A DNA stretch of 64,000 nt from Leyella lascolaii (GTDB taxonomy: Bacteria; Bacteroidota; Bacteroidia; Bacteroidales; Bacteroidaceae). The DNA lies in assembly GCF_900079775.1 (NCBI RefSeq), contig NZ_LT556035.1, forward strand, positions 80,048 through 144,047, given 5' to 3'. The notes under the pieces are model-generated. The model was not told the DNA's origin and ran no database searches. It worked only from the letters and a program-made list of their open reading frames with translations. This document shows, piece after piece, positions 1 through 64,000 of the stretch; position 1 is the stretch's first letter; each line of letters starts with the position of its first letter. The position numbers and the translations under genes are program-made.

Positions 1-123
1 AACATCAGGAAGGGCACGAGCCACTATAACCGACATACTATAGTCGATATACGAAGACTTCATCTCTTCCTCAATGTTTATCTTCAAAATCCGATCTTGA
101 TCAATTGTCTGATTCTCATCCAT
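1..123 (-). CDS. gyrA: DNA gyrase subunit A, N-terminal fragment (runs off the window)
   Basis: The first 41 codons of a gene read on the minus strand from an ATG at 123; the rest lies outside the window. The visible protein contains [19 protein letters not shown] followed by ALPDV, the characteristic start of type IIA topoisomerase A subunits. GyrA carries the catalytic tyrosine of gyrase, which introduces negative supercoils, but that residue is not in view. The 460 bases upstream contain no other gene on this strand. A TAnnTTTG element at 224-231 is the likely promoter. Fragment size prevents separating GyrA from ParC with certainty, although this N-terminal wording is much more typical of GyrA. 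Confidence 0.85.
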
Positions 124-223
124 TTTTTATGTTTCTTGTTTTTTTTACTCAATACTCTCATTTCTGAAGAAAATCCCCGCTAAGGGCATTATTTTTCGCT
201 CTCACGGGTTTTTAATATTTTTT

Positions 224-231
224 CAAATGTA
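224..231 (-). promoter_or_regulatory. Candidate -7 element for gyrA
   Basis: On the minus strand the bases read TACATTTG, matching the Bacteroidetes TAnnTTTG element about 100 bases upstream of the gyrA start. No convincing TTG lies 19-21 bases upstream, so the call is tentative. Confidence 0.4.
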
Positions 232-387
232 AAATTACAAAAAAAACATGATCCGAAGAAACTTTTAAAAGGCAAACAGAGCAAAATTAAATATAATTAG
301 CTTATAGTATAATTATCCGCGACAAACGCAAGCGTATACTATTAATTCAACGCAACATCCGCCATATGTATAGTTTTACTTATGATA

Positions 388-433
388 AAACCTGCAAGTC
401 TCCCTCATTGTATGAGCGAAGACTTGCAGGTTT
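388..433 (-). terminator. Hairpin terminator of the bamD-rpoZ-DUF4293 operon
   Basis: Perfect 13-bp inverted repeat, AAACCTGCAAGTC at 388-400 and its complement at 421-433, with a further 5-bp stem (CTCAT/ATGAG) inside the loop. On the minus strand it is followed by a short T run (GGTTTTATC). It lies 150 bases beyond the stop of the DUF4293 gene and faces the gyrA promoter region, so it separates the two minus-strand units. Confidence 0.65.
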
Positions 434-582
434 CCCTAATCTCTTATTATATAACTGAGCGTCAGGCATAAAACTTAATGTTGATGAACAACTACAATCT
501 TTATAGAGTTCAGTATATACCCGATGCTCTAAAAATAAGTTTTACTGTACAATCATCACGATGTAATTATCTTAATATAAAC

Positions 583-1038
583 TTAGCGTATCCTATCCGC
601 AGCCCTGACAAGCTTCTCGTCATCAAGGATGCCTTTCCTTGCCATAAGTATCAATATTATGGATATGAGCGGGAAACAGGCTGCGATTGACGGGCGAAAA
701 CTGTAAGCATCGGAACCAATCAATTTCACACAAATTCCGTATACCACATACCACAATACCAATATAAGAATATTGAACACACATAAACGGCTTTGAAACA
801 TTCTGTTTCTGAATGAGCCTATTGCTTTCAGACATATCGGGCATGTAATCAGTAATATGAAAAACAACCATGCAACAGAATATTCATGGCGGCCGTCATC
901 AAGCAACCACAGATTAAACATTTGCTTATCCGTCCCCATTGTGTCCTTAAACTCAAACGTTCCTACAGGAAGGCACAGGCATGCTATTGTCAACAGGAAT
1001 GACAGAAAGAGGAATACCGTCTGCTTACGCTGTAACAT
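583..1038 (-). CDS. DUF4293 integral membrane protein
   Basis: A 151-residue protein with four hydrophobic stretches: an N-terminal one after MLQRKQTVF, and three more separated by short charged loops, ending in a charged cytosolic-looking tail. This pattern and gene position match DUF4293, a Bacteroidetes membrane family of unknown function. The reading frame could start at a TTG at 1047, but the ATG at 1038 just past the rpoZ stop is preferred. It is the last gene of the bamD-rpoZ unit, an order I recall as conserved in Bacteroidales. No function is claimed. Confidence 0.8.
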   Translation of the reverse strand: MLQRKQTVFLFLSFLLTIACLCLPVGTFEFKDTMGTDKQMFNLWLLDDGRHEYSVAWLFFILLITCPICLKAIGSFRNRMFQSRLCVFNILILVLWYVVYGICVKLIGSDAYSFRPSIAACFPLISIILILMARKGILDDEKLVRAADRIR

Positions 1039-1043
1039 ACTTA

Positions 1044-1373
1044 TCAATTCTGGTTGTCCTTTGAAGGATCACGATAATAAATATTGCCCTCGACAAATTC
1101 CTGTGTAGCCAACAGAGTAGGCTTCGGCAGCTTTTCATAATAACGAGAAATCTCAATCTGCTCGCGGTTCTCAAAGACCTCTTCCAAAGAGTCGTTGTAC
1201 GAAGCGAACTCTGCCAGTTTTTTATTAAGGTCCTGCTTTATCTCCACAGCTATCTGGTTTGCTCTCTTAGAGATAATAGCTACACTTTCATAAATATTGC
1301 CAGTCTCATCACACAAATCCATTATATTACGTGTAACAGTGTTGACCGGTGCTTTTGACTTCTTGTAATCCAT
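1044..1373 (-). CDS. rpoZ: RNA polymerase omega-like subunit (Rpb6/RpoZ family)
   Basis: A 109-residue protein beginning MDYKKSKAPVNTVTRNIMDL. It contains NIYESVAIISKRANQIAVEI, matching the omega/Rpb6 signature in which a small helical protein clamps the beta-prime subunit and promotes core RNA polymerase assembly. The C-terminal half (residues 60-109) is an extension rich in charged residues, as in Bacteroidetes omega-like proteins. It starts 13 bases after bamD and its stop nearly abuts the DUF4293 gene, so all three are probably co-transcribed. Assignment rests on the central motif and gene order. Confidence 0.8.
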   Translation of the reverse strand: MDYKKSKAPVNTVTRNIMDLCDETGNIYESVAIISKRANQIAVEIKQDLNKKLAEFASYNDSLEEVFENREQIEISRYYEKLPKPTLLATQEFVEGNIYYRDPSKDNQN

Positions 1374-1386
1374 ATTTATATTTTAA

Positions 1387-2217
1387 TTATTGTTCTTTTG
1401 TATATTCCTTACATTTGTTTATAAACTTCTCTGCGAGATTCTTGTCCTTGGAATCAGGAAACTCATTCAAGAAACCATAACATTCATCTTCAGCATCCTG
1501 AAACCTTTCAAGCTTTTTCTCCTCAACGCTCTGCTCTGCAAGCTCGAACTTGCTTTTCATAATAAGAAGCGCGAAATCCTCACGCATAGAAGTATAAGGA
1601 TAATCTTTCAAAGCATTCTGTGCGGTAATGATACATGCCTCATAGTTATTTCCCCCATATGTGCAATTACCGAAATACTGTCCCAAATCATAATAAAGCT
1701 GTGCTGAATAAAATTCCTTCAGCACAAGTTTATCCTGAAGCTCGAACAGCCGTTCCTGAGCAAGCGATTTATATTTTGCATCCGGGAAAAGATCCAGATA
1801 TTCCTGAAATGCAGCTATTGCCGCAACAGTCTGCGACTGGTCAAGCCTTGGCTCGGGAGTACTCATGTACAGACTCTGACCTACATAAAACTCAGCCATC
1901 TCAGCATATATACCTTTCGGATAACTTGAAAAATATTTTTTGAATGTGGCAGCCGCGCCCTCATAGTCCTTACTCAGATATTCTGCCATAGCCAGCATGT
2001 AAAGACTTTCCTGGGCATTGTCCGTGCCTTTCTGCATTGTCACAAGTTCCTGCAACAGTGTCGAAGCCCTTGTGTACTTACCATTAACAAAACATTCTTT
2101 TGCATATTCATATTTGAAAGAGTTATCATATGTCTTATATACATTATTAAACTCATTGGAGCAACTTGATAAGATTGCCGAAATCAATATGATAACACCA
2201 AAAGTTATTCTTTTCAT
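1387..2217 (-). CDS. bamD: Outer membrane protein assembly factor BamD
   Basis: A 276-residue lipoprotein starting MKRITFGVIILISAILSSCS, with a lipobox cysteine after a short hydrophobic segment. It is followed by repeated TPR-like helices (for example YTRASTLLQELV and YEGAAATFKKYFSSYPKG), the architecture of BamD/YfiO. BamD is the essential lipoprotein partner of BamA in inserting beta-barrel proteins. An upstream in-frame start at 2265 is rejected because it would bury the signal peptide and overlaps the promoter. It is the first gene of the minus-strand unit with rpoZ and DUF4293. Confidence 0.9.
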   Translation of the reverse strand: MKRITFGVIILISAILSSCSNEFNNVYKTYDNSFKYEYAKECFVNGKYTRASTLLQELVTMQKGTDNAQESLYMLAMAEYLSKDYEGAAATFKKYFSSYPKGIYAEMAEFYVGQSLYMSTPEPRLDQSQTVAAIAAFQEYLDLFPDAKYKSLAQERLFELQDKLVLKEFYSAQLYYDLGQYFGNCTYGGNNYEACIITAQNALKDYPYTSMREDFALLIMKSKFELAEQSVEEKKLERFQDAEDECYGFLNEFPDSKDKNLAEKFINKCKEYTKEQ

Positions 2218-2235
2218 ATTACATGTTTTGAAGTG

Positions 2236-2266
2236 CAAAAATACACATATTTCATCTACCAACAAA
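2236..2266 (-). promoter_or_regulatory. Promoter of the bamD operon
   Basis: Minus-strand TATTTTTG at 2236-2243 with TTTG at 2263-2266 and a 19-base spacer, the Bacteroidetes sigma-ABfr pattern. The predicted start of transcription leaves about a 12-base leader before the bamD ATG at 2217. Confidence 0.7.
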
Positions 2267-2328
2267 GCAACAGCCTTCTTTTTTTAGCAAAAAATCACGA
2301 TTTCACATTATAATTGTGAGTTTTTTAT

Positions 2329-2336
2329 TATTTTTG
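2329..2336 (+). promoter_or_regulatory. Candidate -7 element for uvrB
   Basis: TATTTTTG lies 25 bases upstream of the preferred uvrB start. The upstream element is weak (a TTG at 2314-2316 is too close). The position argues against the longer frame starting at 2316, since the start would precede the transcript. Confidence 0.5.
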
Positions 2337-2360
2337 TTACCTCTCTTCAAACTGTTTAAT

Positions 2361-4421
2361 ATGAATTTCAAACTGACATCAAACTATTCCCCTACAGGAG
2401 ACCAGCCCGAAGCGATAAAGCAACTTACAGACGGCATTACAAGAGGTGAGCACGCACAGGTATTACTGGGTGTCACCGGTTCAGGCAAGACATTCACCAT
2501 GGCAAACGTGATTGCCAATATCAACAGACCCACATTAATTCTAAGCCACAACAAAACACTGGCAGCGCAACTCTACGAAGAGATGAAAGGTTTTTTCCCA
2601 GAAAACGCCGTCGAATATTATGTTTCATACTACGACTATTACCAGCCTGAAGCATACATCCCGTCAACAGACACATATATAGAGAAAGATCTTGCGATAA
2701 ACGAAGACATAGACAAGCTGCGACTTTCAGCTGTAAGTGCTCTGCTTTCAGGCAGGAATGACGTCGTGGTGGTTTCTTCAGTGTCATGCATTTATGGTAT
2801 GGGTGGGCCGGCAGCAATGGCAAACAGTGTCATAAAGGTGAAAAAGGGACAAAGCATTGACAGAAACGAATTCCTGCGCAAACTTGTAGACGCCTTATAC
2901 CTGCGTAATGACATCGAACTGAAAAGAGGTAATTTCCGCGTAAAAGGAGATACTCTAGACATCTTCATGGCATATAGCGACAATATCCTACGCATAATAT
3001 GGTGGGACGATGAGATTGACTCGATAGAAGAACTTGACAGTCTCACCTTTCAGACTCTGGCAACATTTGATGAGTATCAGATATATCCGGCAAACCTTTT
3101 TGTCACTTCTAAAGAACAGACAAACCAAGCCATAAGGATGATACAGGACGATCTGACAAAGCAAATAGATTACTTTAACGAATTGGGAGATTCAATTAAG
3201 GCTCAGCGCATTAAGGAGCGAGTGGAATATGACATGGAAATGATAAAAGAGCTCGGTCATTGCAGCGGCATCGAAAACTACTCCCGATATTTCGACGGAC
3301 GCCAGCCAGGTGACAGACCATACTGTCTGCTTGACTTTTTTCCTAAAGACTACATTCTTATAATTGACGAAAGTCATGTCAGTGTACCGCAGATAAACGC
3401 CATGTACGGTGGAGACCGCGCAAGAAAACAGAATCTGGTAGAATACGGTTTCCGACTTCCTGCGGCATTCGACAACAGACCTCTCAAATTCGAAGAGTTC
3501 ATGAACATGATAAATCAAGTCATTTATGTGTCAGCCACTCCGGCAGATTTTGAACTCAACGAGTCTGAGGGTGTGATTGTGGAGCAAATAATACGTCCTA
3601 CAGGATTGCTGGATCCGATAATAGAGGTGAGACCGAGCGAAAACCAGATAGACGATCTTGTCAATGAAATTATCGAACGAAACGAACGGGACGAGCGCAC
3701 TCTTGTGACCACACTTACAAAAAGAATGGCAGAAGAACTGACAGAATATCTGCTCAACCACGGCATAAGAGCCAACTATATACACAGCGACGTTGCGACA
3801 CTCGACCGCGTGAAGATAATGAACGACCTTCGCAACGGACTCTTTGATGTCCTTGTCGGCGTGAATCTTCTGCGTGAAGGGCTTGACCTTCCGGAAGTAT
3901 CTCTTGTCGCCATTCTTGATGCAGACAAGGAAGGATTTCTCCGAAGCAGACGTTCACTCACCCAGACAGCAGGTCGCGCAGCACGTAATGTGAACGGCAA
4001 GGTGATAATGTATGCGGACACCATAACCGAGAGCATGCAGAAGACAATAGACGAGACCAACAGACGCAGAGCAATACAGCTGCAATACAACAAAGAGCAC
4101 AACATCACTCCACGCCAAATCAGAAAAAGCATCAAAGGCATTCTCACCCCGACCGGAGGCGAAAGTGAAATGCAGCCAGAATCAAAACCTGTTGAAAAGA
4201 ATATCAAGTACCGTCCTTATATCGAGCCAGAAAAGGACGCCATAGCAGCCGACCCGATAATAAAACGAATGAGCCGGAAACAGCTTGAAAAGAGCATTGC
4301 CGACACTACGGCACTCATGAAACAAGCCGCAAAGAATCTTGACTTCCTTCAGGCTGCACAATACCGTGACGAAATTGTACGGCTTCAGTCTCTGCTTGAA
4401 AAGCATACAGACAAGGAATGA
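2361..4421 (+). CDS. uvrB: Excinuclease ABC subunit B
   Basis: A 686-residue protein, normal for UvrB, the damage-verifying helicase-like subunit of nucleotide excision repair. Visible landmarks in order: Walker A GVTGSGKT near residue 40, the beta-hairpin region YYDYYQPEAYIPSTDTYIEK, Walker B DESHVSVPQ, helicase motifs around NLLREGLDLPEVSLV and QTAGRAARN, and a C-terminal UVR domain (AAKNLDFLQAAQYRDEI) that contacts UvrC. The start MNFKLTSNYSPTGDQPEAI is chosen over an upstream frame start because family members begin there and a promoter lies between. It stands alone, divergent from bamD. Confidence 0.97.
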   Translation: MNFKLTSNYSPTGDQPEAIKQLTDGITRGEHAQVLLGVTGSGKTFTMANVIANINRPTLILSHNKTLAAQLYEEMKGFFPENAVEYYVSYYDYYQPEAYIPSTDTYIEKDLAINEDIDKLRLSAVSALLSGRNDVVVVSSVSCIYGMGGPAAMANSVIKVKKGQSIDRNEFLRKLVDALYLRNDIELKRGNFRVKGDTLDIFMAYSDNILRIIWWDDEIDSIEELDSLTFQTLATFDEYQIYPANLFVTSKEQTNQAIRMIQDDLTKQIDYFNELGDSIKAQRIKERVEYDMEMIKELGHCSGIENYSRYFDGRQPGDRPYCLLDFFPKDYILIIDESHVSVPQINAMYGGDRARKQNLVEYGFRLPAAFDNRPLKFEEFMNMINQVIYVSATPADFELNESEGVIVEQIIRPTGLLDPIIEVRPSENQIDDLVNEIIERNERDERTLVTTLTKRMAEELTEYLLNHGIRANYIHSDVATLDRVKIMNDLRNGLFDVLVGVNLLREGLDLPEVSLVAILDADKEGFLRSRRSLTQTAGRAARNVNGKVIMYADTITESMQKTIDETNRRRAIQLQYNKEHNITPRQIRKSIKGILTPTGGESEMQPESKPVEKNIKYRPYIEPEKDAIAADPIIKRMSRKQLEKSIADTTALMKQAAKNLDFLQAAQYRDEIVRLQSLLEKHTDKE

Positions 4422-4495
4422 AGTGTAAGTTATGCATAAGGAAATGAAATAACGTTAAATTGTCATCAACGAACAAAGTTACAGAACAAAATTAT

Positions 4496-4503
4496 TAACT
4501 TTG
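4496..4503 (+). promoter_or_regulatory. -7 element of the DUF4468-porin operon
   Basis: TAACTTTG followed by C, an exact TAnnTTTG match, 40 bases upstream of the first gene. No clear TTG at the usual distance. Confidence 0.55.
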
Positions 4504-4543
4504 CAAAACTTAAAAATTTAAACACAAATAACATTAGAACAAT

Positions 4544-5314
4544 ATGAAGAAACTGTTGATTATGATATTTCTGTCCATCCCGCTGGCAAGCATGGCGCAA
4601 AACGGATGGGAACGCGTTCTTACTGAAAAGGAAAAGCAAGAACAGATAGAAAAGGCGGAAGCAGCCGCAAAAAAAGCCAGAAAAGATGCGGAAAAGCAAG
4701 CGAAGAAAAACAAAAAAATAAGTAAAAGCGGGAAAGGCTCCGCTTCGGGTAACGATATTACAGACATATCTACATCAACAGACAGTAAAGATAACGGCAA
4801 GAAATACAAATACAGCAAATATATCCAGCCCGGTTCCGTGCCGGAAGTTGACGGCAAGGTAATATTCACCCTTGAACTTGATGTTCCAGGAAAGAATGCC
4901 CAGCAGATATACGACAGGATGTACAACACGCTTGACGGACTGGCAAAAAAAGAGAATCAGATAAACAGTGGCATATTGCTTGTGAACAAGGAAGAACACA
5001 TAATTGCCGCCAAATACAGCGAATGGCTCGAATTCACAAGGAACTTTTTCGTTCTGGACCGCACTGAATTCAATTACACTATAATTGCCACATGTAAGGA
5101 CAATCACCTTACAATGACCCTCGAACGTATAACATACAACTATGAGGAAGGGCGTGAGACAGGCTTTATGCTTCCCGCAGAAAAACTCATAACAGACGAA
5201 TACGCGTTAAATAAGAAAAAAACGAAACTGAAGCCTACATTCTCAAAATTCCGCAGAAATACGATAGACAGGAAGGATGAAATCTTTCAGGAAGTAAAAG
5301 ACAGGCTTCTATAA
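4544..5314 (+). CDS. Secreted DUF4468 protein with Lys/Ala-rich helix
   Basis: A 256-residue protein with a signal peptide (MKKLLIMIFLSIPLASMAQ). A strongly charged Lys/Glu/Ala-rich stretch follows (about residues 25-65), probably a long helix or coiled coil. The globular part begins near GKVIFTLELDVPGKNAQQIY and resembles DUF4468, a TBP-like fold common in Bacteroides and Prevotella with no assigned function. It is the first of three closely spaced genes (14-base gap, then a 1-base overlap) ending in an outer-membrane porin, which suggests an envelope role. The family call is from memory of the pattern. Confidence 0.7.
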   Translation: MKKLLIMIFLSIPLASMAQNGWERVLTEKEKQEQIEKAEAAAKKARKDAEKQAKKNKKISKSGKGSASGNDITDISTSTDSKDNGKKYKYSKYIQPGSVPEVDGKVIFTLELDVPGKNAQQIYDRMYNTLDGLAKKENQINSGILLVNKEEHIIAAKYSEWLEFTRNFFVLDRTEFNYTIIATCKDNHLTMTLERITYNYEEGRETGFMLPAEKLITDEYALNKKKTKLKPTFSKFRRNTIDRKDEIFQEVKDRLL

Positions 5315-5328
5315 TACCAATAAAAAAT

Positions 5329-5553
5329 ATGGATGACGGTACAAACATACAGTTTCCAAGACACAGAAGGTCCGGACAGGATAATACGGATAAGTTTCTG
5401 AAAATAAGAAACATATTAAATATAATATTCATGATAGGCGCAATAGCCGGAGTGATATTCTATATCACTTCCAGCCAAACCACAGGCATTATTATAATAA
5501 TGTCGTCAATGGTGTTCAAGATAGCAGAATGTTGCCTTCGATTTTTCCGTTAA
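5329..5553 (+). CDS. Small two-helix membrane protein, hypothetical
   Basis: A 74-residue protein with a charged N-terminus (MDDGTNIQFPRHRRSGQD) and two hydrophobic segments, roughly residues 28-45 and 50-65, consistent with a helical hairpin in the inner membrane. Its TAA overlaps the ATG of the porin gene by one base (TAATG), so translation is probably coupled. I recognise no family. Its reality is supported by tight spacing on both sides and by the membrane-protein pattern, not by homology. Confidence 0.6.
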   Translation: MDDGTNIQFPRHRRSGQDNTDKFLKIRNILNIIFMIGAIAGVIFYITSSQTTGIIIIMSSMVFKIAECCLRFFR

Positions 5554-7883
5554 TGAAAAAGTTTTTTATAATATTGACAGTTGCCTCCGTGATGTCTGTA
5601 AACGTCATGGCGCAGACCGGTGCCACATATAATCAGATAAACGAAGACGGCAGCATAAACAGACGATCATCCCAAAACACAGATTCGCTGGGAAGCGACA
5701 AAGAAATACCGAAAGGAATAAAGGCGTGGACAGTCAGCCGTAAATTCGGAGACAGGACACCAGTACAGGTCGACACACTGTCACACATGTTCATGAACAC
5801 AATATTCACCACAGGTCTACGGGGTGAATACAACACCACCGGCAACCTTGGCGCGCCACGCATCAACCGCATTTTCATAGACCGTCCGGAGACAGAACAG
5901 TTCATTTTCACCCAGCCATACGACTTCTTCATCACACCGGTTGAGAAGTTCCAATTCACCAACACACTGTCTCCATTCACAAATCTCACATACAACACAG
6001 CCGGAGACCGTACCAATGGCGAGGATCATTTCACTGCAAAGTTCGGCGTGAACGCAGGGAAACGCATTGGCGTAGGCTTCAAATTCGACTATATCTACGG
6101 ACGCGGATATTATCAGAACCAAAGCACGTCACACTTTAATTATACGATGTACGGTTCGTATTTAGGCGACCATTATCAGGCTCACCTGCTCTTCTCCACC
6201 AATCATCAGAAAGTGACGGAGAACGGAGGTATAACAAACGACGCATACATAACCCATCCTGAAAGTTTCGACGACAGCTATACCACAAGTGAGATACCTA
6301 CTGTGCTTGAGCAGAACTGGAACCGCAACGACAACCTGCACATATTCCTCACCCACCGATACAACATTGGCTTCAACCGGAAGGTGAAGATGAGTGAGGA
6401 GGAGATAAAGGCACGCAAGTTTGCCATTGAGTCAATGAAGGAGAACGAGGCTCTTCTTGAGAAGGAACGGGCAAGCAGAAAAGCCCGCCGTGAGGGAAGG
6501 GAGTTCGATGAAGAACAGTTTGATAACAAACAGACCTTCAGCGGACGTCCCGACGATGCAAAAATCGCAGGTGACGAACCTGCCGACAGTCTGTCTGCCA
6601 ACACATCAGACCGAATTGCCATCACCGACGCAAAGGCAGACAGCATACTGACAACCGAAAAGAAAACCGGTGCAAATGCCGATACCGCATGGATGAAGAA
6701 TGAATATGTGCCCGTCACAAGCTTCATACACACCATGAGCTTCGACAATTACAAGAGAATATATCAGGCATACATGGCGCCTGAGAATTATTATGCAGAT
6801 AATTTCTACGACCCATCAATACTGAGAGGTGACTCCATATATGACAAGACAAGTCATTTCCGTCTGCAGAACACATTTGCCATATCACTGCTCGAAGGGT
6901 TCAACAAATGGGCGAAAGCCGGACTGAAAGTCTTCGCGTCCTCAGACCTTCGCCATTTTGTATTGCCTGACACCAAAGGAGGCACAATAACATACAACGA
7001 ACACAGCCTAAGCATAGGAGGACAGCTTCAGAAAACGCAGGGACATACGCTCCACTACGACGTTGTGGCGGAGACATGGCTCACCGGAGAGGATGCAGGA
7101 CAATTAAAGATTGACGGCTCCGTTGATGTAAACTTTCCTCTTTTCGGAGATACTGTCACCTTATGCGCCAAAGGATTTTTCCATCATCTTAATCCCACAT
7201 TCTACTATCGCCACTATCACTCGCGCCATTTCTGGTGGGACAACGACGACCTGAGCAAAACAATACACTCGCGCATAGAAGGACTTTTCGCTTACCGCAA
7301 GACGCGCACATCACTGCGTGTAGCTGTAGACGAAATAAAAGACTACACATATATGGCTATGAGCTATGGCATCGACAGCGAGTTCAACCGCACTGGAAAC
7401 AAGGTGACTGTCGGACAAAAAGGCGGTGCCATAAGTCTTTTCACAATATCACTGGCACAAGACTTCAAACTCGGACCGCTTCATTGGGACAACGTCATCA
7501 CCTACCAGAAGTCATCTGACAACGACGTCATTCCTCTTCCGGATATAAACATATACTCCAATCTTTATCTAAGATTCAAGATTGCACGTGTGCTGAAATG
7601 TGATATTGGAGCAGATGTGCGGTATTTCACAAAATACTATGCGCCGGACTACAGCCCTGCATTAGGACAATATGCGATACAGGCAGGAACGTCACGCGTA
7701 AAGACCGGCAACTATCCGATAGTCAACGCATACGCCAACTTCCACCTCAAACGCACACGCTTCTTCGTAATGATGAGCCACATAAACGGAGGAAGCGGCA
7801 GCAAGGAGTATTTCCTGACACCGCACTATCCGCTTAACGGACGCATCTTCCGTTTCGGACTGAGCTGGAACTTCTACAACTGA
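5553..7883 (+). CDS. Putative outer-membrane porin (Porin_10 family)
   Basis: A 776-residue protein from MKKFFIILTVASVMSVNVMA, a clear signal peptide. The N-terminal region contains EYNTTGNLGAPRINRIFIDR and a long series of alternating aromatic/polar strands ending in RIFRFGLSWNFYN, a C-terminal phenylalanine/aromatic strand typical of outer-membrane barrels. This fits the Bacteroidetes Porin_10 family. Residues about 280-380 form a charged, low-complexity insertion (KEKERASRKARREGREFDEE-like, with Asp/Thr-rich sequence after it) that interrupts the barrel pattern, likely a large loop. The start at 5553 is chosen over 5529 because of the signal peptide and the TAATG junction. Confidence 0.8.
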   Translation: MKKFFIILTVASVMSVNVMAQTGATYNQINEDGSINRRSSQNTDSLGSDKEIPKGIKAWTVSRKFGDRTPVQVDTLSHMFMNTIFTTGLRGEYNTTGNLGAPRINRIFIDRPETEQFIFTQPYDFFITPVEKFQFTNTLSPFTNLTYNTAGDRTNGEDHFTAKFGVNAGKRIGVGFKFDYIYGRGYYQNQSTSHFNYTMYGSYLGDHYQAHLLFSTNHQKVTENGGITNDAYITHPESFDDSYTTSEIPTVLEQNWNRNDNLHIFLTHRYNIGFNRKVKMSEEEIKARKFAIESMKENEALLEKERASRKARREGREFDEEQFDNKQTFSGRPDDAKIAGDEPADSLSANTSDRIAITDAKADSILTTEKKTGANADTAWMKNEYVPVTSFIHTMSFDNYKRIYQAYMAPENYYADNFYDPSILRGDSIYDKTSHFRLQNTFAISLLEGFNKWAKAGLKVFASSDLRHFVLPDTKGGTITYNEHSLSIGGQLQKTQGHTLHYDVVAETWLTGEDAGQLKIDGSVDVNFPLFGDTVTLCAKGFFHHLNPTFYYRHYHSRHFWWDNDDLSKTIHSRIEGLFAYRKTRTSLRVAVDEIKDYTYMAMSYGIDSEFNRTGNKVTVGQKGGAISLFTISLAQDFKLGPLHWDNVITYQKSSDNDVIPLPDINIYSNLYLRFKIARVLKCDIGADVRYFTKYYAPDYSPALGQYAIQAGTSRVKTGNYPIVNAYANFHLKRTRFFVMMSHINGGSGSKEYFLTPHYPLNGRIFRFGLSWNFYN

Positions 7884-8126
7884 GCAAGACTTGCGTTTTA
7901 CGGCTAAAGCCTGGTAGCATTCAGACCAGATATTTATGAACACTGCCATGCCCCGCATACTCACGCAAGCTTATGCGTAACAGCCGCCCTCCTGCTTAGC
8001 TTCCAATCACGGAGAAGCCGGCAACATTGTCGGCAAAGACAGAAAACGATATGCCAACAACAGCACGAAATAAGGATAAAGTATAACGGTGGATTCCGGA
8101 CATAAGCAAACAATCGTATCAGAAAG
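7884..8126. other. Convergent intergenic gap
   Basis: The 243 bases between the porin gene and menA hold no plausible gene. A GCCG...CGGC stem around 8010-8030 without a T run is the only structure seen. Confidence 0.5.
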
Positions 8127-9035
8127 TCACGCGATTATCAGCCCGACTGACTGCAACAGTCCGTATACAAACATATTGCGCGCTGTCTTACCGAGCACAC
8201 GATTCAGCTCCGTTCCCTTTCTTATTCTAATCATCTCACGGTAAGTGTAGATGTGCAGCGCAAGATAGCCCAACGGCAGGAACGCCGCCCACATGCTTCT
8301 GTCATAAAACAGCACGAAGCCGGAAATGCATGCGGTAAGTCCGAGTCCAAGGTACAGTTTCTCAGACGCCTGCGCTCCGATTCTCACCACAAGAGTTTTC
8401 TTTCCGGAGCGTCTGTCGTTGTCTATGTCGCGGTAGTTGTTCACCACGAGCAGGGTGTCTATCACAAGCCCGCATGCCAATGACGTCCACACCACCTCCT
8501 GGCTGAAAAGCGGGGCACCTGACGGCATGTCAAGATAGTATGTGAGACAAACCGGCACAAAACCGAAAAACAACAGAACCAGCACATCGCCCAGTCCCAT
8601 ATAAGACAAGCACGTTGTGTAAAGGAAACAGAAAACCACACACGCCGCTCCTACCACAATCATATGCCATCCCCCGTAAACAACAAGAGGCAGACCCACC
8701 ATGCATGAGAGCACCGTGGTCAATGCCATGCCGCGCCGCATCGCCTTCTCCGTTATCCAGCCTTGCGCGCATGCCCTCTTCGGACCAAGACGGTTTTCAT
8801 CATCAGTACCCTTGACATAGTCGAAATAATCGTTTACGAAATTGGCGTCTATCTGCATAAGGAAAGCAAAAAGAAAGCACAATACGGCAGGCACTATCCT
8901 TATGTCGAACGAAGCGTCGCGCATGGCAAGAGCAGTACCAATCATCACCGGGACTGCCGCACCGGAAAGAGTTTTAGGACGTGATGCCAATATCCATGCC
9001 TTAAACGAATTAACTTTCACATCAACCTCATTCAT
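8127..9035 (-). CDS. menA: 1,4-dihydroxy-2-naphthoate polyprenyltransferase
   Basis: A 302-residue UbiA-superfamily membrane prenyltransferase with about eight or nine hydrophobic segments. The first Asp-rich motif is NDYFDYVKGTD and the second is NNYRDIDNDRRSGKKT, both needed to bind magnesium-prenyl diphosphate. The start (SFKAWILASRPKTLSGAAVPV) is typical of MenA, which attaches the isoprenoid tail to DHNA in menaquinone synthesis. It stands alone on the minus strand and shares an interlocked promoter region with the HD-domain gene. The menaquinone assignment over other UbiA enzymes rests on overall resemblance. Confidence 0.92.
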   Translation of the reverse strand: MNEVDVKVNSFKAWILASRPKTLSGAAVPVMIGTALAMRDASFDIRIVPAVLCFLFAFLMQIDANFVNDYFDYVKGTDDENRLGPKRACAQGWITEKAMRRGMALTTVLSCMVGLPLVVYGGWHMIVVGAACVVFCFLYTTCLSYMGLGDVLVLLFFGFVPVCLTYYLDMPSGAPLFSQEVVWTSLACGLVIDTLLVVNNYRDIDNDRRSGKKTLVVRIGAQASEKLYLGLGLTACISGFVLFYDRSMWAAFLPLGYLALHIYTYREMIRIRKGTELNRVLGKTARNMFVYGLLQSVGLIIA

Positions 9036-9057
9036 ATCAGTTTTTTCTGTTTACTTC

Positions 9058-9088
9058 TTGCAAAATTAACCATAAAAGACTATATTTG
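9058..9088 (+). promoter_or_regulatory. Promoter of the HD-domain gene
   Basis: TTG at 9058-9060, a 20-base spacer, then TATATTTG at 9081-9088. The predicted leader is about 17 bases before the ATG at 9112. It overlaps the opposing menA promoter. Confidence 0.75.
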
Positions 9089-9091
9089 CAA
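9061..9091 (-). promoter_or_regulatory. Promoter of menA
   Basis: Minus-strand TTG at 9089-9091, a 20-base spacer, and TAATTTTG at 9061-9068. Each promoter's TTGCAA palindrome supplies both its own -7 TTG and the other promoter's upstream TTG. Confidence 0.75.
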
Positions 9092-9111
9092 ATAAATACA
9101 ACCGCTTTATT

Positions 9112-9753
9112 ATGCTTGCATCAAACGTTAGTCTTGACCTTATGGAATTTGTCGAAAAAAACATTCTTCCAAGATACGCCGCTTTCGACAAAGCCCACAA
9201 TCTGACACACATCAATAGAGTAATAAGCCGCTCACTGGAACTGGCATCAAAAATAGGAGCCGACGCGGACATGGCGTATGCCATAGCCGCCTATCACGAC
9301 CTCGGACTTGAAGGACCGAGAGCCGTACATCATCTGACAAGCGGCAAGATTCTTGCAGCTGACCAGAGGCTGCAGAAATGGTTCACTAATGAACAGTTGA
9401 AAATAATGAAGGAAGCCGTAGAAGACCACCGCGCCTCCACGTCACACACACCTCGCAGCCTGTATGGGAAGATTGTCGCCGAAGCCGACCGAGACCTCGA
9501 GCCATCCATAGTGTTCCGAAGGACAATAGAATACGGTATAGACCACTATCCTGAAAAAAACAAGGAAGAACAATGGCAGAGATTCCTTTCACACATGGAC
9601 AACAAGTATTCGTCACACGGCTATATACGCCTCTGGCTGCCGAACTCGCCGAATGAGCAGAATCTGAAAAGGATACGCGAGCTTATAAGTGCCCCGCAGC
9701 TTCTAAGAGAAGAGTTCGACAGGATATACGCGCTCGTCACCAGCGGTCAGTGA
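9112..9753 (+). CDS. HD-domain phosphohydrolase family protein
   Basis: A 213-residue soluble protein of the HD superfamily. Metal ligands are visible as H in HNLTHINRV, HD in AAYHDLGLEG, H in EAVEDHRAST and D in AEADRDLEPS, in the expected order for a small metal-dependent phosphohydrolase. The substrate cannot be inferred. The ATG at 9112 fits the promoter; a second ATG at 9142 (MEFVEKN) is possible. The stop codon lies at the edge of an 8-bp inverted repeat (9745-9752 and 9761-9768), perhaps a weak terminator without a T run. Function beyond the family is unknown. Confidence 0.8.
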   Translation: MLASNVSLDLMEFVEKNILPRYAAFDKAHNLTHINRVISRSLELASKIGADADMAYAIAAYHDLGLEGPRAVHHLTSGKILAADQRLQKWFTNEQLKIMKEAVEDHRASTSHTPRSLYGKIVAEADRDLEPSIVFRRTIEYGIDHYPEKNKEEQWQRFLSHMDNKYSSHGYIRLWLPNSPNEQNLKRIRELISAPQLLREEFDRIYALVTSGQ

Positions 9754-9849
9754 GTCATCCCACTGACCAAGAGCAATCCGTCCTCACATCACTGTCCCGG
9801 CACGTGTCAACCGGCATGGAAAGAAAGCAGAATGCCCCATATACATGCA

Positions 9850-10100
9850 GATGAATGCATATTTATGCATCATTGAAAGTAAATTATTTTGACAATAAAA
9901 ATTGTCAAAATAGAAACAGGAAATCCATTTTTTAAAGACCAAAAAGGCATATTTCAAATTTCACCCCGCATTATAGTACAGTTTAATGCGCATTCTCGCC
10001 ACCCGAATCCGCTCAAACACATCATTCCGACACTTCAAAAAGCCATTATGAACCACCCGAAAAGCCTTTCCTGATGTCCCAAAAAGGCTTTTCGGTAAAA
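9850..10100 (+). repeat. Dispersed composite repeat, copy 1 (modules A and B)
   Basis: Module A (9850-9925) holds the palindromic TGCATATTTATGCA and AGTAAATTATTTTGACA. Module B is a perfect 13-bp inverted repeat, CCGAAAAGCCTTT at 10057-10069 with its complement at 10083-10095. Both recur in the gaps near 28.5, 43.8 and 60.8 kb. The surrounding 790-base gap has no convincing gene. Confidence 0.65.
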
Positions 10101-10241
10101 CAAAACAAACCGTTTCTTGATTCACAAGCATCTTACACACTGATTATAAACGAGTTAACCAACCAGCACAATAATCGGCTATTTGTCAGTAAAACCTCTT
10201 TTCTATACTTTGGCAGCAATCTCATCGACTTGACAGGAAAT

Positions 10242-10276
10242 AAATATACGGAACCGCATATACGTTCCGCATATTT
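10242..10276. repeat. Imperfect 13-bp inverted repeat
   Basis: Arms 10242-10254 (AAATATACGGAAC) and 10264-10276 pair with one mismatch around a 9-base loop. It has no T run and no obvious gene to serve. Confidence 0.4.
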
Positions 10277-10541
10277 ATACACATACATTCATTTTTCATC
10301 AATCAGTATCCGGCTGCCGTTCTTCGTCCGTGTTTCGTGTTAATGTCAGGCTGACCGCACTACGCATTTATTCCAAGGTGGTGGGCTACTCCTGATTAAA
10401 CGGCAAACAAGATGAGCCAGCAGCACATAAGAAGAACGGCAAACCGGTAATCATATACATATATAATGTATTGCAGTATGATGCATACTCTGGTTTAAAG
10501 AAACTGGAAACAAGTATTCCAATACAGAATACAGAAAAACT

Positions 10542-11534
10542 TTAATCCTTCAGATAATCATCCGGAAACGAGAATTCATTAATCATCTTTCCGTCATTCA
10601 TGCGTATCCAACTTCTGAAACCACGTCTGCCCTCCTCCATTTCAATAACCCGCGCACCGTTGCCTCCGGGTATGTCATAATAAGTATTTTTGCTTCCTGT
10701 GAACCGTCCGTAACAGAGCATCACTCCCTTCCACTCCACAGCATAGTCGTTCACATGATCATGTCCTACAAAAACTCCCATCACGTCTCCGCATTCAAGC
10801 ATTGCCGTGAACAGTCCGCTGTTGACAACAGGAGCGCACGCCTTTTCTCTACGTGTCCCTATCAACTTCGCTTCTTCATCCCTTGCAGCCTCATTATATT
10901 CTGGCAACGGAATATGGAAAAAAGCCAATGAAGGCAGTGCGCTGCCGCCATTAGCGGCTTTGAACGCCTTGCTTCTTTCTGCATACCAGTTTATCTGATC
11001 TCTCTTTATCCAGTCATAACTGTCCAAAGACTTCAGCGGAGAATACGAATTACTGTCAAATATGTACAGAACAGCGGCATCTTTGTCCCCATCATGCGAT
11101 TTCAGAGTAAGCGTGTAATTGGTAACTCCGGATATTCCTGGGGTTGTTTCCGTAAGGTTACCCTTATATTTCCGTATAAGTTCAAACAGTTCCTCACGCG
11201 ACAGTCCCTGTTCGTCATCGTGATTGCCGAAGGTCATTGCAAACGGAATGCCACGCGACACCGTTGGCTGGAGCACCTCTTCAAGTCCTTTTGCCGCAGG
11301 TTTTCCGGTAACAAAGTCACCTGAAAAAACAACAAGGTCGGGCTTTTCCTCATCAAGGACACTGTTCATACACTTTTCCGACACAACAGAATGCTCACTG
11401 CCGGAAACCCAATGAACGTCAGTGAACTGTACAATCTTGAACTTCCTGTCAGAACCGAATTTCAGCGTTTGGGCATTAAGTACGCAGTACATTGCAACGC
11501 CTAAGACCGATAAAACAAACCTTAATAAACTCAT
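10542..11534 (-). CDS. Secreted calcineurin-like metallophosphoesterase
   Basis: A 330-residue protein with a signal peptide (to about LNAQ, residue 22). The dimetal active-site motifs appear in order: D39 and H41 in FTDVHW, GDFV, GNHDDE, a lone His in FFHIPLPEY, and GHDH near residue 255. This is the complete set for a calcineurin-like/purple-acid-phosphatase-type phosphoesterase. Export suggests a periplasmic or outer-membrane role in scavenging phosphate esters, but the substrate is not evident. It is monocistronic, with a promoter about 150 bases upstream. Confidence 0.85.
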   Translation of the reverse strand: MSLLRFVLSVLGVAMYCVLNAQTLKFGSDRKFKIVQFTDVHWVSGSEHSVVSEKCMNSVLDEEKPDLVVFSGDFVTGKPAAKGLEEVLQPTVSRGIPFAMTFGNHDDEQGLSREELFELIRKYKGNLTETTPGISGVTNYTLTLKSHDGDKDAAVLYIFDSNSYSPLKSLDSYDWIKRDQINWYAERSKAFKAANGGSALPSLAFFHIPLPEYNEAARDEEAKLIGTRREKACAPVVNSGLFTAMLECGDVMGVFVGHDHVNDYAVEWKGVMLCYGRFTGSKNTYYDIPGGNGARVIEMEEGRRGFRSWIRMNDGKMINEFSFPDDYLKD

Positions 11535-12090
11535 AATGCTTTATTATTTTAAAATAAGATATAATATATAATAAACTGATTAAATCCGGATGCGCCACTC
11601 ATAGACGGTCAGTACTAATATCAGGCATACATACATTAAGCCAGCCGGCTCACGGTCTGCCGAGCCCAAGCTTATCATATACAAAGATAGGGAAAATAAA
11701 CGACACTACAAGTGGCATCCTCCTGCTTTTATTTTACAAATCTGTTACGATACCCTCACACTGATAAATGACAAACTCCATATAGTTCACGAGTCATATT
11801 TCCATCGATGACTTCTCCTATTCTAAAGGGGAATGACAGAACATCTTCCATACCTTAACGTACTGATATGACTGGTAACATATGGAGAGGAAGCAAAAGA
11901 ACGACATTATACTATATACAGGACGCAGCCCTCACGCCATATATAAAAAGCCATTACGACACAAATGAAATATATAAGGGCGATGAAACAAAAGAAAAAC
12001 ATGCGGACAGAATTTGCCGATACATAAATGCACCTACAGGTCCATCCTGTCTTCACACAATATCATTATACTTATTAATTCATAAAAAAT
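11535..12090. other. Divergent intergenic region, no convincing gene
   Basis: About 560 bases between the phosphoesterase and nudC. It holds the minus-strand promoter at 11682-11711 and a possible leader hairpin (GGCTC/GAGCC near 11648-11667). A frame at 11868-12278 overlaps the nudC start and resembles nothing known. Confidence 0.5.
11682..11711 (-). promoter_or_regulatory. Promoter of the metallophosphoesterase gene
   Basis: Minus-strand TTG at 11709-11711, a 19-base spacer and TATCTTTG at 11682-11689. It implies a leader of about 140 bases. Confidence 0.65.
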
Positions 12091-12121
12091 TTGTGATATA
12101 CCCTAATTTGTACTATATTTG
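12091..12121 (+). promoter_or_regulatory. Promoter of the nudC operon
   Basis: TTG at 12091-12093, a 20-base spacer and TATATTTG at 12114-12121, about 42 bases before the nudC ATG. One of the best consensus matches in the window. Confidence 0.75.
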
Positions 12122-12162
12122 CATATATTGTTTCTTTTCACTAAGATATAAAAAAACAGAAG

Positions 12163-12936
12163 ATGTCTTATTGGTTCGTATTTTGCAATGGAAACATTTT
12201 GCTGAGAAAAACAGGCAGCAGCACATACACGATTCCGTGTCAGGAACATGCTCCAACGGAAACAGACGAAAAGACTAATATCATCAACGTTCCGTCATCA
12301 ATTGAAGGGACCGGCATAAAAACATATGCAATAAAAGATCATTCGCTGATAGACAATCCGGAGTTTGAGTGGTGTGGTCTCAGACAGTCTTATTACAAAC
12401 TGTCCTATAATCTGTATTTGAAAGCCGGGAAGTGCGAGGAGCTGGTGTATTGGGACGCAAACACCCAGTTTTGCGGTGCATGCGGAGCACGCATGAAAAA
12501 ACATACTGAGATATCCAAGGTGTGTACGAACTGCGGCAAGGAAGTATGGCCGCAATTGTCCATTGCAATTATTGTACTTGTGAGTCGCGGTGATGAGCTG
12601 CTGTTAGTCCATGCACATAATTTCAAATATGATTTTTACGGTCTTGTGGCAGGCTTTGTAGAAACAGGAGAGACACTTGAGGAGGCTGTGACACGGGAGG
12701 TTAAGGAAGAAACAGGGCTGAAGATAAAGAACATCAGATACTATGCGTCACAGCCATGGCCCTATCCTTCCGGACTGATGGCAGGTTTCTATGCCGAGTA
12801 TGAAAGCGGTGAGGTGACGCTGCAATACTCAGAGTTGAAAAGCGGAGGATGGTTTAACAAGAACAATCTGCCGCGCATTCCGGAAAAGCTGAGCATAGCA
12901 CGCCAATTAATAGACAATTGGCTGGAACAACATTAG
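12163..12936 (+). CDS. nudC: NAD+ diphosphatase / NudC-type Nudix hydrolase
   Basis: A 257-residue NudC-like protein. A four-cysteine zinc ribbon (CGAC near residue 105 and CTNC near 126) precedes the Nudix box, GFVETGETLEEAVTREVKEE then TGL. The NudC signature follows the box as SQPWPYPSGLMAGF. NudC cleaves NAD(H) to NMN(H) and AMP and can remove NAD caps from RNA. It leads a tight four-gene operon (gaps of 16, 1 and 5 bases) with an oxidoreductase and two envelope proteins. Confidence 0.9.
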   Translation: MSYWFVFCNGNILLRKTGSSTYTIPCQEHAPTETDEKTNIINVPSSIEGTGIKTYAIKDHSLIDNPEFEWCGLRQSYYKLSYNLYLKAGKCEELVYWDANTQFCGACGARMKKHTEISKVCTNCGKEVWPQLSIAIIVLVSRGDELLLVHAHNFKYDFYGLVAGFVETGETLEEAVTREVKEETGLKIKNIRYYASQPWPYPSGLMAGFYAEYESGEVTLQYSELKSGGWFNKNNLPRIPEKLSIARQLIDNWLEQH

Positions 12937-12952
12937 ATACGAGTTTCAAGAA

Positions 12953-13936
12953 ATGAGAAATGTAAACTGGGGATTCATAGGTTGCGGTGAGGTGACCGAA
13001 AAAAAATCAGGACCGGCTTTTAACGAAGTGCCGGGCTCACGTGTAGTTGCCGTAATGAGCCGCAACACTGAAAAAGCACGCTCATACGCGGAAAGACACG
13101 GTATTCCGAAGTGGTACACAGACCCGTTGTCACTTATAGACGACAGTGATGTAAATGCAATATACATAGCTACGCCACCTTCAAGTCACGCGACATTTGC
13201 CATTATGGCGATGAGGGCGGGCAAGCCTGTATACATAGAAAAGCCTCTGGCTGCAAGCTATGAAGACTGTGCACGTATAAACCGCGTGAGCCAGCAGACA
13301 GGAGTTCCGTGCTTCGTTGCATACTACAGACGATATCTGCCATATTTCAAAAAAGTGAAGAAAATAATTGAAGAAGGAACGATAGGCGTCATTTCAAACG
13401 TACAGATAAGATTCTCGGTTCCGCCACGCGACCTTGACTATCAGGGCAACCAGAACCTCCCATGGCGTCTGCAGCCTGACATATCCGGAGGCGGTTACTT
13501 TTATGACCTTGCCCCTCACCAGCTTGATATACTTCAGGAGATTTTCGGTGTAATAACTCACGCCCATGGATATTGCGCCAACCGTGCCAACCTGTATAAC
13601 GCGGAAGACAACATAAGCGCATGTTTCATGTTCGAGAACGGTGTCCCGGGAAGCGGCTCATGGTGTTTTGTAGGACACCAGAGCGCAAAAGAAGACAAAG
13701 TGGAGGTTATTGGAGATAAAGGCATGCTGTCATTTTCAATATATAATTATGACCCGATATATCTTGTCACAAGCGAAGGAGTGACTAATATTGTCGTGCC
13801 CAATCCTCCATATGTGCAGCTTCCGATAATAAAAGCTGTGATAGAAGACCTGCAAGGCACAGGTGTATGCAACTGTACAAGCGTGAGCGCGACTCCGGTG
13901 AACTGGGTACTTGACCGCATATTAGGAAAACTGTAA
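12953..13936 (+). CDS. Gfo/Idh/MocA-family NAD(P)-dependent oxidoreductase
   Basis: A 327-residue cytosolic enzyme. The Rossmann motif is at the N-terminus (WGFIGCGEVTEKKSGP). The family's EKP motif appears in KPVYIEKPLAAS, and the C-terminal catalytic-domain motif in DISGGGYFYDLAPHQLD, where the His is the usual proton donor. Such enzymes oxidise or reduce sugars, inositols or related ring compounds, and the substrate cannot be told here. It is second in the nudC operon. The dinucleotide motif GCGEV is a mild variant of GxGxxG. Confidence 0.88.
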   Translation: MRNVNWGFIGCGEVTEKKSGPAFNEVPGSRVVAVMSRNTEKARSYAERHGIPKWYTDPLSLIDDSDVNAIYIATPPSSHATFAIMAMRAGKPVYIEKPLAASYEDCARINRVSQQTGVPCFVAYYRRYLPYFKKVKKIIEEGTIGVISNVQIRFSVPPRDLDYQGNQNLPWRLQPDISGGGYFYDLAPHQLDILQEIFGVITHAHGYCANRANLYNAEDNISACFMFENGVPGSGSWCFVGHQSAKEDKVEVIGDKGMLSFSIYNYDPIYLVTSEGVTNIVVPNPPYVQLPIIKAVIEDLQGTGVCNCTSVSATPVNWVLDRILGKL

Positions 13937-13937
13937 T

Positions 13938-15017
13938 ATGAAGGCGGTATTTATATTGTTGGCTTTTATATTTCTGTCGCCAGACTGCCATGCGTCCAAT
14001 GACAGTATCCCGGAGAAACGTTCTTTCTGGGGTAAGATTGCTGACGGGCTGTATGGATTTGTAAAGAATTTCAGCAGAGTAGACACCAACTATATTGAGC
14101 CGCAACATTACAACTACACTCTGATGCTGCAAAACACAAACACATACGAAATATACCGCATATCGACGCCTAACGGAAACGTATTCACATTCGCCCCGCA
14201 ACCATCAATAAAATTAGGACCTTACGCCGGATGGAGGTGGGTGTTTCTCGGATATACGATTGATCTTACACATCTTAACGACAGAAACACAAAAAAAGAG
14301 TTCGATCTAAGTCTGTACAGTTCACAGATAGGCATTGACCTTTTCTATCGCAAGACAGGCAATGACTATAAGATGCGCTATGTCTATCTTGGAGAAAACG
14401 TGGACACATCTCCCATGAAAGACATAAGTTATGACGGTCTTACTGCAAGTATCAAGGGTTTTAACATATATTACATTTTCAACCACAACCGTTTTTCTTA
14501 TCCGGCGGCATTCAGTCAGAGCACCGTACAACGCCGCAGCTGCGGCTCGCCGATGGTGGGAATCGGGTATACAAAGCACACCCTCAGCGTTGACTGGAAA
14601 AAACTCAACTCTGTAATATCTGCGGTTCTTGGCAGTGAGATAGCTGACAGTTACGTGGACAAGAACGTTATTTCCGGAAAGATAAAATATACAGATGTAT
14701 CTGTATCAGGAGGATACGGATACAACTGGGTGTTTGCAAAGAACTGGCTTTTCGCATCATCTCTGTCTCTGGCATTGGGATATAAGCACACAACAAGCGA
14801 TGTGGATCATACGAACTTTTCGTTCAGGGATTTCTCCATAAAGAACATGAACATAGACGGCGTAGGGCGTTTTGGCATTGTATGGAACAATACCAAATGG
14901 TATTTTGGGGCAAGCACCATACTGCATTCATACAATTACAGTAAAAAACAATTCTCCACCAACAATTTCTTTGGAAGCCTCAACATTTACATTGGCTTTA
15001 ATTTTGATAAAAAATGA
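13938..15017 (+). CDS. DUF4421 outer-membrane-type protein
   Basis: A 359-residue exported protein (signal peptide MKAVFILLAFIFLSPDCHA). It is rich in alternating aromatic and polar residues and ends in NIYIGFNFDKK, suggesting a beta-barrel. A segment near residues 75-100 (PSIKLGPYAGWRWVFLGYTI) matches my recollection of DUF4421, a Bacteroidetes family of unknown role. It lies one base after the oxidoreductase gene and five bases before the DUF1460 gene, so it is translated from the same transcript. No function is assigned. Confidence 0.75.
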   Translation: MKAVFILLAFIFLSPDCHASNDSIPEKRSFWGKIADGLYGFVKNFSRVDTNYIEPQHYNYTLMLQNTNTYEIYRISTPNGNVFTFAPQPSIKLGPYAGWRWVFLGYTIDLTHLNDRNTKKEFDLSLYSSQIGIDLFYRKTGNDYKMRYVYLGENVDTSPMKDISYDGLTASIKGFNIYYIFNHNRFSYPAAFSQSTVQRRSCGSPMVGIGYTKHTLSVDWKKLNSVISAVLGSEIADSYVDKNVISGKIKYTDVSVSGGYGYNWVFAKNWLFASSLSLALGYKHTTSDVDHTNFSFRDFSIKNMNIDGVGRFGIVWNNTKWYFGASTILHSYNYSKKQFSTNNFFGSLNIYIGFNFDKK

Positions 15018-15022
15018 CGTAA

Positions 15023-15877
15023 ATGAAATATCTGCTATCATTGATAATCATATTATGCCGGTGTTTGCCAGCCTATACACAGGACGAAGTGAAATACTTG
15101 CAAAAAGACAGTATCGTGGCAACAGAGCTCTTAAAGTCGTGCATGACTGAATGTAAGACAAAAGACAACTGTCTTATGTATTTTGCAAGAAAACTCAAAT
15201 CCGTCCCTTATGTGGCAAGAACGCTGGAGGGCGGAGAACGCGAGCGACTGGTTGTAAACCTTCGCCAACTGGACTGCACAACATATGTTGAGAATGTGAT
15301 TGCACTATATCTGTGCATAAAAAACGAAAAAACGACTTTCCGTAACTTCTGCAATTATCTGAGAAATATAAGGTATGAGAATGGCATTGTGACATACCCC
15401 ACCCGTCTGCACTATTTCTCATATTGGATTGAACAGAACACGCTAACCGGCATTGTGAGAGAGATTGTCCCGCAAGATTCGTCCGTCACAGAGAATTCAG
15501 AATATGACATATATTATATGAGCAGTAATCCGGAAAAGTATCCCGCACTTAGAAAAGATACTTCTTTGATTGATGACATAGCCGAAATGGAGAAATATTT
15601 TGATGGAAAAACTTATAGATATATACCCAAAGCAAAACTGAAAAATCCGGAATCGCTACAAGCATACATTAAAGACGGAGACATTATCGCTATCGTTACA
15701 AATAAAAAAGGACTTGACATCTCTCATATAGGTTTTGCTGCATGGCACAAAGGAAACTTGCATTTGCTTAACGCATCATCCATACATAAGAAGGTTGTGG
15801 AAGAGCCAATGTCGCTTTATAAATATATGATGCGTCACCCGTCTCAAACTGGTATAAGAATCATACGTGTTCTATAA
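15023..15877 (+). CDS. DUF1460 protein, NlpC/P60-like cysteine amidase fold
   Basis: A 284-residue exported protein (signal peptide ending near PAYTQ). It matches DUF1460, structurally related to papain-like NlpC/P60 amidases and annotated as N-acetylmuramoyl-L-alanine-amidase-like. The candidate catalytic Cys is C85 in LRQLDCTTYVENVI, and a His lies in KGLDISHIGFAAWH, giving a plausible Cys-His pair. Likely substrates are cell-wall peptides in the periplasm, by inference from the family. It closes the nudC operon. A 7-bp stem at 15888-15917 may be a weak terminator. Confidence 0.82.
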   Translation: MKYLLSLIIILCRCLPAYTQDEVKYLQKDSIVATELLKSCMTECKTKDNCLMYFARKLKSVPYVARTLEGGERERLVVNLRQLDCTTYVENVIALYLCIKNEKTTFRNFCNYLRNIRYENGIVTYPTRLHYFSYWIEQNTLTGIVREIVPQDSSVTENSEYDIYYMSSNPEKYPALRKDTSLIDDIAEMEKYFDGKTYRYIPKAKLKNPESLQAYIKDGDIIAIVTNKKGLDISHIGFAAWHKGNLHLLNASSIHKKVVEEPMSLYKYMMRHPSQTGIRIIRVL

Positions 15878-15917
15878 ACGACGTAACCATACATTAGAAT
15901 ACATTTGTTTATGTATG

Positions 15918-16418
15918 ATTACGCCCAGGATTGGCTGTAAGGCATAATCCGTCCGACGCGCTGACGCCAGACTGACTGTTTTCCGCTTTTATAGAAGATG
16001 TGTCCTGACCGCTTCCGTGAAAAGAGGAAAACAATATGAATGGGGTGATGTGAAAGAGGAATGAAGAGCCTATAATCAAGTGAAAAGGCAACTTTGAACG
16101 TCTGACAGGATTCGGGATAAATATTAATATACACAATGATTTTTGCCGAAATAATATTAAGGCAAAAAATCATCTCCCGGAAATATGTCATCTGACCTGA
16201 TTCAACTTCCAGATAATACGTATGGGTAAATTACTCAGGCACACAACTTGCACGTCTGCGTATCCTCGTACATCAATTGATATTGCCTCACCCGCAAAAG
16301 TACTCTAAGCTAATGCATTTTTGATTACTTTAGCGAAAAACGTTTATGTCTTGGTTCAATTATCTATAGCTTATAACTTTTGCGGTTAAGTAATATCAGC
16401 ATGCCTTATTTCACTCGT
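15918..16418. other. Intergenic gap with one inverted repeat
   Basis: No credible gene. The main structure is an inverted repeat with arms at 16137-16148 and 16162-16174 (one bulged base) around a 13-base loop. It is unlike the composite repeats elsewhere, although the AT-rich flank at 16117-16136 loosely resembles their module A. Confidence 0.4.
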
Positions 16419-17483
16419 CTACTCCTCTGCAAACTGCCTTATTCTTTGCTCTTCAGACAATTTGCATATAAGAAGCATTCCGTCTTTCTCAGCTACGATG
16501 AAATTATCCAATCCCTGTATGACAACTTTCTTTTCCTGTGTTGTATGTATTATACAATTATGAGAATCATACAGATTTATATTATCACCCAACAATGCGT
16601 TGCCATAAAGATCCCTGCGCGACTGCATTAATAACGCGCTCCATGACCCAAGATCGCTCCATCCGAAATCAGCCGGACACACGAATATGTCTTCTACCTT
16701 TTCCATAATAGCGTAATCTACAGAGATGTTCTCGCATTCCGGATAGATTTTATCTATCATAGTTCTTTCTTCGGGTGTTCCGTAAACGTTGATAAGGTTC
16801 TCGAAAACTTTGCCTATCTGAGGACAATACACTCTATAGGCATTCACTATCGTACTGACATTCCAGATGAAAATCCCGGCATTCCAGAAATAATTCTTTT
16901 GAGCTATATATTTCTTTGCCGTCTCCAAATCAGGTTTCTCCTTGAATGAGTCTATCCTGAATATCTCTTTGTTTCGAAGAGAACATGAGCTCAAATCTGC
17001 CTGTATATAGCCGTATCCGGTTTCCGGACAAGTGGGTGTGATACCGAGTGTCACAATAGCATCTGTCCCGCTGGTAAAATCAAGACACGATTTTATGATT
17101 CGATAAAATTCCTTTTGATTTGTAACGATATGATCGCTTGGCGTAACAACAACGTTTGCCTTCGGATTTATCGATTTTATACGCCAGCTTACATATGCAA
17201 TGCATGGAGCCGTATTGCGTCGGCAAGGTTCCAGAAGAATATTTTCAACAGGAACTTCCGGCAGCTGCTCATGTACAATATCAAAATATTTTATGTTTGT
17301 CACAACCCAGACATTTTCCGGAGGACATATTCCTTTAAAGCGATCATAGGTGAGTTGTATTAATGACTGTCCGGTTCCAAGAACGTCAATAAACTGTTTT
17401 GGCTTGTCCGAAGAGCTCATAGGCCAGAAGCGACTTCCTATTCCTCCTGCCATTATAACCAGATGATTGTTAACCGTATCCAT
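16419..17483 (-). CDS. manC: Mannose-1-phosphate guanylyltransferase
   Basis: A 354-residue nucleotidyltransferase. The signature is in the first 30 residues: MAGGIGSRFWPMSSSDKPKQ, the pyrophosphorylase loop plus the PKQF-type motif of GDP-mannose pyrophosphorylases. It makes GDP-mannose from GTP and mannose 1-phosphate for glycan and nucleotide-sugar synthesis. Length fits the single-domain type without a phosphomannose isomerase module. The start at 17483 is chosen because the motif begins nine residues later. It has its own promoter-like element and no operon partners. Confidence 0.9.
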   Translation of the reverse strand: MDTVNNHLVIMAGGIGSRFWPMSSSDKPKQFIDVLGTGQSLIQLTYDRFKGICPPENVWVVTNIKYFDIVHEQLPEVPVENILLEPCRRNTAPCIAYVSWRIKSINPKANVVVTPSDHIVTNQKEFYRIIKSCLDFTSGTDAIVTLGITPTCPETGYGYIQADLSSCSLRNKEIFRIDSFKEKPDLETAKKYIAQKNYFWNAGIFIWNVSTIVNAYRVYCPQIGKVFENLINVYGTPEERTMIDKIYPECENISVDYAIMEKVEDIFVCPADFGWSDLGSWSALLMQSRRDLYGNALLGDNINLYDSHNCIIHTTQEKKVVIQGLDNFIVAEKDGMLLICKLSEEQRIRQFAEE

Positions 17484-17513
17484 AAAAATATCTGTTATAT
17501 TGTATATCCTTAA

Positions 17514-17521
17514 CAAAAATA
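17514..17521 (-). promoter_or_regulatory. Candidate -7 element for manC
   Basis: Minus-strand TATTTTTG, 31 bases upstream of the manC start. No upstream TTG at the expected distance. Confidence 0.5.
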
Positions 17522-17615
17522 CATAAAATATTTCTAATTGAAAAATAATATGACCAATAAATTAATAAATCATGCTGACATTTTAAACATGATATTTTAA
17601 ATACCGTGTCATTTA

Positions 17616-17957
17616 TCAGAATAAAGATAATGATTTATCTTCAGAGCATGACGAACTATCATTTTCATTCAGGGATTCTTCGTCACAGTCAATGAAATGC
17701 AACATTAACTGCTGTGTCCTACATGAATTTTTATTAAGTCGATACTTCCCTCTATGTTCCGTCCTTTCTATTAGAGAATCCGAATTTCGGGAATTCCGTA
17801 TTAGAAAATTTGTCACATACGCATGTACATCGTCATAAGACTTCCTGTCAAAGAAAGAATTGCAAGCGTTATGCACGTGAATGGATATTTTTCTAACAGA
17901 TAATCCTTCATCTCCGACATAAGCCAAAACACGAAATATTTCCTTATCTAAAGACAT
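17616..17957 (-). CDS. Small winged-helix-like protein, hypothetical
   Basis: A 113-residue protein. The first 80 residues (MSLDKEIFRVLAYVGDEGLS, then VRKISIHVHNAC and later RTEHRGKYRLN) have the helix-helix-helix-wing pattern of a small winged-helix domain. The last 25 residues are acidic and serine-rich. I do not recognise a named family. It follows the DUF2582-type gene but is separated from it by a strong terminator, so expression would need read-through or an unseen promoter. A DNA-binding role is only an inference from fold pattern. Confidence 0.55.
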   Translation of the reverse strand: MSLDKEIFRVLAYVGDEGLSVRKISIHVHNACNSFFDRKSYDDVHAYVTNFLIRNSRNSDSLIERTEHRGKYRLNKNSCRTQQLMLHFIDCDEESLNENDSSSCSEDKSLSLF

Positions 17958-17968
17958 GTATTATAAAA

Positions 17969-17998
17969 AGAGAGCTGCAATTAAAATTACAGCTCTCT
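17969..17998 (-). terminator. Intrinsic terminator after the DUF2582-type gene
   Basis: A 9-bp stem, AGAGAGCTG at 17969-17977 and CAGCTCTCT at 17990-17998, followed on the minus strand by TTTTTAT. It sits between the two winged-helix genes. Confidence 0.8.
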
Positions 17999-18016
17999 CT
18001 TGATATTGTTTTAAAA

Positions 18017-18298
18017 TTAAGCCAATGTGATGAGACAATCTTCATCTTTAACTTTTCCTTCTTTAAAGAGCCAGCCTATGCCTAAGAATGCTTCTTCCTT
18101 GCTTATTTTGGCAGCTTTTGCGATATCTGCCACGCTAAGCGGCTTTTCTGCGGCTGCCAATGCCTGATAGACATCTCCTGCACGGAATCCAACATTTTCA
18201 GCATTAATAACTACCTCATTCTTTTTTGCGGCTGACTTCTTTGATGTTGCAGCCTTGCTTGTAACAACCTTTTTAGTTGCAGCTTTCTTTTCTGTCAT
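18017..18298 (-). CDS. Winged-helix protein (DUF2582-like) with histone-H1-like tail
   Basis: A 93-residue protein. The N-terminal 27 residues are almost entirely Lys, Ala, Thr and Ser (MTEKKAATKKVVTSKAATSK...), like the basic tails of histone-H1-type bacterial proteins. Residues 30-93 form a compact winged-helix domain (FRAGDVYQALAAAEKPLSVA, then GWLFKEGKVKDED) matching DUF2582. A nucleoid-associated role is plausible but inferred. It has its own candidate promoter (18356-18363) and terminator, so it is monocistronic. Confidence 0.75.
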   Translation of the reverse strand: MTEKKAATKKVVTSKAATSKKSAAKKNEVVINAENVGFRAGDVYQALAAAEKPLSVADIAKAAKISKEEAFLGIGWLFKEGKVKDEDCLITLA

Positions 18299-18355
18299 AA
18301 TTTAGTATAAATAAAAACTCCAAGAATAAATCTAATCATGGATTTAATCGTGCTA

Positions 18356-18363
18356 CAAAATTA
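18356..18363 (-). promoter_or_regulatory. Candidate -7 element for the DUF2582-type gene
   Basis: Minus-strand TAATTTTG, 58 bases upstream of the start codon. Confidence 0.5.
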
Positions 18364-18432
18364 CGATTATTTTTTTATTTACTGCTTTTGTTAATGAAGA
18401 AAAAGAGACTTTTTACTTATTGTCGGAAGCCT

Positions 18433-20202
18433 TCAACTATTTTCTTGATTTAAGTCAACCTTTATCTTCAATTCCTCAAGCTGTTTCTTATCCAATTCTG
18501 AAGGAGCATCAAGCATGACATCCCTTCCACTGTTGTTCTTGGGGAATGCGATACAGTCACGAATCGAATCCAACCCTGCCATTATAGACACAAAGCGATC
18601 AAGACCAAATGCGAGACCAGCATGAGGTGGCGCACCGTATTTAAATGCATTGATAAGGAACCCGAACTGTGCCATAGCTCTCTCATGTGTAAATCCAAGA
18701 ATATCGAACATTTTCTCTTGGAGCTTGCAGTCATGTATACGGATGCTGCCGCCACCTACCTCTATGCCATTGCATACGAAATCGTAAGCCATCGCTCTCA
18801 CGCGCTCCGGATGCTTGTCAAGCAGCGGGATATCATCGGGATTTGGCATAGTGAACGGATGGTGTGTAGCCATCAAACGCTGCTCCTCATCACTCCACTC
18901 AAACAAAGGAAAATCTACAATCCACAAACATTCAAATTTATCTTTGTCACGCAGCCCTAAACGCTCACCCATCTCAAGACGCAAAGCACACAACTGAACA
19001 CGTGTCTTGTTTGGCTTATCACCGCTCAATATAAGAAGAAGGTCACCGTCATTTGCTCCGACCTTTTTCTTTAATGCCATCATTGTTTCAGGGCTGTAAA
19101 ACTTGTCAATGCTGCTTTTTATTGTACCGTCTTCGTTAAACTTAACATAGACAAGTCCTTTGGCACCGATCTGCGGTTTCTTTACAAAGTCAGTAATCTG
19201 ATCGAGTTGTTTTCTTGTATATCCTGCACATCCCGGAACACAAATACCTCCTATATATTCCGCATCATTGAACACCTGAAAAGATCCGCTTCCCTTCAAT
19301 ACGTCCATCAACTCTACAAATTCCATTCCGAATCTGAGGTCTGGCTTATCGCTGCCATAGCGCCGCATTGCCTCATTCCATGTCATCTGCTGCAACTTAG
19401 CAGGCAGTTCTACGCCACGTACCTCCTTGAACAGATGACGTGCCATATCTTCAAACAGACATATAACATCTTCCTGATCAACAAACGACATTTCACAGTC
19501 TATCTGCGTAAATTCCGGCTGACGGTCTGCGCGCAAATCCTCATCACGGAAGCATTTGGCAATCTGAAAGTACCTGTCAAAACCGCTAACCATAAGCAAC
19601 TGTTTCAGAGTCTGAGGGCTTTGAGGCAAAGCGTAGAACTGTCCCGGATTCATACGGGAAGGGACGACAAAATCCCTCGCACCTTCCGGAGTACTTCCAA
19701 TAAGAATAGGAGTCTCGACTTCGATAAAGTCCTTCGAGTCAAGGAAATTCCTTATAAGAATAGTCATACGGTGGCGCAATTCCAGATTCTTTCGTACAAC
19801 CGGACGTCTAAGATCAAGATAACGATATTTCATTCTGATATCATCACCGCCGTCGGTCTTATCTTCTATCGTAAACGGGGGTGTCATACTCTCGGAAAGA
19901 ACGTTCAGAGTATTGACAATTATCTCTACGTCTCCTGTCGGAAGATTCGGATTCTTACTCTGACGTTCGCTCACAACTCCTGTCACCTGCACACAGTACT
20001 CACGTCCAAGCTTCCCTGCCCTGTCACACAGTTCGATGCTGTCAGCTTCGTTGAACACAAGCTGAGTTATACCATATCTATCGCGCAAATCGACAAATAT
20101 CATTCCGCCCATTTTTCTTACGCGTTGAACCCATCCTGCCAACGTAACGGTTTTGCCGGAATCAGAAAGCCTTAGCTCTCCACACGTATTACTTCTATAC
20201 AT
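18433..20202 (-). CDS. aspS: Aspartyl-tRNA synthetase
   Basis: A 589-residue class II synthetase of the bacterial type. In order: an N-terminal OB-fold anticodon-binding domain ([20 protein letters not shown]), motif 2 [18 protein letters not shown], a bacterial GAD insertion domain about residues 300-420, and motif 3 with [13 protein letters not shown]. It charges tRNA-Asp, and possibly tRNA-Asn if the cell uses the transamidation route, which cannot be told here. The start at 20202 fits the family and the promoter at 20231. It is not obviously co-transcribed with the downstream DUF2582-type gene. Confidence 0.97.
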
Positions 20203-20230
20203 ATTTTATTATAAACATTTTTACTTTCTG

Positions 20231-20238
20231 CAAAAGTA
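20231..20238 (-). promoter_or_regulatory. -7 element of aspS
   Basis: Minus-strand TACTTTTG followed by C, 29 bases upstream of the aspS ATG. Confidence 0.6.
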
Positions 20239-20396
20239 CAACAATTCTTTGAAAAGCAGAAAAAACACGACATATATATTCTCGCTTAATGCAAACCACA
20301 AGCAATCAACGCCTATTACGGTTTAAGATTTGCAGTGATATATTAATTATTGTGAAAATAAAGACATGGTCTCCTACATCACTATATCTTTTTTAT

Positions 20397-20404
20397 TACT
20401 TTTG
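20397..20404 (+). promoter_or_regulatory. -7 element of the DUF1573 gene
   Basis: TACTTTTG followed by C, 23 bases upstream of the ATG at 20427. It argues against the longer frame beginning at 20289. Confidence 0.6.
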
Positions 20405-20426
20405 CAATGAAATAAAACAACACATT

Positions 20427-20819
20427 ATGAAAAGGATTCTTTTTATATCTCTTTTATTGTTGTCCACTGTAAATTTTGCTCTGGCACAAAAAAAATACGC
20501 CGAAATTAAATTTGAGAACACGACATACGATTTTGGCAAATTTCCTGAAAGCGATCCGGTACAGAAATGTGTATTCACATTTACAAATACCGGGAATACG
20601 CCTCTTGTTATAAAACAGGCTATCGCAAGTTGTGGCTGCACAGTTCCTTCATACACAAAGAAGCCTATTGAACCAGGTGAGAAAGGTGAGATTAAAGTCA
20701 CATACAGCGGAAGAGGAACATTTCCCGCACGTTTCAAGAAAACCATAACCGTACGCACAAACGGTGTCAATGAGACAGTACGCCTATACATTGTAGGTGA
20801 GATGACTGAAGAAAAATAA
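20427..20819 (+). CDS. Exported DUF1573 protein
   Basis: A 130-residue protein with a signal peptide (MKRILFISLLLLSTVNFALA) and a single immunoglobulin-like DUF1573 domain. The diagnostic core is FENTTYDFGKFPESDPVQ, then FTNTGNTPLVI and SCGCTVPSY, with the two Cys of the SCGCT motif. DUF1573 proteins are abundant in Bacteroidetes envelopes and their role is unknown. The start is set by the signal peptide and promoter. It is a single-gene unit closed by the terminator at 20851-20890. Confidence 0.88.
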   Translation: MKRILFISLLLLSTVNFALAQKKYAEIKFENTTYDFGKFPESDPVQKCVFTFTNTGNTPLVIKQAIASCGCTVPSYTKKPIEPGEKGEIKVTYSGRGTFPARFKKTITVRTNGVNETVRLYIVGEMTEEK

Positions 20820-20850
20820 ATACAAAATCATTTTCACATAATCGAAACAT

Positions 20851-20890
20851 AATAATCTCCAATTACCGAAACATGTATTTGGAGATTATT
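20851..20890 (+). terminator. Terminator after the DUF1573 gene
   Basis: A perfect 12-bp stem, AATAATCTCCAA at 20851-20862 and its complement at 20879-20890, followed by TCTTTT. Confidence 0.75.
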
Positions 20891-20958
20891 TCTTTTATAA
20901 AAAACATCTACACTGGCAGATATACATCCATTTATAATAACAACACCTGTCACATAGC

Positions 20959-21765
20959 ATGATATTTTATTTCTCAGCTACCGGTAATACAAAATGGGCT
21001 GCAAGGCAAATTTGTAAAAACACTGGGGATGATTTGTTATATATACCGGATATCGTCAACAAACACGAGTTCACTCTAAAAGACGGTGAATCCATCGGAT
21101 TCTGTTTCCCTGTACACGGATGGCGTCCGCCAATAATCGTGAGGGAATTTGTCAGACGGCTGCATATATCCAACTATAAAGACAATTACTGTTATGCTGT
21201 ATGTACAGCCGGTGACACCGTTGGTGAGACAATCAGGCTACTCGAACATGACCTTTCAATATCCGGGATAACCCTCAACAGTTCATTTTCGCTGATTATG
21301 CCCGAGTCATACGTCGGTCTGCCATTTATGGATGTCGACACTCCTCAAAAAGAGAAACAGAAAATAAACGATGCCGACAGGACTTTGCAACAATACATAA
21401 ATCACATCAGGGCAAAGCAACGCGGCTTGAGAAATCTCACCATAGGGCGATGGCCTCGGATTAACAGCCGCCTTATCGGTCATCTGTTCCTGAAATATCT
21501 TGTAAAGGATACGCCATTCAGAGTGAACAATGACAAATGCATCAAATGCGGCATATGCTCGAGCATATGCCCTGTACACGACATAAAGGGCGGTATCGGC
21601 ACCAAACCGGAATGGTTGCACAACGGCAAATGTCTCACATGCTTCTCATGCTACCATCACTGCCCTACAAAAGCTATCAGCTTCGGTTCTGCAACCAGGA
21701 ATAAAGGACAATACTGGTACGGGCACAAAAAGAATCCAACACTAAAACAACCAAATCAAAAATAA
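20959..21765 (+). CDS. EFR1-type flavodoxin/ferredoxin fusion protein
   Basis: A 268-residue redox protein. The N-terminal flavodoxin-like half begins MIFYFSATGNTKWAARQI, with an SATGNT phosphate-binding loop for FMN. The C-terminal half carries two [4Fe-4S] motifs, CIKCGICSSICPV and CLTCFSCYHHCPT, about residues 194-235. This matches EFR1-family ferredoxins, which shuttle electrons in anaerobes; the physiological partner is unknown. It is separated by one base from the M6 protease gene, so the pair is co-transcribed despite no obvious functional link. Confidence 0.85.
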   Translation: MIFYFSATGNTKWAARQICKNTGDDLLYIPDIVNKHEFTLKDGESIGFCFPVHGWRPPIIVREFVRRLHISNYKDNYCYAVCTAGDTVGETIRLLEHDLSISGITLNSSFSLIMPESYVGLPFMDVDTPQKEKQKINDADRTLQQYINHIRAKQRGLRNLTIGRWPRINSRLIGHLFLKYLVKDTPFRVNNDKCIKCGICSSICPVHDIKGGIGTKPEWLHNGKCLTCFSCYHHCPTKAISFGSATRNKGQYWYGHKKNPTLKQPNQK

Positions 21766-21766
21766 T

Positions 21767-23551
21767 ATGAGACACATTCTAATTATTTTCATGCTTATGG
21801 CATGTGCAGTCACGTCCCGGGCTGCGAAAGCCAATTCCACGCCATTCTCTGTAAAGCAGAGCGACGGGACTACAATAACTGTCAGACTTCACGGTGACGA
21901 GAATTTCAGCTGGTACACCACCATGGACAACGTGGTTCTTGCACGTTCGGGCAATGACTTCTTTATCGCAGACATTGATGCCATCGGCAACATCACGCCA
22001 ACCTCACAGCTCGCCCATGAGAAAGAAGAACGTTCGTCAAATGAAATCTCGCTCGTTAAAAAACAGAATCTGAAAGCGTTCTTCTCTGATAACGCAGACA
22101 AGAACCGTATCCCCATGTTACGTGAACCTATTGCGCCGACATACAATCCTCCATATTTTCCCAGTACGGGCTCTCCTACTGCCATTGTCATACTTGTGGA
22201 GTTCAAGGACGAGAAGTTCACAGTGAATGATCCCCAAGCAGTATTCGACCAGTATCTCAATGGTGACGAACAGAAAGAAATGGGCTATGGAGAAAGCCTC
22301 AACTACGGAAGTGTGAAAAAATTCTTCACCGACATGAGCTTCGGAAAATACCAACCTAACTTCGATATCATTGGCCCTGTAACACTGTCAAAGGACATGG
22401 CATATTATGGAAAGAACAGCGGTTCTACAAAAGACGTCAACTGTAGTGAAATGATAAAGGAAGCCTGCGCTCTGGCTTCTGAAAAGACAGACTTCTCCAC
22501 ACCTAAATATGACATCAACGCCGACGGCATTGTAGACCTTGTATACATAATATATGCAGGATACGGAGAAAGCAACGGTGCCGACCCGAACACAATCTGG
22601 GCGAAATCAGGTATCGGAAGTTTCGGAACATACAACGGCATGAGCGTGCAGCGGTATGGTCTGAACAATGAGCTGAACTCCAATCCTTATGTTACATCAG
22701 GCATGTTTGTAACACCCAAAATAAACGGTATCGGACTGTTCTGTCATGAGTTCTCACACTGTCTCGGGCTCCCCGACCTTTATCCTTATTCAGCCGCCGC
22801 ACAGATAGACAATCAGGCGATGGAATACTGGAGCATCATGGACGGAGGCGAGTACACTTACTACGGATATTGCCCTACCGCCTACACGGCATGGGAACGC
22901 GAAGCTCTCGGATGGCATTCCATCACCACACTTGAGAACAACGCCACCATTACTGCCACACCTATAAGCGACGGCGGACAGTCATACAAGATGGTGAACA
23001 ATGCCGACGAATCTGAATACATCGTACTTGAAAACATCCAGAAGAAAGGATGGAACAGTTATTCCATCGGGCATGGTCTCATTGCCTACCATGTGAAATG
23101 GCCAAAGAGTACGGTTGCATTCAACGACCGTCCTAACGAGACACCCGAGAAGCCGGGCTTTGCCCTAATCCCAGCCGACGGCATACTCATATCGTCATAT
23201 AATCAAGAACTCAAAAAAGAATACCAGAGCAGCCACAAGGGTGACCCATTCCCCGGAGAAAAAAACGTCACATCGCTGACTTACGACATGGGATTGCCAA
23301 ACTTCCGATGGTACACAGAAGGTCCGGAAGTAAAGAAGGCTCTCAGAAACATAACAGAGGACACTACCGCAGGGACTGTCACCTTCAACTATGTGCATGA
23401 CACAAGCACCGCCATCGGTATGCCGTCTGTCATCCCGACAGAAGACGACACACGCATTTATACCATTAACGGCACATACATCGGGAATGACAAGTCCGCA
23501 GCCGGTAAAGGCATATACATCACCGGAGGAAAGAAAATAATAATGAAATAA
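21767..23551 (+). CDS. M6-family metalloprotease, secreted
   Basis: A 594-residue exported protease with a signal peptide ending near SRAA. The N-terminal region (about residues 25-100) resembles the propeptide of M6 proteases. The zinc site is H327-E328-x-x-H331 in FCHEFSHCLGLPDLY, with the extended Asp as third-ligand candidate. The last 30 residues (RIYTINGTYIGNDKSAAG, then KGIYITGGKKIIMK) resemble a short C-terminal tail seen on secreted Prevotella proteins and loosely the T9SS sorting signal. Likely an extracellular or surface protease degrading host or dietary protein, by inference. Confidence 0.88.
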   Translation: MRHILIIFMLMACAVTSRAAKANSTPFSVKQSDGTTITVRLHGDENFSWYTTMDNVVLARSGNDFFIADIDAIGNITPTSQLAHEKEERSSNEISLVKKQNLKAFFSDNADKNRIPMLREPIAPTYNPPYFPSTGSPTAIVILVEFKDEKFTVNDPQAVFDQYLNGDEQKEMGYGESLNYGSVKKFFTDMSFGKYQPNFDIIGPVTLSKDMAYYGKNSGSTKDVNCSEMIKEACALASEKTDFSTPKYDINADGIVDLVYIIYAGYGESNGADPNTIWAKSGIGSFGTYNGMSVQRYGLNNELNSNPYVTSGMFVTPKINGIGLFCHEFSHCLGLPDLYPYSAAAQIDNQAMEYWSIMDGGEYTYYGYCPTAYTAWEREALGWHSITTLENNATITATPISDGGQSYKMVNNADESEYIVLENIQKKGWNSYSIGHGLIAYHVKWPKSTVAFNDRPNETPEKPGFALIPADGILISSYNQELKKEYQSSHKGDPFPGEKNVTSLTYDMGLPNFRWYTEGPEVKKALRNITEDTTAGTVTFNYVHDTSTAIGMPSVIPTEDDTRIYTINGTYIGNDKSAAGKGIYITGGKKIIMK

Positions 23552-23570
23552 GAATAATTTCTCTGAAAAG

Positions 23571-23604
23571 AAACAGTGGCACGGAAGTAATCGCGCCACT
23601 GTTT
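23571..23604 (+). terminator. Terminator after the M6 protease gene
   Basis: A 10-bp stem, AAACAGTGGC at 23571-23580 and its complement at 23595-23604, followed by TT and TATATT. Confidence 0.8.
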
Positions 23605-23665
23605 TTATATTCTGACAAATATCATAATCCACAAAGCCGATATCAGCCGACACCGCCAACTGCCA

Positions 23666-24250
23666 TCACCACCAATATGGCTTTTCGTCAATAAATACAA
23701 GAACCTTAGCATTCACATCACTATATCCTGTACTGTTATCAACAAGACTGTCGTTCACAAATGTCAGATAAGTCAGCAAAGGATGCGAATAACAGTACGG
23801 GCCGAGTTTGCCGTCCCTGTTATAGTAAATCTTCGGGAAATATTTTTTCTTGAAACAAGCCTTGTTCCTCTCCGACATCTTAAAGAAGTTATTCTTATAA
23901 TCTGTCTTTGAGACACCGCAGCCCATAATGAAAAACACATCCTCGCCATCCACATTGCATATGAAGCTGACAGGATATTTATCAAGCTCGGCTGGGTCTG
24001 CGAAAGGCCTGAGCACATAGCGTACAGTCGAGTCATTTATTGTCTTGCACCATACACTGGTATAAACCTTGGTACCCTCATATGCAGGATGCTGGTCTTC
24101 TCTCTTCCTGTATTCTATTATCTCCCGTTCCAATGCCTTGTTGTTAAGCACAAGACGATCGAAATCACAGTTCTTTTCCTCGCGGCATCCGCATAAAGCC
24201 AATACTAATATAACCGCAGCTACTGTATTAAACAACACCTTCGCTTTCAT
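23666..24250 (-). CDS. Lipoprotein of a local paralogous family, member 1
   Basis: A 194-residue lipoprotein: short signal sequence and lipobox LALCGC, then LVLNNKALEREIIEYRKRED. It shares a clear pattern with the other members here: LNNKxLEREII, WCKTINDSTVRY, a (C/V)DGEDVFF-type segment, KKYFPxxY, and LTFxNDSLV before a short C-terminal strand. This is the most divergent of the three closest copies and ends in KPYWW. I recognise no database family. The start could also be at 24256. Function unknown; the lipid anchor suggests the periplasmic face of a membrane. Confidence 0.7.
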   Translation of the reverse strand: MKAKVLFNTVAAVILVLALCGCREEKNCDFDRLVLNNKALEREIIEYRKREDQHPAYEGTKVYTSVWCKTINDSTVRYVLRPFADPAELDKYPVSFICNVDGEDVFFIMGCGVSKTDYKNNFFKMSERNKACFKKKYFPKIYYNRDGKLGPYCYSHPLLTYLTFVNDSLVDNSTGYSDVNAKVLVFIDEKPYWW

Positions 24251-24374
24251 AAACATTACATTTTTATTTAATTATTTACACATTATCTTCATTTCCATCC
24301 GTCGGCAGGTGCATTATCATAATTTAGCATCACCGTTTTTATACAGCCTCCATCATTTAAGAATAAAACAATCA

Positions 24375-24953
24375 CTACCAGAAATACTCCTTGTCACCCA
24401 CTCTTACTTTCACTCTGTCGAAAGGCATGCCTCGCTTATATGCCTTACTTACAAGTCTGTCGTTAATGAATGTGAGATGACAGTGTTCCGGATGGGAAAT
24501 ACCTATTACTCCTGTATTTATACGACCTTCTTCGTAAAGCTCCGGAAAATACTTTCTCTTGTAACGCTCTTTGTCTTCATCAGACCATTTAAAAGGATTA
24601 TTATTACGAAAATCCATCCTCGATGCTCCAATCTGTGAGAAAAAGAACACGTCCTCACCATCTACTCTACATATAAAAAGAATCGGATCCATATCCAAAC
24701 CATTGGGATATGACCATGGGAAAAGCGTGTATCTCACAGTAGAATCGTTTATAGTCTTACACCACACACCGGTATATACTTTAATTCCATTATAAAAAGG
24801 GTATTGATCTGGACGCCCTCTATATTTTATTATCTCCCGTTCCAACACTTTGTTGTTCAACACCATGCGGTCGAAATCACGGAACTTGTCTTTATGGCAA
24901 CCACAAAGCATTAACAATACAATAAATACGAATATTGCCTCATGCATTTTCAT
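24375..24953 (-). CDS. Lipoprotein of a local paralogous family, member 2
   Basis: A 192-residue lipoprotein with lipobox LMLCGC followed by HKDKFRDFDRMVLNNKVLER. It carries the family landmarks WCKTINDSTVRYTL, FICRVDGEDVFFF, KRKYFPELYEEG, CHLTFINDRLV and KVRVGDKEYFW. It is closest to the broken copy at 27185-27762: their C-terminal thirds are nearly identical at base level, indicating recent duplication. It is intact, so it serves as the reference for reading the frameshift. No family or function is recognised. Confidence 0.75.
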   Translation of the reverse strand: MKMHEAIFVFIVLLMLCGCHKDKFRDFDRMVLNNKVLEREIIKYRGRPDQYPFYNGIKVYTGVWCKTINDSTVRYTLFPWSYPNGLDMDPILFICRVDGEDVFFFSQIGASRMDFRNNNPFKWSDEDKERYKRKYFPELYEEGRINTGVIGISHPEHCHLTFINDRLVSKAYKRGMPFDRVKVRVGDKEYFW

Positions 24954-25146
24954 AATTATCTTTCTTTAAACCAATTTATTATTATCATTACGCCGACCCG
25001 TCATAAGACATATTCTGAGTGTATATTTGTCATTCATTATTTCCGTATTGTCTTTAAATGCACATCTTTCCATTATGCATAAACTACAACTAATGCGAGT
25101 TTACTGCCCTGGCTGATAAAATATTTATAGCACACGGATCGTTGTC

Positions 25147-25875
25147 CTATATCGATTCTATACGTCTGAGTGAAAGACACACTTTCTTGCTTATAATAAT
25201 GTTTGGCGGTGATACGGAAGATTTCAACCCGACATTTCTCTTCATGAACCGTTTCAAAGAGATAATTTCGACATCGCCAACCGCAACATCCGCGACATAC
25301 ACATTGTACGGTCTTAATATGCTGTTCCAGTTGTTCACCATTCTGCTACTCTTTACAATATCCGAGAAACAGCCTTTGTCTATATTCCTTGACAACGATT
25401 GTCTGCGCCTTATGTATTCCTCGGTCATATCAACGGTTGCCGTTCCTCCAAAACTGAGGTCTAAATAAATTTTGCACGTATCCGATATTCCTACCTCCAA
25501 AGGCAAAGAGTCCAACGCATTACTCATCATCATAAAATTCTGCTCATAGCTTGTCTTGAAGTATTTTTGCTTATAATCACCGATAAATGCCACTGTAGTG
25601 TCGTTATAATCTACCGGATGATGTACTACATAATTTATTCCTTCCTCAATTTTAACAATATCTTCATCTCCATATGCTGACTTTGCCTCTACAAGATACT
25701 CAGACAGTTCATTGCCAGATTGCAGATGAAACGAATAATATCGAGGAGAATAATAAACATTATACGATATGCAAAGCGTAGTGTCACTACCGCTTGTTTT
25801 CTTATCCACGGCTGCGTTGTCACACGACATCATCACATAAAGCAGTAATAAAAAAACTAAAATTATATTCTTCAT
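25147..25875 (-). CDS. Unrelated lipoprotein in the lipoprotein island
   Basis: A 242-residue protein with a lipoprotein signal (MKNIILVFLLLLYVMMSCDN). It shows none of the motifs of its neighbours. A central segment (LDLSFGGTATVDMTEEYIRR) and a C-terminal half with RMVNNWNSILRPYNVYVADV are distinctive but match nothing I know. The sequence is visibly A+T-rich relative to the genes beyond 29 kb. It interrupts the paralogue series, as though inserted between copies. Function unknown. Confidence 0.6.
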   Translation of the reverse strand: MKNIILVFLLLLYVMMSCDNAAVDKKTSGSDTTLCISYNVYYSPRYYSFHLQSGNELSEYLVEAKSAYGDEDIVKIEEGINYVVHHPVDYNDTTVAFIGDYKQKYFKTSYEQNFMMMSNALDSLPLEVGISDTCKIYLDLSFGGTATVDMTEEYIRRRQSLSRNIDKGCFSDIVKSSRMVNNWNSILRPYNVYVADVAVGDVEIISLKRFMKRNVGLKSSVSPPNIIISKKVCLSLRRIESI

Positions 25876-25950
25876 ATTATACTGTATTTTTATTATGATG
25901 TATATACCATATTATACATATCTCTCCCAAACTGTGAAAGGAACAACCGT

Positions 25951-26520
25951 CTAAATATAAAGTTCCTTTTCTCCTATTTTTATCTTGAACTTATCCACAT
26001 GACATCCGCGGCTGATTCTTTTGTCTATCAGCTTTCCGTTCAGAAACGTCAGATAACAGTTCTCACCGTCATATACTGTCTGATACCACTCCCTGCCTGT
26101 GCGCTGTGCCTCATACTCCTGTGGGTAATATTTCCTAAGATAATACATATAAGCCCACTCGTCCATATCAAAAAGCATATCCGGATAAGAATTTGCAGCA
26201 ACCATTGTGAACATAACGTCACGTCCGCCCACCCTGCACACGAAGTGGAAAGGTGAGACACGCCAGCTCCAGCCCTGTGAATTATAAAACAATATGTATC
26301 TTTTTATAGAATCATTAATATCCTTACAACCTACATTCACCATGAAATTTCTGTTGCCGCTCTCCTTTTCCTTCTCTTTGGTAAAAGCTATTATCTCACG
26401 CTCCAACTCCTTATTGTCAAGCTCCAGAAAATATTCTTCCGGACGCGCGTCGTGTCTGCATCCTGCAAGAAGTAACAGACATACCGATAAGAACACGACT
26501 GTCTCCAACACTTTTCTCAT
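25951..26520 (-). CDS. Lipoprotein of a local paralogous family, member 3
   Basis: A 189-residue lipoprotein (MRKVLETVVFLSVCLLLLAG then C). It is a more distant family member, retaining LDNKELEREIIAFTKEKEKE, VGCKDINDSIKRYIL, FVCRVGGRDVMFTM, LRKYYPQEYEAQ, CYLTFLNGKLIDKR and KIKIGEKELYI. The order and spacing of these blocks match members 1 and 2, so common descent is clear despite divergence. The next gene, member 4, is ten bases upstream on the same strand, suggesting the two are co-transcribed. No family name or function is recognised. Confidence 0.68.
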   Translation of the reverse strand: MRKVLETVVFLSVCLLLLAGCRHDARPEEYFLELDNKELEREIIAFTKEKEKESGNRNFMVNVGCKDINDSIKRYILFYNSQGWSWRVSPFHFVCRVGGRDVMFTMVAANSYPDMLFDMDEWAYMYYLRKYYPQEYEAQRTGREWYQTVYDGENCYLTFLNGKLIDKRISRGCHVDKFKIKIGEKELYI

Positions 26521-26530
26521 ATTATTATAT

Positions 26531-27028
26531 TTATATCCATTCCATACGTTTATCTATAATCCTGCCATACAGGAAGGTGATTATACACTTCTTGTATCTT
26601 ATCTGAGGCGGATACACTTTCTTTCCGGCTTTGTACAGGCTGTACTCTTCCGGAAAGTATTTTTTCATGAAATATTCCTTATCCTCTTTCCTCATTCTGA
26701 ACAGAGGACGTCTGCGGTCATACCCCGCCATCATCGTAACGAGAACATCATAGTCTCCCGCCTTACTCACAAATTCAAACGGATAATCCCATGAGTCTGA
26801 CGAGAAATCACAATAAAGTCCGCAACGGCTTATCGAATCATTCACCTGCCAATAACGCATGTTGACGACAAAATCTCTGCCATCATAAAGCTTTTTCTTT
26901 TCATCGGCAAAATCTATTATTGCCTTCTCCAACTCACTGTTCTTTATACTCAGCGAGTGTCTGTATTCAGTCTTGTCGCATGAGAAAAGGCATGCAAGCA
27001 CAACCGTTAATATAATAATCCTGTTCAT
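26531..27028 (-). CDS. Lipoprotein of a local paralogous family, member 4
   Basis: A 165-residue lipoprotein (MNRIIILTVVLACLFSCDKT). It keeps IKNSELEKAIIDFADEKKKL, YWQVNDSISRCGL, FVSKAGDYDVLVTM, MKKYFPEEYSLYKAG, CIITFLYGRIIDKR, and then ends early without the final strand of the other members. The start is set at 27028; an ATG at 27034 closer to the GAGGAGGAG ribosome-binding site is an alternative. A long upstream frame to 27091 is ignored because it would run through the remnant at 27069. Function unknown. Confidence 0.62.
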   Translation of the reverse strand: MNRIIILTVVLACLFSCDKTEYRHSLSIKNSELEKAIIDFADEKKKLYDGRDFVVNMRYWQVNDSISRCGLYCDFSSDSWDYPFEFVSKAGDYDVLVTMMAGYDRRRPLFRMRKEDKEYFMKKYFPEEYSLYKAGKKVYPPQIRYKKCIITFLYGRIIDKRMEWI

Positions 27029-27068
27029 TATCATCTCCTCCTCTCTATCTTTTGTAAACCATCCCACG

Positions 27069-27125
27069 CTACCTGAGATATTCCTTGTCACCGACCCTTA
27101 CCTTCACTTTGCCGAAAGAAATCCA
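27069..27125 (-). pseudogene. C-terminal stub of another lipoprotein paralogue
   Basis: About 18 codons on the minus strand read WISFGKVKVRVGDKEYLR and a stop. The block FGKVKVRVGDKEYLR matches the C-terminal end of members 2 and 5 (FDRVKVRVGDKEYFW). Nothing upstream continues the homology before the stop of the next copy at 27185, so this is a leftover of a deleted copy. Confidence 0.6.
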
Positions 27126-27184
27126 CTATTAAAGTACATTATACATCGGATTTACTACATTTCATTATACTTGTCATACAATAG

Positions 27185-27762
27185 CTACCAGAAATACTCC
27201 TTGTTCCCCACTCTTACTTTCACCCTGTCGAAAGGCATGCCTCGCTTATATGCCTTACTTACAAGACTGTCATTGATAAATGTGAGATGACATAGTTCCG
27301 GATGGGAAATACCTATTACTCCTGTATTTATACGACCTTCTTCGTAAATCTCCGAAAAATACTTTCTCTTGAAACGCTCTTTGTCTCCATCAGCCATTTG
27401 AAAGGGTTATTACGAAAATCTATCCTCGATACTCCAAGCTGGGATAAAAAGAACACATCTTCACCACCGACATTACATATAAAAAAAACCGGTCTCGTAT
27501 CTAAAGCATCAGGATATGATAGTGGGGCAAGCGTGTATCTCACTGTAGAATCGTTTATCGTCTTGCACCATACGCTGGTATAGACTTTAATTCCCTCATA
27601 AAAAGGATATTGATCTGACCGTCCTCTATATTTTATTATCTCCCGTTCCAACACCTTGTTATTCAATACCATGCGGTCAAAATCACGGAACTTGTCTTTA
27701 TGGCAACCGCAAAGAAACAACAGGAACAATACATATAACAACACCACTCTATTATTCATCAT
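27185..27762 (-). pseudogene. Frameshifted lipoprotein paralogue, member 5
   Basis: The first part (27762 to about 27394) reads a normal lipoprotein: lipobox LFLCGC, HKDKFRDFDRMVLNNKVLER, WCKTINDSTVRYTL, FICNVGGEDVFFL, NNPFKW. The frame then runs into unrelated sequence and stops at 27328. The expected continuation (DGDKERFKRKYF through KVRVGNKEYFW) lies in another frame to 27185. Comparison with member 2 shows one base missing next to 27393-27394, where member 2 has TGGTCTGA in coding sense and this copy has TGGCTGA. An in-frame codon is also missing nearby. A sequencing error cannot be excluded. Confidence 0.8.
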
Positions 27763-27855
27763 ACTTTCTAATTAATCTCTACTGTAATCAGATTATGAAT
27801 TTACGATACACTACGATTGACAAGAAAAGCCAGAATCTATATCAATTATCAATAT

Positions 27856-28056
27856 TCAATTGTACATCTGAATGATTTTTACAGTCAATGTATCAGCCGT
27901 CTGCATATTTTTCATACTCTTTTTCATCCCGTTCATCGAGCGCAAGATACAGTTACCGTAACTGTCATACTGATAAAAGACCGACGCGGTACGCGATTGT
28001 CCGGAAACATATAGTCCCGCACTGAAAAAGGCAAGTGTAATGAACAATCTTCTCAT
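27856..28056 (-). CDS. Tiny secreted protein with a YD-like motif, perhaps a truncated gene
   Basis: A 66-residue protein with a signal peptide (MRRLFITLAFFSAGLYVSGQ) and then FYQYDSYGNCILRSMNGMKK. The Y-x-YD-x-x-GN pattern recalls YD/RHS-repeat segments and the short N-terminal regions of some Bacteroidetes secreted proteins. The end, TLTVKIIQMYN, stops where such proteins often continue, so it may be the start of a decayed larger gene. It borders the lipoprotein island. Confidence that it is expressed is modest. Confidence 0.45.
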   Translation of the reverse strand: MRRLFITLAFFSAGLYVSGQSRTASVFYQYDSYGNCILRSMNGMKKSMKNMQTADTLTVKIIQMYN

Positions 28057-28510
28057 ATCTTAAAGTTTTTAGTTATTTTATATTATAGAACTGTCAAAAA
28101 GAACGTGTGATGAGTGCTCTTCACCGGTAATACCAGCCAACTGCAAAACCGTGCATGATTACAGCATAACCGGACATGTGTTCATCATTACCGCAAATAT
28201 ACACTTTTTTCAAATACAAAGAAAGAAAATGAATGAAAATATCTGCCGTATCATAGTTATTTGAAGATGTACTGGGAGAAATCTTACTGAATGATGACAG
28301 ACAATGCGAAAAAAGGCTTCAAATCATTTACCGGCTTTTTCAAGACACGAGGCTTATGTCTATTATAATATATAAAAATGTGGTGATGTGACTATCATAT
28401 ACAGGGAAGGGCACGAGATGTAAGCCTCGGAACGTTTCATTTATGATGATGGCGCGGTGTGAGGGAAAGGTATCGACAATGAGGACACGAAGCGAAAGAC
28501 TCTTCCGCAC

Positions 28511-28910
28511 TGCATAAATATACACATATGGAAGTAAAATATTTTGACAATATGAAATCGCAAAAGAGAGTGCCGGAAACCTGTAAAAGCCGTTACGGAC
28601 AACAGTCTGCGACGTTCCGGCACACGAAATCCGGACAATGACGCCATGAAACGGGCTCTTCGGGTATACGGGAAGGGCATTATAACGGCACGAGAAAGTG
28701 CTTTCTGATGTGTAAAAGAGGCTTTTCCGCATCACGGGAAAGCCTCTTCCGCACGACCGGAACAAGTCTTTCAAGGTTCAGACATCCGTAAGACGCTGAC
28801 TATAAGGAACTTGAAAAGAGCGCTCAGAATCAGCGTATTTGCAGCCGGATAATCATGCGGACAGAACGGAGGCATTCTCGCAGAGTTGTCGATGTATAAA
28901 TATGCAATGA
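28511..28910 (+). repeat. Dispersed composite repeat, copy 2 (modules A, B, C)
   Basis: Module A at 28511-28575 (GCATAAATATACA, then AGTAAAATATTTTGACA). Module B is an inverted repeat with arms 28718-28728 and 28736-28746 around GCATCAC. Module C at 28832-28910 (GCGTATTTGCAGCCGGATAA, then CTCGCAGAGTTGTCGATGTA). The gap from 28057 to 29038 contains no convincing gene; frames over the repeats are not conserved as proteins. Confidence 0.65.
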
Positions 28911-29038
28911 CGTCTTGCCCGTGTATATTTATGCATGATGGCATCGCGCGTCTCTAACGCGCCCTATTCCGCTGTGCGTGAAAATCACCCGACCGTGACT
29001 TTTATGGCTCTGAAGAACAGATAATGACAAAAAGAAAG

Positions 29039-29072
29039 CGCGCACATGCTGAGTGATTACCGCATGTGCGCG
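29039..29072 (-). terminator. Terminator of the DUF4494-PLPBP operon
   Basis: A perfect 11-bp G+C-rich stem, CGCGCACATGC at 29039-29049 and its complement at 29062-29072, followed on the minus strand by CTTTCTTTTTG. Confidence 0.75.
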
Positions 29073-29100
29073 TTATTATTAATGTATGCTACAGTGAGGC

Positions 29101-29775
29101 TCAATATTCTCTTTCGCCGAAGATGGCAGTCCCAACCCTGACCATTGTCGAACGGCACTGCACCGCCACGTGATAGTCGTGGCTCATACCCCAGCTGCGT
29201 TCGCAGAATCTGTCGTCATCGGCAAAATACTTCTGCTTCACCTCATCGAAGAACGAGGCTGCCAGACTGAACTCCGAGCGTATCTGCCCCTCGTCGTCCA
29301 CGTTGGACGCCATCATCATAATGCCGCATATGCACACATGGTCGAGCGCGCGCCACTCGCCTTCCTCGAGCATTTTGCGGCAGTCGTCGAGCGACAGCCC
29401 GTACTTCGTGTCCTCCTCGGCAATGTGAAGCTCGAGCAGCACTTTTATGACACGGTTGTTAGCCTCAGCCTGTCGGTTGATTTCCTTCAGAAGCTTCAGC
29501 GAGTCCACAGCCTCTATCATGGCAATGTACGGCGCGATGTGCTTCACCTTGTTTGTCTGCAGATGTCCGATGAAGTGCCACTCTATGTCCTTCGGCAGGC
29601 TCTTTGCCTTAACGGCAAGTTCCTGTTCGCGGCTCTCTCCGAACACCCGCTGACCTGCGTCGTATGCCTCCATGATGCACTCTGACGGATGGAACTTGCT
29701 GATTGCCACGAGGCGCACTCCCTCAGGCAGCGCGCTCCTCACCTCGCGCAGATTGCGTGCCACGTCAGTCTCCAT
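29101..29775 (-). CDS. YggS/PLPBP-family pyridoxal-phosphate homeostasis protein
   Basis: A 224-residue single-domain TIM-barrel protein that binds PLP without known catalysis and buffers vitamin B6 pools. The PLP lysine is K27 in LVAISKFHPSE. Other family landmarks are FGESREQEL, WHFIGHLQTNK and, near the end, WGMSHDYHVAVQ and VRVGTAIFGERE. Its ATG overlaps the stop of the DUF4494 gene (TGATG). The apparent start three bases earlier is a GTG and is not preferred. Confidence 0.93.
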   Translation of the reverse strand: METDVARNLREVRSALPEGVRLVAISKFHPSECIMEAYDAGQRVFGESREQELAVKAKSLPKDIEWHFIGHLQTNKVKHIAPYIAMIEAVDSLKLLKEINRQAEANNRVIKVLLELHIAEEDTKYGLSLDDCRKMLEEGEWRALDHVCICGIMMMASNVDDEGQIRSEFSLAASFFDEVKQKYFADDDRFCERSWGMSHDYHVAVQCRSTMVRVGTAIFGEREY

Positions 29776-30281
29776 CACACAGTCTCCTCCTGAGTCTCGT
29801 ATTCGGGCTTGTCGTCGCGTTCCTCTTTCTTCAGCGGGGCGTTGTGTTCATACACGTCCATTATCTTCGTCTCGGAGATGTTGGCTATCATATAGTCTAT
29901 TGCCGAACCGTTCATCACCTCCTCAATGTTCTTCACCGCACCGTTGAAGTCGGACGCCTGCACAAGATAGTTCACGCTCGTGCGCTTCTCCTTCTCGGTC
30001 TTCTCGTCTATCGTTATGAACGTAAGCTTTGCCTTGTACCAGCGGTCGTCTGAGGCATTGTCGCTGAAAAACACCTCTCCATAAGTGGCAGGCGTTATGT
30101 TCTTCACCTCAAACTCACCGCTTATATATGGTTCCATCTCCTGTGTTATGGTTTCCTCAGCCTCTCCAAAACTCAGAGCGTCGACCACGTAGGTCTCACT
30201 CACCTTCTTCTGTCCGCCGTCTTCTGACTGACGGTCGTAGCGTACGGTTGTCTCAAACCAGTTAGTTGTTCTCGATCTCAT
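29775..30281 (-). CDS. DUF4494 protein
   Basis: A 168-residue soluble protein starting MRSRTTNWFETTVRYDRQSE, the wording of DUF4494, a Bacteroidetes family of unknown function. Two similar halves are suggested: (E)TYVVDALSFGEAEETI and VNYLVQASDFNGAVKNIEEV share a pattern of strand then helix, as in an internal duplication. The last 20 residues are charged and probably disordered. It is translationally coupled to the PLP-homeostasis gene downstream, an arrangement that may be informative, but no role is established. Confidence 0.8.
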   Translation of the reverse strand: MRSRTTNWFETTVRYDRQSEDGGQKKVSETYVVDALSFGEAEETITQEMEPYISGEFEVKNITPATYGEVFFSDNASDDRWYKAKLTFITIDEKTEKEKRTSVNYLVQASDFNGAVKNIEEVMNGSAIDYMIANISETKIMDVYEHNAPLKKEERDDKPEYETQEETV

Positions 30282-30322
30282 ATACTTATTATAAATGTTA
30301 TACTATACTTTTCTTCCGGCGG

Positions 30323-30330
30323 CAAAAGTA
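30323..30330 (-). promoter_or_regulatory. -7 element of the DUF4494-PLPBP operon
   Basis: Minus-strand TACTTTTG followed by CCGCC, 42 bases upstream of the DUF4494 start. Confidence 0.6.
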
Positions 30331-30434
30331 GCAATTAATTCCGAAAAACGCATAACGAAAAATACGAAATGCGGACATCTGGCAATAAAATCGTAAAAAA
30401 ACCATGAGGCACTGGCTAATATAAATTTATTTAT

Positions 30435-30442
30435 TAACTTTG
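30435..30442 (+). promoter_or_regulatory. -7 element of the aminotransferase-permease operon
   Basis: TAACTTTG followed by C, 29 bases upstream of the aminotransferase ATG; the upstream element is degenerate (CTG). Confidence 0.6.
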
Positions 30443-30470
30443 CGGATAAATAAAAACTTACAACTGTACA

Positions 30471-31676
30471 ATGCCGGAAATATCAATCAGGGGACTTGAA
30501 ATGCCCGAATCGCCTATCAGAAAGCTTGCACCGCTGGCTGCCGATGCGAGAAAACGGGGCATAAAGGTCTATCATCTCAATATAGGACAGCCCGACCTGC
30601 CCACACCTCAGGTGGGTCTGGACGCGCTGAAGCACATTGACCGCACCGTGCTGGAGTACTCTCCGTCGCAGGGCATACGGTCATACAGGGAGAAACTCAC
30701 AAAGTATTACAAAAGGTTCAACATCAATGTAGACGCCGACGACATCATCATTACAGCCGGAGGCTCCGAGGCTGTGTTGTTCGCTTTCATGTCGTGCCTC
30801 AACCCGGGCGACGAGATAATAATCCCGGAACCGGCATACGCCAACTACATGGCGTTCGCCATATCGGCTGGAGCGAAGATACGCACCATCGCGACAACCA
30901 TAGAGGAAGGGTTCTCACTGCCGAAGGTGGAGAAGTTCGAGGAGCTTATCAACGAGCATACGCGCGCCATCATGATATGCAACCCCAACAATCCGACAGG
31001 CTATCTGTACACCCGTAGGGAAATGAACCAGATACGCGACCTGGTGAAAAAGTACGACCTGTATCTTTTCTCGGATGAGGTCTACCGCGAATACATCTAC
31101 ACCGGCTCGCCCTACATCAGCGCATGCCATCTTGAAGGCATCGAACAGAATGTCCTGCTGATAGACTCCGTGTCTAAAAGATACAGCGAGTGCGGTATAA
31201 GAATAGGCGCGCTGATAACAAAGAACGCCGAGGTGAGAGCCGCCGTGATGAAACTGTGTCAGGCACGTCTGTCACCGCCGCTAATAGGACAGATAGTGGC
31301 TGAGGCGTCGCTCGACGCGCCTGAGGAATATTACCGCGACGTTTACGATGAATATGTTGAACGGCGCAAATGCCTCATCGACGGGCTTAACCGCATACCC
31401 GGAGTATATTCTCCGATACCCATGGGGGCTTTCTACACGGTGGCAAAACTGCCCGTAGACAGTTCGGAGGACTTCTGCCGCTGGTGTCTTGAAGAGTTCT
31501 CTTATGAAGGAGAGACGGTGATGCTTGCCCCTGCAGCAGGTTTCTACACCACACCGGGAGCCGGCAACAACGAGGTGAGAATAGCTTACGTACTGAAAAA
31601 AGAAGATCTGGAGCGTGCCCTCATTGTCCTGAGAAAGGCTCTTGAGGCTTATCCGGGACGCACTGACGACAAATAG
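30471..31676 (+). CDS. PLP-dependent class I/II aminotransferase
   Basis: A 401-residue fold-type I aminotransferase of the aspartate family. Visible: HLNIGQPDLPTP near the N-terminus, the PLP-phosphate region TAGGSEAVLFAF, NPNNPTGYLY, SDEVYREYIY, and the Schiff-base lysine K236 in DSVSKRYSECGIRIG. The C-terminal substrate-carboxylate Arg appears in NNEVRIAYV. Which amino acid it uses cannot be decided from sequence. It abuts the permease gene with no intergenic bases, so the two are co-transcribed. Confidence 0.9.
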   Translation: MPEISIRGLEMPESPIRKLAPLAADARKRGIKVYHLNIGQPDLPTPQVGLDALKHIDRTVLEYSPSQGIRSYREKLTKYYKRFNINVDADDIIITAGGSEAVLFAFMSCLNPGDEIIIPEPAYANYMAFAISAGAKIRTIATTIEEGFSLPKVEKFEELINEHTRAIMICNPNNPTGYLYTRREMNQIRDLVKKYDLYLFSDEVYREYIYTGSPYISACHLEGIEQNVLLIDSVSKRYSECGIRIGALITKNAEVRAAVMKLCQARLSPPLIGQIVAEASLDAPEEYYRDVYDEYVERRKCLIDGLNRIPGVYSPIPMGAFYTVAKLPVDSSEDFCRWCLEEFSYEGETVMLAPAAGFYTTPGAGNNEVRIAYVLKKEDLERALIVLRKALEAYPGRTDDK

Positions 31677-32927
31677 ATGAATCTGCCTCTTTTCATATCC
31701 AGACGCATATATTCCGCACAGGAGAACGACAGGCGCAAGGTCTCACGTCCTGCCATACGCATTGCCACAGCCGGTGTGGCAATAGGGCTGGCTGTGATGA
31801 TTGTCAGTGTGAGCGTGGTGTTCGGATTCAAGCACACCATACGCGACAAGATTGTGGGGTTCGGAAGCCACATACAGGTGGCTGACTTCATGACATTGCA
31901 GACATCGGAGACGCAGCCCATACAGATGGACGACTCGGTAATGAATGTTCTCAGGAAGCAGCCGGGCGTGAAGCATGTGCAACGCTATGCCATGACGCAG
32001 GGCATACTGAAGACCGACAACGAGTTTCTTGGAGTGATGTTCAAAGGTGTGGGACCGGAGTTCGACTCCACATTCATACATAAAAACATGCTTGAAGGCA
32101 GCATTCCGAAGTTTTCCGACAAGAAGAGCGGTAACCGGATACTCATCTCCAAGGCTATGTCGGACAAGCTCGGACTGAAATGCGGAGAAAGGATATTCGC
32201 ATACTTCATCAATCAGGACGGTGTAAGAATGAGACGGTTCACCGTTTCGGGAATATACCGCACCAATCTTACGCAATACGACAACACAATATGCTTCACC
32301 GATTTATATACCACCGTGAAGCTCAACGGATGGAATGAGAACACTGCGACGGGAGCGGAAATATCAGTGAACGACTTCGACCGCATGAAGGAAACGGAGG
32401 ACGCAATAAGCAGGAACGTCAACCGCACCACCGACAGCTACGGTCATACATACACGTCGAAGAACATAAAGGAGCTCAACCGTCAGATTTTCTCATGGCT
32501 CGAACTGCTCGACCTGAATGTCTGGATTATACTTGCCATAATGACAGCTGTGGCAGGTGTGACCATGATTTCGGGTCTGCTGATCATCATTCTTGAGCGG
32601 ACCTCGATGATAGGCCTGCTCAAAGCCCTCGGAGCACGCAACAGAATGATAAGGCATACATTCCTATGGTTCGCCACATTCATCATAGGCAAAGGACTGA
32701 TAATTGGCAACATACTCGGCATTGGCATAATTCTGCTGCAAAAACTTACGGGATTCGCCAAGCTCGACCCAGCCACATACTATGTGAATACCGTTCCTGC
32801 CGAACTCAACCCGCTTGTCATTCTCATGCTCAACGCCATGACCATGCTTGTCTGCATCTTTGTGCTGACAGCTCCAAGCTATCTCATCGCGCATATTCAT
32901 CCGGCAAGGTCAATGCGCTACGAATAA
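31677..32927 (+). CDS. LolC/LolE-type ABC transporter permease (FtsX-like)
   Basis: A 416-residue inner-membrane protein. A transmembrane helix after the basic start (AGVAIGLAVMIVSVSVVFGF) is followed by a large periplasmic MacB-like domain (about residues 50-260). Three C-terminal helices follow, with the FtsX signature LLIIILERTSMIGLLKALGA. This is the layout of LolC/LolE, which extract lipoproteins for transfer to the outer membrane, fitting a lipoprotein-rich Bacteroidete. No ATPase gene is adjacent. Starts immediately at the aminotransferase stop (TAGATG). Confidence 0.85.
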   Translation: MNLPLFISRRIYSAQENDRRKVSRPAIRIATAGVAIGLAVMIVSVSVVFGFKHTIRDKIVGFGSHIQVADFMTLQTSETQPIQMDDSVMNVLRKQPGVKHVQRYAMTQGILKTDNEFLGVMFKGVGPEFDSTFIHKNMLEGSIPKFSDKKSGNRILISKAMSDKLGLKCGERIFAYFINQDGVRMRRFTVSGIYRTNLTQYDNTICFTDLYTTVKLNGWNENTATGAEISVNDFDRMKETEDAISRNVNRTTDSYGHTYTSKNIKELNRQIFSWLELLDLNVWIILAIMTAVAGVTMISGLLIIILERTSMIGLLKALGARNRMIRHTFLWFATFIIGKGLIIGNILGIGIILLQKLTGFAKLDPATYYVNTVPAELNPLVILMLNAMTMLVCIFVLTAPSYLIAHIHPARSMRYE

Positions 32928-32963
32928 TTAGCCGGATGCCAAAACAAAAATTGCACAAAACTT

Positions 32964-32994
32964 TTGGGGATGTGCAGATAAGATATTATCTTTG
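32964..32994 (+). promoter_or_regulatory. Promoter of the acyl-CoA synthetase pair
   Basis: TTG at 32964-32966, a 20-base spacer and TATCTTTG at 32987-32994, about 24 bases before the first ligase gene. Confidence 0.75.
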
Positions 32995-33017
32995 CACACA
33001 AATATGAATTCTGTGCA

Positions 33018-34691
33018 ATGGAACAAATACCAAGCTTCAACTCGTATATTGAACGAAGTATAATAGACAACTGGGACAGAGACGCCCTGACGGACTATAA
33101 AGGTGTTACACTGCAATTCCATGATGTGGCAAGAAAGATTGAGAAGCTGCACATCATGTTCGAAAACAGCGGAGTACAACGCGGAGATAAAATCGCCATG
33201 TGCGGACGAAACAGCAGCAACTGGGGCGTGGCACTGCTTGCCACACTGACATACGGTGCTGTTGCCGTGCCCATACAGCATGAGTTCACACCTGACCAGA
33301 TATATAACATTGTAAACCACAGCGATGCCAAGATTCTTTTTGTAGGCGACATCGTGGCGACAACGATAGATCCGGAGGAGATGCCAAACCTTGAAGGCAT
33401 CATATACATTCCTGATTACTCACTCGTAATATCAAGGACAGAAAAGCTGTCGTATGCCAGAGAGCACCTCAATGAGATGTTCGGGAAGAAATACCCGAAA
33501 TATTTCCGTAAGGAACATCTGCATTATTATAAGGAGCAAAGCCCTGACGAACTTGCCATGATCAATTACACAAGCGGTACGACCGGATTTTCCAAAGGCG
33601 TGATGCTGCCCTACCGGGCAATCTGGGGCAACCTTGACCACATTCTTTTTAAACTGAAGGACAAAGTGAAACCTGGCGGCAACATAGTGTGTACACTGCC
33701 TATGGCTCACATGTACGGACTTGCGGTCGAATTCTTCTTCGGATTCCTCAACGGCTGCCACCTTTATTTCCTGACACGCCTTCCGTCTCCTACACTTATA
33801 GCTGAGACGTTCGCGGAAATAAAACCGTCAATCATCGTGACCGTGCCTTTGGTCGCCGAGAAGATAATCAGAAAGAAAATACTTCCTGTAGTACAGACAA
33901 ACAGAATGCGTCTGCTTCTCAACATGCCGGTAATAAGCAAGAAAGTGAAGCAGAAAATACGCGAGCAGGTGCTCGAGGTGTTCGGAGGCAAAGCCTATGA
34001 AATGGTTGTCGGAGGCGCTCCCATCAACCAAAGCATCGAGACATTCCTGCAAAGTATCGACTTCCCTCTGACCATAGCATACGGCACGACAGAGACAGCA
34101 CCGCTCATAGCATTCTCTGACCAGAGCGAGTATGAGCTGTTTTCATGCGGTAAAATCGTAAGGCACATGGAAATGAAGATAAACAGCAGCGATCCGGAAA
34201 ACATTCCGGGCGAGCTGCTCGTTAAAGGTACGAACCTCATGCTCGGATATTATAAGAACGAGGAAGCTACCAAAGAGGTTATTGACGAGGACGGATGGTT
34301 CCACACAGGAGACCGTGCCACAATGAGCAGCGACGGACACATATATATTAAAGGACGCATAAAGAACATGCTCCTCGGTGCAAACGGGCAGAACATCTAT
34401 CCTGAAGAAATAGAAGACAAGCTCAATTCCATGACAATGGTAAACGAGAGTCTTGTTGTGCAACACGGCAACCAGCTTGTAGGACTTGTGTATCCGGACA
34501 TGGAAGAGGCACAGGCTATGGGATTCAATGAAGACGACCTAAAAAACATTATGGAGCAGAACAGGCTGGAGCTAAACACACTTATACCTCCATTCTGTAA
34601 GATTTCAGAAATAAGAATACATAACGAGGAGTTTAAGAAAACGCCTAAAAAAAGTATAAAACGCTATCTTTACAAGATACAGGACACATGA
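33018..34691 (+). CDS. AMP-dependent acyl-CoA/acyl-ACP synthetase, copy 1
   Basis: A 557-residue ANL-superfamily adenylating enzyme. Motifs in order: the ATP loop NYTSGTTGFSKGVMLPYR, the acyl-pocket segment TIAYGTTETAPLIAF, GWFHTGDRATMS, and KGRIKNMLLGANGQNIYPEE, ending with the catalytic lysine in KKTPKKSIKRYLY. These enzymes activate a fatty or other carboxylic acid as acyl-AMP and then as a thioester; chain length is unknown. The next gene is a close paralogue starting 46 bases later, probably on the same transcript. Confidence 0.9.
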   Translation: MEQIPSFNSYIERSIIDNWDRDALTDYKGVTLQFHDVARKIEKLHIMFENSGVQRGDKIAMCGRNSSNWGVALLATLTYGAVAVPIQHEFTPDQIYNIVNHSDAKILFVGDIVATTIDPEEMPNLEGIIYIPDYSLVISRTEKLSYAREHLNEMFGKKYPKYFRKEHLHYYKEQSPDELAMINYTSGTTGFSKGVMLPYRAIWGNLDHILFKLKDKVKPGGNIVCTLPMAHMYGLAVEFFFGFLNGCHLYFLTRLPSPTLIAETFAEIKPSIIVTVPLVAEKIIRKKILPVVQTNRMRLLLNMPVISKKVKQKIREQVLEVFGGKAYEMVVGGAPINQSIETFLQSIDFPLTIAYGTTETAPLIAFSDQSEYELFSCGKIVRHMEMKINSSDPENIPGELLVKGTNLMLGYYKNEEATKEVIDEDGWFHTGDRATMSSDGHIYIKGRIKNMLLGANGQNIYPEEIEDKLNSMTMVNESLVVQHGNQLVGLVYPDMEEAQAMGFNEDDLKNIMEQNRLELNTLIPPFCKISEIRIHNEEFKKTPKKSIKRYLYKIQDT

Positions 34692-34737
34692 CAGATACCT
34701 AAACTGCATTTGTTCAAAACAATAAAAAAGACTCAAT

Positions 34738-36399
34738 ATGGAAACACCCTCATTCAACCGGCTTATCGAACAGAACATTGTCGATAACTGGAACCTTGAT
34801 GCCCTGACAGACTACAAAGGCTTTACGCTACAGACGCACGATGTGGCGAGGAAAATAGAAAAGCTCCACATATTGTTTGAAAACAGCGGTGTGGAGAAAG
34901 GAGACAAGATTGCACTGTGCGGAAGAAACAGCACTCATTGGGCTGTAGCGTTTCTCGCGACACTCACATATGGCGCAATCGCAGTACCAATATTACATGA
35001 ATTCACAGCCGAACAGATTCACCACATTGTAAACCACAGCGGAGCAAAACTGCTGTTCGCAGGTGACGTGGTCGCGACAATAATAGACGGAGACAAGATG
35101 CCGGGGATTGAGGGCATCATATTCATACCTGATTATTCCCTGAAACTGTCAAGGACAGAGAAACTGACATACGCCCGCGAGCATCTGAACGAGATGTTCG
35201 GAAAGAAATATCCGAAATATTTCCGCAAGCAACACGTTAATTATTACAAGGAACAAAGCCCGGATGAACTTGCCGTAATAAATTACACAAGCGGTACGAC
35301 AGGCTTTTCTAAAGGTGTCATGATTCCTTACCGTGCCATGTGGAGCAACTACGACTTCGCGGAAAGTGTTCTCGGCAACAAGCTCAAAAAGGGAGACAAT
35401 GTGATAAGCATATTGCCGATGGCACACATGTATGGTATGGCATTTGAATTCATATTCGAATTTCTGCATGGCTGCCACATCTTCTATCTCACACGTGTAC
35501 CCAGCCCCGCGATAATAGCACAGGCGTTCACGGATGTGAAACCCAAAATCATCATCTCAGTACCTCTTATCATTGAGAAGATAATACGCAAGAAGGTATT
35601 TCCCAAGATACAGAACAACCGGATGCGGATTCTACTCAACATGCCATACGTAAGCAAAAAGGTAAACCGCAAGATATGCGAACAGGTGACTAACGCATTC
35701 GGGAACAACTTTTACGAAATAATAATAGGAGGAGCCGCCTTCAACCAGGAGGTGGAATCGTTCCTTAAAAAGATTGATTTTCCATACACAGTAGGATACG
35801 GCTCAACAGAATGCGCGCCGATCATATGCTACTCTGACTACAAGACATTTGTTCCCGGATCATGCGGTCGCGCGGTCGTTCACATGGAAGTGAAGATTGA
35901 CAGTCCCGATCCGGAAAATATTCCTGGAGAGATTCTTGCAAGAGGAATGAATGTAATGCTTGGCTATTATAAAAACGAGGAAGCCACAAGAGAGACCATC
36001 GATAAAGAAGGATGGTATCACACAGGCGACCTCGGCACGATGGACAAGGACGGCAACGTGTTCATTAAAGGACGCTCAAAGAACATGCTGCTCGGTGCAA
36101 ACGGGCAGAACATTTTTCCGGAAGAGATTGAGGATAAGCTGAATTCATTGCCGATGGTCAACGAAAGTCTCATCATACAAAAGGGCGAATCGCTTGTAGG
36201 ACTCGTATATCCAGACTATGATGAAGCACACTCCATGGGACTGTCGGATGAAGATCTTGAACAGATAATGGAACAGAACCGGCAGAGTCTCAACGAGTCC
36301 TTACCCGCCTATTGCAGACTTTCCTCGATAAGACTACATACTGAAGAATTTGAGAAAACACCTAAAAAAAGTATCAAAAGATATCTTTATACAGAGTAA
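34738..36399 (+). CDS. AMP-dependent acyl-CoA/acyl-ACP synthetase, copy 2
   Basis: A 553-residue paralogue of the preceding enzyme, aligning over its whole length (for example DNWNLDALTDYKGFTLQTHD against DNWDRDALTDYKGVTLQFHD). It keeps NYTSGTTGFSKGVMIPYR, TVGYGSTECAPIICY, GWYHTGDLGTMD and the terminal KKSIKRYLY. The difference in the pocket motif (GSTECAP versus GTTETAP) could alter substrate choice, which is inference. The stop codon lies at the base of the hairpin shared with the converging crp-type gene. Confidence 0.9.
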   Translation: METPSFNRLIEQNIVDNWNLDALTDYKGFTLQTHDVARKIEKLHILFENSGVEKGDKIALCGRNSTHWAVAFLATLTYGAIAVPILHEFTAEQIHHIVNHSGAKLLFAGDVVATIIDGDKMPGIEGIIFIPDYSLKLSRTEKLTYAREHLNEMFGKKYPKYFRKQHVNYYKEQSPDELAVINYTSGTTGFSKGVMIPYRAMWSNYDFAESVLGNKLKKGDNVISILPMAHMYGMAFEFIFEFLHGCHIFYLTRVPSPAIIAQAFTDVKPKIIISVPLIIEKIIRKKVFPKIQNNRMRILLNMPYVSKKVNRKICEQVTNAFGNNFYEIIIGGAAFNQEVESFLKKIDFPYTVGYGSTECAPIICYSDYKTFVPGSCGRAVVHMEVKIDSPDPENIPGEILARGMNVMLGYYKNEEATRETIDKEGWYHTGDLGTMDKDGNVFIKGRSKNMLLGANGQNIFPEEIEDKLNSLPMVNESLIIQKGESLVGLVYPDYDEAHSMGLSDEDLEQIMEQNRQSLNESLPAYCRLSSIRLHTEEFEKTPKKSIKRYLYTE

Positions 36400-36432
36400 G
36401 GGCGGTGCCGGGACTATCCCGGCATTGCCCTT
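36398..36432 (+). terminator. Hairpin between converging genes; its loop is the crp stop codon
   Basis: A 16-bp stem, 36398-36413 pairing with 36417-36432, with two G-U wobbles in plus-strand RNA. The three-base loop CTA is TAG on the minus strand, the stop codon of the Crp-type gene. No T run follows on either side. The wobbles become C-A mismatches in the minus-strand RNA, so the structure favours the plus direction. Confidence 0.65.
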
Positions 36433-37004
36433 ACTCTTGAAAGAGTCTCCGGTGTCATCTGCAGATAACTTGCGATGTACACCAAAGGAGCCCGCAAAAC
36501 GACCTGCGGCATAAGCTTACACATACGTTTGTATCTGTTCTGCGCTGTTTCGAAACGCACCAGATCGGCATGCACCTGTGATATTATAAGACTCTCCTCA
36601 AGTATCTTTCTGTACATCAGCTGTATGTTAACACTGTGCAGCGCCACACGTTCCAATTCAGTTTTAGGCAGAGCATAGATAACTGACGTCTCAAGAGCGT
36701 CTACCTGTATTTGAGAAGGCTCCTCCTTGAAGAGGCTTTCTATACACATGAAAATAGTATGGCCCTCTCCCAGGTGTTCCGTAACCTCTTTATCATATTT
36801 ATAATAATACTGTCTTATCAGACCCCTATCTATATAATAAATGTTACGGCATGTCTCCCCGGTTTTGAGTATTGTCTCACCCTTTTTAAACTTCATCGGT
36901 TTGAGAATACCCTCAAGGAGATCAAGCTCATCGTGAGTCATCGTGCTGTATTTACGCGCCAACTCACGTGCGATATCCCGCTTTGAACTGACAGGTTCTT
37001 TCAT
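36414..37004 (-). CDS. Crp/Fnr-family transcriptional regulator
   Basis: A 196-residue regulator. An N-terminal cyclic-nucleotide-binding-type beta-roll (about residues 20-125: FKKGETILKTGETCRNIYYI, DRGLIRQYYY) joins a C-terminal helix-turn-helix, APLVYIASYLQMTPETLSRV. Bacteroidetes members often lack clear cAMP-binding residues, and I see no convincing cAMP pocket. Target genes are unknown. It lies 40 bases after lepA on the same strand, so it may be a distal gene of that unit. Its stop codon forms the loop of a terminator hairpin. Confidence 0.85.
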   Translation of the reverse strand: MKEPVSSKRDIARELARKYSTMTHDELDLLEGILKPMKFKKGETILKTGETCRNIYYIDRGLIRQYYYKYDKEVTEHLGEGHTIFMCIESLFKEEPSQIQVDALETSVIYALPKTELERVALHSVNIQLMYRKILEESLIISQVHADLVRFETAQNRYKRMCKLMPQVVLRAPLVYIASYLQMTPETLSRVRAMPG

Positions 37005-37044
37005 TTCAGACTCTTTTTATTTGTAAGTTATACTCCATTATGTA

Positions 37045-38826
37045 TCAGTCCAGCTTAAGCACAGCAAGGAATGCCTTCTGCGGAACCTCCACATTACCAA
37101 TTTGCTTCATGCGTTTCTTTCCACGCTTCTGTTTTTCCAACAGCTTACGCTTGCGGCTGACATCACCGCCGTAACACTTTGCGGTCACGTCCTTACGCAC
37201 ACATTTTATTGTCTCACGTGCTACAATCTTTGACCCGATGGCTGCCTGTATGGCGATATCAAACTGCTGACGGGGAATCAGATCCTTTAGTTTCTCACAC
37301 ATTCTGCGTCCCAGAACGACAGCGTTGTCCTGATGTGCGAGAGCCGACAGTGCATCCACAGGCTCACCGTTAAGCAATATGTCAAGCTTAGCCAGACGTG
37401 AGGGACGGAAGCCGTCAACGTGATAGTCAAACGACGCATACCCTTTGCTTATAGACTTAAGCTTATCATAAAAATCAATGACAATCTCCGCCAGAGGCAA
37501 CATAAAATGAAGCTCAACTCTGTTTCCGCTTACAAACTCCTGTTTTATAAGCTCTCCACGCTTGTCCAGACACAGAGTCATTATCGGACCGATATAATTT
37601 GACGTTGTGATAATGCTCGCCTTGATATACGGCTCCTCAATATGGTCAATCATTGTAGGGTCAGGCAGACCTGACGGATTGTGGACTTCCTTCACATTGC
37701 CCTGCTTGTCATACACCATATACGAGACGTTAGGCACTGTCGTGATGACATCCATGTTGAACTCACGGTCAAGTCTTTCCTGCACAATCTCCATGTGAAG
37801 CAATCCCAGAAAACCGCATCTGAATCCGAAACCAAGCGCAACCGACGACTCAGGTGAGAATGTCAGCGAGGCGTCATTGAGCTGAAGCTTCTCCAAAGAA
37901 GACCTCAGATTCTCATAATCTACGGGATCTATCGGGTACACACCGGCAAAAACCATAGGCTTCACTTCCTGAAATCCGGAGATAGCTTCCAGACATGGCT
38001 TGTCCACATGAGTGATAGTGTCTCCCACTTTCACCTCTTTCGCATCCTTTATACCACTTATGATGTATCCCACCTCACCTGTTCTAAGCGTGTCGCGGGG
38101 CACCATATCCATTTTAAGAACACCCACCTCGTCGGCGTCATACTCCATTCCGGTATTGAAGAACTTCACCTTATCCCCTTTCCTTATACTTCCGTTCTCT
38201 ATCTTGAAGTAGGCGATGATTCCTCTGAATGAATTGAATACAGAATCGAATATAAGAGCCTGAAGCGGCGCGTCGCTGTCTCCTGTGGGATGCGGGATGC
38301 GTCTCACCACAGCCTCCAATATCTCGTCAACACCCTCACCGGTCTTTCCCGAAGCGCGTATTATGTCTGTCCGTTCACAACCGATAAGGTCTATTATCTC
38401 GTCCTCCACCTCATCAGGCATGGCACTCGGCATGTCTATCTTGTTGATAACCGGAATTATCTCAAGGTTATGGTCTATTGCCATATAAAGATTAGATATT
38501 GTCTGCGCCTGTACTCCCTGCGTCGCATCCACAACAAGCAGTGCGCCTTCACACGCGGCAATGCTTCTCGACACCTCATAGGAAAAATCCACATGTCCCG
38601 GAGTGTCTATAAGATTAAGAATATATTTCTCTCCTTCATACACATACTCCATCTGTATGGCATGACTTTTTATCGTTATGCCACGTTCTTTTTCCAGATC
38701 CATATCATCGAGCATCTGTCCTTCAGTAATCTTTATCGTATCAGTATGTTCGAGCAGACGGTCAGCCAGAGTTGATTTACCATGATCTATATGAGCAATT
38801 ATGCAGAAGTTCCTTATATTCTTCAT
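37045..38826 (-). CDS. lepA: Elongation factor 4 (LepA), ribosomal back-translocase GTPase
   Basis: A 593-residue translational GTPase. G motifs: AHIDHGKST at residues 10-18, switch region [19 protein letters not shown], and [10 protein letters not shown]. The C-terminal LepA-specific domain ([20 protein letters not shown]) ends in [10 protein letters not shown]. LepA acts on ribosomes in translation or in 30S assembly under stress. Upstream lies an unusual array of three 66-bp direct repeats carrying promoter-like TATCTTTG elements in its direction. Confidence 0.97.
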
Positions 38827-38980
38827 AATATGTATCGGTTTGTTCGTTTTTAGTAAGCAACATACCGGTCAAAAATGAGGTTCCGCATTTTACCGGATTC
38901 CACTTTATCATTTATGTCAATCACCGCACACAAGAACAATATTCCGTTTCCACCCCCATTTACCCGAGAGCCGTTTGTAT

Positions 38981-39190
38981 TATGCAAAGATAACAGAAAC
39001 GAGAGAAATAAGAACTTGTTCTTTAATTTCCGAGTGCAGTTAATCTTATGCAAAGATAACGCAAACGAGAGAAATAAGAACTTGTTCTTTAATTTCCGAG
39101 TGCAGTTAATCTTATGCAAAGATAACGCAAACGAGAGAAATGAGAACTTGTTCTTTAATTTCCGAGTGCAGTTAATCTTATGCAAAGATA
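38981..39190 (-). repeat. Tandem 66-bp repeat array upstream of lepA
   Basis: Three 66-bp units (38981-39046, 39047-39112, 39113-39178) plus a 12-base partial copy. Read on the minus strand, each contains CTGCACTCGG, a palindrome AAGAAC-AA-GTTCTT, CTCGTTTGC and then TATCTTTGC, an exact TAnnTTTG element. Four such elements lie at 38985-38992, 39051-39058, 39117-39124 and 39183-39190, all pointed at lepA. Units differ at very few bases. The array matches the one upstream of htpG at 58199-58396 in length, orientation and layout. Confidence 0.9.
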
Positions 39191-39213
39191 GTGTAAAATT
39201 CTGGAATTTAGAC

Positions 39214-39221
39214 TATCTTTG
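39214..39221 (+). promoter_or_regulatory. -7 element of the lipoprotein gene at 39240
   Basis: TATCTTTG followed by CAC, 19 bases upstream of the ATG. It faces away from the 66-bp array. Confidence 0.65.
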
Positions 39222-39239
39222 CACAAAATATTAATACAG

Positions 39240-39638
39240 ATGAGAAAGACCATACTATCCGTACTTACAGTCATGATGATTGCCTCATGTCATGAGAGCA
39301 TAGAGGAGCGTGCCCAGCGCGAGGCACGCGAGTTCACCGAAAGATACTGTCCCACCCCGGTGGTCAACTACACACGCACGGACAGCGTCGCGTTCGACAT
39401 GAAGTCAAAAACATACACGTATTATTGTTCAGTCACAGACGCCATGGACAATGCGGATATTATAAGCCAGAACAAAGACAGAATAAAGAGCGGACTGCTT
39501 GAGAGCATTATAGGCAACACCCAGATAAAAATATACAAAGAAGCCGGTTTCAACTTCGCATACATCCTGCATTCGGCAAAAGACCCCGGCAAAGTGCTTT
39601 TCAGTGTGAAGTATACACCAAAGGAATACGAAAGATAA
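39240..39638 (+). CDS. Small lipoprotein, hypothetical
   Basis: A 132-residue protein with a lipoprotein signal (MRKTILSVLTVMMIASCHES), then a charged helix (IEERAQREAREFTERY) and a mixed alpha/beta part ending FSVKYTPKEYER. No family is recognised. The start is set by the lipobox and by the promoter 19 bases upstream; a start at 39219 would lie inside the promoter. It is a single gene between the repeat array and the TSCPD gene, transcribed opposite to both neighbours. Confidence 0.65.
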   Translation: MRKTILSVLTVMMIASCHESIEERAQREAREFTERYCPTPVVNYTRTDSVAFDMKSKTYTYYCSVTDAMDNADIISQNKDRIKSGLLESIIGNTQIKIYKEAGFNFAYILHSAKDPGKVLFSVKYTPKEYER

Positions 39639-39852
39639 AACCGGAGCGGGCATCATGCTCCATCCGTATTCCGTGTCGCCGTCAGGCGGATCGGCTTCCG
39701 CTTTTGTGTAAGATTCTGTGGAAAACGCCTCGATATAACATGAAACAGAATGACGGCAGCAGCGCGGAAGAGCGTTTATGAGCAAACAATCAAACGAAGA
39801 AGCGGCTTTGCCGGTCTGGCAGCCGTTTATGGATAAGACATATACAGACGGA

Positions 39853-39890
39853 AAGTCCGGCATGAACCATTACGGAATCATGCCGGACTT
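39853..39890 (+). terminator. Long-stem terminator between converging genes
   Basis: A perfect 13-bp stem, AAGTCCGGCATGA at 39853-39865 and its complement at 39878-39890, followed by TTCTTTTG on the plus strand. It lies 18 bases beyond the stop of the minus-strand TSCPD gene, so it may serve both directions. Confidence 0.75.
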
Positions 39891-39907
39891 TTCTTTTGTA
39901 TGGCGTA

Positions 39908-40159
39908 TCAGTATCCCATGTCCTCCAATGCCTTAGCCAACTGGTCGGGACAACTTGTCATCTTGCCGCCACAGGTTATACCTCCGAGAAGAGCCTTCAC
40001 ATCGGCAGCCTTATGACCTTTTGCGAGCGCGCATATTCCTTTCAGGTTACCGTTACATCCACCCGTGAAATTCAGACCGGTTATAACGCCTGCGTCATCC
40101 ACCTCAATGTCTATCATCCGGCTGCATGTGCCTTGTGTCTTGTAACTGTAATGTGCCAT
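39908..40159 (-). CDS. TSCPD-domain protein
   Basis: An 83-residue protein named for its motif, present here as MTSCPDQLAKAL near the C-terminus. It also has YKTQGTCSRMIDIEVDD and FTGGCNGNLKGICALAKG. The TSCPD domain also occurs at the end of some adenosylcobalamin ribonucleotide reductases; free-standing versions are of unknown role, and the conserved cysteines suggest metal or redox chemistry. The start at 40159 (MAHYSYKTQG) is chosen over 40195. A terminator at 40180-40206 separates it from yebC. Confidence 0.85.
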   Translation of the reverse strand: MAHYSYKTQGTCSRMIDIEVDDAGVITGLNFTGGCNGNLKGICALAKGHKAADVKALLGGITCGGKMTSCPDQLAKALEDMGY

Positions 40160-40179
40160 ATGCTTTGTTGTAAAAACAA

Positions 40180-40206
40180 GGAGCCGCACGACCATCCGCC
40201 GGCTCC
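40180..40206 (-). terminator. Terminator after yebC
   Basis: A 7-bp stem, GGAGCCG at 40180-40186 and its complement at 40200-40206, followed on the minus strand by TTGTTTTTAC. Confidence 0.65.
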
Positions 40207-40232
40207 ATTATTTGTGTTACAGAGGCCTTGCG

Positions 40233-40970
40233 TTATTCTGCCGGCTCGGCAGGTTTCATGTTTGTGTAGACATTCTGTACGTCATCAAATTCCTCAAGAC
40301 GCTCCACCATCTTGTCGATAGTCGCACGCGCGTCACCGTCGAGGTCTTTCAAGTCGTTCGGAATATATGTGAACTCGCCTCCGATATCCTCAAATCCTTT
40401 CTCCTCAAGGAACTTATGTATCGCCGCATAGCTTTTCGGGTCACCGTAAATGGTGATTGTTCCCTCTTCCTCATCCTCATCATACTCATCCTCAACGTCG
40501 AGGTCTATGAGTTCAAGAATAAGCTCATCCATGTCAAGACCTTCCTTCTTCTTGAATGTGAACACACACTTATGGTCGAAAAGGAATGAAAGCGAACCGG
40601 TTGTGCCGAGTGTTCCGTTGAATTTGTTGAACACCGAGCGCACGTCACCTACAGTACGTGTGGTATTGTCTGTGAGCGTATCGACGAATATGGCGATGCC
40701 ATGAGGACCGTAACCCTCATATGTCACCTCCTTGTAATCGCTCTGGTCCTTACCCAGCGCGTTCTTTATGGCACGCTCAATGTTATCCTTCGGCATGTTC
40801 TCACGCTTACATGTAGCGATGACCGAACGCAGTGCCGGGTTGTTCTCAGGCTCCGGACCACCTGCCTTCACGGCGATGGCAATCTGCTTTCCGAGTCGGG
40901 TAAAGGTCTTTGCCATATGTCCCCAACGTTTCAGTTTCGTAGCTTTACGATATTCAAATGCTCTTCCCAT
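40233..40970 (-). CDS. yebC: YebC/PmpR-family protein
   Basis: A 245-residue protein of the YebC family. It begins MGRAFEYRKATKLKRWGHMA instead of the common MAGHSKW start but keeps the core: FTRLGKQIAIAVKAGGPEPE, RENMPKDNIERAIKNALG and YEGYGPHGIAIFVD. YebC proteins are described as DNA-binding regulators and, more recently, as translation factors helping at proline stretches. A run of acidic residues (VEDEYDEDEEEG) is notable. It lies about 100 bases after pheT on the same strand. Confidence 0.92.
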   Translation of the reverse strand: MGRAFEYRKATKLKRWGHMAKTFTRLGKQIAIAVKAGGPEPENNPALRSVIATCKRENMPKDNIERAIKNALGKDQSDYKEVTYEGYGPHGIAIFVDTLTDNTTRTVGDVRSVFNKFNGTLGTTGSLSFLFDHKCVFTFKKKEGLDMDELILELIDLDVEDEYDEDEEEGTITIYGDPKSYAAIHKFLEEKGFEDIGGEFTYIPNDLKDLDGDARATIDKMVERLEEFDDVQNVYTNMKPAEPAE

Positions 40971-41073
40971 AATATATACTTATGTTTTTGTTTTCATCGG
41001 AGGGCATGTTCTCAAAACACACTGCGCCGCACGATGAGTATCGTTTTTATTATTTGTTATTGATGTTTATGCT

Positions 41074-43536
41074 TTATCTCAGTTCGGCACCCAGTTTCGT
41101 CTTGAGGTTTGTGATGAGTCTGTTCATCACGTTTTCTATCTGTTTGTCGTTAAGAGTCTTGCTTTCGTCCTGCAGGATGAAGTTCACCGCATAGCTCTTC
41201 TTGCCCTCCGGCAGGTTCTTGCCTTCATAGACATCGAAGAGCTCCACACTCTTCAGAAGCTTCTTCTCGGTCTGCGCCGCAATCGCCTCTATGGCAGCGA
41301 ACTCCACACTCTTGTCCACGAGCAGGGCAAGGTCGCGGCTTACAGCCGGATAACGGCTTATCTCATGATAGAGCACAGTGTTCTTGCGCACTGCCTTCAT
41401 CACATTTCCCCACATTATCTCCGCATAGAAAACCTCGGCACTTATGCCTGTCGCCTTAAGCATCCTGCCGCTCACTACTCCCATTTCAGCCAGCAGCTTA
41501 CCGTTGCGTGCCTTTATTCGGAGTGACTTCGCATAGATGTTGTTGTCGCCATTCTCAACGGTATACATCTGCGGAGCAAGTCCTACGCGGCGGAACACGT
41601 TCGTCACGTAAGCCTTCAGCTCATAGAACGACGACTTCTCGTCCACATGAGCCCATGAACCTTCCACCCTCTTGCCTGTCAGCCACAGACCCATATGCAT
41701 CTCCTCGGAGTATGCCTTTATCGGGTTTTCGGCATCTTTTCTCTCCGGGTTGTAGTGGTAGCAGTTTCCAAATTCGAAGAAACGGAGGTTCGGACTCTTA
41801 TGATTGATGTTGCGGCAGATGCTTTCAAGTCCTCCGAACAGCAGAGTCTGACGCATCACGTTGAGGTCGCTGCTCAGCGGATTCATAAGTTTCACGGTGT
41901 TTGCGTCAGGATAGCAGTTAAGGTCCGTATAGTATGCTGCCTTCGAGAACGAGTTGTTCATTATCTCGTTGAAGCCGCATCCCACAAGCTGCTCACTCAC
42001 AATGTCCTGCAGACGATGGTCATGGTCAGCCTCGCCTATATTCGTAAGCGAGCTCTTGAGCTGCGTGGGAATCTCCACATTATTATATCCGTATATTCTC
42101 AGGATGTCCTCCACCACGTCGCAAGGACGCTGCACGTCAACCCTGTATGCCGGTACCGTAAGCTCAAGAGCAGTGTCGCTCTCTCCGTCTATTGTCATGT
42201 CAAGGCTCTTCACGATGCTCTTTATCGTGTCCTTGCCTATTTTCTTGCCAATGAGGTTGTCCACGTAGCTGTATTCAAGTGTCACCTTTGAGTCAGGCAC
42301 AAGTGTGGGATATACGTCCTTTATCTCCATGCTCACCTTTCCTCCTGCCAGTTCGCGGCAGAGTATGGCTGCCTGTTTAAGAGCGTAAATCACACCGTTG
42401 GGGTCTATGCCACGCTCAAAACGGTAGCTCGAGTCGGTGCTCAGACCGTGGCGGCGCGCGCTTTTCCTTATCCATGTAGGATGGAAATAAGCACTCTCAA
42501 GCACCACATTGCGTGTAGTGTCGTATGTTCCGCTTCCCTTTCCTCCGAATATTCCGGCTATGCACATAGGCTCCTCGGCGTTGCATATGCTCAGGTCGTG
42601 TTCTCCAAGGGTGTGCTCCTCTCCGTCGAGAGTCACGAATTTAGTACCTTCCGGCTGCGTGCGCACAACAATCCTGTGTCCCTTCACCATGTCGGCATCG
42701 AAACAGTGCATCGGCTGTCCGTATGCCATCATTATATAATTTGTTATGTCCACGATGTTGTTTATCGGTCGCAGACCTATCACTTTCAGTTTGTTCTGCA
42801 GCCACTCCGGACTCTCCTTCACCTCACATCCGGTGATGCTCACACACGCATAACGCTTGCACGCCTCTGTGTTCTCTATCTCCACCTCAATAGGCATGGA
42901 GTTGTCGTCAACCGAGAATGCGCTGCAGTCAGGACGGTGGAGCGCAGTCTTGTGCCCGTTCTGTACGAGCCACGCATACAGGTCGCGTGCCACACCCCAG
43001 TGACTGAGCGCGTCGGCACGGTTGGCGGTAATGTCTATTTCTATTATCCAGTCGCTCTCCAGATTATAATATTCGGCGGCGGGCTGTCCCACAGGGGCGT
43101 CTTCAGGCAGGACAATGATGCCGTCATGGCTTGTGCCGACACCTATCTCGTCCTCGGCGCATATCATGCCGTTGCTCTCCACTCCTCTCAGCTTCGACTT
43201 CTTGATGACGAATTCCTTGTCGCCGTCATAGAGCACGCAGCCCAAATCGGCAACTATCACCTTCTGACCGGCTGCAACGTTAGGCGCGCCGCACACTATC
43301 TGCTGCGGCGTCTCACGTCCAAGGTCCACCGTAGTCACGTGAAGGTGGTCCGAATTGGGATGCATCTCGCATGTGAGAACCTTGCCCACATACAGTCCTT
43401 TCAGTCCTCCCTTTATGGTCTGTACTTCTTCCAGAGCATCGACTTCGAGTCCGCAGGATGTCAGAGCATCCGCTGTCTGCTGCGGAGAAAGGTCAAAATC
43501 GACGTATTCTTTAAGCCATTTGTAAGAAATATTCAT
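41074..43536 (-). CDS. pheT: Phenylalanyl-tRNA synthetase beta subunit
   Basis: An 820-residue subunit of the heterotetrameric PheRS. Domains in order: an N-terminal tRNA-binding OB domain (about residues 40-150), B3/B4 editing domain (about 210-370), B5 (about 400-480), the inactive catalytic-like core, and a C-terminal ferredoxin-fold anticodon-binding domain (YHEISRYPAVSRDLALLVDK onward). The family start MNISYKWLKEYVDFDLSPQQ is clear. pheS is not adjacent, as is common in Bacteroidetes. It has its own promoter and probably leads a unit with yebC. Confidence 0.97.
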   Translation of the reverse strand: MNISYKWLKEYVDFDLSPQQTADALTSCGLEVDALEEVQTIKGGLKGLYVGKVLTCEMHPNSDHLHVTTVDLGRETPQQIVCGAPNVAAGQKVIVADLGCVLYDGDKEFVIKKSKLRGVESNGMICAEDEIGVGTSHDGIIVLPEDAPVGQPAAEYYNLESDWIIEIDITANRADALSHWGVARDLYAWLVQNGHKTALHRPDCSAFSVDDNSMPIEVEIENTEACKRYACVSITGCEVKESPEWLQNKLKVIGLRPINNIVDITNYIMMAYGQPMHCFDADMVKGHRIVVRTQPEGTKFVTLDGEEHTLGEHDLSICNAEEPMCIAGIFGGKGSGTYDTTRNVVLESAYFHPTWIRKSARRHGLSTDSSYRFERGIDPNGVIYALKQAAILCRELAGGKVSMEIKDVYPTLVPDSKVTLEYSYVDNLIGKKIGKDTIKSIVKSLDMTIDGESDTALELTVPAYRVDVQRPCDVVEDILRIYGYNNVEIPTQLKSSLTNIGEADHDHRLQDIVSEQLVGCGFNEIMNNSFSKAAYYTDLNCYPDANTVKLMNPLSSDLNVMRQTLLFGGLESICRNINHKSPNLRFFEFGNCYHYNPERKDAENPIKAYSEEMHMGLWLTGKRVEGSWAHVDEKSSFYELKAYVTNVFRRVGLAPQMYTVENGDNNIYAKSLRIKARNGKLLAEMGVVSGRMLKATGISAEVFYAEIMWGNVMKAVRKNTVLYHEISRYPAVSRDLALLVDKSVEFAAIEAIAAQTEKKLLKSVELFDVYEGKNLPEGKKSYAVNFILQDESKTLNDKQIENVMNRLITNLKTKLGAELR

Positions 43537-43569
43537 TATAATGATTTTTAAGTATACTCAAATTCGACG

Positions 43570-43600
43570 CAAAATTAATAAATTTCAGGCAGTTGAACAA
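43570..43600 (-). promoter_or_regulatory. Promoter of pheT
   Basis: Minus-strand TTG at 43598-43600, a 20-base spacer and TAATTTTG at 43570-43577, about 34 bases before the pheT ATG. Confidence 0.7.
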
Positions 43601-43689
43601 AATAATGTTTATAAAAAAGCAACGCTGTATATTTATACAAAAACACCTGTAAGAATATACGGTGCAGAGTGAACAAGACTTCAGATAAG

Positions 43690-44056
43690 CGCGTTATTTG
43701 CCGCAGAATAATATTTTTACGCAAATACTCCGATTATGGCGGCATCAGCGCAATGCACTGGACATCAGCGCGATAAGCACGAGCCACGGTTCTGCACGGC
43801 TCTTCACGTCTTGCTGGAAAGCCTCTTTCGGGGTGTGGAAAAGGCTTTTCCGCATCATGGGAGAGCCGTTGTCATCACACGGAAACACGCTTCCGGCACC
43901 GCCAAAGAGCCCGTCCGGCACGCGACGGTGAGTACTGTCGGCACGCAACATGTATTTTCATGCGCCATTTATACATCTTTCTGGAGTTACGGTTTCTATT
44001 TTCCGATTTTATTTTGTCAAATTATTTTACCGTCAGAAACGTATGAATATTCATTT
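43690..44056 (-). repeat. Dispersed composite repeat, copy 3 (modules C, B, A)
   Basis: Module A at 43996-44056 is on the minus strand (CGTTTCTGACGGTAAAATAA then TTTGACA). Module B at about 43816-43866 is an inverted repeat containing AAAAGGCTTTTCCGCATCAT. A short module C at 43690-43727 reads GCGTTATTTGCCGCAGAATA on the plus strand. The module order is reversed relative to copies 2 and 4. The gap holds no convincing gene. Confidence 0.6.
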
Positions 44057-44182
44057 TCTACCGACACTTACAGCCCCTGCATGCACCGTATACGACAACT
44101 CAAGACCCACAACCGGCATCATCAGACGTTTACGCATGTCGCTTCCCGGCTTCTCCCTTACACTGCAAGTCATAAACAAACA

Positions 44183-44226
44183 GCGCAAGCCCGCCTTCTG
44201 ATAAATGTCTGAAGACCGGCTTGCGC
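44183..44226 (-). terminator. Hairpin downstream of the FAD-dependent oxidoreductase gene
   Basis: A 9-bp outer stem, GCGCAAGCC at 44183-44191 and its complement at 44218-44226, with an inner CTTC/GAAG pairing. It lies about 60 bases beyond the stop and has no long T run. A second imperfect stem is nearer the gene around 44248-44279. Confidence 0.5.
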
Positions 44227-44284
44227 CATCCATGCAAAAGCCATATGCCAGTCCGGAATAGTGATTCAGTCCGGCATACGTACA

Positions 44285-45862
44285 TCATCCGGCAACCGTG
44301 CTGCCCACATACGAGGCGCACATGTCGGCGCAACGCTCACCGTCCACACCCGCCGACACGATGCCTCCTGCATACCCTGCCCCCTCACCGCAGGGGAAAA
44401 GACCTTTCAGTCTGACATGCTGCAGTGTGTCGGCAGACCGGAGTATGCGCACCGGTGACGACGTACGGGTCTCCACGGCTATGAGCACCGCATCGTTGGT
44501 GAGGAAACCGTGGCTTGTCTGTCCGAACTTTCTGAATCCTTCCTGCAGACGTCTGCCAACATGAGGCGGCAGCCAGAAATGTAGAGGTGAGGATATAAGC
44601 CCCGGAGCATAACTGCTTTTAGGCAGATCGTAAGACAGCCGTCCACCAACAAAGTCTGCCATGCGCTGCGACGGAGCCGTCTGCCTCATGTTGCCCTGCT
44701 GCCAGCACACGCGCTCCAGTTCTTCCTGAAAGAGCATCATCTTCAGCCGTCCGTAGCCCTCGACATCCTCAGGACGAGTCTCCACCACCATTCCGCTGTT
44801 AGACCACTGTGTGCCCCGGTTGCTCGGACTCATGCCGTTTACAACAATCTGTTGCGGACCCGTGGCGGCAGGAATGACAAATCCGCCCGGACACATACAG
44901 AACGAATACACACCACGACCGTCAACCTGTGTGACGAAACTGTACTCGGCAGCCGGCAGATACTTTCCCCGACCGTTCTTATTGTGATACTGTATGCGGT
45001 CTATAAGTGCCGCAGGATGCTCCAGACGCACCCCTACGGCTAAGCCCTTCGGCTCCATCTCTATGCCTGTCCGGTCGAGATAGCGGTAGACATCGCGCGC
45101 GGAGTGACCCGTGGCAAGAATCACCGGACCGCGGAAAGTGAGCTCTCTGCCTGTAGTCAGGTCTACAGCCTCAATCCCGTCCACTGTGTCACCGCTTACG
45201 AGAAGACCGGTCATCTTTGTGCTGAAGTGCACTTCTCCACCACATCCGAGTATGGTGTTGCGCATGTTCTCTATCACTCGCGGCAGCTTGTCGGTGCCTA
45301 TGTGCGGATGAGCGTCCGCGAGTATCGACGGCGAAGCTCCATGCTGGCAGAACACGTTGAGAATCTTCTCTGTGTTGCCACGTTTCTTCGAGCGTGTATA
45401 AAGCTTTCCGTCGGAGTAGGCTCCGGCACCTCCCTCACCGAAACAATAGTTGCTCTCACCGTCCACCTTATGCGTTCTGGTGATGAGCGAGAGGTCTGTC
45501 TTGCGCTCGCGCACATTCTTTCCGCGCTCTATCACCACAGGGCGCAATCCTAATTCTATCAGTCTGAGCGAGGCGAACAGTCCTCCCGGTCCCTCCCCCA
45601 CCACAATCACCTGCGGACGCCCCGACACATCGCGGTATTCGGTGTGCCTGTACACGTCGTCCTGAGGCATCTCGTTGACATACACGCGCACCGTCAGATT
45701 GACATACACTGTGCGCTGCCGCGCGTCAATGCTCCTGCGCAAGACCCGCACTCCGTATATGGTGCGTATGTCGATGCCCCGGTCGCGGGCTATATAGTCC
45801 TTTATTGTCTGTTCCGATGCTGCCTGCTGCGGCAGCACACGTATCTGGAATTCATGTGTCAT
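44285..45862 (-). CDS. FAD-dependent dehydrogenase (COG2509-like)
   Basis: A 525-residue flavoprotein. An N-terminal domain of about 90 residues (MTHEFQIRVLPQQAASEQTI) precedes the FAD-binding motif VIVVGEGPGGLFASLRLIE, a variant GxGPxG Rossmann motif. The conserved middle includes CFGEGGAGAYSDGKLYTR and LATGHSARDVY, and the end FPCGEGAGYAGGIVSAGVDG. This fits the COG2509 group of uncharacterised FAD-dependent dehydrogenases. The substrate is unknown. It stands alone, divergent from the thr operon. Confidence 0.85.
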   Translation of the reverse strand: MTHEFQIRVLPQQAASEQTIKDYIARDRGIDIRTIYGVRVLRRSIDARQRTVYVNLTVRVYVNEMPQDDVYRHTEYRDVSGRPQVIVVGEGPGGLFASLRLIELGLRPVVIERGKNVRERKTDLSLITRTHKVDGESNYCFGEGGAGAYSDGKLYTRSKKRGNTEKILNVFCQHGASPSILADAHPHIGTDKLPRVIENMRNTILGCGGEVHFSTKMTGLLVSGDTVDGIEAVDLTTGRELTFRGPVILATGHSARDVYRYLDRTGIEMEPKGLAVGVRLEHPAALIDRIQYHNKNGRGKYLPAAEYSFVTQVDGRGVYSFCMCPGGFVIPAATGPQQIVVNGMSPSNRGTQWSNSGMVVETRPEDVEGYGRLKMMLFQEELERVCWQQGNMRQTAPSQRMADFVGGRLSYDLPKSSYAPGLISSPLHFWLPPHVGRRLQEGFRKFGQTSHGFLTNDAVLIAVETRTSSPVRILRSADTLQHVRLKGLFPCGEGAGYAGGIVSAGVDGERCADMCASYVGSTVAG

Positions 45863-45911
45863 ATGTATGCTGATAATGTTAAGTTTGACTTTTATGATGT
45901 CATTAATCCTG

Positions 45912-45919
45912 CAAAAATA
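45912..45919 (-). promoter_or_regulatory. Candidate -7 element of the FAD-dependent oxidoreductase gene
   Basis: Minus-strand TATTTTTG followed by C, 50 bases upstream of the ATG at 45862. Confidence 0.55.
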
Positions 45920-45940
45920 ATCAATTATTGTCTAATTTCG

Positions 45941-45971
45941 TTGGTGATATTTATAATTATTTTTAACTTTG
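45941..45971 (+). promoter_or_regulatory. Promoter of the threonine operon
   Basis: TTG at 45941-45943, a 20-base spacer and TAACTTTG at 45964-45971. The predicted transcript starts near 45978, leaving a leader of about 170 bases before thrA. Confidence 0.7.
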
Positions 45972-45977
45972 CCAGCA

Positions 45978-46151
45978 TTGTGTGACATAATCACATTTCG
46001 GAAAATACACGTCGGACGAGAAATCCGCAGACCGGCTCTCCTTTGTATCGAGAGCAATGAAACGGGTGGCGTAAGGCATGTACCGCTTCCTTAACAAAGT
46101 TATTCACGAACTCCACTTTTGTTCAGTGGCATAAAATCAATTTACAGGAAA
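45978..46151 (+). other. Long structured leader of the threonine operon
   Basis: Successive hairpins are visible: TGTGA/TCACA (45981-45985, 45991-45995), CGGA/TCCG (46013-46016, 46024-46027), GCTCTC/GAGAGC (46035-46040, 46050-46055) and CCACT/AGTGG (46113-46117, 46125-46129), the last about 20 bases before thrA. Short frames exist, for example 46078-46134, but none is rich in threonine or isoleucine codons. It matches no riboswitch I know. A regulatory role is inference. Confidence 0.5.
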
Positions 46152-48587
46152 ATGAAAGTATTGAAGTTTGGCGGAACATCTGTAGGTTCCGTAAAAAGCA
46201 TTCTGAGCCTTAAACGCATTGTAGAGAAAGAAGCCGAAAGCCAGCCGGTGATAGTAGTTGTAAGCGCTCTCGGCGGAATAACAGACAAGCTTATTGTGAC
46301 GGCAAGACTCGCGCTGCAGGGCGACGAGGGATGGCGGAACGAGTTTGAGGCAATGGTAGACCGCCATCACAAGATGATTGACACCATCATCACCGACACC
46401 AAAAAACGCGAAGACTTATTCAACACCGTGGACGGGATGTTCGAACAGCTGCGCAGCATATACTACGGAGTGTTCCTCATTCACGATCTGAGCGAGAAAA
46501 CCCTTGATGCCATCGTAAGCTACGGGGAGCGTCTGAGTTCCAATATAGTTGCGACGCTGATAAGCAAAGCCAGATGGTTTGACGCGAGAGACTTCATAAT
46601 GACCGAACGTAAAAACGGAAAGCACACGCTGGACAGCGAGGTCACGGCGAGACTTGTGCGCAAGGCGTTCCACGACCTGCCGCGCATATCGCTCGTACCG
46701 GGATTCATCAGCCGCGACAAGTCGTCGGGAGAGACAACCAATCTCGGCAGGGGCGGAAGCGACTACACCGCAGCCATCATCGCCGCCGCGCTCGACGCAT
46801 CGATTCTGGAGATATGGACCGACGTGGACGGATTCATGACCGCCGACCCGAGAGTGATAAAAACAGCATACACCATAAACGAGCTGAGCTATATAGAAGC
46901 CATGGAGCTGTGCAACTTCGGTGCCAAAGTGATATATCCGCCGACAATATATCCGGTGTGCGTAAGAAACATACCGATAAAAGTAAAGAACACATTCAAC
47001 CCGTCAAGCGAGGGGACTACAATAAAGAACAAGATTGCCAACGACAGCAAACCGATAAAAGGAATATCGAGCATCAGCGGAACCACACTCATCACTGTGA
47101 CCGGTTTGTCAATGGTGGGAGTCATTGGTGTGAACCGGAGAATATTCACCGCGCTCGCCGACAACGGCATAAGCGTGTTCATGGTGTCACAGGCGTCGTC
47201 GGAGAACTCCACGTCCATAGGTGTGAGAGACGAAGACGCACGGTCGGCGGTAAGCGTGCTCGACAGGGAATTTGCCAAGGAGATTGAGACCGGAGCGATG
47301 TTTCCGATGCACGCGGAGAGCGGTCTGGCGACAATAGCAGTGGTCGGGGAAAACATGAAACACACTCCGGGCATTGCCGGAAAACTGTTCGGAACGCTCG
47401 GACGAAGCGGCATCAGCGTGATAGCATGCGCACAGGGAGCGTCGGAGACAAACATTTCTTTCGTGGTAGACGGACGGTTCCTGCGAAAGGCACTCAACGT
47501 GATACACGACTCTTTCTTCCTTTCCGAGTACAAGGTGCTCAACCTTTTCATATGCGGTGTGGGCACCGTAGGAGGCAAACTGATAGAACAGATAAGAGAC
47601 CAGTATGAGAAACTGAAGACAGACCGGGGACTCAAACTGAACGTTGTGGGCATAGCAAGCTCCAAGAAAGCAATATTCAACCGCGACGGAATCAATCTTG
47701 ACACTTACCGTGACGAACTTTACAGGGCTAAAGACAGCAACAACTCGCAACTGCTGAAGGAAGTCATAGGCATGAATATATTCAACAGCGTGTTTGTGGA
47801 CTGTACGGCAAGCAAAGAGGTGGCGTCGTTCTACCAGCTCCTGCTCGAACACAACGTATCGGTGGTGGCTGCAAACAAGATAGCCGCCTCGTCAGACTAC
47901 CAGAGTTATATAAAACTGAAGAGGACGGCTCTGGCACGTGGCGTGAAGTTCCTTTTCGAGACAAACGTGGGTGCAGGACTGCCTATCATCGGAACAATAA
48001 ACGACCTTATAAACTCCGGAGATAAAATATTGAAGATAGAGGCAGTGCTGAGCGGCACTCTCAATTTCATATTCAACGAGATTGCAGCCGACGTACCGTT
48101 CTCCGAAACGGTGCGAAGGGCAAAGGAACAGGGCTACAGCGAGCCTGACCCGCGTATAGACCTGAGCGGCACCGATGTTATAAGAAAGCTCGTGATTCTT
48201 GCACGTGAGGCAGGATACAGGGTGGAACAGGACGATGTGGAGAAGAATCTGTTCATTCCGTCTTCTTACTTCAATGGCTCGGTGGAGGATTTCTGGGAAA
48301 GACTGCCGATGCTTGACACGGAGTTTGAGGAACACCGCAAGAAACTCGAGGAAGAAGGACGGCACTGGCGCTTTGTGGCGACAATGGATCACGGAAAGAC
48401 CAACGTCAGCCTGAAGGAAGTGGACCGCAACCATCCGTTCTACAATCTTGAGGGCAGCAACAACATCGTCCTGCTCACAACAGAACGGTATAAGGAATAT
48501 CCTATGCTCATACAAGGATATGGAGCGGGAGCAAGCGTGACCGCAGCAGGAGTGTTCGCAAACATCATGTCTATAGCTAACATCTGA
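46152..48587 (+). CDS. thrA: Bifunctional aspartokinase I / homoserine dehydrogenase I
   Basis: An 811-residue fusion. The aspartokinase domain opens with MKVLKFGGTSVGSVKSILSL and includes GRGGSDYTAAIIAAAL. Two ACT regulatory modules lie in the middle (TVTGLSMVGVIGVNRRIFTA and IAVVGENMKHTPGIAGKLFG). The homoserine dehydrogenase part begins near residue 465 with LFICGVGTVGGKLIEQI and includes AANKIAASSDYQSY. It catalyses the first and third steps from aspartate to threonine and methionine. The start at 46152 follows an AGGAAA ribosome-binding site. First gene of the thr operon; five bases separate it from the next. Confidence 0.96.
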   Translation: MKVLKFGGTSVGSVKSILSLKRIVEKEAESQPVIVVVSALGGITDKLIVTARLALQGDEGWRNEFEAMVDRHHKMIDTIITDTKKREDLFNTVDGMFEQLRSIYYGVFLIHDLSEKTLDAIVSYGERLSSNIVATLISKARWFDARDFIMTERKNGKHTLDSEVTARLVRKAFHDLPRISLVPGFISRDKSSGETTNLGRGGSDYTAAIIAAALDASILEIWTDVDGFMTADPRVIKTAYTINELSYIEAMELCNFGAKVIYPPTIYPVCVRNIPIKVKNTFNPSSEGTTIKNKIANDSKPIKGISSISGTTLITVTGLSMVGVIGVNRRIFTALADNGISVFMVSQASSENSTSIGVRDEDARSAVSVLDREFAKEIETGAMFPMHAESGLATIAVVGENMKHTPGIAGKLFGTLGRSGISVIACAQGASETNISFVVDGRFLRKALNVIHDSFFLSEYKVLNLFICGVGTVGGKLIEQIRDQYEKLKTDRGLKLNVVGIASSKKAIFNRDGINLDTYRDELYRAKDSNNSQLLKEVIGMNIFNSVFVDCTASKEVASFYQLLLEHNVSVVAANKIAASSDYQSYIKLKRTALARGVKFLFETNVGAGLPIIGTINDLINSGDKILKIEAVLSGTLNFIFNEIAADVPFSETVRRAKEQGYSEPDPRIDLSGTDVIRKLVILAREAGYRVEQDDVEKNLFIPSSYFNGSVEDFWERLPMLDTEFEEHRKKLEEEGRHWRFVATMDHGKTNVSLKEVDRNHPFYNLEGSNNIVLLTTERYKEYPMLIQGYGAGASVTAAGVFANIMSIANI

Positions 48588-48592
48588 CGACT

Positions 48593-49837
48593 ATGAAACA
48601 CATTATAATATTAGGAGACGGTATGGCAGACCATCCGGTTGAACGTCTTGGCGGAAAGACTCTTTTACAGTATGCCGACACTCCGTATATGGACATGCTG
48701 GCAAAGAACGGACGCACCGGTCGTCTCATAACAATCCCGGAGGGATTCCAGCCGGGCAGCGAGGTGGCTAACACGGCTATTCTCGGCTATGACCTCAATG
48801 AGGTGTACGAGGGACGCGGACCTCTCGAGGCTGCGTCAATAGGATATGACATGAGGGCAGACGATATGGCAATGCGTTGCAACATCATCACTCTGGCAGA
48901 CGGGAGAATAAAAAACCACCACGGAGGGCATCTTACCACGGAGCAAAGCGATATTCTCATAAAATATCTTGACAGACAACTCGGCAATGAGGATATAAAG
49001 TTCATCACAGGAATACAATACAGACATCTTTTAATAATAAGAGGTGGCAACAAACACATTGTATGCGCTCCTCCGCACGACCATCCGGAGGAAGAATGGA
49101 GGCAGCTGATGGTAAGACCTGAGCACGGATGGGAAAACCGCAGGGACGGTGACAGAATGACTGCACAGCAGACTGCCGACATAATAAACACGCTTATATT
49201 GAAGTCGCAGCAGCTTCTGGAGCAGCACCCGTTCAACAAGGAGCGTGCCGCACAACAGAAAGACGCAGCCAACAGCATATGGCCGTGGAGCGGCGGATAC
49301 CGACCCAAGATGGACACACTGCAACAGATGTATCCGCAAATAAAGGAAGGCGACGTAATCTCAGCGGTAGACCTGATAAGAGGTATAGGACGTTATGCAG
49401 GGCTCAACCGGGTGACAGTGGAGGGCATGACAGGGCTTGCCGACACTAATTACGAGAACAAGGCGCAGGCTGCGATAGACATGTTGAGACAGCACGACTT
49501 CGTGTATCTGCATGTGGAAGCAAGCGATGAGGCTGGACACGACGGTGATCTGGAACTGAAACTGAAGACAATAGAGAATCTTGACAGACGAATTGTGAAA
49601 CCGGTTTATGAGGAAGTGAGCACTTGGACAGACACCCCTGTATGCATAGCCATACTTCCCGACCATCCCACACCGGTGGAGTTGCGCATTCATGTGGCAG
49701 AGCCGGTACCTTTTATTATATGGCATCCGGGCATCACTCCGGACGGTGTGGAGACTTATGATGAAGTGAGTTGTGTCAGCGGCAGCTACGGATTGTTGCG
49801 GCTTGAAGAGTTTATGAATAAATTTATGGAACTATGA
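48593..49837 (+). CDS. Phosphoglycerate-mutase-like enzyme, proposed homoserine kinase
   Basis: A 414-residue alkaline-phosphatase-superfamily protein of the cofactor-independent, archaeal-type phosphoglycerate mutase group (ApgM). It begins MKHIIILGDGMADHPVERLG with a metal-binding Asp, and a second metal region appears as YLHVEASDEAGHDGDLELK. Sited between thrA and thrC where thrB is expected, it fits the group proposed to act as homoserine kinase in Bacteroidetes and others lacking GHMP-type ThrB. This is inference from context; the mutase activity itself is the alternative. It overlaps thrC by four bases (ATGA). Confidence 0.85.
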   Translation: MKHIIILGDGMADHPVERLGGKTLLQYADTPYMDMLAKNGRTGRLITIPEGFQPGSEVANTAILGYDLNEVYEGRGPLEAASIGYDMRADDMAMRCNIITLADGRIKNHHGGHLTTEQSDILIKYLDRQLGNEDIKFITGIQYRHLLIIRGGNKHIVCAPPHDHPEEEWRQLMVRPEHGWENRRDGDRMTAQQTADIINTLILKSQQLLEQHPFNKERAAQQKDAANSIWPWSGGYRPKMDTLQQMYPQIKEGDVISAVDLIRGIGRYAGLNRVTVEGMTGLADTNYENKAQAAIDMLRQHDFVYLHVEASDEAGHDGDLELKLKTIENLDRRIVKPVYEEVSTWTDTPVCIAILPDHPTPVELRIHVAEPVPFIIWHPGITPDGVETYDEVSCVSGSYGLLRLEEFMNKFMEL

Positions 49838-51135
49838 TGTATTACAGCACCAACGGCAAAGCGCCCCTCGCGACACTTGAGGAAGCGGTGGTAAAAGGAC
49901 TGGCGGGAGACCGCGGACTGTATATGCCGGAAAAAATAAAACGTCTTCCGCGTGAGTTTTACGACAACATAGCGGACATGTCGTTTCATGAAATAGCAAT
50001 AAAAGTTGCCGATGCATTCTTCGGAGAGGACATTGAGCGTGAGGCTCTTGAGGAAATAGTGCGCGATACGCTCTCTTTTGACTGTCCGGTAGTGAGAGTG
50101 ACGGACAGCATATACTCTCTTGAACTGTTTCACGGACCCACTCTTGCGTTCAAGGATGTAGGAGCAAGATTCATGGCACGGCTTCTACAGTATTTCATAA
50201 AGAAAGAAAACAAAAGAGAAGTGAATGTACTTGTGGCGACAAGCGGTGATACAGGGTCAGCTGTCGCAAACGGTTTTCTTGGCGTTGACGGTATAAATGT
50301 ATATGTGTTATACCCCAAAGGGAAGGTCAGCAAGATTCAGGAATGCCAGTTCACCACACTCGGGAACAACATCACGGCAATTGAAGTGGACGGTGTCTTT
50401 GACGACTGCCAGCGGCTGGTGAAGTCTGCATTCATGGACGAAGAGCTGAACAGGCACATGAACCTTACATCAGCCAACTCGATAAACGTTGCAAGATTCC
50501 TGCCGCAGTCGTTCTATTACTTCAACGCATATGCGAGAATGAGACAGTTGGGAAAGGCAGACAAACTGGTTGTATGCGTGCCGAGCGGAAACTTCGGAAA
50601 CATCACGGCAGCACTGTTCGGTCACGAGATGGGTCTGCCAATACACAGATTCATTGCCGCCAACAATGCAAACGACATATTCTTCAAATATCTACAGACC
50701 GGAGAATACAAGCCGATGCCGAGCAAACAGACCATAGCAAACGCCATGGATGTGGGAGACCCGAGCAACTTCGCACGCATATACGATTTGTATAAAGGCT
50801 CTTACGACAGGATAAAATCCCTGATTGGCGGTGCCACTTACAGCGACCAGCATATCAGGGATACCATGAGACGCTGTTATAACGAGAACGGATATGTGCT
50901 CGATCCGCACGGTGCGTGCGGCTATCAGGCTCTCAAGGATATGCTGGAAGACGGAGAGACTGGAGTGTTCTGCGAGACAGCTCATCCTGCAAAGTTCAAA
51001 GAGACTGTCGAGAATGCCATAAACGCGGAGACAGACATTCCTCCAAGACTTGCCGAATTTATGAAAGGAACAAAAGAAAGCGTGAATATGACAAACAGTT
51101 TTTCTGATTTCAAGGCTTTCCTGATGGGAAAATGA
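49834..51135 (+). CDS. thrC: Threonine synthase
   Basis: A 433-residue PLP enzyme that converts O-phosphohomoserine to threonine. The PLP lysine is K107 in HGPTLAFKDVGARFMA, and the phosphate-binding loop follows in VLVATSGDTGSAVANGFLG. Length and the N-terminal MYYSTNGKAPLATLEEAV fit the longer (class I) threonine synthases. The start may be 49834 or 49837, both overlapping the upstream stop codon, so translation is coupled. Last gene of the thr operon, closed by the terminator at 51161-51194. Confidence 0.95.
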   Translation: MMYYSTNGKAPLATLEEAVVKGLAGDRGLYMPEKIKRLPREFYDNIADMSFHEIAIKVADAFFGEDIEREALEEIVRDTLSFDCPVVRVTDSIYSLELFHGPTLAFKDVGARFMARLLQYFIKKENKREVNVLVATSGDTGSAVANGFLGVDGINVYVLYPKGKVSKIQECQFTTLGNNITAIEVDGVFDDCQRLVKSAFMDEELNRHMNLTSANSINVARFLPQSFYYFNAYARMRQLGKADKLVVCVPSGNFGNITAALFGHEMGLPIHRFIAANNANDIFFKYLQTGEYKPMPSKQTIANAMDVGDPSNFARIYDLYKGSYDRIKSLIGGATYSDQHIRDTMRRCYNENGYVLDPHGACGYQALKDMLEDGETGVFCETAHPAKFKETVENAINAETDIPPRLAEFMKGTKESVNMTNSFSDFKAFLMGK

Positions 51136-51160
51136 CATTGAAAAGACATAGTAGACAAAC

Positions 51161-51194
51161 AATAATCCGGATATGCAAAATATTCCGGATTATT
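51161..51194 (+). terminator. Terminator of the threonine operon
   Basis: A perfect 11-bp stem, AATAATCCGGA at 51161-51171 and its complement at 51184-51194, followed by TGTTTTG. Its right arm overlaps the upstream element of the lplA promoter. Confidence 0.78.
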
Positions 51195-51225
51195 TGTTTT
51201 GATAAATAAATATTTATTATATTTG
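51194..51225 (+). promoter_or_regulatory. Promoter of the lplA-gcv cluster
   Basis: TTG at 51194-51196, a 21-base spacer and TATATTTG at 51218-51225, about 23 bases before lplA. The TTG begins at the last base of the preceding terminator stem. Confidence 0.7.
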
Positions 51226-51247
51226 CAGAAACATAATAACAACTGAT

Positions 51248-52243
51248 ATGGTATATTTAAACATACCAGAAGACAAGAATCGATTACTATCTTTCTATCT
51301 TGCCACTGAAGAGTATGTCGCAAATAAGTTTGACGATAAGGAATACTTTTTTATGTGGCAGGTGTACCCGACTGTCATATTCGGACGGAACCAACTTATC
51401 GAGAACGAAGTGAATCTGGAATACTGCAGAACACACAATATCAGAACGTTCAGACGCAAGAGCGGAGGCGGATGCGTGTATGCAGACATGAGCAATGTAA
51501 TGCTTTCGTACATAACAGACGAGAACAATGTGAACTTCACATTCAACAAATACATAAACATGATTGTGCTCATGCTCCGCAAACTCGGTGTGAACGCCAC
51601 TGCAAGCGGGAGGAATGACATAATGATAGACGGGCGTAAAGTGTCGGGAAACGCATTTTATCATACGCCAAGACGCAACATCGTACACGGCACTATGCTT
51701 TATGATACAGACATGCAGAACATGGTCGGCAGCATAACACCGTCAGATGCGAAACTCGTAAGCAAGGGTATCAAAAGCGTTAGACAGCACATCACTTTGC
51801 TGAAAAACTACATAGACCTGTCTCTTGAGGATTTCAAGGCATTCATGAAGAGGCAGTTGTGTGACGAGGAAATCACTCTGACAGAAAAAGACATTGAGGA
51901 AATCAAGGCTCTGGAACAGGAATATCTGTCGCACGATTTTATATACGGCAACAATCCGAAATACAACATCATCAGCAAACGGCGTATTGATAATGTGGGG
52001 GATATGGAAATACGCATTGAGATGAAAAACGATATCATAAAGTCGATAAACCTGATGGGCGACTTTTTCATTACCGGAGACATCGATGCAAAAATCATTA
52101 AACCGCTGATGAACACACCGCTTGAAAGAGCAAGAATATCTGAAGCACTGCCCGAAACGCTGAACGATGTCATCCATAATCTTGAAAAAGAGGATTTCAT
52201 AAGTCTCATACTGCAATCTAAAGAACAAAACTTAAACTCATAA
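51248..52243 (+). CDS. lplA: Lipoate-protein ligase A
   Basis: A 331-residue LplA with the lipoyl-transferase core and a C-terminal accessory domain (from about residue 240). Signatures: TVIFGRNQLIENEVN, the lipoate-binding RRKSGGGCVYADMSN, GRKVSGNAFYHTPRR and HGTMLYDTDMQNM. It attaches lipoate, via lipoyl-AMP, to acceptor domains such as that of GcvH. It opens the glycine-cleavage cluster; the encoded H-protein has a visible lipoylation site, so the pairing is functionally coherent. Twelve bases separate it from gcvT. Confidence 0.92.
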   Translation: MVYLNIPEDKNRLLSFYLATEEYVANKFDDKEYFFMWQVYPTVIFGRNQLIENEVNLEYCRTHNIRTFRRKSGGGCVYADMSNVMLSYITDENNVNFTFNKYINMIVLMLRKLGVNATASGRNDIMIDGRKVSGNAFYHTPRRNIVHGTMLYDTDMQNMVGSITPSDAKLVSKGIKSVRQHITLLKNYIDLSLEDFKAFMKRQLCDEEITLTEKDIEEIKALEQEYLSHDFIYGNNPKYNIISKRRIDNVGDMEIRIEMKNDIIKSINLMGDFFITGDIDAKIIKPLMNTPLERARISEALPETLNDVIHNLEKEDFISLILQSKEQNLNS

Positions 52244-52255
52244 AACAATATAATC

Positions 52256-53347
52256 ATGGAAAATAAAAAGACCTGTCTGTATGACAAACATGTAGCCATG
52301 GGAGCACTGATGCAACCGTTCGGCGGATTTGAAATGCCTATACAATATTCCACGATCATTGAAGAGCATAACGCAGTACGCAACCATTGCGGTGTGTTTG
52401 ACGTCTCTCACATGGGTGAAGTCGTTGTTAAAGGACCCGATGCGGAGAAATACGTCAACCACATTTTCACAAACGACATAGCCAACGCTCCCAAAGGACA
52501 GATATATTATGGCATGATGTTGTATGAAAACGGTGGTACAGTGGACGACCTTCTCGTATATAAAATGGGAGAAAACGATTTCTTCCTTGTGATAAATGCC
52601 GCAAATATAGAAAAGGACTTTGAATGGATGACAAAAAACGCAAGTGGTTTTGACATCGAATTAAAGAACGTTTCGGACGATTACGGACAACTTGCCGTGC
52701 AGGGACCGGAATCAGAGAACGTGGTTGAGACAGTACTTGGCATACCGTGCAAGGAACTTGTCTTCTATACCGCAAAAACAGTAGAGAAAGACGGTGAAAC
52801 TATTATTGTCAGCCGGACAGGATATACCGGTGAGGACGGATTTGAGATATACGGAAGTCAAAACTTCATCCGCCAGCAATGGGACATGCTCATGAAAAGC
52901 GGCAAATGCAAGCCATGCGGGCTCGGTTGTCGTGACACTCTGCGCTTTGAGGTGGGTCTGCCTCTATACGGCGACGAGCTTTCAGAGAACATCTCTCCGA
53001 TAATGGCAGGTCTGGGCATGTTCTGCAAACTTGACAAACAGGAGTTCATAGGCAAAGACGCCATAGCCAGACAAAAGGCAGAAGGCGTCAGCCGGAAACT
53101 GGTAGGCATAGAACTGAACGACCGCGCCATACCGCGCCACGGTTACGCAGTGCTTCATGACGGCAAGGAAATAGGTGTCGTGACAACCGGCTATCACACA
53201 ATCTCTACAGATAAAAGCGTGTGCATGGCTCTTATCGACACCGAGTTCTCAAAGCTTGATACCGAAGTCTCTGTACAGATACGCAAGAAGACATTCGCGG
53301 GAAAAGTTGTAAGAAAGAGATTCTACGACAAACACTACAAGAAATAA
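52256..53347 (+). CDS. gcvT: Aminomethyltransferase (T-protein)
   Basis: A 363-residue T-protein that transfers the methylene group from aminomethyl-H-protein to tetrahydrofolate, releasing ammonia. Landmarks: MGALMQPFGGFEMPIQYSTI, the catalytic Asp in GVFDVSHMGEVVVKGPDAEK, FTNDIANAPKGQIYYGMM, GYTGEDGFEIYG, and GLGCRDTLRFEVGLPLYGDE. Length is normal. It is followed by a 100-base gap before gcvH that contains a hairpin at 53369-53391. Confidence 0.95.
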   Translation: MENKKTCLYDKHVAMGALMQPFGGFEMPIQYSTIIEEHNAVRNHCGVFDVSHMGEVVVKGPDAEKYVNHIFTNDIANAPKGQIYYGMMLYENGGTVDDLLVYKMGENDFFLVINAANIEKDFEWMTKNASGFDIELKNVSDDYGQLAVQGPESENVVETVLGIPCKELVFYTAKTVEKDGETIIVSRTGYTGEDGFEIYGSQNFIRQQWDMLMKSGKCKPCGLGCRDTLRFEVGLPLYGDELSENISPIMAGLGMFCKLDKQEFIGKDAIARQKAEGVSRKLVGIELNDRAIPRHGYAVLHDGKEIGVVTTGYHTISTDKSVCMALIDTEFSKLDTEVSVQIRKKTFAGKVVRKRFYDKHYKK

Positions 53348-53368
53348 CCGGTCACCGACATCGTAAAG

Positions 53369-53391
53369 ATACTATGGGCATCCCGTAGTAT
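53369..53391 (+). other. Hairpin between gcvT and gcvH
   Basis: A 10-bp stem with one G-U pair, 53369-53378 against 53382-53391, with a three-base loop. It has no T run, so it may be an RNA-processing or stabilising element, not a terminator. Confidence 0.5.
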
Positions 53392-53447
53392 ATTGTAAAC
53401 TGAGATACAACAATAAAGTAATAACAAATTAATAAACTTAAAACAAT

Positions 53448-53834
53448 ATGTCAAAAGTAATTGAAGGACTTTACTATGCAGAGTCACACGAATATGTTAA
53501 GGTAGATGGCGATTATGGCTATATCGGTATAACAGACTATGCGCAGCACGCGTTGGGCAACATAGTTTATGTTGATATGCCTGAGGTTGACGACGAAGTG
53601 GAAGCCGGCGAGGACTTCGGAGCGGTGGAAAGTGTAAAAGCCGCCAGCGATCTGATTTCTCCGGTATCAGGTACCGTGGTAGAGATTAACGAGGCTCTGG
53701 AGGACAATCCCGAACTCATAAACAAAGACGCGTTCGCCAACTGGATAATAAAGATAAGCCTGTCAGACAAGAGCGAGCTTGAAAACCTTATGGACGCTGC
53801 GGCTTACAGCGCATTATGCGACAAACAAGATTAA
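53448..53834 (+). CDS. gcvH: Glycine cleavage H-protein
   Basis: A 128-residue lipoyl carrier of the complex. The lipoylated lysine is K64 in FGAVESVKAASDLISPVSG, the family signature. The C-terminal half (NEALEDNPELINKDAFANWI) is also typical. It shuttles the aminomethyl group from P to T protein and is reoxidised by the L protein. A strong terminator lies immediately downstream, before gcvPA, so it may be transcribed more than the later genes. Confidence 0.96.
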   Translation: MSKVIEGLYYAESHEYVKVDGDYGYIGITDYAQHALGNIVYVDMPEVDDEVEAGEDFGAVESVKAASDLISPVSGTVVEINEALEDNPELINKDAFANWIIKISLSDKSELENLMDAAAYSALCDKQD

Positions 53835-53841
53835 CCAAACC

Positions 53842-53876
53842 GAAATGCACTGTAAGAAATAACTCCAGTGCATTTC
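53842..53876 (+). terminator. Intrinsic terminator between gcvH and gcvPA
   Basis: A perfect 11-bp stem, GAAATGCACTG at 53842-53852 and its complement at 53866-53876, followed by TTTTTTTC. It lies only 8 bases after the gcvH stop and 31 before gcvPA, with no clear promoter in between. Confidence 0.85.
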
Positions 53877-53907
53877 TTTTTTTCAGTCATCCCTAATATC
53901 AGAAAAT

Positions 53908-55236
53908 ATGGCATACAAATATTTTCCACATACAGAAAAAGATATAGCCACAATGCTGGAAAAAATCGGGATAAGCTCACTGAAAGAGCTTTACGCCGAT
54001 GTTCCAGACAGCATCATGTTCAAAGGCGAATATAATATCGATGAAGCCAAGAGCGAAATCGAAATCAGAAACTATTTCAAACAGCTGTGCGAAAAGAACA
54101 AGTTGCTCACAGTGTTTGCCGGTGCCGGCTCATACGACCATTACACTCCGGCTGTAATACCAAGCATCATCAGCCGTTCGGAATATCTGACAAGCTACAC
54201 TCCCTATCAGGCTGAAGTGTCGCAAGGAACACTGCATTATATATTCGAATATCAGAGTATGATGGCAGAACTCACGGGAATGGATATCTCAAACGCATCT
54301 ATGTATGACGGCAGCACCGCAACCGCAGAAGCCGTACTGATGGCTAAAGCGTCCACCAAAAAGACGGATAAGGTGCTCGTTTCATCGACCATAGACCCCA
54401 AAATACTAAATGTAGTGCGCACATATGCCCACTTTCACGGCATAGAAATAAAGATGATAAGCCAGAAGGACGGCGTTACAGACAAAGCAGACATGGATGC
54501 CTTTCTGGCAGAAGGAGGCGTTGCGGGTGTCGTAGTGCAACAGCCTAATTACTATGGAATAATAGAGGACTATTCCGGATACGCCGAGTCATGCCACAGC
54601 AGCAAGGCTCTTTTCATCATGAACAGTGTCGCCGCTGACCTTGCCCTGCTTAAGACTCCGGGCGAATGGGGAGCGGACATAGCCGTAGGCGACGGTCAGT
54701 CGCTCGGCATACCGATGAGTTTCGGCGGTCCTTCAGTAGGTTACATGTGCTGTACAGAGAAGCTCATGCGCAAGATGCCGGGCAGGATAGTCGGCAAAAC
54801 GGTAGACAGCAACGGACAGCGCGCCTTTGTTCTCACTCTTCAGGCACGCGAACAGCACATCCGCCGTCAGAAAGCCACATCAAACATATGCTCTAACGAA
54901 AGCCTCATGGCACTGTTCGTGACAATCTACATGTCGCTTATGGGCAAGGAAGGAGTGAAGGAAGCCGCACAGCTTTCTTACTCCGGAGCACATTATCTCT
55001 TTGAGAAACTCATCGCCACAGGACATTTCTCACTTGCATACGACCAGCCTTTCTTCAATGAGTTCTGTGTGAAATATGACGGTGACATAGACAAACTGCA
55101 AAAGCACTTCATAAAAAACGGATTTCTCGGAGGCGTAAAAGTCAGCGACGACACACTGATGTTTGCCGTTACGGAGAAACGAACAAAGGAAGAAATCGAC
55201 TCATTCGTTAAAACAGCAAAGGAGGCAACACTATGA
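53908..55236 (+). CDS. gcvPA: Glycine dehydrogenase (P-protein) subunit 1
   Basis: A 442-residue N-terminal-type half of glycine decarboxylase. It opens MAYKYFPHTEKDIATMLEKI, as in split P-proteins. Conserved segments include GAGSYDHYTPAVIPSIISR, YTPYQAEVSQGTLHYIFEYQ and MYDGSTATAEAV. It pairs with GcvPB, which carries the PLP lysine; together they decarboxylate glycine. The split form differs from the single-chain GcvP that I recall for several Bacteroides. It overlaps gcvPB by four bases. Confidence 0.94.
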   Translation: MAYKYFPHTEKDIATMLEKIGISSLKELYADVPDSIMFKGEYNIDEAKSEIEIRNYFKQLCEKNKLLTVFAGAGSYDHYTPAVIPSIISRSEYLTSYTPYQAEVSQGTLHYIFEYQSMMAELTGMDISNASMYDGSTATAEAVLMAKASTKKTDKVLVSSTIDPKILNVVRTYAHFHGIEIKMISQKDGVTDKADMDAFLAEGGVAGVVVQQPNYYGIIEDYSGYAESCHSSKALFIMNSVAADLALLKTPGEWGADIAVGDGQSLGIPMSFGGPSVGYMCCTEKLMRKMPGRIVGKTVDSNGQRAFVLTLQAREQHIRRQKATSNICSNESLMALFVTIYMSLMGKEGVKEAAQLSYSGAHYLFEKLIATGHFSLAYDQPFFNEFCVKYDGDIDKLQKHFIKNGFLGGVKVSDDTLMFAVTEKRTKEEIDSFVKTAKEATL

Positions 55237-56702
55237 ACAACAAGCTATATGGAAACCTGATTTTTGAGTTGTCACACGAAGGACGTAAAGGTTACTCGCT
55301 GCCTGAGAACACGTTCGGCAATTACGAATTGCCATTATGCGCACGCAGAAAAACCGACGCGGAGCTTCCGCAATGCGACGAGCTCACAGTGGTGCGGCAT
55401 TACACAAACCACAGCGAAAACAATTTCGGTGTGAACAACGGATTCTATCCGCTGGGCAGCTGCACAATGAAATACAATCCGATAGTCAATGAAGAGACTG
55501 CCGCAATGCCCGGATTCGCCGCGCTCCACCCGCTTCAGCCGGCAGAGACATGCCAAGGCGCGCTTGAGGCTTACTACAACATGCAGAAGGCACTGTCCGA
55601 CATAACAGGTCTGAGCGAGTTCACTCTCAATCCGTTTGCCGGAGCACACGGTGAGCTGACAGGTCTTATGATTATCCGTGCCTACCATCAGCACAACAAA
55701 GACCATAAGCGCACGAAGGTTCTCGTGCCCGACTCAGCCCACGGCACCAACCCCGCATCTGCCGCAGTGTGCGGTCTGGAAGTGGTGGAAGTGAAAAGCA
55801 CGCCAGACGGACTTGTAGATGTGGACGACCTGAAAACACATCTTGATGACACCATCGCTGCAATGATGATGACCAACCCCAACACCCTCGGTCTGTTCGA
55901 AAGCGATATTCCAGAGATAGCACGTCTCGTACACGAGTGCGGAGCACTAATGTATTACGACGGAGCCAACCTCAATCCTATGCTTGGAGCATGTCGTCCG
56001 GGTGACATGGGATTCGACGTCATGCACATAAACCTTCACAAGACATTCTCCACCCCTCACGGAGGAGGCGGTCCGGGCTCCGGTCCTGTGGGCGTAGGCA
56101 AGGGTCTCGAGCAGTTCCTGCCACGTCCGAGAGTGGTTAAGGACGGCTCTGAATACAAAATGGACACAGAATATGCCGGCATCAGCGTGGGAGAGTTTCT
56201 CGGCAACTTCGCAACAATGCTGCGCGCATACACATACATCCTGTCGCTCGGCAAGGAGAACCTGCCTATGGTAGGACCGCTCGCTACACTCAACGCAAAC
56301 TACATCAAGGAATCGCTCAAGGACGCATACGAACTGCCTATCACAGGAGTCTGCAAACACGAATTTGTGTTCAACGGTCTTAAAGACAAGAGCACGGGCG
56401 TAACTACAATGGATGTGGCAAAACGTCTGCTCGACTATGGATACCACGCACCGACCATCTACTTCCCTCTTCTCTTCCATGAGGCAATGATGATAGAGCC
56501 GACCGAGAACGAGAGTATCGACACGCTCGACTGCTTCATCGACGTCATGCACCGCATAGCAAGGGAAGCCGCGGAGACGCCGGATATTGTCAAGACCGCC
56601 CCGCACAACACTCCTATAGGGCGTGTTGATGATGTCTTGGCTGCAAAACATCCGATACTGACATACAAGCAGATGATTTCAGATACACAGGACAATGGTT
56701 AA
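55233..56702 (+). CDS. gcvPB: Glycine dehydrogenase (P-protein) subunit 2
   Basis: A 489-residue catalytic half of the split P-protein. The PLP lysine is K270 in MHINLHKTFSTPHGGGGPGS. It also contains GFYPLGSCTMKYNPIVNE, PFAGAHGELTGLMIIRAYH and PDSAHGTNPASAAVCG. PLP bound here forms the external aldimine with glycine. It overlaps gcvPA by four bases and lpd by eight, so the three proteins are translationally coupled, in keeping with fixed proportions. Confidence 0.95.
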   Translation: MNNKLYGNLIFELSHEGRKGYSLPENTFGNYELPLCARRKTDAELPQCDELTVVRHYTNHSENNFGVNNGFYPLGSCTMKYNPIVNEETAAMPGFAALHPLQPAETCQGALEAYYNMQKALSDITGLSEFTLNPFAGAHGELTGLMIIRAYHQHNKDHKRTKVLVPDSAHGTNPASAAVCGLEVVEVKSTPDGLVDVDDLKTHLDDTIAAMMMTNPNTLGLFESDIPEIARLVHECGALMYYDGANLNPMLGACRPGDMGFDVMHINLHKTFSTPHGGGGPGSGPVGVGKGLEQFLPRPRVVKDGSEYKMDTEYAGISVGEFLGNFATMLRAYTYILSLGKENLPMVGPLATLNANYIKESLKDAYELPITGVCKHEFVFNGLKDKSTGVTTMDVAKRLLDYGYHAPTIYFPLLFHEAMMIEPTENESIDTLDCFIDVMHRIAREAAETPDIVKTAPHNTPIGRVDDVLAAKHPILTYKQMISDTQDNG

Positions 56703-58056
56703 AACTGATCTTATAATAATAGGTAGCGGTCCGGGCGGATACCGTTCGGCATGCTATGCCGCCGCACGCGGACTGTCGGTCACTGTATTTGAATCGGCAG
56801 AGGCAGGCGGAACATGTCTCAACTGCGGCTGTATACCGACAAAATCACTGTGCCGCAACGCCGAGGTTATAGACACTCTGCGCGACGCATCCGCTTTAGG
56901 ACTCGAATCGCTGAGCTACTCTCTCGACTTCGGAAAGATAATGGAGCGTAAGAACTCTGTAGTAGCGCAGCTGCGCAACGGTGTCGAGACAATCATGAGG
57001 ACACCGGGAATAACGTTTGTCAACAAGAAAGCCAAACTGACATCCGGACACACTGTGGTCACGGATGAGGAAGAATACACTGCCGGTGACATCATAATCG
57101 CCACGGGCTCGCACGCAAAGATTCCACCGATAAAGGGCGCGCAGCTCCAAGGAGTCGTCACTTCCACCGAACTGCTCGACATCCCCTCCGTTCCCAAACG
57201 TCTGTGCATAGTAGGCGCAGGAGTGATAGGCATGGAGTTCGCCTCAGCTTTCAGCAGTTTCGGGAGTGAGGTTACGGTAGTGGAGTTTATGAAAGAGGCA
57301 CTTCCGACACTCGACAGCGACATAGCCAAACGTCTGCGCCAGACAATAGGCAAGCGCGGAGTGACCTTCCACATGCAGACTGCCGTGAAAGAGATAGAGG
57401 AGAAAACAGACAGCTGCGGAGCACGGGTCCTCAACGTGATAACAGACAAAAAGGGCAAAACTCTTGAAGTGGAGGCGGACACAGTGCTCATAGCCACGGG
57501 ACGCTCGGCAAACACCGACGGCCTCGGACTCGAGGAGGCAGGCATCGAGTACGACTCCAAAGGCATACATACAGATGATGATTTCGCCACCAACGTGCCT
57601 CACATATATGCCATAGGCGACGTTAACGGGAAGTGCATGCTTGCCCATGCCGCCACGTTTCAAGGCATACATGTTGTGAACCACATACTCGGAACACCAG
57701 ACGGGATACGTCCGGACATAATGCCTTCGGCTATATTCACCAATCCTGAAGCCGCATCCGTAGGACTGAGCGAGGACCGGTGCAAAGAGCTCGGACTGGA
57801 ATACACATGCAAGAAGGGCTTCTTCAGGTCAAACGGAAAGGCTCTCGCCATGAACGAGACTGACGGAATGGTGAAACTCATAAGCGATTCCGACGGCAGG
57901 ATAATAGGATGTCACATGTTCGGAGCGCACGCTTCCGACATGGTTCAGGAGATAACGGCACTTATGAACGCTGGTGTCACGACCAGCCGCCTTGCTGAAA
58001 TAATACACATCCACCCCACTCTCTCCGAGATACTTTGCGACATGTGTCTCGGCTGA
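56695..58056 (+). CDS. lpd: Dihydrolipoyl dehydrogenase (L-protein)
   Basis: A 453-residue class I pyridine-nucleotide disulfide oxidoreductase. The FAD motif is IIIGSGPGGYRSACYAA. The redox pair is C41/C46 in GGTCLNCGCIPTKSL, and the NAD motif is CIVGAGVIGMEFASAFS. The dimer-interface catalytic His-Glu pair is in IIHIHPTLSEILCD. It reoxidises dihydrolipoyl-H-protein. Its place at the end of the gcv cluster makes it the dedicated E3, although it may also serve other lipoyl complexes. Confidence 0.95.
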   Translation: MVKTDLIIIGSGPGGYRSACYAAARGLSVTVFESAEAGGTCLNCGCIPTKSLCRNAEVIDTLRDASALGLESLSYSLDFGKIMERKNSVVAQLRNGVETIMRTPGITFVNKKAKLTSGHTVVTDEEEYTAGDIIIATGSHAKIPPIKGAQLQGVVTSTELLDIPSVPKRLCIVGAGVIGMEFASAFSSFGSEVTVVEFMKEALPTLDSDIAKRLRQTIGKRGVTFHMQTAVKEIEEKTDSCGARVLNVITDKKGKTLEVEADTVLIATGRSANTDGLGLEEAGIEYDSKGIHTDDDFATNVPHIYAIGDVNGKCMLAHAATFQGIHVVNHILGTPDGIRPDIMPSAIFTNPEAASVGLSEDRCKELGLEYTCKKGFFRSNGKALAMNETDGMVKLISDSDGRIIGCHMFGAHASDMVQEITALMNAGVTTSRLAEIIHIHPTLSEILCDMCLG

Positions 58057-58070
58057 CCGTAACTCACATA

Positions 58071-58126
58071 TGTCCGGCTACGGATACAGGACGTGCACAT
58101 GACACGCCTGTAGCTGCAGCCGGACA
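58071..58126 (+). terminator. Terminator of the glycine-cleavage cluster
   Basis: A 9-bp outer stem, TGTCCGGCT at 58071-58079 and its complement at 58118-58126, with a secondary ACAGG/CCTGT stem inside, followed by TTTTTTC. Confidence 0.8.
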
Positions 58127-58198
58127 TTTTTTCACGTCCCCAGATTCTGATTTCATCAAAGAAACACATTTGTTTCTTACCAATGTTTTTTATTTTTT

Positions 58199-58396
58199 AA
58201 TAAAACAGGCTGCACTCGGCAATCTGAAAGCAAGCTTTCATTGTGCTCGTTGACACTGCTTTTAAATAAAACAGGCTGCACTCGACAATCTGAAAGCAAG
58301 CTTTCATTGTGCTCATTGGCACTGCTTTTAAATAAAACAGGCTGCACCCGACAATCTGAAAGCAAGCTTTCATTGCGCTCGTTGGCACTGTTTTAT
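58199..58396 (+). repeat. Tandem 66-bp repeat array upstream of htpG
   Basis: Three units of exactly 66 bp (58199-58264, 58265-58330, 58331-58396). Each holds CTGCACTCGG (CTGCACCCGA in the third), a palindrome TGAAAGC-AA-GCTTTCA, a CTCGTTG-like block and a degenerate CACTGCTTTTAAAT where the lepA array has TATCTTTGCATAA. They are oriented toward htpG. Ungapped comparison with the lepA unit gives about 40 identities in 66 by hand count. Confidence 0.9.
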
Positions 58397-58435
58397 AACA
58401 AGGCAAGACATTGATGCCTGTATTTCGTTTGGCAC

Positions 58436-58443
58436 AATATTTG
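58436..58443 (+). promoter_or_regulatory. Weak -7 element of htpG
   Basis: AATATTTG followed by C, one mismatch to TAnnTTTG, with a TTG at 58411-58413 at a 22-base spacing. It lies 45 bases upstream of the htpG ATG and just past the 66-bp array. Confidence 0.4.
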
Positions 58444-58488
58444 CATAATCAACGGCAGAAGAAATCAGTTAAAAAACATATTCACATT

Positions 58489-60543
58489 ATGCAGAAAGGA
58501 AATATAGGGGTTACGACAGAGAACATCTTCCCCGTGATAAAAAAGTTTCTCTATTCCGATCATGAGATATTCCTGCGCGAGATGGTGTCAAACGCTGTAG
58601 ACGCGACACAGAAAATCAAGACACTGGCAGAGCGCGGTGACTTCAGCGGAGAGCTCGGAGATCTGACCGTACGGATAAGTCTCGACGCCGACAAAGGCAC
58701 ACTGACATTCAGCGACAACGGCATCGGTATGACCGAAGAGGAGATAGACAAATACATCAATCAGATAGCCTTCTCCGGCGTAAACGATTTCCTCGACAAA
58801 TATAAGGATAATGCCAACGCCATAATAGGACACTTCGGCCTCGGCTTCTACTCGTCGTTCATGGTGAGCAAGAAGGTGGAGATTGTCACGAAGAGCTACA
58901 AGGAAGGCTCCAAGGCAGTGAAATGGAGCTGCGACGGAAGCCCTGAGTTTGAAATCACAGATGCCGAGAAAGAGACCCGCGGCTCAGACATCATACTATA
59001 CATAGATGACGACTGCAAGGAGTTCCTCGACAAATACAAGATTCAGGAACTGCTCAACAAGTACTGCAAATTCATGCCTGTGCCAGTGGCATTCGGTAAA
59101 AAGACCGAGTGGAAAGACGGAAAACAGGTGGATACTGCCGAGGACAACATCATCAACAGCGTGGAACCGTTGTGGACAAAAGCCCCGAGCACACTGAAAG
59201 ACGAGGACTACAAGTCGTTCTACCGCACTCTATATCCAATGCAGGACGAACCGTTGTTCTGGATACACCTCAACGTTGACTATCCGTTCAACCTCACCGG
59301 AATACTGTATTTCCCCCGAATACACTCCAATCTCGAACTGCAGCGCAACAAGATACAGCTCTACTGCAATCAGGTTTTCGTCACCGATCAGGTGGAAGGC
59401 ATAGTTCCTGAGTTCCTCACACTGCTCCACGGAGTGATCGACTCTCCGGACATTCCGCTCAACGTAAGCCGTTCTTATCTGCAGAGCGATGCCAACGTGA
59501 AGAAGATATCAACCTATATCACAAAGAAGGTTGCCGACCGTCTGAACAGCATCTTCCAGGAAAACCGCAAGGAATATGAGGAGAAATGGGACTCACTGAA
59601 GATATTCATAAACTACGGTATGCTCTCCAAGGACGACTTCTACGACCGCGCGAAGGACTTCGCACTGTTCAAGGATACCGACGGAAAGTACTTCACTTAC
59701 GACGAATACAAGACGCTCATCAAGGAAAACCAGACCGACAAGGACGGTCAGACAGTATATCTGTATGCCAACGACAAGGAAGGTCAGTACAGCTACATCG
59801 AAGCTGCGAAGGCTAAGGGATACAGTGTGCTGCTGCTCGACGGACAGCTTGACGTGCCTATGATATCCATGCTGGAGCAGAAATTTGAGAAGAGCCGCTT
59901 CACACGTGTGGACAGCGACACCATCGACCGTCTGATAATAAAGGATGAGAACAAGGACTCCGACCTCGATTCTGACAGCAGCGACAATCTGTCACAGGTG
60001 TTCCGGTCGCAGATGCCTAAGCTCGACAAGACCGAGTTCAACATCGAAGTTCAGGCTCTCGGCGACCAGACGCTGCCGGTGCTCATTACACAGAGCGAAT
60101 ACATGAGGCGTATGAAAGACATCAGCCAGTATCAGACGGGCATGGCATTCTATGCTCAGATGCCTGACTCTTACACCATAGTGCTCAACAGCGACCACAA
60201 GCTCATAAAGAGCATACTTGAGGATGAGAAGGCAAAATGCGCCGAACAGCTCAAGCCCGTCGACAGCGAGATAAAGGGACTTGAGGCTCGTCTCGCCGCG
60301 CTCCGTCAGACACAGAACGGCAAAAAGCCAGAGGAAATAACCCAGGAGGAGAAAGACGATGTCAAGAACACGGAGAAGTCGGTTGCCGAGCAGCGCGACA
60401 AGAAGAAGCAGATTATTGCCGACTACGCAAAGGACAACAGAATAGTGCATCAGCTCATAGACCTTGCGCTGCTTCAGAACGGCATGCTCAAGGGCGCGGC
60501 TCTCGACTCGTTCCTCAAACGTTCGGTCGACCTTATCGGCTGA
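58489..60543 (+). CDS. htpG: Molecular chaperone HtpG (Hsp90)
   Basis: A 684-residue bacterial Hsp90. The start MQKGNIGVTTENIFPVIKKF is typical, so the longer frame from 58411 is rejected. The N-terminal GHKL ATPase shows the Asn helix FLREMVSNAVDATQKI, DNGIGMTEEE and GHFGLGFYSSFMVS. The middle domain carries NVSRSYLQSDANVKKIS and the C-terminus is a helical dimerisation region with a Lys/Glu-rich stretch (EEITQEEKDDVKNTEKSV). It stands alone, between the 66-bp repeat array and a strong terminator. Expected to be stress-related, but no known heat-shock element was seen. Confidence 0.97.
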   Translation: MQKGNIGVTTENIFPVIKKFLYSDHEIFLREMVSNAVDATQKIKTLAERGDFSGELGDLTVRISLDADKGTLTFSDNGIGMTEEEIDKYINQIAFSGVNDFLDKYKDNANAIIGHFGLGFYSSFMVSKKVEIVTKSYKEGSKAVKWSCDGSPEFEITDAEKETRGSDIILYIDDDCKEFLDKYKIQELLNKYCKFMPVPVAFGKKTEWKDGKQVDTAEDNIINSVEPLWTKAPSTLKDEDYKSFYRTLYPMQDEPLFWIHLNVDYPFNLTGILYFPRIHSNLELQRNKIQLYCNQVFVTDQVEGIVPEFLTLLHGVIDSPDIPLNVSRSYLQSDANVKKISTYITKKVADRLNSIFQENRKEYEEKWDSLKIFINYGMLSKDDFYDRAKDFALFKDTDGKYFTYDEYKTLIKENQTDKDGQTVYLYANDKEGQYSYIEAAKAKGYSVLLLDGQLDVPMISMLEQKFEKSRFTRVDSDTIDRLIIKDENKDSDLDSDSSDNLSQVFRSQMPKLDKTEFNIEVQALGDQTLPVLITQSEYMRRMKDISQYQTGMAFYAQMPDSYTIVLNSDHKLIKSILEDEKAKCAEQLKPVDSEIKGLEARLAALRQTQNGKKPEEITQEEKDDVKNTEKSVAEQRDKKKQIIADYAKDNRIVHQLIDLALLQNGMLKGAALDSFLKRSVDLIG

Positions 60544-60605
60544 TTGCACCTTATGAACAGACATTGTGCGCGGCGGTAATGCCACTGGCGCATACAGACA
60601 TAACC

Positions 60606-60637
60606 CCCGGACTGTCTTCACCACACGACAGTCCGGG
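60606..60637 (+). terminator. Terminator of htpG
   Basis: A perfect 11-bp stem, CCCGGACTGTC at 60606-60616 and its complement at 60627-60637, followed by CTTTTTTAT. One of the strongest terminators in the window. Confidence 0.88.
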
Positions 60638-60756
60638 CTTTTTTATGTCCGGATCAGTTTGGCACCAATACGTGACAGCACACCGCATACAACACGATTC
60701 ATGGCATCTGTCTGCACACGACAGCAAGTACATGCCGTCAGGCAATACAGCCCTAA

Positions 60757-61172
60757 ATGCATATTTATGCGTTTCTGTCAGTAAAATATTTTGACATTTG
60801 AAATCAGAGAAATAGGTTCTGCTGACCACCGTAAACCATATTTCCTCTTCACTTCCGGTCTTTTACAACGTTAAAAACACCGTTTTACAGTCCATTCCCT
60901 ACACCATCTGTTTACAGAAAAGCCTTTATCGTCACGTCACAAAGGCGTTCCCGTCCTGCGGAACAGGCTTTTTCATGATGCGGAAAAGCCTTTCCTGTGT
61001 CATGAAAGAGCCCGTTTCACATTATCATAACACACATATTCCGGTACTGAGACAGGCAAAGCACTGACTGTCAAAGCATTGCAACATTCCCTCAAAACTC
61101 GCGTATTTGTGGCAGAATAAGCATCGCCGTCAGAAAACCGCGCTCTCGCGGAGTTGTCGATGTATGATTATG
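60757..61172 (+). repeat. Dispersed composite repeat, copy 4 (modules A, B, C)
   Basis: Module A at 60757-60822 (GCATATTTATGCGTTTCTGT, then CAGTAAAATATTTTGACA). Module B at about 60957-61014 is an inverted repeat (GGCTTTTTCATGATGCGGAA then AAGCC). Module C at 61099-61172 (GCGTATTTGTGGCAGAATAA, then CTCGCGGAGTTGTCGATGTA). Order and spacing match copy 2. The gap to the tolC gene contains no convincing gene. Confidence 0.65.
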
Positions 61173-61527
61173 CAAAGCCAATTTGGAATTGCATAAATAT
61201 TCAATCAGTAGAAGTGCAGGTGTGCGGCATGTTCTCAGGCGGGACACAACAAGAGATGACACATATTATTGAAGTATCTGCCGTTCATTCACAACCGTCA
61301 TTCACTGATGTAAGAAGATGTCATACACTGCAGACGCGCAACTGTTCTGATATACTGTATCATCATCACATCGCCTCTGCTTACGCCTCTTCATAATATC
61401 ACACACATTGCGCTATATATCCGTATTTACACAACATTACACCCATAATATATCCCTTATATACAGAAACGGAAAATATGAACATACAGTGCGAAAATGT
61501 CATAACGCTCATAAGCACGAAACAGCC

Positions 61528-61535
61528 TACCTTTG
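61528..61535 (+). promoter_or_regulatory. -7 element of the efflux operon
   Basis: TACCTTTG followed by C, 25 bases upstream of the ATG at 61560. Confidence 0.6.
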
Positions 61536-61559
61536 CAGCGGATAAATGAAATAAAAAAC

Positions 61560-62882
61560 ATGAAGAGACTATTATCAACACTTGCGTTCGCCTGTACGCT
61601 TTTCACCATTAAAGCACAGGACACACTGACGCTGGAACAATGCATCCGCATTGGCATTGAGAACAACCTGTCGCTGCGAACAAAGCGCAACGATGTAATG
61701 AAAGGTAAGCACAGCATCTCCGAGAACCGCGCACGGCTGCTGCCGCAAATCAACGCGGTAGTGTCTATGAGCGACAACTTCAATCCGCCGGTGTCTGTCA
61801 CAGACGGTTCAGCCTACGGCAACAAGTATAATGTGACAAAGACTCTGCAATATAACGCCTCGGCGGGAATAAAGCTGCAGATGCCTCTCTATAATCAGAC
61901 TCTGCTCACAGCACTTGACATAACAAAGATGACGGCACGTATCAACCGGCTGTCATACGACAAGGCGCGCAACGACCTCATAGAACAGATAACCAGTATA
62001 TACTATCTTGCACAGAGCACTGCCGAACAGATAGAAATAGTAAAAGCCAACATAGAGCGCCTGAAGGAGCTGAAGAACATCACAACGGCATTCTTCGACA
62101 ACGGCATGGCTATGGAGGTGGACGTGAAGCGCGTCAACATCAACCTCGAGAATCTGCTGGTGCAGCACGATAACGCCAAGACCATGCTCTCCCAACAACT
62201 CAACATGCTGAAGTATGTCATGGACTATCCTGCCGGCAACGACATCACTCTGACAACCGTAAACACAGAAACAGTGGAACAGGTGGAGCCTGGCGGACTC
62301 GACGAGTCGTTGCCCGAGCTACAGCAACTGAGGGAGAAGAGCGAACTTGCCGCACGCCAGCAGAAGCTTATCAGTCAAGGTTATCTGCCATCACTCACAC
62401 TGACCGGCAACTTCTCCTACTCCGCTTTTACTGACAGATTCAGCAATTGGTTTCACTCCGGACCGTCGAATCATTGGTACAACTCTTCGGGACTGGGCAT
62501 CACTCTGAACGTACCGATATTCGACGGACTCGAGAAACGCTCGAAGATACGTAAGGCAAAGCTCGACACGGAGAACGCCCGCATAGCCTACGACGATGCT
62601 CTGAAAGGTCTGCGCATGCAATATCTCAATGCCGCCGACGAGCTTACGAACAGTCGGCGCAATCTCACCAAGCAGCGCGACAACTACCGTCTTGCCGAGG
62701 ATGTGTATGCTGTCACGACCGACCGCTACCGCGAAGGCATCGCCTCAATGACCGAGGTGCTGCAGGACGAGATGCGTATGAGTGAGGCGCAGAACAACTA
62801 CGTGACTGCTCACTACAACTACCGCATAACCAGTCTGTCGTTGCTGAAACTCACAGGGCGTCTCGACTCGCTCCTAAAATGA
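61560..62882 (+). CDS. TolC-family outer-membrane efflux protein
   Basis: A 440-residue protein with a signal peptide (MKRLLSTLAFACTLFTIKAQ). It has the two-fold repeated TolC pattern: DTLTLEQCIRIGIENNLSLR at the start, long amphipathic helices with AxxxLPQINAVVSMSDNFN, and a second repeat with QKLISQGYLPSLTLTGNFSY and ITLNVPIFDGLEKRSKIRKA. TolC forms the outer-membrane channel of tripartite pumps and type I secretion. The next gene is a periplasmic adaptor, so an inner-membrane pump gene probably follows outside the window. Confidence 0.92.
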   Translation: MKRLLSTLAFACTLFTIKAQDTLTLEQCIRIGIENNLSLRTKRNDVMKGKHSISENRARLLPQINAVVSMSDNFNPPVSVTDGSAYGNKYNVTKTLQYNASAGIKLQMPLYNQTLLTALDITKMTARINRLSYDKARNDLIEQITSIYYLAQSTAEQIEIVKANIERLKELKNITTAFFDNGMAMEVDVKRVNINLENLLVQHDNAKTMLSQQLNMLKYVMDYPAGNDITLTTVNTETVEQVEPGGLDESLPELQQLREKSELAARQQKLISQGYLPSLTLTGNFSYSAFTDRFSNWFHSGPSNHWYNSSGLGITLNVPIFDGLEKRSKIRKAKLDTENARIAYDDALKGLRMQYLNAADELTNSRRNLTKQRDNYRLAEDVYAVTTDRYREGIASMTEVLQDEMRMSEAQNNYVTAHYNYRITSLSLLKLTGRLDSLLK

Positions 62883-62952
62883 ACATGTCACAGCAGTGAT
62901 TTTATTCAACATAAAATAAGATAATAAACCGACAATCCCAAAAAACAAAACA

Positions 62953-64000
62953 ATGGAAACCAAAAACAACAACATACAGCACTCCGACACTCTGAAACAG
63001 AAAGCAGCAAAACTGAGAAAGCAGCGCATGCGTCAGCGTCTGGCAAGCGCATTCGGAATAATAATCATCATGTGCGGAATAGTGAAGACCGCCACGGTTT
63101 TCATTAACTACAAAAGCACGGAGACAAGCGACGATGCGCAGATAGAGCAATACATATCACCGGTTAACCTGCGCGCATCCGGCTATATAAAGAAGGTGTG
63201 TTTCACGGAGCATCAGAACGTGAAGAAAGGCGACACACTTCTGATTCTCGACAACCGCGAATACCGCATACGGGTAATGGAGGCAGAGGCTGCGCTGAAG
63301 GACGCTCTGGCTGGCGCGTCGGCAATAGGACAGTCGCTTCAGACATCGGAGGCGTCGGCATCGGTGTATGAGTCGTCAATAGATGAGGTGAAGATTCGTC
63401 TGGCGAAACTTGAGAAAGACCGCACACGCTATCAGAACCTGCTCGACCGCAACGCCGCCACTCCCATACAGCTGGAACAGATAGAGACCGAATATGAGGC
63501 TACGAAGAAAAAGCTCGACGGACTCGTGAGACAGCGGAAGGCAGCCATGTCTGGTGTAAGCGAGGTGTCGGTACGCCGCAAGAGTTCGGAAGCGGCGATA
63601 GAGCGTGCGCGTGCCGCTCTCGAGATGGCACGTCTCAACCTCTCCTATACGGTTGTTACCGCTCCGTGCGACGGCAAGCTCGGTCGCCGGACAGTGGAGG
63701 AAGGACAATACGTCCCTGCCGGACAGACTCTGACATACATCATGCCTGACACACAAAAATGGGTGATAGCCAACTTTAAGGAGACACAGATAGAGAACCT
63801 GCACGTAGGACAGGAGGTGGCGGTAACGGTGGACGCTCTGGACGGACGTGAGTTCAAAGGACGTGTAACGGCAATCTCCGGAGCCACCGGTTCTAAATAC
63901 TCACTCGTCCCGACGGACAATTCAGCCGGAAACTTCGTGAAAATCCGCCAGCGCGTACCGGTAAGAATTGACTTCGACAACCTGTCGGCGAAGGACAACG
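62953..64000 (+). CDS. HlyD/EmrA-family membrane-fusion protein (runs off the window)
   Basis: An open frame from the ATG at 62953 to the window end, about 349 codons without a stop. An N-terminal basic segment is followed by one transmembrane helix (FGIIIIMCGIVKTATVFI). The biotinyl/lipoyl-like half motif is VNLRASGYIKKVCFTEHQNV then KKGDTLLILD. A long coiled coil (about residues 110-230) precedes APCDGKLGRRTVEEGQYVPA. This is the EmrA-type adaptor. It starts 70 bases after the TolC gene. The partner transporter, probably EmrB-like, is not in view. Confidence 0.9.
   Translation, partial: METKNNNIQHSDTLKQKAAKLRKQRMRQRLASAFGIIIIMCGIVKTATVFINYKSTETSDDAQIEQYISPVNLRASGYIKKVCFTEHQNVKKGDTLLILDNREYRIRVMEAEAALKDALAGASAIGQSLQTSEASASVYESSIDEVKIRLAKLEKDRTRYQNLLDRNAATPIQLEQIETEYEATKKKLDGLVRQRKAAMSGVSEVSVRRKSSEAAIERARAALEMARLNLSYTVVTAPCDGKLGRRTVEEGQYVPAGQTLTYIMPDTQKWVIANFKETQIENLHVGQEVAVTVDALDGREFKGRVTAISGATGSKYSLVPTDNSAGNFVKIRQRVPVRIDFDNLSAKDN

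What the first reader, a model, noticed from the sequence alone, without database searches (positions are those of the whole stretch)
23666..28056. Expanding and decaying array of paralogous lipoproteins
Seen: four intact minus-strand lipoproteins share ordered blocks (LEREII, INDS-x-x-RY, a G-x-D-V-x-F-like segment, KKYFP-x-x-Y, a TF-x-N/Y-x-x-L/I-(V/I) block). One further copy is frameshifted, one survives only as a C-terminal stub, and an unrelated lipoprotein is embedded. The region looks more A+T-rich than the DNA beyond 29 kb. Inference: rapid local duplication and loss, as seen for immunity-protein arrays, phase-variable surface lipoproteins or antigen families. The adjacent YD-motif protein makes an immunity array for a lost toxin conceivable but unproven.
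Basis: partly seen in the sequence, partly recalled or inferred. Interest (0 to 1): 0.6.

Follow-up and report, generated by a model that had tools for sequence, protein, structure and literature searches.

The report
Leftover immunity lipoproteins of toxin operon
A bacterium carries a row of related small membrane-anchored proteins that most likely protect it from toxins which rival bacteria deliver into its cell envelope, left behind after the toxin gene next to them was lost.

Summary
At 23666-28056 (minus strand) lie four intact paralogous lipoproteins (family A), a frameshifted copy, a C-terminal stub and one different lipoprotein (family B). Neither family matches Pfam.

Relatives explain it. 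A is patchy (17 of 398 sampled genus genomes). In 8 of 21 A loci, the window included, A lies near pieces of an Rhs polymorphic-toxin operon (6 of 17 if near-identical loci count once). Clearest is G208: the start of the small gene that precedes Rhs is fused to the last codons of a toxin tip, then A. The window has a similar outline: a short YD-motif ORF, possibly the broken start of such a leader gene (weak match), then the array.

The embedded lipoprotein is no random passenger. B lies near A in 9 of 21 loci. Elsewhere B directly follows open Rhs genes, and in 5 of 5 such pairs the Rhs tip is Tae4, a peptidoglycan amidase.

Best reading: a toxin-less "polyimmunity" array of lipoproteins against envelope-acting toxins; B probably blocks Tae4, A an unidentified, perhaps JAB-like, tip. 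Polyimmunity loci are known (Zhang 2012); lipoprotein immunity was exceptional there. No function was tested.

The parts
23666..24256 (-). family-A lipoprotein, intact (A1)
   Evidence: profile E 5e-67; lipobox LCGC by eye
24375..24953 (-). family-A lipoprotein, intact (A2), closest sister of the frameshifted copy
   Evidence: profile E 7e-71; tree clade 97/93
25147..25875 (-). family-B lipoprotein (242 aa), embedded between A copies; relatives directly follow Rhs genes with Tae4 tips
   Evidence: blastp E 4e-8 and 7e-7 to the two genes after Rhs-Tae4 in G118; profiles
25951..26520 (-). family-A lipoprotein, intact (A3)
   Evidence: E 5e-70; model pLDDT 77
26531..27034 (-). family-A lipoprotein, intact reading frame but lacking about 20 C-terminal residues (A4)
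   Evidence: E 2e-57
27069..27118 (-). C-terminal stub of a lost family-A copy
   Evidence: 50 nt, 84% identical to the end of 24375-24953
27185..27762 (-). frameshifted family-A copy (A5)
   Evidence: two ORFs 27328-27762 and 27185-27397, E 2e-36 and 3e-22; 86-91% nt identity to A2
27856..28056 (-). 66-aa secreted YD-motif ORF, possible 5' fragment of the leader gene that precedes Rhs
   Evidence: only window ORF of 793 with Y.YD..GN...R, 0 in 200 shuffles (motif chosen after seeing this ORF); best of 793 window ORFs against a leader HMM but only E 0.0044

Best explanation
This is the surviving tail of an Rhs polymorphic-toxin operon that has become a toxin-less polyimmunity array. The ancestral order was: small secreted YD leader gene (with a T9SS sorting domain in G118), Rhs toxin gene with a swappable C-terminal tip, immunity lipoprotein, then older immunity genes left from earlier tips. 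In the window the rest of the leader and the whole Rhs gene are gone (inferred). Four intact family-A genes, a frameshifted one, a stub and one family-B gene remain. The proteins have lipoboxes, so they should be lipid-anchored in the cell envelope. There they would bind and block toxins that neighbours deliver. Family B most likely blocks Tae4-type peptidoglycan amidase tips (5 of 5 open Rhs-B pairs). Family A most likely blocks another envelope-acting tip; the only tip-like domain seen directly before an A gene is JAB-like (HTHP, by eye), in G070, with its last codons in G208 and a very short match in G104. Shown: homology, gene order, tip identity next to B, purifying selection on A. Inferred: binding, inhibition, site of action, benefit against foreign strains.
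For: (1) Rhs, tip or leader pieces near A in 8 of 21 loci (6 of 17 lineages, as G070, G104 and G208 are near-identical): G118, Rhs operon with leader upstream and two B genes and an A stub downstream; G100, Rhs core ORF starting 33 bp after A; G027, Rhs-repeat fragment just after A (blastx 4e-5) and an ORF related to an Rhs C-terminus in G012 (9e-12); G942, Rhs remnant upstream (tblastn 1.6e-5; blastx 4e-4); G070, JAB-like tip about 30 bp upstream; G208, leader start fused to the last codons of that tip (leader HMM 3.6e-4; tip 79% over 19 aa, 4e-5); G104, a 10-aa remnant (E 0.84 alone, contiguous with A); the window. (2) B near A in 9 of 21 loci; 2 bp apart in G181, G134 and G095, adjacent in G857. 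(3) B is the next gene after open Rhs genes with Tae4 tips in 5 of 5 cases: G118 1.3e-11; G006, G192, G169, G306 3e-12 to 6e-10; a sixth, broken case in G128. None of 26 Rhs regions fetched from A-bearing genomes by their Rhs core has A or B below E 0.01. (4) A-like genes in G1092 sit near a WapI-family immunity gene (2e-8) and a DUF4279 gene. (5) dN/dS 0.11-0.28 for A pairs with countable dS, except 0.45 in the short 3' part of the A2/A5 pair.
Against: In the loci examined no open Rhs gene is directly followed by an intact family-A gene, so A's toxin is not identified; in G100 and G027 the Rhs piece comes after A, not before it. The window's leader ORF is a weak match: E 0.0036 in 3898 ORFs, 0.0044 in 793 window ORFs with the next at 0.046, and 0.022 in 3898 ORFs. 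No Rhs or tip sequence was detected in the window array. 8 of 21 A loci show no Rhs, B or known immunity neighbour (4 of these lie within 0.6 kb of a contig end). Of 17 further B places fetched, 11 have no Rhs-like ORF in the region, one of which holds the broken Tae4 piece. The JAB-like domain is followed by B in G001 and by A in G070, so pairing is not one to one. One A gene (G388) is a 360-aa fusion with a TonB-like C-terminus (by eye). Three of the five Rhs genes (G006, G169, G306) run to or near the edge of the fetched stretch, so their 5' ends were not seen. Much of the genome set was chosen because it carries A or B. No function was tested.
Confidence: 0.7

Rival explanations
1. A family of variable surface-exposed lipoproteins (antigens or adhesins) expanded by duplication and gene conversion, with no link to toxins.
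For: Lipoboxes; strong divergence of paralogues; in the A2/A5 pair the 3' part is much closer than the 5' part (dS 0.15 against 0.60), as gene conversion would give.
Against: Does not explain Rhs, tip or leader pieces near A in 8 of 21 loci, nor the recurring company of B, which follows Rhs-Tae4 genes. Invertible or phase-variable elements were not searched for.
Confidence: 0.08
2. An acquired interbacterial defence (rAID-type) cassette of orphan immunity genes gathered by a recombinase, rather than the tail of a local Rhs operon.
For: Co-oriented array of short genes, low G+C, no toxin; rAID arrays are known in Bacteroidales (abstract and passages of PMC12247911).
Against: No recombinase recognised by eye among the listed window ORFs of 100 aa or more; one family dominates; a leader-like ORF sits at its head; the G208 deletion points to an Rhs operon.
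Confidence: 0.1
3. Family A are accessory or chaperone lipoproteins of Rhs operons (export or anchoring of the toxin), not immunity proteins.
For: A is near Rhs remnants and B but was not seen as the first gene after an open Rhs tip.
Against: A is absent, at E below 0.01, from 26 fetched Rhs regions, and is kept after toxin loss under purifying selection, which suits immunity better.
Confidence: 0.1

Closest known systems
Polyimmunity loci (Zhang et al. 2012, PMC3482391; passages read)
   Same: Tandem, co-oriented, closely spaced immunity genes without toxin genes between them; one family dominating (homogeneous) plus another; explained there as a defensive backup.
   Different: Here the genes are lipoproteins of two families without Pfam matches. 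That paper says all but a few immunity proteins are cytoplasmic and calls Imm65 the only one in its collection that appears to be a lipoprotein.
Imm65 with Tox-JAB-1 (Zhang et al. 2012, passages)
   Same: Bacteroidetes immunity lipoprotein linked to Rhs proteins with a JAB-type tip; a JAB-like HTHP ORF precedes A in G070 and B in G001.
   Different: No immunity-named Pfam family is among the matches of 13 A and 9 B members up to E 1; whether the library holds an Imm65 model was not checked; its YxC motif was not tested.
Tae4-Tai4 amidase-immunity pairs (Tai4 recalled)
   Same: B follows Rhs genes whose tip matches Pfam Tae4.
   Different: B (about 230 aa, lipoprotein) shows no Tai4 match; the toxin tip sits on an Rhs scaffold, with FG-GAP, SpvB or TcdB-middle domains in some.
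rAID orphan-immunity arrays of Bacteroidales (PMC12247911; abstract and passages)
   Same: Array of short co-oriented orphan immunity genes in the same bacterial order (order inferred).
   Different: No tyrosine recombinase recognised nearby; one family dominates; leader-like ORF at the head.
Orphan immunity downstream of Rhs1 in Serratia (PMC10539506; passages)
   Same: Displaced immunity genes kept behind an Rhs gene; one was shown there to protect against another strain's toxin.
   Different: NADase toxins there; Tae4 or JAB-like tips here; no toxin gene is left in the window array.

Membership tests
Polyimmunity locus | several tandem genes, mostly paralogous, not interrupted by toxin genes | tested here: met
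   four intact A, one frameshifted A, a stub and B; no Rhs or Tae4-like ORF among them
Polyimmunity locus | same orientation and short intergenic gaps | tested here: met
   all minus strand; gaps of 10-193 bp
Polyimmunity locus | genes encode immunity proteins | tested here: inconclusive
   B is the next gene in 5 of 5 open Rhs-Tae4 cases; A by association only; no assay
Rhs operon relic | YD leader gene at the head | tested here: inconclusive
   motif unique in the window but HMM E only 0.0044 in window ORFs
Rhs operon relic | Rhs or tip sequence left in the window array | tested here: not met
   none found by blastx or tip HMM
rAID | associated tyrosine recombinase | tested here: inconclusive
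   none recognised by eye in the 64-kb ORF list; not scanned by profile
rAID | conserved intergenic sequence motifs | not tested
   six intergenic stretches printed but no motif search run
Imm65 | N-terminal lipobox | tested here: met
   by eye in A and B
[quoted passage not shown]
   JAB-like HTHP ORFs in G070 and G001 by eye; no Pfam JAB match
Tai4 | sequence match to the Tai4 family | tested here: inconclusive
   no Tai4 match for B up to E 1; that Pfam holds a Tai4 model is recalled, not checked

The most novel reading that the evidence does not exclude
The array is an evolving, toxin-free shield in the cell envelope: two unrelated lipoprotein families, reshuffled by duplication and gene conversion, that together neutralise a spectrum of peptidoglycan-cutting and JAB-like Rhs tips from other strains. 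It would include a second, lipid-anchored immunity family against Tae4 unrelated to Tai4.
Probability: 0.35. Interest if true: 0.6.

Novelty: new variant of a known kind. Interest (0 to 1): 0.42.

Why it matters
It offers a function for two Pfam-less lipoprotein families and names a testable toxin partner for one of them (Tae4 tips on Rhs). It extends the polyimmunity idea, described mainly for cytoplasmic proteins, to lipid-anchored proteins. Related genomes show stages of toxin loss with the immunity gene kept, which makes the origin of orphan immunity genes directly testable.

Tried and rejected
Searches that found nothing: plasmids and phages with one A protein each, and viral contigs with one A protein: no relative. 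Pfam and NCBIfam with window proteins: A and B gave only weak matches of no meaning. PDB by sequence with the A profile: best E 0.018, not credible. With the G001 JAB-like ORF: matches to a short repeat in designed proteins, not used. Fold search with the A model (pLDDT 77, five sequences): Foldseek best E 0.21; VIA best Z 3.6 over 73 residues, among cystatin-like, NTF2-like and other small alpha+beta folds, not used. The family-B single-sequence model had pLDDT 35 and was not used.

Rows dropped before counting: the hits in G003 and G026 (E about 2e-6, a 327-aa frame; G003 no hit). In one search G496, G616, G059 and G823, G832, G949, G1008 (E 2.5e-4 to 9.3e-4, partial). In one search the Rhs match near G184 (E 0.015). 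In one search the Tae4-like hit in L102 (E 0.003, an ORF next to Rhs) and the A-like hit in L078 (0.034). Whole-genome searches score only the best few candidates per genome, so the counts are lower bounds.

Considered and rejected: housekeeping lipoprotein (patchy, varied contexts); chance co-location of A and Rhs (upper-bound estimate for 2 of 17 A genes within 3 kb of an Rhs core: P 0.004; it uses rounded genome sizes and Rhs-core hits only).

Literature: searches. 'Rhs + Tae4 + lipoprotein immunity' gave 0 papers; 'polyimmunity + Bacteroidetes + lipoprotein' gave 2. Claims of novelty rest on these alone.

Full report
WHAT IS THERE. On the minus strand, 23666-28056 holds, in order of transcription: a 66-aa secreted YD-motif ORF, a frameshifted family-A copy, a stub, A4, A3, a family-B lipoprotein, A2 and A1. 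Gaps are 10-193 bp. G+C is 38.6% against 46.2% elsewhere in the window. The profile finds no other A copy in this genome. Neither family has a Pfam match up to E 1 beyond scattered single-member noise.

RELATIVES OF FAMILY A. A is found in 17 of 398 genomes of the genus (own genome included), 9 of 399 of the family (four of them weak partial hits) and 4 of 393 of the order (all but the own genome weak). One more came from a MAG contig titled CTSoil_026 (L012). After dropping weak hits I examined 21 loci: 20 genomes and L012. Two or more copies stand together in 4 of 20 genomes: the window's, G857, G942 and G1092. In G857 the order is [unknown gene][A][B][unknown gene][A]; in G942 it is repeated triplets of a membrane protein, a secreted protein and A. 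So arrays of A arose more than once, but most A genomes hold one copy.

LINK TO RHS OPERONS. In G118 a 2079-aa Rhs gene with a Tae4 tip has a small leader gene with a T9SS sorting domain upstream and two B genes plus an A stub downstream. G208 has the same kind of leader directly before another Rhs gene. In G070 a 110-aa JAB-like ORF (HTH..S..D pattern by eye) ends about 30 bp before A. In G208 a near-identical A gene is preceded by the start of a leader gene fused to the last codons of that same tip (leader HMM E 3.6e-4 among 3898 ORFs, though 0.36 with the earlier HMM; tip tail 79% over 19 aa, E 4e-5). In G104 only about ten codons of the tip remain (E 0.84 alone; contiguous with A). This reads as deletion of Rhs between leader and tip end, with A kept. 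G070, G104 and G208 are one lineage. Rhs remnants also lie near A in G100 and G027 (after A) and in G942 (before it). The window has a similar outline, but its leader ORF is a weak match: E 0.0036 among 3898 ORFs; best of 793 window ORFs at 0.0044, and 0.022 in the 3898-ORF set. Its motif Y.YD..GN...R, chosen after seeing it, is unique among the 793 and absent in 200 shuffles. No Rhs or tip sequence was found in the window array.

FAMILY B. The embedded lipoprotein is related to the two genes after Rhs in G118 (blastp 4e-8, 7e-7). A profile finds B in 22 of 289 genus genomes and near A in 9 of 21 A loci (window, G070, G208, G181, G134, G095, G100, G118, G857), 0 to 5 kb away. G181, G134 and G095 are one lineage. 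I fetched 17 further B places. Four have an open Rhs gene directly upstream (G006, G192, G169, G306), and all four carry a Tae4 tip (E 3e-12 to 6e-10). With G118 that is 5 of 5 such pairs. The 5' ends of the Rhs genes of G006, G169 and G306 lie at or near the edge of the fetched stretch. Two more places have Rhs-like pieces (G231, G012), and 11 of 17 have none in the region; one of these, G128, has a broken Tae4 piece before B (E 4e-13). In 26 Rhs regions fetched from A-bearing genomes for their Rhs core (two overlap, some are cut by contig ends), none has A or B below E 0.01. The B of the G070 A locus is 96% identical to the B after Rhs-Tae4 in G306. Against one-to-one pairing: in G001 a JAB-like ORF, not Tae4, precedes B.

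SELECTION AND HISTORY. dN/dS by counting is 0.11-0.12 between near-identical A genes, 0.24-0.28 between tandem copies in G942 and G857, and 0.25 in the 5' part of the A2/A5 pair (0.45 in its short 3' part); most other pairs are saturated. In the A2/A5 pair the 3' part is closer (dS 0.15) than the 5' part (0.60), which suggests gene conversion. A1, A2 and A5 form a clade (100/100); A3 and A4 are unresolved.

MECHANISM. Tae4 is a peptidoglycan amidase acting in the periplasm (recalled), so its inhibitor should be there; a lipid anchor fits. I infer that B binds Tae4 tips and that A binds another envelope-acting tip. No toxin gene was found at this locus, so any benefit would be against neighbours' toxins.

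KNOWN KINDS. Zhang et al. 2012 (PMC3482391, passages read) define polyimmunity loci and call Imm65, paired with Tox-JAB-1 in Bacteroidetes, the only apparent lipoprotein in their collection. Their features of tandem, co-oriented and uninterrupted genes are met here; immunity function is inferred. rAID arrays (PMC12247911, abstract and passages) have a recombinase, and I recognised none here. In Serratia an orphan immunity protein behind Rhs1 does protect (PMC10539506, passages).

VERDICT. A real, explainable feature: a toxin-less lipoprotein polyimmunity array, probably the tail of an Rhs operon. It is a new variant of a known kind, with one named and testable toxin partner.

Noticed in passing
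L160 6564-8143 (G000:C5:638884-640091): Two B-like genes in tandem in the same genome (E 7e-8 and 3e-7), close to genes that look by eye like a peptide exporter and a bacteriocin-type leader peptide.
   Followed up: partly
L067 8220-12992 (G942): Tandem triplets of a membrane protein, a secreted 189-aa protein and family A; the two partner families have no credible Pfam match and could be further immunity genes.
   Followed up: partly
L046 8196-9278 (G388): Family-A N-terminus fused to a C-terminus that reads by eye like a TonB-type domain, also present in the next gene.
   Followed up: no
L052 9014-9202 (G022) and L037 9077-9730 (G027): Family-A pieces lie in or beside remnants of what looks by eye like the same TPR-like gene in two genomes.
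   Followed up: no
L116 8792-9574 and L154 1928-2302 (G001): Two secreted proteins share an N-terminus but differ in the C-terminus, each followed by a B gene: a possible small polymorphic toxin without Rhs.
   Followed up: partly
L072, L073, L074, L075 (own genome): Four Rhs loci elsewhere in the same genome, none with a Tae4 tip, A or B by the profiles.
   Followed up: partly
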